The notes under the pieces were generated by a model. That model did no database searches. It was not told the DNA's origin and saw only the letters and a list, made by a program, of their open reading frames with translations. Position numbers and translations under genes: made by a program. Shown here piece by piece: positions 1 to 41,991 of a stretch of 41,991 bases of DNA (positions are counted from its first letter, which is position 1; each line of letters opens with the position of its first letter). This stretch comes from an uncultured Bacteroidales bacterium (lineage in GTDB: Bacteria > Bacteroidota > Bacteroidia > Bacteroidales > WCHB1-69), in NCBI GenBank assembly GCA_905233745.1, contig CAJODA010000011.1, forward strand, positions 1-41,991. Direction: 5' to 3'.

Positions 1-26
1 CATAATTTCATCAATCTGAAGTCACA

Positions 27-1625
27 ATGAAAAAGTTTCTCCTTTTCTTTCTCATCAGTCTGCTCCTGTCGCCCATAGCATGGGCGCAGCGTGTGCGATT
101 GACTGAGAGCCAGCGGGAGGAACAGCGCGAATTCATTCGCAAAGATACGTTGCCGGTAAAGGTGGAAGCCTTGCCCAGCACGATCAACACGCACTTTTCA
201 GAATATGCCGGAAGACTTTATCCGGATTCGACATTTTTCTTCACTTCCATGCGCGCAGACATGCAGGAGGATCCCGATCATTTCTTTGAAACCAGCTGGT
301 ACTGCAACATTTACGAAACCCACCTACGCCCCGATGGACAATATGGTGCAGTCACCCCGCTAAGTTCAATCATCAATTCCCGTAAGTATTTCAACAGCAA
401 CTTCTGTTTCAACGAACAGCGCGATTGGCTAATCTTCTCCCGATGCAGTCGCGTGGGCGACGGGGAGCTGCATTGCCACTTATGGGAAAGCCGGCTGGAT
501 AAAAGGGGATGGGCAAAGCCCCGAAAACTGCCTGAAGAGATCAATTTGGAGGGCTACTCCTCCTTGCAACCCTTCTTATTGACGGTTGACGACCACAATG
601 TTCTTTACTTTGTCTCAAACAGGCCCAATGGATTCGGCGGACTGGACATCTGGTACGCCATCTGCAAAGAGGGCAAATACAACCCACCTGTAAACCTGGG
701 CGCAACCATCAACACTGACGGCAACGAGGTTACCCCTTTCTTTGATACAGAGACCTCCACCCTTTACTTCAGTTCGGATGAGCACATCGGCATTGGCGAT
801 TACGACATCTTCTATAGTATGGGATCGCTAAGCCAATGGGGCGAGGTGTCCAACATGGGTGTACCCTTCAATTCGGCGTACAACGACTTCTATTTTGCAC
901 CCGATCAGGGTGGAAAAAGCGGCTATTTCTCCTCTAACCGTCCCCATGGTGGTGCTGCACCGGAGGACACCTGCTGTAACGACATATTCCGTTACCACTG
1001 GACACCTAAGACAGATAGTGTAACAACGCCCATTGACACGCCCAACCTCCAGGAGAAAATCGCCTCTGTGCTACCCATCTCCCTCTATTTTCAGAATGAT
1101 GAACCAGACCCGCGATCGCTGTCTGATACCACAGAAAAGGACTATGAACAACTCTATAGGCGCTATCTTGCTGACCACGATCTTTACGTGAGTGAGTCAG
1201 GGCAAGGGCTTTCGGGCGACAGTCTGGCTGCTGTGCGCCAAGGCATGTATGCTTTCATGCGCGACTCAGTGGCCACGGGGCACGATCGGATGATCATGCT
1301 CAAAAACTACATCAAGGAGGCGTTGCGCGCGGGTGAGCAGGTGGAAATCACCATCAGCGGATTTGCCTCACCGCTGCACAACAGCGACTACAACCAGCAT
1401 CTCTCCTCCCGCCGCATCGCGAGCCTGTTGAATTATCTGTACAAAGTTGACAACTTCTTCCTAGCCCCTTACCTGGACGGCGATAAGCCCGGACTAGTCA
1501 TCCACACAGACCCACAAGGGGCAGTGCAGCATACGTTTGCCACCGGAGAGACACGGGAGACGGTTTACGGACTGCAGGCTGCCAAGGACAGGAAGATTGT
1601 CATCACTGCTGGAAAAAGCCGATAA
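27..1625 (+). CDS. Secreted PD40/WD40-like beta-propeller protein with C-terminal OmpA-like region
   Basis: Signal peptide MKKFLLFFLISLLLSPIAWAQ; PD40-like repeats (YFVSNRPNGFGGLDIW, LYFSSDEHIGIGDYDIFY, GYFSSNRPHGG); OmpA-like YNQHLSSRRIASLLNYL near the C-terminus. Confidence 0.8.
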   Translation: MKKFLLFFLISLLLSPIAWAQRVRLTESQREEQREFIRKDTLPVKVEALPSTINTHFSEYAGRLYPDSTFFFTSMRADMQEDPDHFFETSWYCNIYETHLRPDGQYGAVTPLSSIINSRKYFNSNFCFNEQRDWLIFSRCSRVGDGELHCHLWESRLDKRGWAKPRKLPEEINLEGYSSLQPFLLTVDDHNVLYFVSNRPNGFGGLDIWYAICKEGKYNPPVNLGATINTDGNEVTPFFDTETSTLYFSSDEHIGIGDYDIFYSMGSLSQWGEVSNMGVPFNSAYNDFYFAPDQGGKSGYFSSNRPHGGAAPEDTCCNDIFRYHWTPKTDSVTTPIDTPNLQEKIASVLPISLYFQNDEPDPRSLSDTTEKDYEQLYRRYLADHDLYVSESGQGLSGDSLAAVRQGMYAFMRDSVATGHDRMIMLKNYIKEALRAGEQVEITISGFASPLHNSDYNQHLSSRRIASLLNYLYKVDNFFLAPYLDGDKPGLVIHTDPQGAVQHTFATGETRETVYGLQAAKDRKIVITAGKSR

Positions 1626-1642
1626 TACAATCGCATTTTTTC

Positions 1643-1650
1643 TATTTTTG
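1643..1650 (+). promoter_or_regulatory. Bacteroidota -7 box TATTTTTG (TAnnTTTG)
   Basis: Motif match about 20 nt upstream of the thioesterase ATG. Confidence 0.5.
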
Positions 1651-1669
1651 CGACCCAAATATTGTAACT

Positions 1670-2410
1670 ATGACAAATCACGAAGGAACCCATGTTGAAA
1701 AACACCAGATAGCCTCTTATATGGTGGATGGCAAGCGCATGCTAACCCCCACCCTCATGTTCAACTTACTACAGGAGGTGGCGGTGAATCATGCCAACGA
1801 GTTGGGTGTGGGCTGGGACTACCTGCACCAGTTCAACCAGTTCTGGGCACTATCACGCATGGATGTGGAGATTTTGCGGATGCCCGAATGGCTGGAACCA
1901 GTGAACATTATCACCTGGCCTAAAAAGAACAACTATTTGGTTCAGCCACGTGATTACCAGATGGAAACAATGGATGGTGAACTGTTGGTGCGCTCTACTT
2001 CCAACTGGGTGATATTGGACGATGAGGGCAAACCTCATCAATTGAGCGCATACGAAAACAACTTGGGCATTGTGGAAGAGTTACATGCGATAAAAACGCC
2101 TTCCTCGCGCCTGCGCACCGGCGTGCCCTGCGAAAACCCTGTTTTCAAACCCGTGGTCTATTCCAACATTGACATGAACTGTCACGCCAACAATTCCGCA
2201 TACGTCACTTGGGTAATGGACAGTTTTGACAACGAATATCACAACGCCCATAAGTTAGCTTTCCTGGCCATCAACTACCTGCAGCAAACACATGCCAACG
2301 ACCGTTATGCCGTGGTGAAGCAGGAAACCGCTCCCGGCGATTTCCTGTGTTCCATATACTCTGAAAAGAACCTTGTGGAAGTGTGTCGCGTACGGACAGT
2401 GTGGCAATAG
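1670..2410 (+). CDS. Acyl-ACP thioesterase (hotdog fold)
   Basis: Tandem hotdog pattern; MDVEILRMPEWLEPVNIITWPKKNNYLVQPRDYQM and NIDMNCHANNSAYVTWVMDS typical of acyl-ACP thioesterases. Confidence 0.85.
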   Translation: MTNHEGTHVEKHQIASYMVDGKRMLTPTLMFNLLQEVAVNHANELGVGWDYLHQFNQFWALSRMDVEILRMPEWLEPVNIITWPKKNNYLVQPRDYQMETMDGELLVRSTSNWVILDDEGKPHQLSAYENNLGIVEELHAIKTPSSRLRTGVPCENPVFKPVVYSNIDMNCHANNSAYVTWVMDSFDNEYHNAHKLAFLAINYLQQTHANDRYAVVKQETAPGDFLCSIYSEKNLVEVCRVRTVWQ

Positions 2411-2413
2411 CTG

Positions 2414-3424
2414 CTAATCCTGTTTTCGCAAGTAACGACGGAGAAACGCCTCGGCATATTGCCAGCAAGTTTCAAATTTATCCTGCTCCAATTTCGACAT
2501 CATCAAAACTGACCTGTAATAGTATGCGTGCTTACCTTCAGGCAACAGATTCAATTCGCATGAGTTGTTGCCATAAGAATGCATCCGGTTAACAATAGTA
2601 CGCGAACCGTAAGTATAAGGGAGGAATGGCATCGAAAAGACACGACCAGAATCCAAATACAGAATCTTATCCTTTTCTCCATGAATCAAACATATCGGAG
2701 TGTCCTCGTCCTCATCTATGATATCGGAGTTTACAACACAACCCCACAGCATTATAGCGCCTGCTACACTAAAGTTTTGTGCTTTAACCTCTTCCGTACC
2801 AAGAGAATGAAGAGGCGACAATACGGGTTTAGCAAATGTCTCCTTCGGACGTTCATCCTCATCCAGATAGAGGGCGTGCATAACTGCCACTGCGCCAGAT
2901 GACTGCCCAAGCAAAAATATCTTATTGGTATCAATGCGATACTCCTCACTATGAGCCTTGAAGAAACGCACTGCTGCACTCACATCCTGCGCAGCCATAT
3001 AGGCTGTACGAATCAACCCTTTGCTTGAAAGATGCGAGAAGGGCATCAAATGGTAATCAATGGAAGCAGCAACATACCCGTTTTCTGCAAAACGTGTACA
3101 CCATGCAAGCATAGATTCATCATGCCGCGTACCAAACACAAACAGACCTCCAAACAGTGTGATGACCAGCGGACGGATAGAGTCGCTGCTATCTGCCGGT
3201 TCGTAGAAGTCAAACTTGAGTGTCTGAATTTTTTTCTTTCCTGGTGTCTGCACCTGGCAATAAGGAACATCATAAGTCACCCGCACCTTCTTTTCTGAAC
3301 ATTGGGCAGACAGAGGTTCCGGCATCATCGGAATCAAACCCGACAAACCCAAACTCACAAGAAGAAATCCTTTGAGAATCCGTGTTAGGAAAACCGCTTT
3401 CACCTGTTTAAAATCCACTCTCAT
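2414..3424 (-). CDS. Secreted alpha/beta hydrolase (carboxylesterase/lipase type)
   Basis: LFGGLFVFGTRHDE oxyanion region, GQSSGAV nucleophile elbow, Asp/His region near the C-terminus; ATGA overlap with the upstream symporter. Confidence 0.8.
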   Translation of the reverse strand: MRVDFKQVKAVFLTRILKGFLLVSLGLSGLIPMMPEPLSAQCSEKKVRVTYDVPYCQVQTPGKKKIQTLKFDFYEPADSSDSIRPLVITLFGGLFVFGTRHDESMLAWCTRFAENGYVAASIDYHLMPFSHLSSKGLIRTAYMAAQDVSAAVRFFKAHSEEYRIDTNKIFLLGQSSGAVAVMHALYLDEDERPKETFAKPVLSPLHSLGTEEVKAQNFSVAGAIMLWGCVVNSDIIDEDEDTPICLIHGEKDKILYLDSGRVFSMPFLPYTYGSRTIVNRMHSYGNNSCELNLLPEGKHAYYYRSVLMMSKLEQDKFETCWQYAEAFLRRYLRKQD

Positions 3425-5112
3425 CTCTTTCCGGTTTTTAAAGTTGGTTCAAAGGTTTTCTCTTCCGGTGATTTGCGCTGGCTGGATTCCCAAAAATCAG
3501 CCCCCTTTATATCCAATTTGGAAGGATTAAAGTATGGTTCTTCACCTCTCTTCTTGGCTAGTTCATAATCACGAAGGGCTCTCAGTGCTTTTGGGGAGAG
3601 CAGCAGGATGGCAATCAGATTGAGCCAGGCCATCGCTCCGACTCCTATGTCACCCAAAGTCCAGGTTACCCCACTGGTAGTCAGAGAGCCGACAAACACA
3701 GCCGTGATTGTACAAATGCGCAACACCCAAATGGCAATTTTCTCGCTACGATCATCACCAAAATACAGATTGGCACGTTCGAAAGCCTCTTCCACTTGTT
3801 CAATCTTTTCAACGTTCTTCTCTTTTTTTTGCAAACGTCGCAGTTGTTTCCTGCGAAAGCGACTGAACAAATATACAAGATTGGTTTCGGCATAGTAATA
3901 ATAGGCCATAATGGTAGTGAAGGCAAAGAAAAACAGAGCAACGGAGACCAGAGCCGTAGCAGCATTATCGCCAATCAGAGTGCTAATGGCACCAATGGTG
4001 TAGAAGACACCGGGTTCTCCGTCCGGTGCGGCCGGATTCTGTTGCAGATAGGAAATCGTCGTCTCGCCCGCCGCTGTCACCTGTACGCTATCCAGAATGT
4101 TATAGGTCTGGCATGCGAGAATCATCATAGCGGTAGCCGTACACACCAAAAGAGTGTCAATATAGACAGAGAAAGCTTGGACAAGGCCCTGTTTGACGGG
4201 GTGGCTTACTTTAGCGGCGGCAGCCACGATGGGTCCGGTGCCCTGCCCCGCCTCATTGGAATAGATGCCACGCTTCACGCCCCAGGAGATCGTGCTTCCA
4301 AGGATAGCAGCACCCACTTGGCTTGTTCCAACTGCACCACGCAACATTTCCATGAAGACGCCAGGCACCAGCTGATAATGTACGACAAGCACCACGATGG
4401 AAAGCAGAATATAGAGAATAGCCATAAAAGGGGCAATGATCTGCGCCACATTGGCAATGCGCTTTACACCACCAATAATAACCAAAGCAATGAGCAAGGC
4501 AACGGCAAGTCCCACAATCCATGTATCAATTCCAAAAGCATGGGACATGGAAAGGGCAATTCCATTGCATTGTACGGGTGGCAAAAAGAAGCCACAGGCA
4601 ATGGCCGTGATGACGGCAAACACGCAGCCGAAGAACGTGCTGTGCAACCCTTTCTCAATATAGTAGGCAGGTCCGCCGCGGAACTGGCCATGGTGATTCT
4701 CCTTGAAGATCTGTGCGAGAGTGGCCTCCACAAAGGCACTTCCCGCGCCAAAGAAAGCGATGACCCACATCCAGACAATAGCGCCAGGCCCACCGAATCC
4801 GATGGCCGTGGCCACACCTACAATGTTTCCCGTGCCCACACGCCCCGACAATGCCATCGCAAAAGCCTGGAATGAGGTAATTCCCGTTTTCTGGGTCTTG
4901 TCCGTACTAAAGAGCAAACGACACATCTCTCCAATCCGGCGCACCTGTACAAAACGGGTACGAAGGGAAAAATATAGCGCTGATATCAGACACAAGCCTA
5001 CCAATGCCGGACTCCACACCCAGCTGTATATGTTTTCGATGATTTTCGTCACGCGAGATATGTCTAATAACAACATGCTATTTAACCTGCAATTACAGTA
5101 GATAGTTATCAT
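3421..5112 (-). CDS. Sodium:alanine/amino-acid symporter, AGCS family
   Basis: GRVGTGNIVGVATAIGFGGPGAIVWMW, WGVKRGIYSNEAGQGTGPIVAAAA; true start may be the internal Met near 5076. Confidence 0.9.
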   Translation of the reverse strand: MITIYCNCRLNSMLLLDISRVTKIIENIYSWVWSPALVGLCLISALYFSLRTRFVQVRRIGEMCRLLFSTDKTQKTGITSFQAFAMALSGRVGTGNIVGVATAIGFGGPGAIVWMWVIAFFGAGSAFVEATLAQIFKENHHGQFRGGPAYYIEKGLHSTFFGCVFAVITAIACGFFLPPVQCNGIALSMSHAFGIDTWIVGLAVALLIALVIIGGVKRIANVAQIIAPFMAILYILLSIVVLVVHYQLVPGVFMEMLRGAVGTSQVGAAILGSTISWGVKRGIYSNEAGQGTGPIVAAAAKVSHPVKQGLVQAFSVYIDTLLVCTATAMMILACQTYNILDSVQVTAAGETTISYLQQNPAAPDGEPGVFYTIGAISTLIGDNAATALVSVALFFFAFTTIMAYYYYAETNLVYLFSRFRRKQLRRLQKKEKNVEKIEQVEEAFERANLYFGDDRSEKIAIWVLRICTITAVFVGSLTTSGVTWTLGDIGVGAMAWLNLIAILLLSPKALRALRDYELAKKRGEEPYFNPSKLDIKGADFWESSQRKSPEEKTFEPTLKTGKR

Positions 5113-5157
5113 TCAAAAGAATGACAGACGGAATAAATGCTTAAAAAAAAGAAAATG

Positions 5158-5165
5158 CAAAGATA
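5158..5165 (-). promoter_or_regulatory. -7 box TATCTTTG upstream of the AGCS symporter
   Basis: TAnnTTTG match on the minus strand. Confidence 0.4.
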
Positions 5166-5186
5166 CTGAATTCTTTAATATATGAG

Positions 5187-5801
5187 CTAATTATTCCAGC
5201 AAGTTGTTCCGCGACGCCGATAAGCACACTCTTTGGCAGCCACACAACCGGCACAACTTTTACGTGCGTCTCCTCCCAAACGGATAATGCCCACCATAGA
5301 CTTCATCGGCACCATCAAACCTGAATCGAGAAAAGTGAGCCCGATACGGTGCGCGCGGAGCTGTGTGGCTATGGTCTTGCAGTCCAACACAGGAGTGCCA
5401 CCATAACCGGGACAAAACCGGTAACCCCTCTCCGCAAATGGCAGCTCAGCCTCATAAGCATCTGCCCTGTCTTCCAAAAACACAGAAGCCACCGCATCGA
5501 AAATAACAGCATACTGCATATCATTTGTTTCAATACGCTTGATTCGGCGGTCAACCTGCACACCTAAAGTAGTGGCACATAGCAAAAAACCATTTGCGCC
5601 TTTCAGATACTCCATATAGGCCGGGTGCTGCAGCATGAAATCCAAAGGAGTGTCGTATTGCCCGTACACATACTGGAAGCCGGCGATGGTCTCCAATTCC
5701 GACCATGCCTTTTCAATCTGATCCATTACAATCTGATCAGCCTTGGCATCAGAAAGATAGCCGAGATAATTCAGCACATTACGGACAACAGTCTCTTTCA
5801 T
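5187..5801 (-). CDS. Stand-alone vitamin B12-dependent methionine synthase reactivation-domain protein
   Basis: RFCPGYGGTPVLDCKTI (RxxPGY SAM-binding motif), LTFLDSGLMVPMKSMVGII; ATGA overlap with metF; C-terminal Cys cluster CAGCVAAKEC. Confidence 0.8.
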   Translation of the reverse strand: MKETVVRNVLNYLGYLSDAKADQIVMDQIEKAWSELETIAGFQYVYGQYDTPLDFMLQHPAYMEYLKGANGFLLCATTLGVQVDRRIKRIETNDMQYAVIFDAVASVFLEDRADAYEAELPFAERGYRFCPGYGGTPVLDCKTIATQLRAHRIGLTFLDSGLMVPMKSMVGIIRLGGDARKSCAGCVAAKECAYRRRGTTCWNN

Positions 5802-6676
5802 CGCAACTCCTTTTCAATCACGCTGCTTATGCGGTTGTATATGTCTCCGGTAACTTTAGCGTTATTCATGGTGTAGATATGAATGCCGTCGGCATCATTA
5901 GCCAGAAGCTCCAAAATCTGGTTCACGCTATAGGCGATGCCGATTTCATACATGGCCTTTTTGTCGTTGCGGAAACGGTCAAACAGCACACGCATCTCAA
6001 AAGGAATGGAGGCGCCAGCCATGTTCATGATTTTATTGAACATCGTGGTGCTGGTAAGTGGCATAATGCCGGGTATAATGGGCACAGTAATGCCCATTTT
6101 CTTAGCTACACGCACCAATCTGTAGTAATAGTTATTATCGTAAAAGAGCTGAGTGACGAAAAAGGAGGCCCCCATATCCTGCTTGATTTTGAGATTGACG
6201 AGATCGTCATAAAGGCTTTCGCTCTCAATGTGGCCTTCAGGATAACATGCTCCGGCAAGACAGAAATCATAGTTGCTTCTAAGAAAATCCATCAGTTCGG
6301 AGGCATGCTTGAAGTATTTCAAATAGTCACCGGTGTATTCGGCCGGCTTGTCACCCCGGAGGGCAAGAACATTTTCAAGACCCTCTTGACGCATGGTATC
6401 GGCCACTTGCTCGACATCATCCTTGTCAAGTGCCCCACAAGTAAGATGTGCCAACGGCTCCGCACTGGTGTTACGTTTGATGTAACTGGCCAAGTCAATC
6501 GTATTCTGGGCATAGTCACCCGACGACTTAAAGGTCACACTGATAAAGTCGGGGGCATATTGTCCCAACGCATCAATAGTGGGGAAAATATCCTGAATAC
6601 TACTGTTATTGGGATTAGGTGGGAACACCTCAAAAGAAAAGGTTTTTTTTCGTGAAATGATATTGGAAATTCGCAT
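5798..6676 (-). CDS. metF: 5,10-methylenetetrahydrofolate reductase
   Basis: FSFEVFPPNP, DFISVTFKSSGD, HLTCGALDKDDVE, ALRGDKP, GASFFVTQLFYDNNYYY, PIIPGIMPLTS. Confidence 0.95.
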   Translation of the reverse strand: MRISNIISRKKTFSFEVFPPNPNNSSIQDIFPTIDALGQYAPDFISVTFKSSGDYAQNTIDLASYIKRNTSAEPLAHLTCGALDKDDVEQVADTMRQEGLENVLALRGDKPAEYTGDYLKYFKHASELMDFLRSNYDFCLAGACYPEGHIESESLYDDLVNLKIKQDMGASFFVTQLFYDNNYYYRLVRVAKKMGITVPIIPGIMPLTSTTMFNKIMNMAGASIPFEMRVLFDRFRNDKKAMYEIGIAYSVNQILELLANDADGIHIYTMNNAKVTGDIYNRISSVIEKELR

Positions 6677-6703
6677 AAGTTACCTATTTTTATTCAGGCG
6701 GTG

Positions 6704-6711
6704 CAAAAATA
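6704..6711 (-). promoter_or_regulatory. -7 box TATTTTTG upstream of metF
   Basis: TAnnTTTG immediately follows the T-tract of the upstream terminator. Confidence 0.5.
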
Positions 6712-6716
6712 CAAAA

Positions 6717-6739
6717 AAAGCAGGGCATTGCCCTGCTTT
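6717..6739 (-). terminator. Rho-independent terminator after pnp
   Basis: AAAGCAGGGC-ATT-GCCCTGCTTT perfect hairpin followed by a T-run on the minus strand. Confidence 0.85.
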
Positions 6740-6762
6740 AACCTATTATACTGTTGTATGGA

Positions 6763-9099
6763 TTAGTCCAATTCCGGGAAATCGGGCAGTTCAGGAGTGT
6801 GGGGGGCATCCTGTCTGGACTGGCCTTCGCGATTGCCATTGTTGCGGCGGTCGTTGTTGCGCGGGCCATGATTGTTGCGAGGACCACGGTCACCGCCATT
6901 GCGGCGATCATTGCCGTTACTGTTTCCACGAGGAGCACGTCCATTTCCACGAGGTTTGCTTTCCTGCTCAGTGTAACCTTCCGGTTTGGGAAGCAGCACC
7001 TTGTGTGACAGTCTGAACTTGCCAGTCTTCTCATCAATCTCAATGAGTTTCACCTTGATCTTGTCACCCACCTTCAGCACATCTTCCACATTATCAATGC
7101 GTCTGTAAGCGATTTCTGTGACGTGCAAGAGGCCGTCAGTATTGGGCAGGAACTCTACAAATGCACCGAAAGCGGTAATCGTCTTGACGGTACCTTCATA
7201 AACTTCACCCACTTCGGGTTTCGTGCAAATGAGGTTGATGCGCTCGATGGCAGCGTTGATATCGTCCACATTGGGAGCGGCGATGTCAATGACACCGAAT
7301 TCGCCCACTTCTTCAATGTTGATGGTGGTGTTGGTCTCACGCTGCATCTCTTGGATAATCTTGCCTCCAGGTCCGATAACGGCACCGATGAATTCGCGCG
7401 GGATTTGCATCTGGACGATACGCGGAACGAAAGGTCTGTAGTCCTCACGCGGAGCGGGCATAGCCTCTTTGATTTTTCCGAGGATGAACATACGTCCACG
7501 ATGGGCTTGTGCCAATGCCTCAGCCATCACTTCAGGGGAAAGACCGTGAATCTTGATATCCATCTGGCAGGCTGTAATACCATCTTCGGTACCGCAAACC
7601 TTGAAGTCCATGTCTCCGAGGTGGTCCTCGTCACCGAGAATATCGGAAAGGATAGCATATTTGTCGGAACCTTCATCGGTAATCAGACCCATAGCGATAC
7701 CAGAAACGGGTTTCTTGATTTTCACACCGCAGTCAAGCAGCGCAAGGGTGCTGGCGCAAACAGTGGCCATAGAGGAACTGCCGTTAGATTCAAGGATATC
7801 GGAGACGATACGCACCGTGTAGGGGAATGTCGGGTCATCGAACGGAATCATAGGGGCAACCGCACGTTTGGCAAGGTTGCCGTGGCCGATTTCGCGGCGG
7901 CCAGTACTACCGATGCGCTTCACTTCACCCACACTATACGGCGGGAAGTTGTAATGCAGCATGAAACGGCTGGATCCTTCAATCACGGCACCGTCGATCA
8001 TCTGCTCATCAAGTTTGGTACCCAAAGTACAGGTAGCCAAAGCTTGGGTTTCGCCACGCGTAAAGATAGCGGAACCATGGGCTGCAGGAAGATAACCGGT
8101 CTCAATCCAGATGGGGCGAATATCCTCTGTACCACGGCCGTCCAAACGGATGCGCTCGTTGAGAATCATGTTGCGCATGGCGTGATATTGGACTTCACTA
8201 TAGTAACGTTTCACCATATTTTCCTTCTCTTCGCGCTCTTCTTCGGGGATAGTCTCCAAAAATTCGGCAAGCACTTGGTCGAAGGCCTCATTACGGGCTT
8301 GTTTGCCCATAAAGGATTTGGCGATGGCGTAAACTTTATCGTAAGTTTCTTTATTGATACGCTCGCGGATCTCTTCGTCGTTGGTCTCGTGGCAGTATTC
8401 GCGTTTCGGATAAGCAGTGGGGACCTTGGCGGCAAGGTCAAGCTGTGCCTGGCACTGAATCTTGATGTTCTCCTGTGCAAAGGTCAGAGCAGCAACCATA
8501 TCCTCTTCGGAGATTTCTTTCATCTCACCCTCAACCATCATGATGTTGTCCATGGAGGCAGCCACAATCATGTCGATGTCAGAGTTCTCCATCTGTTCGA
8601 TGGTGGGGTTAACAACGAGTTCTCCATTCACGCGGCCCACGCGGACTTCGGAGACAGGGCACTCGAAGGGGATGTTGGACACGGCGATAGCGGAAGAGGC
8701 GGCCAGACAGGCGAGACAATCAGGGAGTTGGTTTTTGTCGCCGGAAATCAGGGTTACGATCACCTGGGTTTCAGCGTGGAAGTTTTCCGGGAACAACGGG
8801 CGGATGGCGCGGTCCACAAGACGGGCAATGAGGATTTCGTACTCGGAGGGACGGGCCTCGCGGCGGAAGAAGCCACCGGGGATGCGACCAAGAGCGCCAT
8901 ATTTCTCCTGGTATTCAACTTGGAGAGGCATGAAGTCGGTACCTTCAACGGCCTCTTTCTTGCAACACACAGTCGCAAGAATCATGGTGTCGCCCATTCT
9001 GACGACGGCGGAACCGTCGGCCTGCTTAGCCAACTTTCCGGTTTCAATGGTCACCACGCGACCATCTGCCAATTCAAAGGATGTGTTTATTCCTAACAT
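6763..9099 (-). CDS. pnp: Polyribonucleotide nucleotidyltransferase
   Basis: Two RNase PH domains, KH ([13 protein letters not shown]) and S1 ([33 protein letters not shown]); Arg/Gly/Asn-rich tail; start trimmed to [10 protein letters not shown]. Confidence 0.95.
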
Positions 9100-9154
9100 A
9101 GTTTTTTTCAGCTTAATAATTAATAATGAGAGCGGAGGCCTTAAATCAAAAAAA

Positions 9155-9174
9155 GGCAATTTTATAAAATTGCC
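9155..9174 (-). terminator. Rho-independent terminator after rpsO
   Basis: GGCAATTTTATAAAATTGCC palindrome followed by TTTTTTT on the minus strand. Confidence 0.75.
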
Positions 9175-9200
9175 CCTTTTTTATAAAATGATGTTTAGAA

Positions 9201-9470
9201 TTATTTTCTAAGACCTAATTCTTTAATAATCGCTCTGTAGCGTTCGATATCTTGTCTCTTGAGATATTCGAGCATTTTCTTTCTTTTTCCCACCAAGTTA
9301 ATCAGGGCGCGTTTCGTCACTTTATCGCTGCCGTACGTCTTCACATGTTCGGTGAGGTGTTTGATACGGTGTGTGAACAAAGCCACCTGAGCTTCGGGGG
9401 AACCGGTGTCAGTTGCACTTTTGCCGTATTTTTCAAAAATTTCTTTCTTTACTTCACTTGTCAAATACAT
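9201..9470 (-). CDS. rpsO: 30S ribosomal protein uS15
   Basis: TGSPEAQVALFTHRIKHLTEHVKTYGSDKVTKRALINLVGKRKKMLEYLKRQDIERYRAIIKELGLRK. Confidence 0.97.
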   Translation of the reverse strand: MYLTSEVKKEIFEKYGKSATDTGSPEAQVALFTHRIKHLTEHVKTYGSDKVTKRALINLVGKRKKMLEYLKRQDIERYRAIIKELGLRK

Positions 9471-9520
9471 AATTTAAACGTCTAATTTTTAATACTTTTT
9501 ACCTTTCTATTTTCGGGCGG

Positions 9521-9528
9521 CAAAGGTA
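9521..9528 (-). promoter_or_regulatory. -7 box TACCTTTG upstream of rpsO
   Basis: TAnnTTTG match on the minus strand. Confidence 0.45.
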
Positions 9529-9631
9529 GTGTTTTTTTTGATATATTTTGTTTTTTGATGAAAATATTTTTTAAGGTCAAAGCAGCTGTCCGTGAGAACT
9601 CTGGACGATAGTCGGGGTTATTGCGACAATT

Positions 9632-10153
9632 TCACCCGAGATACATGTCAATGAGCCCTTCGGGCGCGCGGATATGCAATGTGCGATTGTCACGATCCAC
9701 GCCGGTCACAAACTGTTGACTGGCGGGGATGAGTATCTCCTTTTCATCATGGGCCACCACCATAATGGGATTGTTGCTAACCTCCAGAAACTCGCGGCAA
9801 ACACCGATATTTCCCAATTGTCCGTCCACGACGTCAAAGCCGATCACCTCGTGGAAGTAGAAGCGGTTGCCGGGCAGTTTGGGAAGCTGGCTCATGGGCA
9901 GGTAGAGTTCCACGCCTGCAAAGTCGCGAGCTTCGTTTGCCTTTATATCCGCAAATTGGATGATAAACTGGTTATTGCCCCGGTAGGTGATATTTTCAAT
10001 GGTATAGGGAATCTTTTCTCCGTCAAGATCCAGGAACACGGCAGGAAGATTGGCGTAATTCTCCGGATTGTCGGTGTCAAAAAAGGCACACAGACCGCCT
10101 TTCAATCCGAAAGGCTTGGTCAGTGTGCCCAAATAGAAGAATTCGTTGTCCAT
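9632..10153 (-). CDS. rimM: 16S rRNA processing protein RimM
   Basis: YLGTLTKPFGLKGGLCAFFDTDNPE, PRC-barrel C-terminus with LIPASQQFV; 1-nt TAATG overlap with rpsP. Confidence 0.92.
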   Translation of the reverse strand: MDNEFFYLGTLTKPFGLKGGLCAFFDTDNPENYANLPAVFLDLDGEKIPYTIENITYRGNNQFIIQFADIKANEARDFAGVELYLPMSQLPKLPGNRFYFHEVIGFDVVDGQLGNIGVCREFLEVSNNPIMVVAHDEKEILIPASQQFVTGVDRDNRTLHIRAPEGLIDMYLG

Positions 10154-10731
10154 TACGCTTCGGCGGGAGCGGCTTCTTCGGTGGCGGGAGCCTCTTCTGC
10201 GGCGGCAGCGGCTTCTTCAGCAGCCTTGGCGGCAGCTTCTTCCTCAGCGGCCTTGGCGGCGGCAGCAGCGATTTCCGCATTGCGAGCGGCAATCTTGGCT
10301 GACATAGCTTCCTTAACCTTCACCTCTTCGGCAATACGCTTCTTCACGATGTCGCGCTTTTTGTCAGCCTCTTCGCGAACGATGTTGCTGAGCTTGCTGT
10401 TCTTCTCCTGCTTCCAGGCCTCGAAACGTTTCTGGGCCTCAGTCTCGGAGAAAGCGCCTTTAGCCACACCTCCTTTGAGGTGCTTCATCATGTAAACGCC
10501 TTCACGTTTGAGAATCGCACGGGCGGTATCGGAGGGGGTGGCACCATTCTCCAACCAATAGAGTGCGCGTTCAAAGTTAATGTTGAGCGTTGCGGGATTG
10601 GTCAGGGGGTTGTAAGTGCCAAGATCTTCGATAAAACGTCCGTCACGTGGTGCTCGACCATCCGCAATTACGAGGTGATAAAAAGGTTGGTTCTTTTTAC
10701 CTCTTCTCTGTAATCTGATTCTTGTTGCCAT
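10153..10731 (-). CDS. rpsP: 30S ribosomal protein bS16 with Ala/Glu-rich C-terminal extension
   Basis: MATRIRLQRRGKKNQPFYHLVIADGRAPRDGRFIEDLGTYNP; long AAAAKAAEEEAAAKAAEE tail. Confidence 0.96.
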   Translation of the reverse strand: MATRIRLQRRGKKNQPFYHLVIADGRAPRDGRFIEDLGTYNPLTNPATLNINFERALYWLENGATPSDTARAILKREGVYMMKHLKGGVAKGAFSETEAQKRFEAWKQEKNSKLSNIVREEADKKRDIVKKRIAEEVKVKEAMSAKIAARNAEIAAAAAKAAEEEAAAKAAEEAAAAAEEAPATEEAAPAEA

Positions 10732-10809
10732 AAAAAATTGGTTTTTTGTTAATTAAAAAATCTTTTCACCTGAAAGGAACGGATTTTCTCCGCTTCTTTT
10801 TTGGGGCGG

Positions 10810-10817
10810 CAAAAATA
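10810..10817 (-). promoter_or_regulatory. -7 box TATTTTTG upstream of rpsP
   Basis: TAnnTTTG, divergent from the 10846 box. Confidence 0.5.
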
Positions 10818-10845
10818 CATTTTTTTTTGAATCATCAATTTTTAT

Positions 10846-10853
10846 TATTTTTG
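10846..10853 (+). promoter_or_regulatory. -7 box TATTTTTG upstream of the 10870 gene
   Basis: TAnnTTTG match 16 nt before the ATG. Confidence 0.5.
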
Positions 10854-10869
10854 CCCTCTTTAAAAAAGG

Positions 10870-13800
10870 ATGGAAAGTTTTTTCAGACGAACTCATAAAA
10901 CCCTCTTGCTCTGTGCTATGTTATGCACGTTGATGCTCTGCGCCCCCACGAAGTCGGAAGCACAGTTCTACAACGGCTCGCAAATCAGCTTCGGCAAGAA
11001 CCGCGTGCAACACCAGAACTTCAACTGGCAGTTCATGCGCGCGGAACAGTATGACGTCTATTTCTACCCTACCGGCAAGGCACTTGCACAATATGTCTAT
11101 TTCAAAACCCCGCAAATTATTGCAGAGATTGAGGAAAAACTCAACTATAAGTCCAAGAAGAAACTGCAATTTATCGTTTACAACACCCAAGAGGATTTCC
11201 GTGAGTCGAATTTCGCCTACGATGACGACGACTTCTACAATCAAGGAGGTGTTACAAATGTGTATGGCACCAAAATATATGTATATTTTGACGGCAATCG
11301 CGCACATCTGGACCGGATGATCCGCAGTGGCATCATGAATGTCTATGCCCACTGGCTCGTGCAAGGCGCCACTGTGGGGTCCAACATGACCTACGACTAC
11401 CTGATGGATGTCTCCAACTGGTACTTCAGTGGACTTGCTTCCTATTTTGGAGAATCCTGGAACAGCGATGTGGACGCCCATGTCAAAGACGGTATCCTCA
11501 CCCAACGCTACGCTGACTTTGACGACCTGTCGCCGCGTGACGCCACCTACGCCGGCCATTCCCTATGGAAATATATTGCCGACACCTACGGCGAAGATGC
11601 CGTTTACAAGGTTCTATACGCCACTCGCGCCTTCAAAAGCTCATCCCGCGCCTTCTACTATGCCACCAAAGTACCTTATCAGACCTTGCTGTACAACTGG
11701 TACAAATATTATTGCGTGATGTACTACCCCGACCTGGAGCGGCAAATACCCCAAGGCAACGGGATCGTCAAACACCCGAAGCCCAATCGCGAATACACCC
11801 GGTTCTGCTTCGCCCCGGACGGGAACAGCTATGCCTACGTAACCAACGAGGCCGGACAAGTCCGCGTGTGGCTCAAAACCGCAGACTCCAAAAAGCCGAA
11901 GTGTATTCTGAAACGTTTTCAGAAAATCGAAGATAATCCCGACCTCTCCTACCCCCTACTGGCCTGGCACCCGACAGAGCCCGTCCTCGGCATGACCTTC
12001 GAATCAAAAGGTCACTGCTATTATTATCCGTATGACGTAACCAAACGCAAATGGCAGAAACGTTTCCTGGTAGATGTGGAAAAGATCACCTCCTGGTGCT
12101 ATTCCGACGACGGGAAGCTGATGCTGTTTTCGGGATTCAAAAACGGACAGTCTGATATCTTCCTGTACAGCTTCCTGTCCCGTTCCTTCCAAAATCTCAC
12201 CAACGATTTTTATGATGACTACGCTCCGATTTTCGTACGTAAACAGCAACAGATTGTTTTTTCCTCCAACCGGCCCCGGGATTCCATACAACTGAAAGAT
12301 GAGCTTACAGAAGCCACCCCGCAGGACCACTATGACTTATTCCTCTATTCGTATGCCCAAAACAACCCGGAGCTGCTCCGCGTGACTGAATCGGGGGCGG
12401 GCAATGCGTACGACGCCCGACGCGTGGACCAGGACAACATCATTTTCTTAGGTGACGAGAATATCTATGTAAACCAGTATGTGGCCCGCTTCGACAGCGC
12501 CATCAGCCGTATTGACACTGCAGTACACTATATGTCGTTTGCCAAAACTCATCCGCTAACCGACTTGGGTGTGAGTGCGCTGGAGCACGACTATGACGCT
12601 GCCAATCATCAGACGGCCAGGATTTCCCTGAAAAACGGGGTGAAAGGTATCTACTGGGAAGAGTTGGACCTCAACCAAACCCCGGACGTAAAACCCTCTT
12701 TCTTCCATCAGAAAATCATGATGGACAACGAACGCAAGGAACAGTTGCTACAGCCTGATACCATGGTTTTGGATAGTATTTCTCCCGATTCCATTGTTCC
12801 AAAAGAGGAATTCTACATGCCTGTCGGAAGCGGATACAAAATCCAATACTCCATAAACAAAGTCATCACCCAGGCCGACTTCAGCTTCCTGAACACCACC
12901 TACCAACAGTTTGAAGGGGGCACTTCACCCATTTACCTCAACACCGGGTTTAACGCCCTGTTCATGCTGGGCATCAACGACCTGTTTGAGGACTATCGCG
13001 TCAGCGGCGGATTCCGAATTGGAATTGACCTGAACAGCTATGAGTTCATGATGAGTTACGAGAACCTGTCGCGGCGACTTGACCGACAAGTGGTGATTTA
13101 CCGGCAGTCCATCACCTCCTCCATCCGGGATTATGTCTATAAACAGCGATCCAACAGTCTCTTCTATATTCTCAAGTTTCCGTTCAACAAAATCCATAGT
13201 ATGCGGCTGACCTTAAGCGGTCGCTATGAAACGAACGTCATCGGAGCATTGAGCGACAACAGTCTGCAGATGCCCGACCAGCGCCACGTATGGGCAGGTG
13301 TAAAGTTGGAGTACATTTTCGACTCCTCCAAAGAGCTGTACACCAACCTATGGCGTGGCACCAAGATGAAAATTTTTGCAGAGTACAACCAGCGTTTGGA
13401 GCGTGAGACACAAAACCTGCTAGTGGTGGGTTTGGATGCACGAAGGTCTTTCAAGTTGTACAAGAACATGACTTTTGCCATGCGCCTGGCAGCCTCCGCC
13501 AACACCGGGTCAGCGCGGCTGGTTTACTATATGGGTGGCGTGGACAACTGGATCAGAGCCAAGTTCAACAGTGACATCTGGGTTGACCAGTCGAAAAACT
13601 ACGCCTATCAGACCCTCGCCACCAGCATGCGCGGATTCGAGCAAAACATTCGCAACGGCACCTCTTTTGTGCTCTTGAGCGGCGAACTACGTGTGCCTTT
13701 TGTGCAGCTGATAGCGGGACGCAAGGTGTCGTTTAACTTCCTGAATTCGTTGCAACTGAACCTATTCGGTGACTTCGGGACGGCATGGACCGGCATTACT

Positions 13801-14025
13801 CCCTATTCAGAAGAGAACTGCCTATATACGCGGTACATCACCAGCGGTCCCATCTCCGTAATGGTAAAGCGGAATGTGGATCCGTTTGTAGGCGGGTTCG
13901 GCTTTGGGCTCCGGTGCAACTTGCTCAGCTACTTCCTCCGGTTTGATTATGCCTGGGGCGTGGAAGATTTCAAGATTTACGACAAGAAAGGCATGTTCAT
14001 GTTCTCCATCGGAACTGATTTCTAA
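10870..14025 (+). CDS. Large envelope protein: MA-peptidase-like N-terminal domain, TolB-like propeller, C-terminal beta-barrel-like region
   Basis: N-terminal LQFIVYNTQEDFRESNF...GGVTNVYGTKIYVYFDG; propeller strands IVFSSNRPRDS; C-terminal alternating strands ending MFSIGTDF. Confidence 0.65.
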   Translation: MESFFRRTHKTLLLCAMLCTLMLCAPTKSEAQFYNGSQISFGKNRVQHQNFNWQFMRAEQYDVYFYPTGKALAQYVYFKTPQIIAEIEEKLNYKSKKKLQFIVYNTQEDFRESNFAYDDDDFYNQGGVTNVYGTKIYVYFDGNRAHLDRMIRSGIMNVYAHWLVQGATVGSNMTYDYLMDVSNWYFSGLASYFGESWNSDVDAHVKDGILTQRYADFDDLSPRDATYAGHSLWKYIADTYGEDAVYKVLYATRAFKSSSRAFYYATKVPYQTLLYNWYKYYCVMYYPDLERQIPQGNGIVKHPKPNREYTRFCFAPDGNSYAYVTNEAGQVRVWLKTADSKKPKCILKRFQKIEDNPDLSYPLLAWHPTEPVLGMTFESKGHCYYYPYDVTKRKWQKRFLVDVEKITSWCYSDDGKLMLFSGFKNGQSDIFLYSFLSRSFQNLTNDFYDDYAPIFVRKQQQIVFSSNRPRDSIQLKDELTEATPQDHYDLFLYSYAQNNPELLRVTESGAGNAYDARRVDQDNIIFLGDENIYVNQYVARFDSAISRIDTAVHYMSFAKTHPLTDLGVSALEHDYDAANHQTARISLKNGVKGIYWEELDLNQTPDVKPSFFHQKIMMDNERKEQLLQPDTMVLDSISPDSIVPKEEFYMPVGSGYKIQYSINKVITQADFSFLNTTYQQFEGGTSPIYLNTGFNALFMLGINDLFEDYRVSGGFRIGIDLNSYEFMMSYENLSRRLDRQVVIYRQSITSSIRDYVYKQRSNSLFYILKFPFNKIHSMRLTLSGRYETNVIGALSDNSLQMPDQRHVWAGVKLEYIFDSSKELYTNLWRGTKMKIFAEYNQRLERETQNLLVVGLDARRSFKLYKNMTFAMRLAASANTGSARLVYYMGGVDNWIRAKFNSDIWVDQSKNYAYQTLATSMRGFEQNIRNGTSFVLLSGELRVPFVQLIAGRKVSFNFLNSLQLNLFGDFGTAWTGITPYSEENCLYTRYITSGPISVMVKRNVDPFVGGFGFGLRCNLLSYFLRFDYAWGVEDFKIYDKKGMFMFSIGTDF

Positions 14026-15206
14026 GCCTGCTTGAATGGTTTCACCGCCCGTTCAAAAATACCGTTCAGGTAAGCGATAACCATGCCGTAATTGGAAACA
14101 GGGATACCTGCTTCAACAGCAGGTTTGAGGCGGTTTATCAACTGTTTTCGGGTAATCATGCATCCGCCGCATTGGATGACCATGGCGTATTGCCGTATAT
14201 CGGGGATGGCGTTGAGGCCGGACACGAAGTCGAAATGCAGTTGTTTGCCAGTGTGCTGTTGGATCCAGCGGGGCAGTTTACCGCGCCCGATGTCCTCGCA
14301 CGAGGTGAGGTGCGTACAGGACTCCAGCATGAGAATCCGGTCGCCATCCTGCAAGTTGTCGATATGCGGGGTGCCTTGCAGGTAGTGCTCGAAGTCGCCC
14401 TTGTGATGCGCCAGCACGATGCTGAAACCCGTGAGCGGGATGTTCTCCGGCACATCCATGGACACGCGCCCGAACATCTGGCTGTCGGTCACCACCAGTT
14501 TGGGAGCCGGGTTACGCCGGAGCCAGTCAGCCACCTTGTCCTCCTTCAGAACCACGGCGATGGCGTCGTTGTCCAGAATGTCGCGGATCATCTGCACTTG
14601 CGGGAGTATAAGCCTGCCTTCGGGAGCCTCCGCATCAATGGGAGTCACCAGTAGCACGGTGTCGTTCTCCTCTATAATGTTGCCCAGAAGCGAGTGCGAG
14701 ATATAGGCAGATGGGGGCATCTTTTGCACGATGGCGTCCAGCAGAGCTGGTATGCCCTGACCGGTCCTCGCGCTTACATCATACATATTGTGGTCGATCA
14801 CCCCGTCGGGAAGCGTTGTGCTTGGGCTGAGGTCGGACTTGTTGTTGGCAATGACAAACGGAACCTCATATTCGTGGAGCTGGTCCATCAGCGCGCGTTC
14901 CGGCTGGCCGCACACGTGGTCGGTGGTGACCAGAATGGCGAAGTCGATGGTTTTCAGAACCTCCAGGGTCTTCTGGATACGCTTCTGTCCCACTGTGCCT
15001 TCATCATCGATGCCGGCGGTGTCGATGAGCACCACGGGGCCGATGCCGAAGATTTCGATGGATTTTTTCACCGGGTCGGTGGTGGTGCCGGCGGTGGCAT
15101 CCACAATGGCGATATCCTGTCCGGTGATGGCGTTGATGAGGGAGCTTTTCCCGTTGTTGCGCCGCCCGAAGATTCCGATATGGGGTTTAGTCTCGCGTCC
15201 TTTCAT
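14022..15206 (-). CDS. hydF: [FeFe] hydrogenase H-cluster maturation GTPase HydF
   Basis: GIFGRRNNGKSSLINAITGQDIAIVD P-loop, VLIDTAGIDDEG, NKSD; C-terminal HLTSCEDIGRGKLPRW and IQCGGCMITRKQL Fe-S motifs; start trimmed to MKGRETK. Confidence 0.93.
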   Translation of the reverse strand: MKGRETKPHIGIFGRRNNGKSSLINAITGQDIAIVDATAGTTTDPVKKSIEIFGIGPVVLIDTAGIDDEGTVGQKRIQKTLEVLKTIDFAILVTTDHVCGQPERALMDQLHEYEVPFVIANNKSDLSPSTTLPDGVIDHNMYDVSARTGQGIPALLDAIVQKMPPSAYISHSLLGNIIEENDTVLLVTPIDAEAPEGRLILPQVQMIRDILDNDAIAVVLKEDKVADWLRRNPAPKLVVTDSQMFGRVSMDVPENIPLTGFSIVLAHHKGDFEHYLQGTPHIDNLQDGDRILMLESCTHLTSCEDIGRGKLPRWIQQHTGKQLHFDFVSGLNAIPDIRQYAMVIQCGGCMITRKQLINRLKPAVEAGIPVSNYGMVIAYLNGIFERAVKPFKQA

Positions 15207-15214
15207 AGTGGTGG

Positions 15215-15222
15215 CAAAAGTA
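15215..15222 (-). promoter_or_regulatory. -7 box TACTTTTG upstream of hydF
   Basis: TAnnTTTG match on the minus strand. Confidence 0.4.
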
Positions 15223-15262
15223 CAAAAAAATCCTATCTTTGCCCCGTCACAAACCCGCCACC

Positions 15263-15341
15263 CATGCCTGCAGGCCGATGGTCCGCACATTATGGGCATG
15301 TTTAGTGAATAAATCTCAATGATTTATTGATAATAGTTTCT
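15263..15341. repeat. Repeat copy A flanking TA module 1
   Basis: CATGCCTGCAGGCCGATGGTCCGCACATTATGG ... TCTCAATG; similar to 15959-16029. Confidence 0.6.
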
Positions 15342-15386
15342 TTGCACAGAAAGACATTAGAGGATTAACAATAATTGTTTTTTGTT

Positions 15387-15394
15387 TATCTTTG
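15387..15394 (+). promoter_or_regulatory. -7 box TATCTTTG upstream of TA module 1
   Basis: TAnnTTTG match about 20 nt upstream of the antitoxin ATG. Confidence 0.5.
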
Positions 15395-15414
15395 CCGCGT
15401 TAAAAACGTATGCT

Positions 15415-15618
15415 ATGAAAAAGAAAACCTACAAAACAAAACCACAGAACGATATGGAGGCGCAAGAGCCTGCTGCCCCTTACAACATTTCCCGTCAAAC
15501 AATTGCCATGAAGGACAAATATCTTCCTGATGGATATATTCCGCTTGACCAATTTGGAGAAATTTTCCATCAAAAACTCGATGCCTGCTATGAAAACATA
15601 CGAAGTGATTGTCAGTAG
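15415..15618 (+). CDS. Putative antitoxin of TA module 1
   Basis: Small ORF overlapping a ParE/RelE-like toxin; MKKKTYKTK N-terminus and YENI motif shared with the second antitoxin at 40792-41007. Confidence 0.65.
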   Translation: MKKKTYKTKPQNDMEAQEPAAPYNISRQTIAMKDKYLPDGYIPLDQFGEIFHQKLDACYENIRSDCQ

Positions 15619-15895
15619 TGCAGCAGTATTGGATTTGGAGGGTATCTCATCATACGTAGCGGAACAATATCGTCAGGAAAGTGGTCATAAATATGCTAAC
15701 CGGATCCTCGGGCAATTGGCTTCTTTAAATTATACCGCTGACATTTTCCAATATAGTCGTTTTGCTTCAGTCAAAGCAATCCACGCTAAAGCTAAAACTA
15801 TTTCTATTATCAATCACCGATGGACGGTGGTTTTCCATACTGAAGATTATTATGTGATGATTGATCGTATTATCCCTTCCAAAATGGTAATGTAA
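15590..15895 (+). CDS. ParE/RelE-family toxin, TA module 1
   Basis: MKTYEVIVSSAAVLDLEGISSYVAEQY...WTVVFHTEDYYVMIDRIIPSK; RelE/ParE-like C-terminal strands; overlaps the antitoxin by 29 nt. Confidence 0.75.
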   Translation: MKTYEVIVSSAAVLDLEGISSYVAEQYRQESGHKYANRILGQLASLNYTADIFQYSRFASVKAIHAKAKTISIINHRWTVVFHTEDYYVMIDRIIPSKMVM

Positions 15896-15958
15896 TGCAC
15901 CATTTCCCCCGCACACCTACGGCGTGCGCCTATCCTTCCCACATGCCCGCCCACTACA

Positions 15959-16029
15959 CATGCCCTGCAGGCCGATGGCCTGCGCATAATGGAAATATCT
16001 CAATGTGCATCAATAAATAATAACAATGA
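15959..16029. repeat. Repeat copy B flanking TA module 1
   Basis: CATGCCCTGCAGGCCGATGGCCTGCGCATAATGG ... TCTCAATG; similar to 15263-15341. Confidence 0.6.
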
Positions 16030-16089
16030 TGTTTACAAGACTAAAGGGAAACTCCCGTTTTTAAAATGGTTGAACTCAGCGTGCCACGA

Positions 16090-17367
16090 TTATTCGTTTA
16101 TCGTCCCATATAAATCGTAATCCGCCGCATCGACGATTTTCACATTATAGAATTCTCCAATTTTCAGGGCTTTGTCCTTGCGGATCAGCACGCTGTTATC
16201 TACGTCGGGAGAGTCGAACTCGGTGCGGCCCACGTAGAAGTCCTGATCTTCGGCATCGACAATCACCCTCAAGGTTTGGCCCACTTTGGCCTCGTTGAGT
16301 TCGCGGGAGATGCCTTCCTGCAGTTGCATGATTTCGTTCACACGGCGGGTTTTGATGTTACGGCGCACGGGATCGCCAAGGTCGTAGGCGGGTGTGTCAT
16401 CCTCCCGTGAATAGGCGAATACGCCAAGACGCTCAAAACGGTTCTTACGAACAAACTCCACCAGCTCCTTATGTTGTTCATGTGTCTCGGTAGGATAACC
16501 TGAGATGAGGGTGGTGCGCAGTGCAATACCCGGCACCGTTTCACGAATGCGGGCAATAAGATCATAGATATATTGTGAGCTACCGCCCCTGCGCATACTT
16601 TTGAGAATGTCATCGCTGATATGCTGGAACGGAATGTCCAAATATTTGCAATATTGAGGATAGGCATTCATCACCTCCAATGCTTCGTAAGGGAAATTAA
16701 GAGGATATGCATAGTGCAGCCGTATCCATTCCAGACCTTTCACTTGTGCCAGGGCTTCCATAAGACCAGCCAGTTCACGCTTGCCGGTGAGGTCCACGCC
16801 ATAGTAGGTGAGGTCTTGGGCGATAAGCATCAGTTCCTTCACCCCTTGATCGACAAGTTTGCGGGCCTCCTCAACCAACAGGGGAATGGGTTTTGACACC
16901 TGCTTCCCGCGGATAAGCGGGATGGCACAATAGGAACAGCTGTGGTCACAACCTTCCGAAATCTTAAGATACGCGTAATGAAACGGGGTGGAGAGCAACC
17001 GCTCACTACTACCCAACAGATCGAAATCAGGCATTCCGGTCAGCTCCTTGAGCTCCTCAAACGTGTAGAAACCATCCACCTCGGGCAGTTCGTCCACGAG
17101 CTCCCGCTTACAGCGCTGAGCCAAACAGCCCACCACAAAAATCTTCTTAACCTGTCGGCGCATCTTGCGTTCTATCTGCACCAGAATCTCGTTAACAGAC
17201 TCCTCACGTGCATCTCCGATAAAACTGCAAGTGTTCAGAATGACTACGTCCGTTTTCATCGTACCTTCAAAGAAGATACGGTGGCCTGATTTCTGCAACC
17301 GCGCTGCCATGATTTCTGAATCGACTATATTTTTGGAACACCCTAACGTGATAATGTTGACGGTCAT
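16090..17367 (-). CDS. rimO: Ribosomal protein uS12 methylthiotransferase RimO
   Basis: MTVNIITLGCSKNIVDSE, LNTCSFIGDAREES, radical SAM SEGCDHSCSYCAIPLIRGKQVSKP, C-terminal TRAM-like region. Confidence 0.95.
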   Translation of the reverse strand: MTVNIITLGCSKNIVDSEIMAARLQKSGHRIFFEGTMKTDVVILNTCSFIGDAREESVNEILVQIERKMRRQVKKIFVVGCLAQRCKRELVDELPEVDGFYTFEELKELTGMPDFDLLGSSERLLSTPFHYAYLKISEGCDHSCSYCAIPLIRGKQVSKPIPLLVEEARKLVDQGVKELMLIAQDLTYYGVDLTGKRELAGLMEALAQVKGLEWIRLHYAYPLNFPYEALEVMNAYPQYCKYLDIPFQHISDDILKSMRRGGSSQYIYDLIARIRETVPGIALRTTLISGYPTETHEQHKELVEFVRKNRFERLGVFAYSREDDTPAYDLGDPVRRNIKTRRVNEIMQLQEGISRELNEAKVGQTLRVIVDAEDQDFYVGRTEFDSPDVDNSVLIRKDKALKIGEFYNVKIVDAADYDLYGTINE

Positions 17368-17390
17368 ATCAATGTGTATTTTTGAGACGG

Positions 17391-17398
17391 CAAAAATA
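17391..17398 (-). promoter_or_regulatory. -7 box TATTTTTG upstream of rimO
   Basis: TAnnTTTG immediately downstream of a terminator T-tract. Confidence 0.5.
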
Positions 17399-17403
17399 AA
17401 AAA

Positions 17404-17427
17404 AAAGCCCCTGCAATGAGGGGCTTT
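17404..17427 (-). terminator. Rho-independent terminator after the 17446 lipoprotein gene
   Basis: AAAGCCCCT-GCAATG-AGGGGCTTT perfect hairpin followed by T-run on the minus strand. Confidence 0.85.
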
Positions 17428-17445
17428 GTCTGTACAAAATACGGA

Positions 17446-17670
17446 TTATAAAGTTGTCTGGCATTTGACTTCAACCTTAGTTCCTACCAGAGGCGCTGTA
17501 TAAGATTGATTGTAATCCGTGCATTTTTTTCCACCCTCTACTGTGAAAGGATCTCCCGTTTTCTCGAGGACACCATCATAGTAAGTTTTGCACTCACATT
17601 TCTTGTCACATGACGTTGTCATGAATGTCAGCAACAGGCCGACTGCGCATAAGCATAATAATTTTTTCAT
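17446..17670 (-). CDS. Small Cys-rich putative lipoprotein
   Basis: MKKLLCLCAVGLLLTFMTTSC lipobox-like signal; SCDKKCECK cluster; own -7 box TATATTTG at 17713-17720. Confidence 0.6.
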   Translation of the reverse strand: MKKLLCLCAVGLLLTFMTTSCDKKCECKTYYDGVLEKTGDPFTVEGGKKCTDYNQSYTAPLVGTKVEVKCQTTL

Positions 17671-17712
17671 TTTTTTTTAAGTTTTTAAAGGTTAATGTAT
17701 CTCTTTTGGGTG

Positions 17713-17720
17713 CAAATATA
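17713..17720 (-). promoter_or_regulatory. -7 box TATATTTG upstream of the small lipoprotein
   Basis: TAnnTTTG match on the minus strand. Confidence 0.45.
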
Positions 17721-17729
17721 GCATTTTTT

Positions 17730-20042
17730 TTAGAATCTCAATCTCAATCCTCCCAAAAAGTTGATACCTGCCTGCGGAAAATAACCTGCATCATATCCCT
17801 TTTCTCCTCCGTAATAGTAGGTGTAGATCCATGCATTGCTCTCATATTTGGCATTGAAAATGTTGTTTACATGAAAGAATAATTCAAGATCTTTCAAACA
17901 ATTGAAATGGAACGTATAGGAGAGACGCAAGTTGGTATATGAGTATGGTTTCAAACAATAATGATCGTCACCGGTGTTATCCAGATACTGTTTACTGACG
18001 AATTTGGTGATAAGAGAGATGTTGAAATCCCTAAGCGGAGTGAAGGTAAAGTCGTTGCCCATGACCACATTGGGAGAGAAAGAGATGGGTGTATTGCCAA
18101 GGTGCTGCTCCACATAGCCGCCGTTATCCCAATCTTCAAGGTAATGCACGTAATCCAGAACCTTGTTCAGACTGAAACAGCCGTTGATGTGCCAGGTGAA
18201 GAAGCGAATGGGACGATAGGCCGCCGCCAACTCGATGCCAGCACGAAAACTCCTATCCACGTTCGCCATCAAAGCATCACCCGTTTGGTCCAATTCACCC
18301 GTGCGCACCAATTGGTTTCTGTAGTACATACCGTATAATGTGGTGTTTAAGAAAAACCGGTCACTGTGCATCAAATAACTGAATTCCGCATTGTAAAGTG
18401 TTTCTGGGATCGGTTTACGTCCATCAGGAGCGCCAATCAGATCATCCCGTGTCGGCTCGCAGTTGGCTGTCGAGAAGGAGAGGTCAAAGCTGTGTTTCAG
18501 TTTGCCACTGTTCAAATAGTAGTGAAATGCGATTCTCGGATTCAAGAAGTTCCAGTTATACTTTTGCGAAACATCGGGTATTTCGTCATTGCTGCCATCA
18601 ATATTATACATAATGTGGCGATGTTGCAGCTCTGCAGTCACACTGAATTTCTTGTACCAGTAGCGCAGACCACCGAAAACTTTGTTCTGTAACTTCAGAC
18701 CCCTACCCTCATACCAGCGATAGTCACAAGGATAGTCCTGCACGCGGTTTGGCTGAGACCAAATGATTTTGCCGTAATGTTTTCCATCATATCGACTGTT
18801 GTCAATTCCAAACACCCAGCGCAAGCCCTGTTCTGTGTGATTCTTGAACACCTGAGAACCCGTATATTGAGCATGAATGCCGTAAAAATAGTTATCCAAA
18901 TACTTCTGCGTGATAAAGTCGGCACGCTTGATAGAGTCATATAGCGGTTCCAAACCGTAATTCTTGATTTTCTTGTCATCCTTATACTGCTGATAATAAC
19001 CCACACCTCTGGTCAGATAAGGCATCACCTGCAAATTGTGGTGTTGAAGGCCATCCTGACGAATCCAATCTTTCACATACTCCAGCTGATAGAAGGTTTG
19101 GGTATAGTTGTCTTTGGAATCCGCATAGTAGTGACGTACGCCATCGTCAGTATAATATTCGCCGCAGGGATTGTAGGTGCGGTTGGTGGTCAGACTGTCG
19201 TATGGAATACCGCTCCAGGCAAGGCCTGTGTGCTCGGTGCCGAACAAAAGATGAAACTTCAATATTCCATAATCTTTATTCTTCTTGAAATTATAGAGAT
19301 TATACCGGGCAGTCAAAAAGCCGGAGTTGAGGCGGACACCAGACCGATCCACAAAACCGTCGCTGCGGATGTCGGAGAAGGAGGCCAGCATAGAGAATCG
19401 CTTGCCGATGAGGCCGGTACCCGCGCTCACCATGTTGTGAAACGTGTTGTAGGAGCCATAGGAACTGCGAACCTCCGCGAATGGTTTGTTGGGAATATCT
19501 TTGGTGACAAAGTTGATACGCGTTCCGAACAGCGTGCTTCCGTCGGAGGGATTAGCGCCGTTCTGGACGCTCACTTCTCCTATATAGGCTGCCATGTCAG
19601 GTAAGTTCACCAGCCATGAGCCCTGCGATTCCGCATTATTGACGGTCACCCCGTTAAGTGTGGTGTTGATACGGGTTTGGTCAATACCCCGAATACGCAT
19701 ATAGGTTGCGCCAAGACCATAACCGCCATCGGAAGTGGTAATCATGGAGGGCATCATATCCAAGAGGTTGTTGACACTACCGTTACCCTGCTGCGCTCTA
19801 ATTTGCGGTAGCGACATGGTGGTAATGTTAGCGGCCGTCTGTATTGTAGGTTGGGTGAACTGGATGGTCACCTCCTCCACTTCGCCCCTTTGTACCGTGT
19901 CAGGCATCTGGGCAAACAACACCGACGGAATCAGCAGTGCCATGAGGACAAAAACGACAGCCTTCAGCCGGTGGCCGGTGGCCGCTGGATTTTGGATTCT
20001 GAATCCTGAGGCTTGAACTTTAAAATCACATTGCTTTTTCAT
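17730..20042 (-). CDS. TonB-dependent outer membrane receptor, predicted thiamin/thiamin-precursor uptake
   Basis: Plug motifs (YMRIRGIDQTRINTTLNGVTVNNAESQGSW), C-terminal barrel strand ending GGLRLRF; TPP riboswitch in the leader. Confidence 0.85.
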   Translation of the reverse strand: MKKQCDFKVQASGFRIQNPAATGHRLKAVVFVLMALLIPSVLFAQMPDTVQRGEVEEVTIQFTQPTIQTAANITTMSLPQIRAQQGNGSVNNLLDMMPSMITTSDGGYGLGATYMRIRGIDQTRINTTLNGVTVNNAESQGSWLVNLPDMAAYIGEVSVQNGANPSDGSTLFGTRINFVTKDIPNKPFAEVRSSYGSYNTFHNMVSAGTGLIGKRFSMLASFSDIRSDGFVDRSGVRLNSGFLTARYNLYNFKKNKDYGILKFHLLFGTEHTGLAWSGIPYDSLTTNRTYNPCGEYYTDDGVRHYYADSKDNYTQTFYQLEYVKDWIRQDGLQHHNLQVMPYLTRGVGYYQQYKDDKKIKNYGLEPLYDSIKRADFITQKYLDNYFYGIHAQYTGSQVFKNHTEQGLRWVFGIDNSRYDGKHYGKIIWSQPNRVQDYPCDYRWYEGRGLKLQNKVFGGLRYWYKKFSVTAELQHRHIMYNIDGSNDEIPDVSQKYNWNFLNPRIAFHYYLNSGKLKHSFDLSFSTANCEPTRDDLIGAPDGRKPIPETLYNAEFSYLMHSDRFFLNTTLYGMYYRNQLVRTGELDQTGDALMANVDRSFRAGIELAAAYRPIRFFTWHINGCFSLNKVLDYVHYLEDWDNGGYVEQHLGNTPISFSPNVVMGNDFTFTPLRDFNISLITKFVSKQYLDNTGDDHYCLKPYSYTNLRLSYTFHFNCLKDLELFFHVNNIFNAKYESNAWIYTYYYGGEKGYDAGYFPQAGINFLGGLRLRF

Positions 20043-20168
20043 TACTCTTACAGTTTATTATTAATTGATCTTTGATTCTTAACCAATGCTCACCAATCAT
20101 CCAAAGCTAATGGCAACAGCTAAAAGCCAAGAGCAAAATACTGAAAGAGGGTAAATAGGACGTTGTTT

Positions 20169-20240
20169 ATCTCCCTACGGCGGCATTATCCGCATCAGGT
20201 TCAACGGGTCTAATCTCAGCCTTACGAGGCACCCCTTTCA
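20169..20240 (-). ncRNA. TPP (THI-element) riboswitch
   Basis: Minus strand GGGGTGCC...AAGGCTGAGATTAGACCCGTTGAACCTGATGCGGATAATGCCGCCGTAGGGAG matches the conserved CUGAGA / ACC(C)...GAACCUGAU / GGAUAAUGCC...GUAGGGA core. Confidence 0.95.
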
Positions 20241-20249
20241 AAACGGCGG

Positions 20250-20257
20250 CAAAATTA
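20250..20257 (-). promoter_or_regulatory. -7 box TAATTTTG preceding the TPP riboswitch
   Basis: TAnnTTTG match just upstream of the riboswitch 5' end. Confidence 0.55.
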
Positions 20258-20280
20258 GTAAAAATTTCGTGATTTTTATG

Positions 20281-20288
20281 TATGTTTG
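20281..20288 (+). promoter_or_regulatory. -7 box TATGTTTG upstream of the M16 peptidase
   Basis: TAnnTTTG match on the plus strand. Confidence 0.5.
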
Positions 20289-20323
20289 CAGCCGTAAAAA
20301 AAAAAACTAATATTTTTAATATT

Positions 20324-23239
20324 ATGAAACGTAACGTTATCTCCGCGCTACTGATGGTGGTCCTCTGCCTCCTGACCTTCAGCACCAATGCGCAAAACTA
20401 CAACAAGGAGACCTATCAGAACGACCCCATGAACGTCATCCATTATACGCTGGACAACGGTCTTCAAGTCTTTCTATCCGTAAACAAGGATGAACCACGC
20501 ATCCAGACCTACATTGCCGTGCGTGTGGGCAGTAAGAACGACCCTGCTGAATCAACAGGTCTCTCTCACTACCTCGAGCACCTGATGTTCAAGGGCACGA
20601 AAAACTTCGGCACCCTGGACTGGGCAAAGGAAGAGGAGCATCTCAAGAAAATTGAGTCACTCTATGAGGTATATAACCATACCACAGACCCTGCCAAGCG
20701 CAAAGCCATCTATCATCAGATCGACTCTGTTTCTTACGAGGCATCCAAATATGCCATTCCGAACGAATACGACAAGATGATGTCCATGATCGGTGCGCAA
20801 GGAACCAACGCCTTCACCTCCAACGACATGACGGTTTATCAAGAAGACATTCCTAACAATGAGTTGGAACGCTGGCTCATGATTGAGAGCGAACGTTTCG
20901 CCAATCCTGTATTCCGTTTGTTCCACACTGAGTTGGAGGCCGTTTATGAGGAGAAGAACATGAACATGGCCAACGATTCCCGCACCGCATACGAGAAGAT
21001 GAACGAGGCTCTATTCCCCAACCATCCGTATGGCACCCAAACCACCATCGGAACCATTGAGCACTTGAAAAACCCGTCCCTGAAGAACATCATCAAGCAC
21101 TTCAACACTTACTATGTGCCGAACAACTACTGTATTACTATGGCTGGCGACTTCGACCCCGATCAAGCCATCAAGCTTATCGACAAATATTTCGGAAAGA
21201 TACAACCGAAATACATTCCTGACTTCACCTACGTGAAAGAGAAACCCATCCGCGAAGTGAAGGTGGTGGAAGTGTATGGTCTGGAGCCCGAAAACGTGCA
21301 AATCGGATACCGCATCGATGCGGGTACCGGTTCCCGCGATGTGCTTCTCGCCGAGATGGCAGATGCCGTGCTGATGAACGGTTCCTGCGGTATCATTGAT
21401 GAAAACATCAACCAAAAGCAGCTGGCACTGTCCGCATACTCCGGCGTGAGCGACCTTAACGACTACGCATACTTCCGCCTCAGCGGAAGACCCAAAGAGG
21501 GACAAACCCTTGAGCAACTGAAAGACCTGCTGCTGCAACAAATCGAGATTCTGAAGTCCGGAAACTGGGACGCCGATCTTCTCACCGCCGCTATCAACAA
21601 CCGCAAACTGAGCGATATGACCTCCCTCGAAAGCAACGTGAACCGCGGCATGGCAATGGCTTTCGCCTACCTCTCCCACCGGAGCTGGCAGGATGTGATC
21701 AACGAGACTGAGAACATGAGCTATGTGACCAAAGAGGATGTTATCGATTTTGCAAACCGCACCTTCAAGAACAACAACTATGCAATCGTCTATAAACGTC
21801 AAGGCGAGCAACGCGATGTGCAGAAAGTTGACAAACCCGAGATCACGCCTGTGGTTATGAACCGTGACGTGGAGAGCGCATTCCTCAAAGAGATAAAGAA
21901 CATCAAAGTGAACCCCATCGAGCCCGTATTCGTGGATTTCAACAAAGATATGAAGAAAGGCACGTCCAATGGCAACGAAGTTCTTTACGTGGAGAACACC
22001 GACAACGGCCGCTTCCAGCTGGTTTATCGCTACAACTACGGTTCATTCTATGACAAGAAGGCCGGTATCACCAACTCTTTCCTCGACCAGCTTGAGAGTG
22101 AAAACCGGACACTTAGCCAAATAAACCGTGAGATGTATGATCTCGCCTGCAGTTTCAGTATCGGCTTCGGCTCCAAATACGCCACGGTCAGAATTTCCGG
22201 TTTGAGTGAGAACATGGTGAAGGCCATGGCCATCGTGGAGGACATTCTCAATCACCCCAAGATTTCCGAGGAATCCGTCCAAAACTCCATCGCTGACGTA
22301 CTGAAAAACCGCGCAGATAGCAAGTCCCGCCAGCAAACCATCTTCCAACGGATGCTGAGCTACGTATCCTACGGCAAAGACAACGTACGCAAATATTTCG
22401 TCAGCAACGAAGAGGTTCAAAAAATCAAAGCGCAGGATGTCATCAACCAGATCAAGACCATGACTTCCCAACCGCAACGCATCTTATATTATGGTGACAT
22501 GAACTTCACTGATTTCATGAAAATGATCACCAACACGGAAAATCACAGTGTACATCAGGCCAAGAAACCTGCCAAGATGGGTCCCGACTACGACCGTCTG
22601 GCCACAAAAGAGAACAAGGTCTATTTCGCACACTACGATGCCAAGCAGTCTTTGTGCCGCCAACTCACCACCTCCATTCCCGCCAACTGGGTCCTCAGTC
22701 CGCAAATCGAAATGTACAACGAATACTTTGGCGGCAGCATGAACTCCATCGTCTTCCAAGAAATCCGCGAGAAACGCTCATTGGCATATTCTGCCGCAGC
22801 TTACTATGTGGAGCCCAGTGAAAAAGGCAAGATGAATTTCAACATGACACACATCGGCACACAGAACGACAAGCTGATTGACGCCATGGAAGCCTTTAAC
22901 GACTTGTTGGACAACATGCCCGTATCAGACCTCAACTTTGATCTGGCCAAGACATCCCTGATTTCCAATTACCGTACCGCCCGCACACGCAAGATGGGCA
23001 TCATCAACCATTATCTTGCTTGTGAAGAAATGGGATTGAAAAACTCTCCCGACAAAACCAACTATGCTGCCATCCAGAAGCTGACCATCAATGATGTGGT
23101 GAACTTCAACAAGTCATACATCAAGAATCAGAAACGTGTAGTCGTCGTTCTCGGCAACAAGGATGAAGTCGATTTGAAGGGTCTGGAAAAATACGGTAAA
23201 GTGACGACGCTTTCCTTAGAGGAAATCTTCGGATACTAA
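20324..23239 (+). CDS. M16-family zinc metallopeptidase (insulinase-like), secreted
   Basis: Signal peptide MKRNVISALLMVVLCLLTFSTNAQ; HYLEHLMFKGT (HxxEH) with downstream EAVYEEKNM; tandem M16 halves. Confidence 0.9.
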   Translation: MKRNVISALLMVVLCLLTFSTNAQNYNKETYQNDPMNVIHYTLDNGLQVFLSVNKDEPRIQTYIAVRVGSKNDPAESTGLSHYLEHLMFKGTKNFGTLDWAKEEEHLKKIESLYEVYNHTTDPAKRKAIYHQIDSVSYEASKYAIPNEYDKMMSMIGAQGTNAFTSNDMTVYQEDIPNNELERWLMIESERFANPVFRLFHTELEAVYEEKNMNMANDSRTAYEKMNEALFPNHPYGTQTTIGTIEHLKNPSLKNIIKHFNTYYVPNNYCITMAGDFDPDQAIKLIDKYFGKIQPKYIPDFTYVKEKPIREVKVVEVYGLEPENVQIGYRIDAGTGSRDVLLAEMADAVLMNGSCGIIDENINQKQLALSAYSGVSDLNDYAYFRLSGRPKEGQTLEQLKDLLLQQIEILKSGNWDADLLTAAINNRKLSDMTSLESNVNRGMAMAFAYLSHRSWQDVINETENMSYVTKEDVIDFANRTFKNNNYAIVYKRQGEQRDVQKVDKPEITPVVMNRDVESAFLKEIKNIKVNPIEPVFVDFNKDMKKGTSNGNEVLYVENTDNGRFQLVYRYNYGSFYDKKAGITNSFLDQLESENRTLSQINREMYDLACSFSIGFGSKYATVRISGLSENMVKAMAIVEDILNHPKISEESVQNSIADVLKNRADSKSRQQTIFQRMLSYVSYGKDNVRKYFVSNEEVQKIKAQDVINQIKTMTSQPQRILYYGDMNFTDFMKMITNTENHSVHQAKKPAKMGPDYDRLATKENKVYFAHYDAKQSLCRQLTTSIPANWVLSPQIEMYNEYFGGSMNSIVFQEIREKRSLAYSAAAYYVEPSEKGKMNFNMTHIGTQNDKLIDAMEAFNDLLDNMPVSDLNFDLAKTSLISNYRTARTRKMGIINHYLACEEMGLKNSPDKTNYAAIQKLTINDVVNFNKSYIKNQKRVVVVLGNKDEVDLKGLEKYGKVTTLSLEEIFGY

Positions 23240-23253
23240 AAGCCGTAAATCAA

Positions 23254-24660
23254 CTACGCTCCGAATGAGGAGCCGTCGAAACAGTGGGTGCACAGTCGCT
23301 CCTTCGGCAAACCGATAGCCTTGGCTATCGTTTCCAAACGGTTGAACTTCAACGTGTCGACCCCCAGATGTTTCCGAATAACCTCCACCAAATTCGCGTA
23401 CTCTTTGGTAGAGTCATCGCAATAGAGGTGGAGGTTTTTTGTGCTACTCCCCTCCAACTCCTCAATTGCGCGACGCGTAATCAATTCCATCTCCGTCTTG
23501 GATGCGGAGAAATTGAGGAAATTACAGCCGTATGTCAGAGGCGGACAGCTGATGCGGATATGAACCTCCTTGGCGCCATAACTGTATAGTTTCTTCACAT
23601 TGTCGCGCAACTGCGTGCCGCGCACGATAGAATCATCACAGAAAACGATGCGCTGACCCTTGAGAATCGTCGTGTTGGGCAACAACTTCATACGAGCCAC
23701 ATGCTCACGAGTATCTTGATTCACCGGCATGAAACTCCTTGACCAAGTGGGCGTGTATTTCACAATGCCCCTCTTGTAAGGAATCTTCTTACCCATGGCA
23801 TAACCCAACGCCATGCCAATGCCTGAATCCGGAATAGCCGATACCATGTCTGCCTCTATGTCATCACTGCTGCCCATCTCATACCCATACATGTAACGCG
23901 CGTTCTCCACATTCACCCCCTCATACTCAGAAGTCGGATAACCGTAATAAATCCACAGGAAAGAACAGATCTGCATTTGGGAATTAGGCTCTAGCAACGA
24001 CTCAATACCAGCCGTGGTGATCTTCACCACTTCGCCAGGACCCACAAATCTCTCTATGGTATAATCCAGATTGGCGAAACTGTGGCAATCGAAAGCCAAC
24101 GCATAGCTTCCTTCTTTACGGCCCACAACAATGGGTGTTCGTCCGTAATAGTCCCGGGCGGCAATAATGCCCTCATCCGTCAGAATCAGCATGGAACATG
24201 AGCCCTTCACATTTTTGTACACATTCCGAATTCCATCCACAAAATCCTTGCCTTGGGTAATCATTAGCGCAATCAGTTCCGTGGGATTGGTGCTTCCCGA
24301 ACTCAACTCGGTGAACTGCTGGTTCTTGTTCAAACAATCCTTCTCCAACTCTGCCAGATTGTTTATTTTAGCCACGGTTACTATCGCAAAGCGTCCCAAA
24401 TGGGAATTCACCACAATGGGTTGCGCATCCGTATCACTGATCACTCCAATGCCAAGGTTTCCCTTAAACTTAGAAAGGTCATCACTGAACTTGGTACGGA
24501 AATAGGAGTTCTCAATATTGTGTATGGAACGATGAAATGTATTGTGCTCTATAGTCACCATACCTCCGCGCTTTGTGCCGAGATGGGAATGATAGTCAAT
24601 ACCGTAAAACAAATCAGGATTGCAGGGTCCGTTGGACACCACGCCAAAAAAACCACCCAT
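23254..24660 (-). CDS. Amidophosphoribosyltransferase (PurF)-like protein with degenerate glutaminase domain
   Basis: PRPP loop VFCDDSIVRGTQ; PurF-like QICSFLWIYYGYPTSEYEGVNVENAR and C-terminal LCTHCFDGSSFGA; N-terminus MGGFFGV lacks the Cys nucleophile. Confidence 0.85.
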   Translation of the reverse strand: MGGFFGVVSNGPCNPDLFYGIDYHSHLGTKRGGMVTIEHNTFHRSIHNIENSYFRTKFSDDLSKFKGNLGIGVISDTDAQPIVVNSHLGRFAIVTVAKINNLAELEKDCLNKNQQFTELSSGSTNPTELIALMITQGKDFVDGIRNVYKNVKGSCSMLILTDEGIIAARDYYGRTPIVVGRKEGSYALAFDCHSFANLDYTIERFVGPGEVVKITTAGIESLLEPNSQMQICSFLWIYYGYPTSEYEGVNVENARYMYGYEMGSSDDIEADMVSAIPDSGIGMALGYAMGKKIPYKRGIVKYTPTWSRSFMPVNQDTREHVARMKLLPNTTILKGQRIVFCDDSIVRGTQLRDNVKKLYSYGAKEVHIRISCPPLTYGCNFLNFSASKTEMELITRRAIEELEGSSTKNLHLYCDDSTKEYANLVEVIRKHLGVDTLKFNRLETIAKAIGLPKERLCTHCFDGSSFGA

Positions 24661-24714
24661 AATTATTTGATATTTATTAAGTTAAAAATTTCCCTCCAAT
24701 GTAACAAGGCGCTG

Positions 24715-24722
24715 CAAAAATA
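24715..24722 (-). promoter_or_regulatory. -7 box TATTTTTG upstream of the PurF-like gene
   Basis: TAnnTTTG match on the minus strand. Confidence 0.45.
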
Positions 24723-24828
24723 AAATTTTACCATTTTTTTCCCCCCGATGCCATCCGGAATTTATCAACTATTTATCAACAACACGAGCGACCATTTCAG
24801 ATACCGTGGAATGACGGTCATTTTTTTA

Positions 24829-24836
24829 TATTTTTG
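24829..24836 (+). promoter_or_regulatory. -7 box TATTTTTG upstream of metH
   Basis: TAnnTTTG match; divergent from the PurF-like promoter. Confidence 0.5.
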
Positions 24837-24957
24837 CACACTTCACCCAGGCCTATAGTAAAAGATTGATATTGAATAATGATGAAACAGTGTCGTGAAG
24901 TGTAATGCAACCATAACAATCAAACATCCAAGTAGATAAAAAGAAAAAAACAAGTGT

Positions 24958-27291
24958 ATGAAACCTCTGTCAGAGCGTTTAGGTCGCGAAGTAATGATTT
25001 TTGACGGTGCCTTTGGCACCGAATTGGAAAAGCGAGGCATTCTCGCCAAAACCCCGGAATTGCTGAACATCACGCACAAGGAACAAATTGCAGAAATACA
25101 CAAAAGCTACATTGATGCCGGGTGCGACTTTATCACCACCAACACCTTCGGGGCGAACAGGATCAAGATGCCTGATGAGGACCGCCGGCAAGTCATTGAG
25201 AGTGCCATCGGGCTGGCCAAGCGCCACCGCACCACACAATATGTGATGTGCGATATCGGACCGCTGGGCAAGATGCTCTACCCCATGGGCGAACTTTCGT
25301 TTGATGATGCCTACGAAGCCTTTCGTGAAATTGTGATCACAGCTCGCGATTTAGTGGACGGATTCATTTTGGAGACTTTCACAGACCTGTACGAACTGAA
25401 GTGTGCCCTACTGGCTGTGAAGGAAAACTGCGACAAACCTGTATTTACCACCATGACTTTCGATCAAACGGGACACACACTTACTGGAACGTCGCCCCGC
25501 ATCATGGCCGAGCTCATGTCAAACATGGGAGCAGATGCCATCGGCGTGAACTGTTCCCTCGGCCCCAAAGACCTCCGTCCCATTGTGCAGGAGTTTTTGC
25601 AGTACTGCGACAAACCCGTCATGGTGCAACCCAACCGTGGCATTCCGGAATTGCGATGCGGAAGGGCCCTATACAGTCTCTCTACCGGCGAATTCGCTAG
25701 CGTGATGGAGGAGTTTTGCGATGCCGGAGTGGCCATTTTAGGAGGTTGCTGCGGCACCAATCCCGAATTCATCAGCGCCATTTCCGTGCACAAAGGCAAG
25801 TCTATACCGCCACGGTCGAATAACCGCCTCACCACTGTCACCTCCGCCACGAGGGCTGTCACCTTCGACAAGGTGCAGGTTTGCGGCGAACGCATCAATC
25901 CCACCGGCAAGAAAAAACTCAAAGAAGCCATCCTCAATGGTGACTTTGACTACATCTTCAAAGAGGCTATCAAGCAGGAGGAGGCTGGCGCCGCACTTCT
26001 GGATGTGAATCTCGGCGTACCTAAAACCGACGATGTCACCAACATGAAAAATGTGGTGGTCAAATTGAACGAAATCACCAATATGCCGCTGCAAATCGAC
26101 TCTTCCAACCCCAAAGCTATCGAGGTTGGATGTAGATATTACAACGGTGTACCGCTCATAAACTCTGTAAATGGAAATGCCGAAAGCATGGAGGCTATTT
26201 TCCCGATTGCGCAAAAATACGGGGCTGTTGTTCTGGGACTGACCATGGACGACAATGGAATCCCGCAGAGCGCAGAAGAGCGCTTTGCCATTGCAGAGCG
26301 CATCCTGCAGGGTGCCGAACGGCACGGCATTGCCCGCCATCGGATGATGATGGACACACTCACCCTCACATGCAGTGCACAACAGGCCCTCGTGAAGGAG
26401 ACGCTCCGCGCCCTGCGCATGGTGACCGACCGCCTCGGATTGGCAACTGCCCTCGGCGTCTCCAATGTAAGCTTCGGAATGCCCAACCGAGAAGCCATCA
26501 ACAGCACATTCCTGGCCATGGCCTTGGAAAACGGACTTACCATGCCCATCATCAATCCATGCAATGCCATGATGATTAATACCGTGCTGGCCTTCAACGC
26601 CCTTCGCGGCGACAACTCCGACCTGGACAATTTCGTCAACCACGCGGTTGCGCAAGAGACACCTGCATCTGCCTCAACCTCGCCCTCCATGACCCTCGGG
26701 GAGGCCGTGCGCCGTGGACTTAAGGAAGACAGCATCCGTCTTACACAAGAGGCTCTTCAGCGTCAGAACCCCATGACCGTCATCAACGACATCCTCATCC
26801 CTACCTTAAATGAAGTCGGCGTGGATTTTGAAAAACAAAAAATATTCCTGCCCCAACTCATCTCTGCGGCTGAAGCCTGCAAGGAGGCCTTTGATGTCAT
26901 CAAGACACAATTCTCCCAGGGCGCTGCACAAAAGGGATTGGTTGTATTGGCCACAGTTAAAGGTGATGTGCACGACATCGGCAAGAATATCGTAAAAGTG
27001 ATTTTTGAATCCTACGGATATAAGGTGCTCGATTTAGGCAAGGACACCGATAAAGAGGTGATTCTAGAGGCCTATCGCAAACACCATCCTCTCATTATCG
27101 GTCTCAGTGCCCTTATGACCACCACTGTGCTCTCCATGGAGGAGACCATCAACTATCTGAAAGAAAACGGTGTGCAATGTCCAATCTTTGTCGGTGGTGC
27201 CGTGCTCAACCGCCAACTGGCACAGGAAATCAAAGCCGACTACTACACCAAAGATGCTCTTGAATTTGTTGAAACTGTCGGACAACTATAA
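24958..27291 (+). CDS. metH: Cobalamin-dependent methionine synthase, short form lacking the reactivation domain
   Basis: Hcy-binding zinc motifs GVNCSLGP and GGCCGT; pterin-binding VCGERINPTGKKKLKEA; B12-binding VKGDVHDIGKNIV; ends after the B12 domain at 777 aa. Confidence 0.93.
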   Translation: MKPLSERLGREVMIFDGAFGTELEKRGILAKTPELLNITHKEQIAEIHKSYIDAGCDFITTNTFGANRIKMPDEDRRQVIESAIGLAKRHRTTQYVMCDIGPLGKMLYPMGELSFDDAYEAFREIVITARDLVDGFILETFTDLYELKCALLAVKENCDKPVFTTMTFDQTGHTLTGTSPRIMAELMSNMGADAIGVNCSLGPKDLRPIVQEFLQYCDKPVMVQPNRGIPELRCGRALYSLSTGEFASVMEEFCDAGVAILGGCCGTNPEFISAISVHKGKSIPPRSNNRLTTVTSATRAVTFDKVQVCGERINPTGKKKLKEAILNGDFDYIFKEAIKQEEAGAALLDVNLGVPKTDDVTNMKNVVVKLNEITNMPLQIDSSNPKAIEVGCRYYNGVPLINSVNGNAESMEAIFPIAQKYGAVVLGLTMDDNGIPQSAEERFAIAERILQGAERHGIARHRMMMDTLTLTCSAQQALVKETLRALRMVTDRLGLATALGVSNVSFGMPNREAINSTFLAMALENGLTMPIINPCNAMMINTVLAFNALRGDNSDLDNFVNHAVAQETPASASTSPSMTLGEAVRRGLKEDSIRLTQEALQRQNPMTVINDILIPTLNEVGVDFEKQKIFLPQLISAAEACKEAFDVIKTQFSQGAAQKGLVVLATVKGDVHDIGKNIVKVIFESYGYKVLDLGKDTDKEVILEAYRKHHPLIIGLSALMTTTVLSMEETINYLKENGVQCPIFVGGAVLNRQLAQEIKADYYTKDALEFVETVGQL

Positions 27292-27308
27292 TATTACATC
27301 ACAACGTC

Positions 27309-27616
27309 ATGAAAAAAGTCTTTTCTTTCTGACATTCTGGCTGACTGCGTTCATGTCAGCCGTATTCCCACAATCACTTCTCTGGAAAGTGAGCGGAAAG
27401 AACATGAAAGCGCCTTCCTATCTGTACGGCACCATCCATATTCAGGACGAACGGGTGTTTTCATTTGACAGTACCGTTTACAACGCTCTGTTCAGCTGCG
27501 ACGCCTTTGCCATGGAGGTGCTACTTGACGAAGTGGATCCTGTCCAAATGCACGAGTGCATGATGATGCCTAAAGGACAATACCTATCAATATACCGTAG
27601 AGCCGGTTTTATTTGA
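27309..27616 (+). pseudogene. Frameshifted and truncated TraB/GumN-family (erythromycin esterase-like/ChaN-like) protein remnant
   Basis: LLWKVSGKNMKAPSYLYGTIHIQDERVFSFDSTVYNALFSCDAFAMEV is typical of a TraB/GumN N-terminus; ATG AAA AAA GTC TTT TCT TTC TGA terminates early, one extra A would restore MKKSLFFLTFWLTAFMSAVFPQ. Confidence 0.65.
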
Positions 27617-27684
27617 GTTTACCTATTCTCGCTAAGCGAAACGGACATATTGTTTTAATTTTTTGTTTTTATTATTTTTTTTAC

Positions 27685-27692
27685 TATTTTTG
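27685..27692 (+). promoter_or_regulatory. -7 box TATTTTTG with TTTG -33 element upstream of the 27751 gene
   Basis: TTTG about 19 nt upstream of TATTTTTG. Confidence 0.6.
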
Positions 27693-27750
27693 CAAAATAA
27701 ATAAAACAAACCCTCCTCTAATCAAAACATCACAATTAAAACAACCTGTT

Positions 27751-28206
27751 ATGAAAAAATCATTTATTATTTTAAGTATTGTATGCGCGAGTTTGATTGC
27801 TCTTACTTCCTGTGACAACAATGGTGGAAGTGGTGGTAATTCCACCAGCGGTTATGCACCTTCATCCATCCCTGCCGGACAAGTCCTGAGTGGGGCCAGT
27901 TTGTATTTTAACTTCGGCCCTGGTCCTGGCAAAATTTCCATTAATAGCGCAGCGCAAAGTTTAGGATATATCCGTTTTGAGGGCACACCGACCCTTACTT
28001 ACAGGAAAACCAGTGCCAACAGCGCCACAGTCAGCTGGTCAGCCACCATCTATAACGACGGCCGATGGAGCATCGGCGATCACACTCCGTACACTTCTAC
28101 CTATTCGGGAAATGTTACGCTCTTCTTCATATCCCCAAATGAGGGTTATGCCTCCGGCACCTCTGACGGCAGAACCATCTCAGACGAACATTTTACGCTT
28201 CTGTAA
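27751..28206 (+). CDS. Hypothetical lipoprotein
   Basis: MKKSFIILSIVCASLIALTSCDNNGGSGGN lipobox; own promoter; start trimmed from the longer ORF. Confidence 0.7.
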   Translation: MKKSFIILSIVCASLIALTSCDNNGGSGGNSTSGYAPSSIPAGQVLSGASLYFNFGPGPGKISINSAAQSLGYIRFEGTPTLTYRKTSANSATVSWSATIYNDGRWSIGDHTPYTSTYSGNVTLFFISPNEGYASGTSDGRTISDEHFTLL

Positions 28207-28231
28207 TAAGACTTCACTTTCCAATCATAGC

Positions 28232-28261
28232 AAAAAGGGAGGCCGCTCGGTCTCCCTTTTT
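28232..28261. terminator. Bidirectional Rho-independent terminator between convergent genes
   Basis: AAAAAGGGAG ... CTCCCTTTTT hairpin. Confidence 0.85.
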
Positions 28262-29770
28262 CTATCTCTTTAACTGTATCCGCATTACGGTACCCTGACC
28301 GACAACGGATGACTTCACGAAAAGCTTTCCCCGGTGATATTCGTTGATGATACGTTTGGCCAGTGTAAGTCCCAAACCCCAACCCCTGTTTTTGGAAGTG
28401 TAGCCCGGTGAGAAGATTTTCTTATGCATGTTTGATGGGATGCCCTTGCCCGTATCCTCTATGTCCACAAACACTTTATTCTTTTCTTCGGAAATATGGA
28501 TATTAATGGAGCCCTTGCCGTCCATGGCATCCACAGCATTCTTGCAAAGATTCTCAATCACCCACTCGAAAAGATAGCGATTTAACGGCAACACCAAGGT
28601 ATCACACTCGGGCTTTTGGAACGTGATCTTCACCATTGAGGACAAACGCGACTGCAAATAGGGCACAAACTCCCCTATGACCATAATAAGGTCTGTGTCA
28701 TCGAGCACTGGGGCGGAACCGATCTTGGAGAAACGCTGCGCGATGGTCTCCAGCCTCTTAACATCCTTTCCGATTTCGTTAGGAATAGACTGATCCACGT
28801 CCATTTCCTTCAAGAGTTCGTTCCAAGCCATGAGGGAGGAGATCGGTGTGCCTAATTGGTGTGCGGTCTCTTTACTCATTCCCACCCAAATCCGGTTCTG
28901 TTCGGAGCGTCGCTGAGTGCTGAACAGCAAGTAGGCAATGATCAGGAACACCAAGATGAAACCCATTTCTATAAAGGGGAATATTCTCAACTGTTTCAGC
29001 ACCGCCGACTCCTCATAGAAGACGTAGCAAGTACCGTGATCGAGCAGGTTGATCTCTATGGGGGTGTTGGCCGTTTTCATTTTAGCCAACGTTTCTGCCA
29101 ACAGCACGGAATCTTGCAGGCAAGTGGAATCTATGCTGCCCGTATTAAGGATATTCATCCTTGTGCTGTCTGTAATGATTACCGGCACACTAGCCGAGTT
29201 GATGACGGTTTCCTGAAAAAAGGATTCCACAAGATTGTCTATCACCACATGCAAATCAGCATAAGCCGGCGCCTCCTGATAATAGATTGTCAGGTAGCGG
29301 TTTGCAATATAGGGGATGGTCAGGCTATTGTACTTGGCTTTATCCTCTTCGCTCATCTCCTTGATATTGCGCATCCTTGCCACACTGTCGGGCACATTGA
29401 CGGAAGCGTCGATATTACCGCTCCGGCTGGTCACCAGCAAAGGCACGGTTTTATTGGACGCAATAATGCTCTGGTAGAAGGTAAGGTCTTCATCAAGAGG
29501 AGCCTCAATGATTTTCTTGATAGCAGTGGCTAAGATTTTGGCATGGTTATCCTCCTCCAATTTGATGGAATTGAAAAAATTCTCCGTCTCGTTTACAATC
29601 TGCGCCTTGTAGGAGATGGCACCAGCCCAGATTTCTATACGCTTACGCTCTTCCTGGGCTATATTGTTGATGAGTTTGTTGGAATAGATGATGATGACCA
29701 CAAACACAATGGCTGCTGAGATGAAAAGCAGCCACTTCCAATGGGTGTTATTGTGGTTTTTATTGGACAT
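28262..29770 (-). CDS. Membrane-bound sensor histidine kinase
   Basis: Two TM segments around an extracytoplasmic domain, HQLGTPISSLMAWNELL H-box, VIENLCKNAVDAM N-box, VDIEDTGKGIP and GWGLGLTLAKRIINEYH G-boxes. Confidence 0.92.
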   Translation of the reverse strand: MSNKNHNNTHWKWLLFISAAIVFVVIIIYSNKLINNIAQEERKRIEIWAGAISYKAQIVNETENFFNSIKLEEDNHAKILATAIKKIIEAPLDEDLTFYQSIIASNKTVPLLVTSRSGNIDASVNVPDSVARMRNIKEMSEEDKAKYNSLTIPYIANRYLTIYYQEAPAYADLHVVIDNLVESFFQETVINSASVPVIITDSTRMNILNTGSIDSTCLQDSVLLAETLAKMKTANTPIEINLLDHGTCYVFYEESAVLKQLRIFPFIEMGFILVFLIIAYLLFSTQRRSEQNRIWVGMSKETAHQLGTPISSLMAWNELLKEMDVDQSIPNEIGKDVKRLETIAQRFSKIGSAPVLDDTDLIMVIGEFVPYLQSRLSSMVKITFQKPECDTLVLPLNRYLFEWVIENLCKNAVDAMDGKGSINIHISEEKNKVFVDIEDTGKGIPSNMHKKIFSPGYTSKNRGWGLGLTLAKRIINEYHRGKLFVKSSVVGQGTVMRIQLKR

Positions 29771-29778
29771 GGGTCAAT

Positions 29779-30759
29779 TTACTCTGCCGCCACAAGCAGC
29801 TTGTCGATGATCTGCTCCACCGTGATACCTTCAGCTTCGGCCTTATAATTCTTAATAATACGGTGACGAAGGATATTGTGTGCCACAGCTTTCACATCTT
29901 CAATATCAGGAGAGTATTTTCCGCCTAGCACGGCATGTGTTCTCGCACCGATAATGAGGAACTGTGATGCACGAGGACCTGCACCCCAAGACAGGAAGTC
30001 ATTGGCCCACTGGTGAGCCTTGGTGGTGCCAGGACGGGTTAGTGTGGCCAGATTCACCGCATAGCGATAGACATTCTCCGGAATTGGAATCTTCTCCAGA
30101 AGCTTTTGATAGAAGATGATATCCTCAACTGTCAGCACGCGTTTGGGCTCCTGCATGGCACCATGAATGGTACTCTTCACAATCTGTATTTCCTCATCTT
30201 GAGAAGGGTAGTCGAGCAGTATGTTGAACATAAAACGGTCCTGCTGGGCTTCTGGCAATGGATAGGTACCCTCCTGTTCTATAGGGTTCTGGGTGGCCAG
30301 CACAAAGAACGGATCCGGCAACGGATAGGTGGTGCCGTTCATACTGACTGAACGCTCCTGCATGGCTTCCAACAGTGCAGACTGGGTCTTAGGCGGCGTA
30401 CGGTTGATCTCATCTGCCAGCACGATATTGGCGAAAATAGGTCCCTTCACAAATTTGAAATTACGGCTGTCGTCCAAAATCTCCGCACCCATAATGTCGG
30501 AAGGCATAAGGTCAGGCGTGAACTGGATACGGTTGTAGCTCATATCCACGGCCTTGGCTATGGTCGTAATCATCAAGGTTTTGGCCAAACCCGGCACACC
30601 AATAAGGAGGGCGTGACTCCGGCTGAACATAGCCATGAGGATGTTTTTCACCACCTCGTCTTGACCAACTATGACCTTGGCAATCTCCTTTTTTAACTCT
30701 GAATATTTTTCAACGAAAGCCTCAATAGCTTCCACGTCAGTTTTCGTGTTCAAATCCAT
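29779..30759 (-). CDS. MoxR-family AAA+ ATPase
   Basis: GVPGLAKTLMITTIAKAV Walker A-like, VLADEINRTPPKTQSALLEAMQERSV, ATQNPIEQEGTYPLPEAQQDRFM. Confidence 0.95.
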   Translation of the reverse strand: MDLNTKTDVEAIEAFVEKYSELKKEIAKVIVGQDEVVKNILMAMFSRSHALLIGVPGLAKTLMITTIAKAVDMSYNRIQFTPDLMPSDIMGAEILDDSRNFKFVKGPIFANIVLADEINRTPPKTQSALLEAMQERSVSMNGTTYPLPDPFFVLATQNPIEQEGTYPLPEAQQDRFMFNILLDYPSQDEEIQIVKSTIHGAMQEPKRVLTVEDIIFYQKLLEKIPIPENVYRYAVNLATLTRPGTTKAHQWANDFLSWGAGPRASQFLIIGARTHAVLGGKYSPDIEDVKAVAHNILRHRIIKNYKAEAEGITVEQIIDKLLVAAE

Positions 30760-30810
30760 ACTATCAGTTCTTTATCTTAGATCGATAATCTATAATCGTA
30801 ATTCGTTCTC

Positions 30811-32163
30811 TCAGGGAATTTGCCATTTGGTAACGAAAGAACAGTCTCTATATTGTTCGTTTAATTTGATACTTGTGACTTTGACTTTCTCCACAACCCA
30901 TTTCTGCATGGCATTGTATTTCTTTTCTTCCAGCGCGGCGGTCTTGATCATATCATAATCCTCCACGATATTGGCTCTGTGCTCGGCCACCTTTTCCTTC
31001 AGGTAAATGAGTCGGTATGCCAACACGCCATCATCGTTAACGTAGGGCACGCATTCGGAATACTCGCCGGGAATGAGTTTGTTAAGTGTGGCATAGGTGG
31101 TCTCGTCCAGTGACTGCTGGTCGAAGCTGTAAGAGTTGGTGTAAGGGTTGACCACCATACCGCCATTGGTTTTGGTAGGGGATTCCGAGAACTGTTTTGC
31201 GGCATCCTCAAGGCTGAGTTTCTCATTGATAATGACACCTCTAACGCTGTCAAGATAGGAGATAGCCTTCACCTGCTCATCGGTGGAGGGTTTAGGTTGG
31301 ATAAGGATATGAGCCACATGGATGGATTCACCCTTACGTTCAATCATCTGGATAATGTGGTAGCCAGCGCGTGTTTTCACCACTTGGGAGACTTCACCGG
31401 ATTTCAGGTTAAAGGCCACCGCCTCAAACTCGGGATAGAGCGTTCCGCGTTCCACGAAGCCGAGATCGCCACCTTTTGAGGCACTGCCGGGGTCATCGGA
31501 GTAAAGGCGTGCGAGCATGGAGAATTTCTCGCCCCGGAGGACACGTTCGCGGAAGTCATTCAATCGCGCCTTCACAGCCTCGGTCTCTTCATCACTCACC
31601 ACGGGAATCCTTACAATCTCACCAAACTGATAGCTGGTGGGAACTATGGGAAGGCTGTCGGAGCTCAAGTTATTGGCAAACTGCTTCACCTCCGAAGGGG
31701 TGACCGTGATGCTGCCCGTGATTTTGGCCTGCACCTGTTCTATCAGCGCCTGCTCGTACATCAATTCTTTCAGATCCTTCTTTATATCCGCCATCGACTT
31801 TTTGAAGTACTCCTCAATATATTTGGTATTCCCGCCGACTTGCTGAAGAAAATAGGAAAGACGGGCATTAATACGGTAGTCCACCTCCTCATCGGTGATT
31901 TCAATGCTGTCCAATTCGGCCTGGTTTACCATCAGTTTGTTGAACATCAGGGTTTCCAGAATAAAACAGCGTGTTTCTTCAGGATCCTCCACGGTGTTGA
32001 ACTGGGAGGTGTAGTCCAAATAGTGTTTTTCCAGATCCGACTGCATTATGATTTCCTTGCCGACAACCGCCACGATACCATCCACAGGGACGCCACCGCT
32101 TTGGGCAAGCAGAGAGGAACCGCATACGAGCAGCAGAAAGCCAAAGAATATTTTTTTCATCAT
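30811..32163 (-). CDS. SurA-like periplasmic peptidylprolyl isomerase
   Basis: Signal peptide MMKKIFFGFLLLVCGSSLLAQ; two parvulin-type stretches (GGDLGFVERGTLYPEFEAVAFNLKSGEVSQVVKTRAGYHIIQM and a second, more diverged copy). Confidence 0.88.
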   Translation of the reverse strand: MMKKIFFGFLLLVCGSSLLAQSGGVPVDGIVAVVGKEIIMQSDLEKHYLDYTSQFNTVEDPEETRCFILETLMFNKLMVNQAELDSIEITDEEVDYRINARLSYFLQQVGGNTKYIEEYFKKSMADIKKDLKELMYEQALIEQVQAKITGSITVTPSEVKQFANNLSSDSLPIVPTSYQFGEIVRIPVVSDEETEAVKARLNDFRERVLRGEKFSMLARLYSDDPGSASKGGDLGFVERGTLYPEFEAVAFNLKSGEVSQVVKTRAGYHIIQMIERKGESIHVAHILIQPKPSTDEQVKAISYLDSVRGVIINEKLSLEDAAKQFSESPTKTNGGMVVNPYTNSYSFDQQSLDETTYATLNKLIPGEYSECVPYVNDDGVLAYRLIYLKEKVAEHRANIVEDYDMIKTAALEEKKYNAMQKWVVEKVKVTSIKLNEQYRDCSFVTKWQIP

Positions 32164-32221
32164 GCGTTGATTGTCTATAAACAAAAATGCGTTTCAGAAA
32201 ACGCGGTGCGAAAATACAAAA

Positions 32222-32245
32222 AAAAGAAGACAACCGCCTTCTTTT
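32222..32245 (-). terminator. Rho-independent terminator after rpmH
   Basis: AAAAGAAG/CTTCTTTT hairpin followed by T-run on the minus strand. Confidence 0.6.
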
Positions 32246-32275
32246 CCTTGATAAAAACGCAACTATGTCGCAGGT

Positions 32276-32434
32276 CTATTTTCTGCCGAGACTTTCGTCG
32301 GAAACAGTCAGTTTCTTTCTGCCTTTCGCTCTGCGGGCGGCCAGTACACGGCGACCGTTGGCGGTGGACATTCTCTCTCTGAAACCGTGTTTGTTTCTGC
32401 GTCTTTCATTCGAAGGTTGATATGTTCTTTTCAT
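32276..32434 (-). CDS. rpmH: 50S ribosomal protein bL34 (absent from the supplied ORF track, 52 aa)
   Basis: Minus-strand translation [52 protein letters not shown]. Confidence 0.97.
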
Positions 32435-32473
32435 CTCTCTAATGTTTATTTTTTACTCTCTTTTTTGGGGGTG

Positions 32474-32481
32474 CAAAAATA
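32474..32481 (-). promoter_or_regulatory. -7 box TATTTTTG upstream of rpmH
   Basis: TAnnTTTG match on the minus strand. Confidence 0.5.
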
Positions 32482-32605
32482 CACTTTTTTTTAAACAAAC
32501 CAACTTTTCTAAATTAAAATTCAAAAAACATTAGAAAAACTACTTGGGTTAGACTTTTTTTAGTATTATTGCTTTCCGTTTATCATGTAGTAAATTTTCA
32601 CGATT

Positions 32606-35062
32606 ATGAGTAAGAATATTTCCGCCCTTTTTATTGTTATTTTATTATCATTCAGCAATTTCGCACTTTCGCAAACCGAGTCTCCCTATATGGATTTCAA
32701 TCCGGAAAGTCTCAAGGAAAATGCGAGTTTTGCCAAGAATTTCTCACCTAACAACTACGACAGCAAGGTTTTGTACAATTGTATGTCGGCGGTATTGGAC
32801 GCCGCCCGCGCGCAATATCGCTTCCTGCCGGCGCTGAAACACAATGAAGACATGGACTCCACCGCACAGTTCCAGGCAGACTTCATGGCCTCCAAAGACG
32901 AGAAGACGGAGGACAATTACGCTCCCTATAAAACCTTGGAGTACCGCCTCCGCAAGTACGGGCTGTCGGGCAACGGCTACGAACTGGTGACCAAAGTGAA
33001 GGCTTACCTTGGCGAGCAGGAGTACTCCTACTACGACCTCTGCCTTGCCGCCGTGCAAACACTGCTTAAGAACAACAAACTGGCGGATGTCTTGCTTGAC
33101 AGACAATACAGCTATATGGGACTGGGTATGAACACTGACGTTCAGATGAAAAACATGTACATCTCCCTGGTTCTTGGAAACCACCGCACGTTCAACCCGT
33201 ACAAACCTGCCTACGGAACCAAAGACCTGCCCTACTCCAAAGGTATGTCCGGGCTGAAAAGCTATGACGAAAAAATCTGTAAGAAATGCACTTCAGAACC
33301 CGCACTTGAAGTGTTGTCCGAATATGTCAGCCTTAACAAGAAAGGCGAAGTTTACATCACTTGTGATGACTACAAGCAACTTAAGAAACTCATCGGCAAA
33401 GACGGAGACGCCATCGCCATTGACTTTGTGCAACGGAGCCAGTACGAATGCGGCAAGTTCAACATCGACTACGACCATGCCAACCGCGGATTTGTCACCA
33501 AACCCATCACTTTCGAAACCATCCTCGACAAAAACGAGAACCATAACCTCAAAACCGGCAAGCTCATCGCCAAAATCGCCGACCTTCCGGATCAGGTGGA
33601 CATGAACAAGGAGCTCGACCTCCACATATTGGTCCTGAAAGATGGCAACCGTGTGTGCCGTACCATCATCGCCAAGAACATTGAAACGAAAAACGCAAAC
33701 TATGACGAGAAAATCAACTATTTGAAAGATGAAAAGAGCGTGAAAAGCGCCGGCGAATGGGTCATCACACCCGAAGAGAGCACTTTCAGTGTCACCTTCC
33801 CTTACGAATTAAAGAAAACCGACTATACCACAGTCGCTTTCGACTCCGCGCTAAAAAGCATGGACGTTCCCCAATATGAAATAAACAAGATTGAAATCAT
33901 CGCCCATAATTCTCCCAACTATTACAAAGACGCCAACTATCAGAAAATCCAAACCAAACGCGCCGAATTTCTGAAAAAGGACATGCTGGCCAAGTCTCCC
34001 GGCGCTGACATCACCATCAATTACGATTTCTGCTGGGAGGATTTCAAAAAGAGCATTGTGAATAATGGCGAGTACTATGACCTGAGCTTCCTTTCTCTTG
34101 ATGAAGCCGCCCGTCAGCTCCGTGGCGACAGTTGGGCACTGAAAGCCCTCGACAGCGGCTGGCTTGCCCCGTGCCGTTACTACGAAATCAAGTATTATGT
34201 CACCTACACCGCTTCCACCAAGGAACAGGAACAAGCCTATGCTACCTGGAAGTTCAACCAGGCCGTCAAGAACAAAAACAGAGGCCTGGCCATGTCCATC
34301 GAAAACTACCTCATCGACAAAATCGAAAAGGGTGAGTACAGCAGTTCGGTCATGGACAACCTCGACATTCCAAACAACAAAGATTATCAAACTCTTCTCA
34401 ACAACCGACTTTATGTACAATATCTAAAGGCACCCAAGCTGACCGAAAAGATTGCAAATGACATGAAGAACGTGTACAACCTGAACACCACCAATCAGAT
34501 GCTGCTGTTCAACACGACCATCGGTGACGTGTTCTTGGGCAAAATCGGTTCAGCTGCCGACATCGCCAAAACGCAGGCCGCCATCGACCGCCTCTATGCT
34601 GTGCCAGGTGTGCCCAAAGACCGCGTGAACAGCCTCAACATGGAATTCCAACTCAAAGTGGTGAACTACCTGGACACCGCCGCGCCGAATATGGAGAACA
34701 CCGCCCTGCTGGCCGCCACATTCGACAAAATCAAAGAGATTCGCAACCCCGTGCTCGACAGCTGGCAGAACGCCTACAAGTTGGCTTCCTATTTTGTGAA
34801 GAAATATGATTATGCTTATGCCCTCTCTTTAATGGATCCTTTCCTTGATGACTCAAAAATTTCGGAAGACTTCATCATGTCCTATGTCTCCATTGCCTCA
34901 TACCGCGCAGAATCTTACTTGAGCCCCCTCTTCTCCAAAGCTGTGAAAATCGCCTACGAGAAGAATCCGGGACGTTTATGCAACCTCTTTGACAAAATCC
35001 CCTATTGCGTGATGGAGAATGAAGATGTGAAGGCCATTTTGTGCAAGAATTGCGACAGATAA
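32606..35062 (+). CDS. Large secreted protein, possible CAP/SCP-like N-terminal domain and OmpA-like segment
   Basis: Signal peptide MSKNISALFIVILLSFSNFALSQ; AARAQYRFLPALKHNEDMDSTAQFQADFMAS ... LADVLLDRQYSYMGLGM resembles CAP; IEIIAHNSPNYYKDANYQKIQTKRAEFLK resembles OmpA. Confidence 0.5.
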   Translation: MSKNISALFIVILLSFSNFALSQTESPYMDFNPESLKENASFAKNFSPNNYDSKVLYNCMSAVLDAARAQYRFLPALKHNEDMDSTAQFQADFMASKDEKTEDNYAPYKTLEYRLRKYGLSGNGYELVTKVKAYLGEQEYSYYDLCLAAVQTLLKNNKLADVLLDRQYSYMGLGMNTDVQMKNMYISLVLGNHRTFNPYKPAYGTKDLPYSKGMSGLKSYDEKICKKCTSEPALEVLSEYVSLNKKGEVYITCDDYKQLKKLIGKDGDAIAIDFVQRSQYECGKFNIDYDHANRGFVTKPITFETILDKNENHNLKTGKLIAKIADLPDQVDMNKELDLHILVLKDGNRVCRTIIAKNIETKNANYDEKINYLKDEKSVKSAGEWVITPEESTFSVTFPYELKKTDYTTVAFDSALKSMDVPQYEINKIEIIAHNSPNYYKDANYQKIQTKRAEFLKKDMLAKSPGADITINYDFCWEDFKKSIVNNGEYYDLSFLSLDEAARQLRGDSWALKALDSGWLAPCRYYEIKYYVTYTASTKEQEQAYATWKFNQAVKNKNRGLAMSIENYLIDKIEKGEYSSSVMDNLDIPNNKDYQTLLNNRLYVQYLKAPKLTEKIANDMKNVYNLNTTNQMLLFNTTIGDVFLGKIGSAADIAKTQAAIDRLYAVPGVPKDRVNSLNMEFQLKVVNYLDTAAPNMENTALLAATFDKIKEIRNPVLDSWQNAYKLASYFVKKYDYAYALSLMDPFLDDSKISEDFIMSYVSIASYRAESYLSPLFSKAVKIAYEKNPGRLCNLFDKIPYCVMENEDVKAILCKNCDR

Positions 35063-35064
35063 AC

Positions 35065-35120
35065 GATGAGCGATTATCGATGAGCGATTATCGATAATCT
35101 CTAATCTTTAATCGATAATC
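35065..35120. repeat. Short AT-rich repeat cluster (GATGAGCGATTATC x2, ATCGATAATC x2)
   Basis: gatgagcgattatcgatgagcgattatcgataatctctaatctttaatcgataatcc. Confidence 0.6.
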
Positions 35121-35123
35121 CAT

Positions 35124-36164
35124 ATGAATGAAATAGAGGAAAGCACTGGCAAGGATGCACTTTACGAGCACTTCCGTTTTGTGGTGGATCCTGGAACAGA
35201 AATCATCCGCATAGACAAATATCTTTTCAATCTTATCAGAAACACCTCGCGAAACAAGGTGCAGCAGGCGGCCAAGGCCGGGTGCATTCTTGTGAACGAC
35301 AAGGTGGAGCGCCAGAACTATAAAGTGAAGCCGGGAGATGTGATTTCCGTGCTGATGCCCAACCCGCCGCGCGACACCGAAATAGTGCCTGAAGACATCC
35401 CTCTCGAAATCGCCTACGAGGACGATGACCTCATCGTCATCAACAAAGAGGCAGGCATGGTGGTGCACCCTGCTTATGCAAACTATACCGGCACCATGGT
35501 GAACGCCCTCTACTATTACTTACAGAACCAGAAACTGCCTGACGGATCGCCGGTAAAACCACTGCTCGTACACCGCATCGACAAAAACACCTCCGGCCTG
35601 ATTGTGGTTACCAAAAACGAACTTGCCCAAATGCGACTTGCAAAGATCTTTTACGACCACGACCTGGAGCGCAAATATTGGGCACTGGTTTGGGGTGACT
35701 TCGAGGAAGACGAAGGTACCGTTGTGGGCAATGTCGGCCGACATCCGAAAGACCGCATGATCATGACAGTTTTTCCAGAGGGCAGCGAACAGGGCAAACA
35801 TGCCGTCACGCATTGGAAAGTATTAGAGCGTTTCGGCTATGTTACCCTGGTGGAATGCCAGTTGGAGACGGGCCGCACGCACCAGATTCGGGTGCACATG
35901 CAACATATAGGCCACCCGTTGTTCAGCGATGAGACCTATGGCGGCAACCGCATTTTAAAGGGAACCACTTTCTCCAAGTACCAGCAGTTTGTACGCAATT
36001 GTTTTGCCTTGATGCCACGACAGGCACTGCACGCCAAGTCTATAGGGTTTGCACACCCGACCACGAACAAGTTCGTGCGTTTTGAATCCGAGTTGCCCGC
36101 TGATTTCCAGGCCGTACTTGAAAAATGGCGAAACTATGTAAGCAATCGTCCAATGGAAGAATGA
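35124..36164 (+). CDS. RluA/RluD-family 23S rRNA pseudouridine synthase
   Basis: S4-like N-terminus; HRIDKNTSGLIVVTKN catalytic motif; LVECQLETGRTHQIRVHMQHIGHPLFSDETYGG. Confidence 0.93.
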   Translation: MNEIEESTGKDALYEHFRFVVDPGTEIIRIDKYLFNLIRNTSRNKVQQAAKAGCILVNDKVERQNYKVKPGDVISVLMPNPPRDTEIVPEDIPLEIAYEDDDLIVINKEAGMVVHPAYANYTGTMVNALYYYLQNQKLPDGSPVKPLLVHRIDKNTSGLIVVTKNELAQMRLAKIFYDHDLERKYWALVWGDFEEDEGTVVGNVGRHPKDRMIMTVFPEGSEQGKHAVTHWKVLERFGYVTLVECQLETGRTHQIRVHMQHIGHPLFSDETYGGNRILKGTTFSKYQQFVRNCFALMPRQALHAKSIGFAHPTTNKFVRFESELPADFQAVLEKWRNYVSNRPMEE

Positions 36165-36199
36165 AACAGGATGCGCATTGCGCACCATGTCTATTGAGC

Positions 36200-37546
36200 T
36201 TAAATCATATATTTCTTTAAAACTTCTTTCATCTCTGCCAACTTCTCTCTCAACAAATTTTCGGTGCGCGCTTCCATCAACAAGCGTAAATAGGGTTCGG
36301 TGTTGGACGGGCGGATATTGAACCACCAGTCTTGGAACTCCACCCGATAGCCGTCGAAGTCCAACAATTTAGTTGGGGGTTCTTTTGCACAGAAATAGTT
36401 TTTCACAGCCTCCATAGCCTCTTTTTTCTCCTGTATGGTGAAATTGATTTCGCCGGAGTTGGCGTATTGTTTGATTTGACTGATCAACTGGGAGACAGAG
36501 ATTCCTTTGCGCTTCATATCGCTGAACACTTGCAGCAGCACTTGTGCGGCAATCATCGCAGAATCGGAGTAGAAGAAGTCGCGGAAATAGTAGTGGCCGG
36601 CGAACTCGCCACCGAAGGAGCCGTCAATCTCGCGCAGCTTGAGCGCGGCGTACGCCCTGCCCACGCGCCAGATCTCCATCTCACGGCCCATCTTCTCTAT
36701 GTACTCCGTCACAGATTTTGATGTGCGGATGTCTTGAATCACCTTGCCCTCGTAGCCTTTTTCTTCGATGAAATAGTGACCCAGCACCGCAATCATCAGG
36801 TCAGGGGCAATGAAGTCGCCATGCTCATCCACAAACATCACACGGTCGGCATCGCCGTCGAAGATTACGCCAATATCGGCTTTCTCAGCACGCACTTTCT
36901 CCTGCAAGGCCACCACATTTTCCAGTTCCAGCGGATTGGCCTCGTGATTTGGGAAAGTGCCGTCCAGCTCATCAAACATATAAACGGGGGCGTCTCCGAA
37001 AATATCCTTCACCAAAATGGAAGCCATGCCGTTGCTGCAGTCCATCACAATTTTGAGGTTGGAGAGGTCGTGATGGTAACGCTGCTGGAATTGGAGATAC
37101 TCAGCCTTTACTTCATGAGGGATGATTTTGCCTTTGTTGGCAACGGGCACCACGGAGTCCTCTTTCACGCGACGCTCAATTTCGCCCAGCCCGGTGTCGT
37201 AACCCACTGGCAACGCATTGGTGGTGGACACCTTCAACCCGTTGTGCTCTTTTGGATTATGCGAGGCAGTAATCATCACGGAAGCGTCAAAATGATGCTG
37301 TGCCGTGAAATAATAGACCATCGGCGTGGTGGTGAGCCCCATGTCATAGACATCCGCGCCCGCGTCGGTAATGCCGCGCGACAGGGCCTCGAACATCTGC
37401 GGGGTGGACACGCGCATGTCGCGTCCTACCAACACCTTGTCAGTTTTCAATAACGAAGGCAGGAAGAAACCGAACTTATAAACGGTATCCAAATCGAAAT
37501 CCTTGCCGAAAACACCTCTGAAATCGTATGCTTTGAATGCTCCCAT
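36200..37546 (-). CDS. Phosphomannomutase/phosphoglucomutase
   Basis: FKAYDFRGVFG, MITASHNPKEHNGLK active-site Ser, VIFDGDADRVMFVDE, GEFAGHYYF, RPSNTEPYLRLLMEA. Confidence 0.95.
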   Translation of the reverse strand: MGAFKAYDFRGVFGKDFDLDTVYKFGFFLPSLLKTDKVLVGRDMRVSTPQMFEALSRGITDAGADVYDMGLTTTPMVYYFTAQHHFDASVMITASHNPKEHNGLKVSTTNALPVGYDTGLGEIERRVKEDSVVPVANKGKIIPHEVKAEYLQFQQRYHHDLSNLKIVMDCSNGMASILVKDIFGDAPVYMFDELDGTFPNHEANPLELENVVALQEKVRAEKADIGVIFDGDADRVMFVDEHGDFIAPDLMIAVLGHYFIEEKGYEGKVIQDIRTSKSVTEYIEKMGREMEIWRVGRAYAALKLREIDGSFGGEFAGHYYFRDFFYSDSAMIAAQVLLQVFSDMKRKGISVSQLISQIKQYANSGEINFTIQEKKEAMEAVKNYFCAKEPPTKLLDFDGYRVEFQDWWFNIRPSNTEPYLRLLMEARTENLLREKLAEMKEVLKKYMI

Positions 37547-37563
37547 AAATTTTGAATATTTTG

Positions 37564-38178
37564 TTATTTATCTGAATCATCCACCAGCTCGGTGGAGTTT
37601 TTAACCATATTCTCCCAACGCAGGAAGGCAAAGGTTTTGATGTCGTATAAGATATTGTAAAAAATCCTCGCCCAGTAGTTGCGGGTTCCAATGCCGCTTG
37701 GCACTTTGAGAAACTGCTCGCAGAGCACCATCTCTCCGCTATCCGTCATGTATATGACCACCCAGACGGCCGCCACCTTGGCCACCGCATCGAACGACTC
37801 CACGATGAAGGTCAGGGCGAAACGCTGCTTGGAGGGCATGACCAATTGCGGCAAATAAGAGCCGATCGTCTGCTCCGTCAACGTGTCTTTCAAATTGATA
37901 CGCTCCGTCAGCACACTGTTGACCCGCACATTTTTGTTGGCCTTGGTGACCACCGACAGGTCGTACTGCATGATGGGCTTGCGGAAGCTCATACGGATAT
38001 CGTATTTCTTTTGGTCGTTCAGAATCAGCAGATTCCAGTCGTGGAAATAGTGCTGCATGATTTCCTGCGTGAAATTGAAGGCACTTTTGGTAAATTTCGC
38101 CTTGGAGAAGTTGATGCCTGTCCATAGAATCTCCCTGCAATTGAGAAAATCGTTAAAGAGAGATTCATTCATATACAT
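37564..38178 (-). CDS. Hypothetical protein
   Basis: Open ORF with plausible internal start MYMNESLFND; -7 box TATATTTG at 38210-38217. Confidence 0.6.
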   Translation of the reverse strand: MYMNESLFNDFLNCREILWTGINFSKAKFTKSAFNFTQEIMQHYFHDWNLLILNDQKKYDIRMSFRKPIMQYDLSVVTKANKNVRVNSVLTERINLKDTLTEQTIGSYLPQLVMPSKQRFALTFIVESFDAVAKVAAVWVVIYMTDSGEMVLCEQFLKVPSGIGTRNYWARIFYNILYDIKTFAFLRWENMVKNSTELVDDSDK

Positions 38179-38209
38179 GACAGCGACAATTTGGAATAAA
38201 AATCGGCTG

Positions 38210-38217
38210 CAAATATA
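38210..38217 (-). promoter_or_regulatory. -7 box TATATTTG upstream of the 37564-38178 gene
   Basis: TAnnTTTG match on the minus strand. Confidence 0.45.
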
Positions 38218-38281
38218 CTTAAAAAAGGATGAACGCGCCACCCCCATTTTTTTCAAAAATCAAGGGATTGCCAATGTGGTA

Positions 38282-39445
38282 TCAGGCTCCCATGAGATTG
38301 TCCAAAATGCGTACGGCATTTTTCCAGTCGTAGAACTGGCGCACGTAGTTGTAACCACTGTCAGCCAATTGGTTGTATGCATTTTCTTCTGTCAGCAATT
38401 GAGTGACAGCTACCACATAATCTTTTGTTTCAGAGCACGAGATGACAGATTGGTGTTGTTCAGCCTCCACCAGCGGGTGAGCGGCCAGCGGGGAAGTGAT
38501 GCAGGGCAGGTGCATGGACATGGCCTCCAGGAGTTTGTTCTGCAAGCCCGTGCCCATGCGCATGGGCGCGATGAAAATTTTGGACTTGGCGTACCACTCT
38601 GTCATGGAGTCCACCCAGCCCGTGACAATCACGTGATCGCTGCTAAGCGCCTGCACGCGCGGGGCAGGTGTGGCTCCGCAAAGGACCACGCGCAAATTGG
38701 GGAATTTCATCCGCAACGGAGGCAGAATCTCGCGCACCAGATACTCGGCGGCATCCACATTGGGAGCGTAACCCATGTTGCCTGAAAAAATCAAATCATA
38801 CTCTTTCTTCTCACCCTGATAGGCAAACTTATCAAATTCCACCCCGTTAGGCACCACTACAATCTCCTCGCAGTGAGGGTGCGGAATGAGATCGCGATCC
38901 ACCGCCGTAATGATGGTTTTATGGTCGAAGCGGTCGAAGATTTCAGTCTCATAACGGGCCACCCGGCGGTGTTCCATATTGAAAAACCACTTGACCAGTC
39001 CCTTGGACTTCTCCGCGCGCCGTGCCATTCCTTTGGAAAAAACATCCTGATAATCCAGTGTTTTAGGCATGGCATAATCTTTCACATACTCCGCCATACG
39101 GAATAACTGGCAGTAGATGTGGTCGGGGTGAACGCGCTGAATGATTCTGTCAATCTGCTTATGGTTCTTGTGACTGTAAAAGTAGCCGCACTGCACGGGC
39201 AGTCCCTTCAGCAATGCGCCCGCCATGTTAACCACGCTGCGCACCGGATTCTGTTTCAGGAAGTGCACCTCGCGGCAGAATGGGGTTAGTTCGCGCATCG
39301 CCTCCGCCGGCACAACACGGTTGTAGAGGGCCACCAGATAAATGTCGTGTTGTTTCGACAACTCCTTGATCTGGTAGTAGGCTCTCAACTTGTCGCCCTT
39401 CTCCAACGGAAAGGGGATGCGGGAAAGGACCACTAATATTTTCAT
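38282..39445 (-). CDS. Glycosyltransferase (GT4-like, GT-B fold)
   Basis: MKILVVLSRIPFPLEKGDKLRAYYQIKELSKQHDIYLVAL; FSGNMGYAPNVDAAEYLVREILPPLR; APMRMGTGLQNKLLEAMSMHLPCITSPLAAHPL. Confidence 0.9.
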   Translation of the reverse strand: MKILVVLSRIPFPLEKGDKLRAYYQIKELSKQHDIYLVALYNRVVPAEAMRELTPFCREVHFLKQNPVRSVVNMAGALLKGLPVQCGYFYSHKNHKQIDRIIQRVHPDHIYCQLFRMAEYVKDYAMPKTLDYQDVFSKGMARRAEKSKGLVKWFFNMEHRRVARYETEIFDRFDHKTIITAVDRDLIPHPHCEEIVVVPNGVEFDKFAYQGEKKEYDLIFSGNMGYAPNVDAAEYLVREILPPLRMKFPNLRVVLCGATPAPRVQALSSDHVIVTGWVDSMTEWYAKSKIFIAPMRMGTGLQNKLLEAMSMHLPCITSPLAAHPLVEAEQHQSVISCSETKDYVVAVTQLLTEENAYNQLADSGYNYVRQFYDWKNAVRILDNLMGA

Positions 39446-39479
39446 CTTGATAATATTACGATGACGGTTTTTCGGATGG

Positions 39480-39487
39480 CAAAGATA
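39480..39487 (-). promoter_or_regulatory. -7 box TATCTTTG upstream of the glycosyltransferase
   Basis: TAnnTTTG match on the minus strand. Confidence 0.45.
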
Positions 39488-39561
39488 CAAATTTTTAAGA
39501 CAGGGTTTTTGTTTGGGTTTTGTTACACCTGCACCGCCGTGCTGAAAGCACAAAACATAAA

Positions 39562-39736
39562 TAACCCCATACTAAGGCCGACAGGCCGCAGTGTGGGGTT
39601 GGCGGATGAGATGCTGAGATGCGTGCAGAATGCACGCTACTACGTGATGATAGTAGCGTGTCTCCGACACGCTGGTTTTAGTGTGCGCACATCCACCCCA
39701 CACTGCGCTTCACTTCGTGAAACTTATGCGGGGTTA
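39562..39736. repeat. Nested co-centred palindromic element 1
   Basis: Paired arms TAACCCC/GGGGTTA, GTGTGGGGT (39591-39599)/ACCCCACAC (39695-39703), CACGCTACTA (39633-39642)/TAGTAGCGTG (39651-39660), plus local hairpins 39621-39637 and 39656-39672. Confidence 0.75.
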
Positions 39737-39745
39737 CTAAAACAT

Positions 39746-39760
39746 CGTGCCTTCGGCACG
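39746..39760. repeat. Short hairpin CGTGCC-TTC-GGCACG
   Basis: Perfect 6-bp stem next to palindromic element 1. Confidence 0.7.
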
Positions 39761-39794
39761 CTTGTTGAAACACGTTGTTTACAGCATTAATCCG

Positions 39795-40487
39795 CTATAA
39801 CACATTGATCAAAGACAATTGTATCCGAACTTCATGATTGTAGTCATAAATGGCCTCCACCAAACCTAACCGCTCATTATATCGGTAAGTGACAGAAAAT
39901 GAACCTTGTTTAGACTTTGCGAAACCGCTCTGTTCGCAAATCTCTATAAGTCGGTTCTTATATTTCCATTGGGAATAAGACAAATATTGCATTTTGTACC
40001 GTAAGAGTAGGGTGCATTGGCATAGAGGATCGTTGAACGAAAGGAAGGAACGCTTGTATCTTTTCCCGATTTTGACGGGATAGTGGATTTCCGGAAAAGG
40101 AAAATATTGGAGAAGACCAAAACCTTGTGTTCTTGGAGGATGAATCCACAAAAGCTTGCTGTTTTCCAAAATCTCCGTAGTCTCAATGAAACCGTTTTGG
40201 TCAATCGAGGAGATCGAATCCAATGCCGCAAGATCATCGGGCAGGGAGTCGTAATAATCATACGTTATCACCCCTTGATGATACATTTCCTTGTCCAAAA
40301 CACGCATGATGATATAGCAGGAATAGTGTGTGTTCTTGGAAACGGAGTCCACTTTTGCTTCAAATATAAAGATATTTCCAGGTTTGTATATGGTGTCATG
40401 ATTACCCATAGCGATTTCAGAGGCAATCACTCTTATGGGAATGAAGAGAATGGCAATGATACAAATGTTATAGAACAGGCGTTTCAT
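39795..40487 (-). CDS. Hypothetical exported protein
   Basis: MKRLFYNICIIAILFIPIRVIAS signal-like N-terminus; no family recognised. Confidence 0.6.
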   Translation of the reverse strand: MKRLFYNICIIAILFIPIRVIASEIAMGNHDTIYKPGNIFIFEAKVDSVSKNTHYSCYIIMRVLDKEMYHQGVITYDYYDSLPDDLAALDSISSIDQNGFIETTEILENSKLLWIHPPRTQGFGLLQYFPFPEIHYPVKIGKRYKRSFLSFNDPLCQCTLLLRYKMQYLSYSQWKYKNRLIEICEQSGFAKSKQGSFSVTYRYNERLGLVEAIYDYNHEVRIQLSLINVL

Positions 40488-40496
40488 GACATAGCA

Positions 40497-40805
40497 CTAT
40501 TTTGTTATTAACCGTGCAGGTCTTAAACGATCAACAACAACTGTCTCTTCTTCAATATGAAATATATAAACCCACTTTTTGTTATGAGACACCATGCGAC
40601 ATGCTTTTGGGTGATAGCGACGAATGTCAGCGTACTGGCTCGGTTTGTAAAAACCGGCAAAAACAGAGAGCGATAATATTTCATTATACATGGCATCCAA
40701 ATACTTCTCTGCACCGTCAAGTGTCATTCTCGCTTGTAACCAAGATGTAAGTTCGTCAATATCAGCTCTTGCAGATGGATCCACTTCAACTTTATATGTT
40801 TTCAT
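40497..40805 (-). CDS. ParE/RelE-family toxin, TA module 2
   Basis: MKTYKVEVDPSARADIDELTSWLQARM...RRYHPKACRMVSHNKKWVYIFHIEEETVVVDRLRPARL; paralogue of 15590-15895. Confidence 0.8.
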   Translation of the reverse strand: MKTYKVEVDPSARADIDELTSWLQARMTLDGAEKYLDAMYNEILSLSVFAGFYKPSQYADIRRYHPKACRMVSHNKKWVYIFHIEEETVVVDRLRPARLITK

Positions 40806-41007
40806 ACTTTTTTCTCAGTGCGGTTCTGATTTCATCAAAATATTCCGAAACAGTCATTCGCTCCGACTTAAGAATTTCTGGGTCAAGGGATTGAAGTCCT
40901 ATTGAAACACGGTTGTTTACATCATTAGTATTGAGACCGTATGCAACAGCCGCTTCCTCCACACAAGAATCTGTGTTTTCTTTTGTTTGATATGGTTTCT
41001 TTTTCAT
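40792..41007 (-). CDS. Putative antitoxin of TA module 2
   Basis: MKKKPYQTKENTD... SEYFDEIRTALRKKYENI; overlaps the toxin by 14 nt; same end motif as antitoxin 1. Confidence 0.7.
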   Translation of the reverse strand: MKKKPYQTKENTDSCVEEAAVAYGLNTNDVNNRVSIGLQSLDPEILKSERMTVSEYFDEIRTALRKKYENI

Positions 41008-41031
41008 TATAAGGTTTTATAAGAATATCGG

Positions 41032-41039
41032 CAAAAATA
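41032..41039 (-). promoter_or_regulatory. -7 box TATTTTTG upstream of TA module 2
   Basis: TAnnTTTG match about 25 nt upstream of the antitoxin ATG. Confidence 0.5.
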
Positions 41040-41077
41040 CACTTTTTTTTCAAACATAGAAACTCGTTTTTCTGTTG

Positions 41078-41238
41078 GAGATTCCGCTCGTTCACTGCGT
41101 TCACGGCGGAATGGTGTGCGCTGACGGACGAGGAAATAGGAAAAGAAGGGTTGCGGCATCGCAACCCTTCTTTTCCTATTTTAAAACTAAAGACAAAGCA
41201 CCATTCCGCCGGCGACGATAGGAGCCGAGCGGAATCTC
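41078..41238. repeat. Nested co-centred palindromic element 2
   Basis: GAGATTCCGCTCG (41078-41090)/CGAGCGGAATCTC (41226-41238); CGGCGGAATGGTG (41104-41116)/CACCATTCCGCCG (41199-41211); AAATAGGAAAAGAAGGGTTGCG (41134-41155)-GCAT-CGCAACCCTTCTTTTCCTATTT (41160-41181). Confidence 0.9.
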
Positions 41239-41255
41239 TGTCTTTTGTCACACGA

Positions 41256-41991
41256 TTATCCTATCACCTTCTCCGTCAACCTCATCAATCTCTTTTCGAT
41301 GCGGTCGGCCTTCACTACATAGTCGTGCGCCCTGGTGATCATCATCTCAGCCCACTCCTTGTCTTTCAGCGAGGAGGCGTTGATTTTGACGTTCAAGTAG
41401 GCGCCGTGGACGGCCGCACGTGCACAAAGCACGCCCACGCCCGCATCGGACACGCTGGCGGGGTTGCCCTTCTTGATCATCGCCTCGCAGATTTCAAACA
41501 CCTTGAAGGAGGTCTCGATGGTGCGCATCGGCACTTCGGTGGCATATTTCGTGGCATCCTGGATGGCCTGTGAACGGGCTTCCTTCTCCTCCGGCGTGCC
41601 CTTCGGCATACCGAAAGCGTTCATGATTACATTGAAAGCGTTGGTATCTTCATCCACGAGGGCGAGCAACGTATCTTTCAATGCCTGACCTTTTTCAGCC
41701 CACTTGGAATAGAACTCCCATTTGGCATCCCAGCCGGGCTTGTGGGAGGAGAGGTTGGCAACCATCGTGCCGAGGGCCGCACCGAGGGAGCCCATGTAGG
41801 CGGAGATGGAGCCACCGCCGGGGGCCGGACTTTCGGAGGCCGTCTCGTTGGCGAAACCGGTACAGGTCATATTGACCAACTTCGGTGTAGTATCCTCTTT
41901 TTCAAGGAGATATTCAATCACTTTTTCTTCCGCATTGAAGGGTTTCAAATCATCCAAACCCATGGACTTGACGGCGATTTTCACTTTCTCT
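41256..41991 (-). CDS. Formimidoyltetrahydrofolate cyclodeaminase domain (FTCD-type), 5' end beyond the window
   Basis: ESPAPGGGSISAYMGSLGAALGTMVANLS cyclodeaminase motif; reading frame stays open to the window edge (EKVKIAVKSMGLDDLKPFNAEEKVIEYLL), suggesting fusion to an upstream formiminotransferase domain. Confidence 0.85.
   Translation of the reverse strand, partial: EKVKIAVKSMGLDDLKPFNAEEKVIEYLLEKEDTTPKLVNMTCTGFANETASESPAPGGGSISAYMGSLGAALGTMVANLSSHKPGWDAKWEFYSKWAEKGQALKDTLLALVDEDTNAFNVIMNAFGMPKGTPEEKEARSQAIQDATKYATEVPMRTIETSFKVFEICEAMIKKGNPASVSDAGVGVLCARAAVHGAYLNVKINASSLKDKEWAEMMITRAHDYVVKADRIEKRLMRLTEKVIG

Follow-up and report, generated by a model that had tools for sequence, protein, structure and literature searches.

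A family of PurF homologues in Bacteroidales without glutaminase catalytic residues is a candidate ammonia-dependent enzyme of purine synthesis

PurF2 and its closest described relatives

PurF, at which purine synthesis is controlled, is the textbook example of a glutamine amidotransferase. In E. coli, PurF whose N-terminal Cys has been replaced still uses ammonia (reviewed in PMC3261824), and a PurF paralogue of Crenarchaeota, PurF′, was proposed to be an ammonia-dependent PRPP aminotransferase, a proposal that was left for experiment (Brown et al., 2011; PMC3261824). Here we describe a Cys-less PurF family of Bacteroidales, for which we coined the label PurF2 and of which we found no description in the open-access literature. 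Crenarchaeal PurF′ resembles PurF2 in being a PurF paralogue that lacks the Cys and clusters with purine genes. However, each crenarchaeon also has a Cys-bearing PurF (PMC3261824), whereas PurF2 is often the sole PurF of its Bacteroidales host, and deletion of the glutamine loop has been shown for the Bacteroidales family only.

The window, by which we mean the whole 41,991-nucleotide stretch of DNA that was analysed, comes from a gut or rumen Bacteroidales and encodes purF2 as an ORF of 468 aa with an ATG start and the N-terminus MGGFFGV. Its features are as follows.

23254..24660, minus strand: purF2, PurF-like protein of 468 aa (TIGR01134 201.6 bits; 1AO0/1GPH top by sequence and fold)
23986..24657, minus strand: degenerate class II glutaminase-like domain (Ntn fold), residues ~2-225 (column counts in 90 orthologues; GATase_7 35 bits)
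23257..23985, minus strand: phosphoribosyltransferase (PRTase) domain, residues ~226-468, with PurF active-site motifs (invariant K301, R308, Q315, R318, K325, D342-T349 and P277-D278-S279)
23719..23760, minus strand: flexible loop KYTPTWSRSFMPVN, residues 301-314, altered relative to canonical KNRYVGRTF (alignment; pLDDT <50 at 304-311)
23611..23637, minus strand: PRPP loop DDSIVRGTQ, residues 342-350 (D342-T349 and Q350 in 90/90)
23278..23967, minus strand: span with the four Fe-S ligand cysteines C232, C379, C457 and C460 (90/90, aligned to B. subtilis C236/C382/C437/C440)

The best NCBIfam match of PurF2 is TIGR01134 (purF), at a score below the curated cut-off (201.6 bits against 350), and the canonical long Bacteroidota PurF also scores below this cut-off. 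Pfam GATase_7 matches the glutaminase-like half with 35 bits, and the nearest PDB entry by sequence is B. subtilis PurF, 1AO0 (E=3.6e-51). An AlphaFold2 model of PurF2, built from a 29-sequence alignment (pLDDT 86.2, pTM 0.86; residues 304-311 of the flexible loop below 50), has the full-length PurF fold, and a Foldseek search with it returned 1AO0 first (TM 0.81, rmsd 3.5), followed by PurF of plants and of E. coli. In a maximum-likelihood tree, all PurF2 sequences fell into one clade (100/100), whose stem is long (2.79 changes per site); it grouped with the PurFs of Bacillus type and the short canonical PurFs of Bacteroidales, with a weak exact attachment (85/68), and the long Bacteroidota PurF stood apart from it. 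By these relationships, PurF2 is a monophyletic group of Bacteroidales proteins related to PurF of the Bacillus type. With the Bacillus-type enzyme (1AO0, 1GPH; EC 2.4.2.14), PurF2 shares the fold (TM ~0.81), the PRPP loop, the four Fe-S ligand cysteines and a similar length, but it has no N-terminal Cys or propeptide, its glutamine loop is deleted, its oxyanion and Asp127 positions are changed, its flexible loop reads KYTPTW, and GTQ stands in place of GTT.

The original prediction had raised the question of a second, canonical purF, and one is present in the window's genome (2.39 Mb, completeness 100): a long PurF (P0002, MEQLKHECGVAM...) encoded on contig C42 after pyrG. P0002 is, like PurF2, a PurF homologue with a DDSIVRGT loop. 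Unlike PurF2, it has 584 aa, bears MEQLKHE before its catalytic Cys, does not conserve the Fe-S ligand set and belongs to a separate clade. The PRTase of P0002 (L002:1393-3147) is itself unusual: its pyrophosphate loop reads PNTA in place of PDSS, and its flexible loop lacks equivalents of Q339, R342 and K349 of E. coli. Even so, most of the sampled Bacteroidales have no PurF other than this long type. Between the long PurFs of the window's genome and of G128, a member of another family, identity is 80%. The pyrG-purF pair is found in the window's genome (L002 / L121), whereas in the close relatives G008 and G219 (L122, L123) pyrG has no adjoining purF, a difference for which cassette transfer, loss of purF in the relatives and a misbinned contig are all possible explanations.

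Loss of the glutaminase site and retention of the phosphoribosyltransferase site

To compare residues across the family, we clustered 99 purF2 loci into 90 distinct orthologues and aligned these with the PurFs of E. coli and B. subtilis (the latter taken from the sequence-match alignment), the long PurF of the window's genome and short canonical PurFs. The absence of an N-terminal Cys, as first predicted for this PurF-like protein, was borne out by all 89 orthologues with a complete N-terminus, which begin with MG or MS: position 2, corresponding to E. coli C1, is Gly in 74, Ser in 15 and Cys in none. A start further upstream that might supply a Cys had been raised as an alternative and was looked for. 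The stop-to-stop frame of purF2 comprises 475 codons, and the ~7 codons that precede the ATG hold neither an in-frame start nor a Cys, so no alternative start can give PurF2 a nucleophile.

The remainder of the glutamine site has also been lost. Relative to E. coli, C1 is replaced by G2 in the window's PurF2, N101 by V96, G102 by A97 and D127 by P126, and the R73-Y74 loop is deleted. Across the family, N101 is V in 90/90, G102 is A, G, S or C (mostly A), and D127 is P, Q or S, in agreement with the altered oxyanion and D127 regions noted at the outset. The Arg region had been described as substituted; its loss stands, but the word was too mild, as the alignment reveals an 8-residue deletion of the glutamine loop, from R73-Y74 to S80, in 90/90. 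Neither the N-terminal catalytic Cys nor the glutamine site of PurF (R73 loop, N101/G102, D127) is present in PurF2, and the catalytic residues of the glutaminase half have been lost family-wide through several independent changes. Cys13, which is invariant in the family, was considered as a hidden nucleophile exposed by processing and rejected: it aligns with E. coli V12, it lies after the first strand of the model (E3-9), and the glutamine loop is gone. Mean pairwise identity among PurF2 sequences is 66% and 69% for the two halves, and both are under strong purifying selection (dN ~0.04-0.11, dS near or at saturation), indicating that the dead glutaminase domain is maintained.

In the PRTase half, the PRPP loop and flexible-loop catalytic residues of PurF are all present in 90/90 PurF2 sequences. 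These include DDSIVRGT, the loop that had been reported as intact, and K301, R308, Q315, R318 and K325 (E. coli K326, R332, Q339, R342 and K349, respectively). Y238, at the position of E. coli Y258, is also found in 90/90, and 53 of the 131 PRTase core columns are invariant across PurF2. All four ligand cysteines of Bacillus-type Fe-S PurF (C232, C379, C457 and C460) occur in 90/90, so that the predicted retention of the ligands holds and the fourth ligand position is now explicit. Other residues are conserved and specific to PurF2, namely KYTPTW in the flexible loop, the invariant Q350 where canonical PurF has T, C13 and C372, together with the nearly invariant C341. Two of these features, Q350 where Thr is usual and the altered flexible loop, could affect how the PRTase works.

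Gene neighbourhoods and distribution of PurF2

In 31 loci, mainly of Barnesiella, Coprobacter and Muribaculaceae-like genomes, purL lies directly upstream of purF2 on the same strand with gaps of 1-151 bp, and the identity of this PurL was confirmed (1501 bits). The genes that usually follow purL-purF2 are etfB, etfA and an acyl-CoA dehydrogenase gene (read by eye, with the Etf beta homologue confirmed). In another lineage purF2 lies 18 bp after carB, and in a third group a purC-like gene is found three genes downstream of purF2. No purine gene adjoins purF2 in the window's own genus, and in the window it lies between a gene for a pitrilysin-like peptidase (20282-23239) and metH (24958-27291, plus strand). 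Two loci titled Lachnospiraceae (L096) and Pseudoflavonifractor (L104) carry the Bacteroidales purL-purF2-etf arrangement, and their organism labels are probably wrong. The MetH of the window (777 aa) has homocysteine, pterin and two B12 domains and no C-terminal reactivation domain; its match to TIGR02082 stops at position 847 of 1182. An 818-aa ORF of the window (32606-35062, plus strand) matched nothing but a CAP domain, and that weakly (E 0.003, short of the Pfam cut-off).

We surveyed ~247 Bacteroidales genomes, each at least 90% complete and most of them metagenome bins, and found PurF2 in 84. All but a few fragments were at least 54% identical to PurF2, a level well separated from the ~33% or less of canonical PurF, and the orthologues include those of the isolates Coprobacter secundus 177 and Paramuribaculum intestinale DSM 100749. 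When 393 genomes spread evenly over the phylum were sampled, G351 (57%) was the only one outside Bacteroidales with identity above 50%. Canonical PurF was sought in the ~247 genomes with the long PurF P0002 and the classes were combined by hand, giving 65 genomes with both proteins (including those whose canonical PurF is of the short type), 157 with canonical PurF only, 19 with PurF2 only and 6 with neither. Canonical PurF is thus missing from 19/84 PurF2-positive but only 6/163 PurF2-negative genomes (Fisher p=7e-6, from hand-combined counts and uncorrected for relatedness).

The PurF2-only genomes (G025, G040, G101, G118, G125, G129, G136, G140, G142, G154, G190, G203, G210, G212, G219, G248, G263, G267 and G272) span several genera and are up to 100% complete. 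We ran TIGR01134 on 17 of the 19 (all but G248 and G267) and on five same-genus genomes (G002, G004, G013, G018 and G023); besides PurF2, it found GlmS-like and AsnB-like matches only in these 22 genomes, and the five are likewise PurF2-only. Four other glutaminase-type ORFs in G101, G190 and G129, inspected as possible hidden PurFs, were AsnB-like (asparagine synthetases). Each of the three genomes sampled from f78, and likewise each of the three from f95, is PurF2-only at 99-100% completeness, a recurrence which argues that the state is no random assembly gap.

Every PurF2-only genome tested has purD (sought in all but G248 and G267), purM-type genes, purH and purL, and PurF2 is the sole step-1 gene beside the remaining purine pathway in the 19 sampled genomes and the five same-genus ones. 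Among genomes with neither PurF, G067 and G241 lack purD, purH and purL and gave only weak purM-like matches, which is the pattern expected of purine auxotrophs. In G056, G238 and G246 neither PurF was found although all three gave signals for purH, purM and purL, and purD was present in G056 and G238, the two of these in which it was sought; either the absence calls carry some error or another route exists. Taken as a gauge of absence-call error, these three amount to ~1% of the sample, and the 19 PurF2-only genomes are far above that level. Since PurF2 and canonical PurF each occur alone with the pathway retained, either one is probably enough for purine step 1.

The function of PurF2 and alternative explanations

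We propose, at a probability of about two in three, that PurF2 is an ammonia-dependent PRPP aminotransferase, using PRPP and free NH3, and no glutamine, to carry out step 1 of the purine pathway. With the glutamine chemistry gone from PurF2, free ammonia is the simplest donor, and ammonia dependence is now the best supported of the three options of the original prediction because PurF2 is the sole PurF in the 19 (plus five) genomes that keep the pathway. Under this proposal, PurF2 would be catalytically active, would probably contain an Fe-S cluster, and would make the first purine intermediate, 5-phosphoribosylamine, with free NH3 as its nitrogen donor; the NH3 may travel to the PRTase site either through the empty glutaminase domain or around it. 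Where a genome encodes both enzymes, as the window's does, a more speculative division of labour is that PurF2 might work under ammonia plenty and the glutamine-dependent PurF under ammonia scarcity. Prevotella ruminicola, a relative from the rumen, is documented to use ammonia for growth (PMC5552732).

PurF2 might instead be a synthetase subunit fed in a transient complex by a separate glutaminase, whether the PurL domain, CarA or a dedicated partner. The presence of purL, with its own glutaminase domain, immediately upstream in 31 loci and of carB upstream in another lineage are both consistent with this arrangement, but many lineages, the window's genus among them, have no purL linkage, and we consider it unlikely. 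We recognised no free-standing glutaminase among the recurrent neighbours of purF2, most of which were identified by eye, and PurF-like matches of 156 and 163 codons in G128 and G064, which were candidates for such a partner, are pieces of disrupted glmS genes. The external glutaminase that had been suggested therefore did not appear as a dedicated gene beside purF2, while a donor encoded separately could still fill that role.

The occurrence of both proteins in 65 sampled genomes, including the window's, would fit a regulatory pseudoenzyme or a hetero-oligomer partner of canonical PurF. We regard this as quite improbable, as the PRTase catalytic residues are invariant and as 19 pathway-keeping genomes have PurF2 only and 157 canonical PurF only. 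An obligate heteromer was rejected because each protein occurs alone, and the existence of pathway-keeping genomes with PurF2 as sole PurF makes a purely regulatory role, which had been one of the initial options, unlikely, as it does an obligate partnership with canonical PurF. It is more doubtful still that PurF2 is a different PRTase that transfers ribose-5-phosphate onto another nucleophile, with phosphoribosylamine arising otherwise (through side reactions, or from ribose-5-phosphate and ammonia). Conserved changes that are peculiar to the family and lie close to the active site (Q350, KYTPTW, C341 and C372) and the long stem branch (2.79 changes per site) would be compatible with such a change in activity, but purF2 is linked to purL, and canonical PurF is missing mainly where PurF2 is present. 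Finally, although most genomes are bins and three have the pathway but neither PurF, we regard an artefact of a wrong start codon or of canonical PurF missed through incomplete bins as very unlikely, given the lack of an upstream Cys or start, the agreement of 90 orthologues that include isolates, and the PurF2-only state of every sampled member of f78 and f95 (three of each, 99-100% complete).

The reading of PurF2 as an ammonia-dependent aminotransferase has a wider form, to which we give slightly better than even odds: that a widespread gut and rumen order has several times independently dropped its glutamine-dependent PurF, with a dedicated ammonia-using enzyme running the committed first step and its glutaminase domain retained solely as a scaffold or channel. 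If PurF2 does work without glutamine as the sole PurF of some gut and rumen bacteria, the open archaeal hypothesis (PMC3261824) would become directly testable in a bacterium, and metabolic reconstructions that assume a glutamine-dependent first purine step would change. Purine synthesis in these organisms would be tied to environmental ammonia, and the PurF2 family would offer a natural experiment on the role of the ammonia channel and the Ntn domain once glutamine chemistry is gone.
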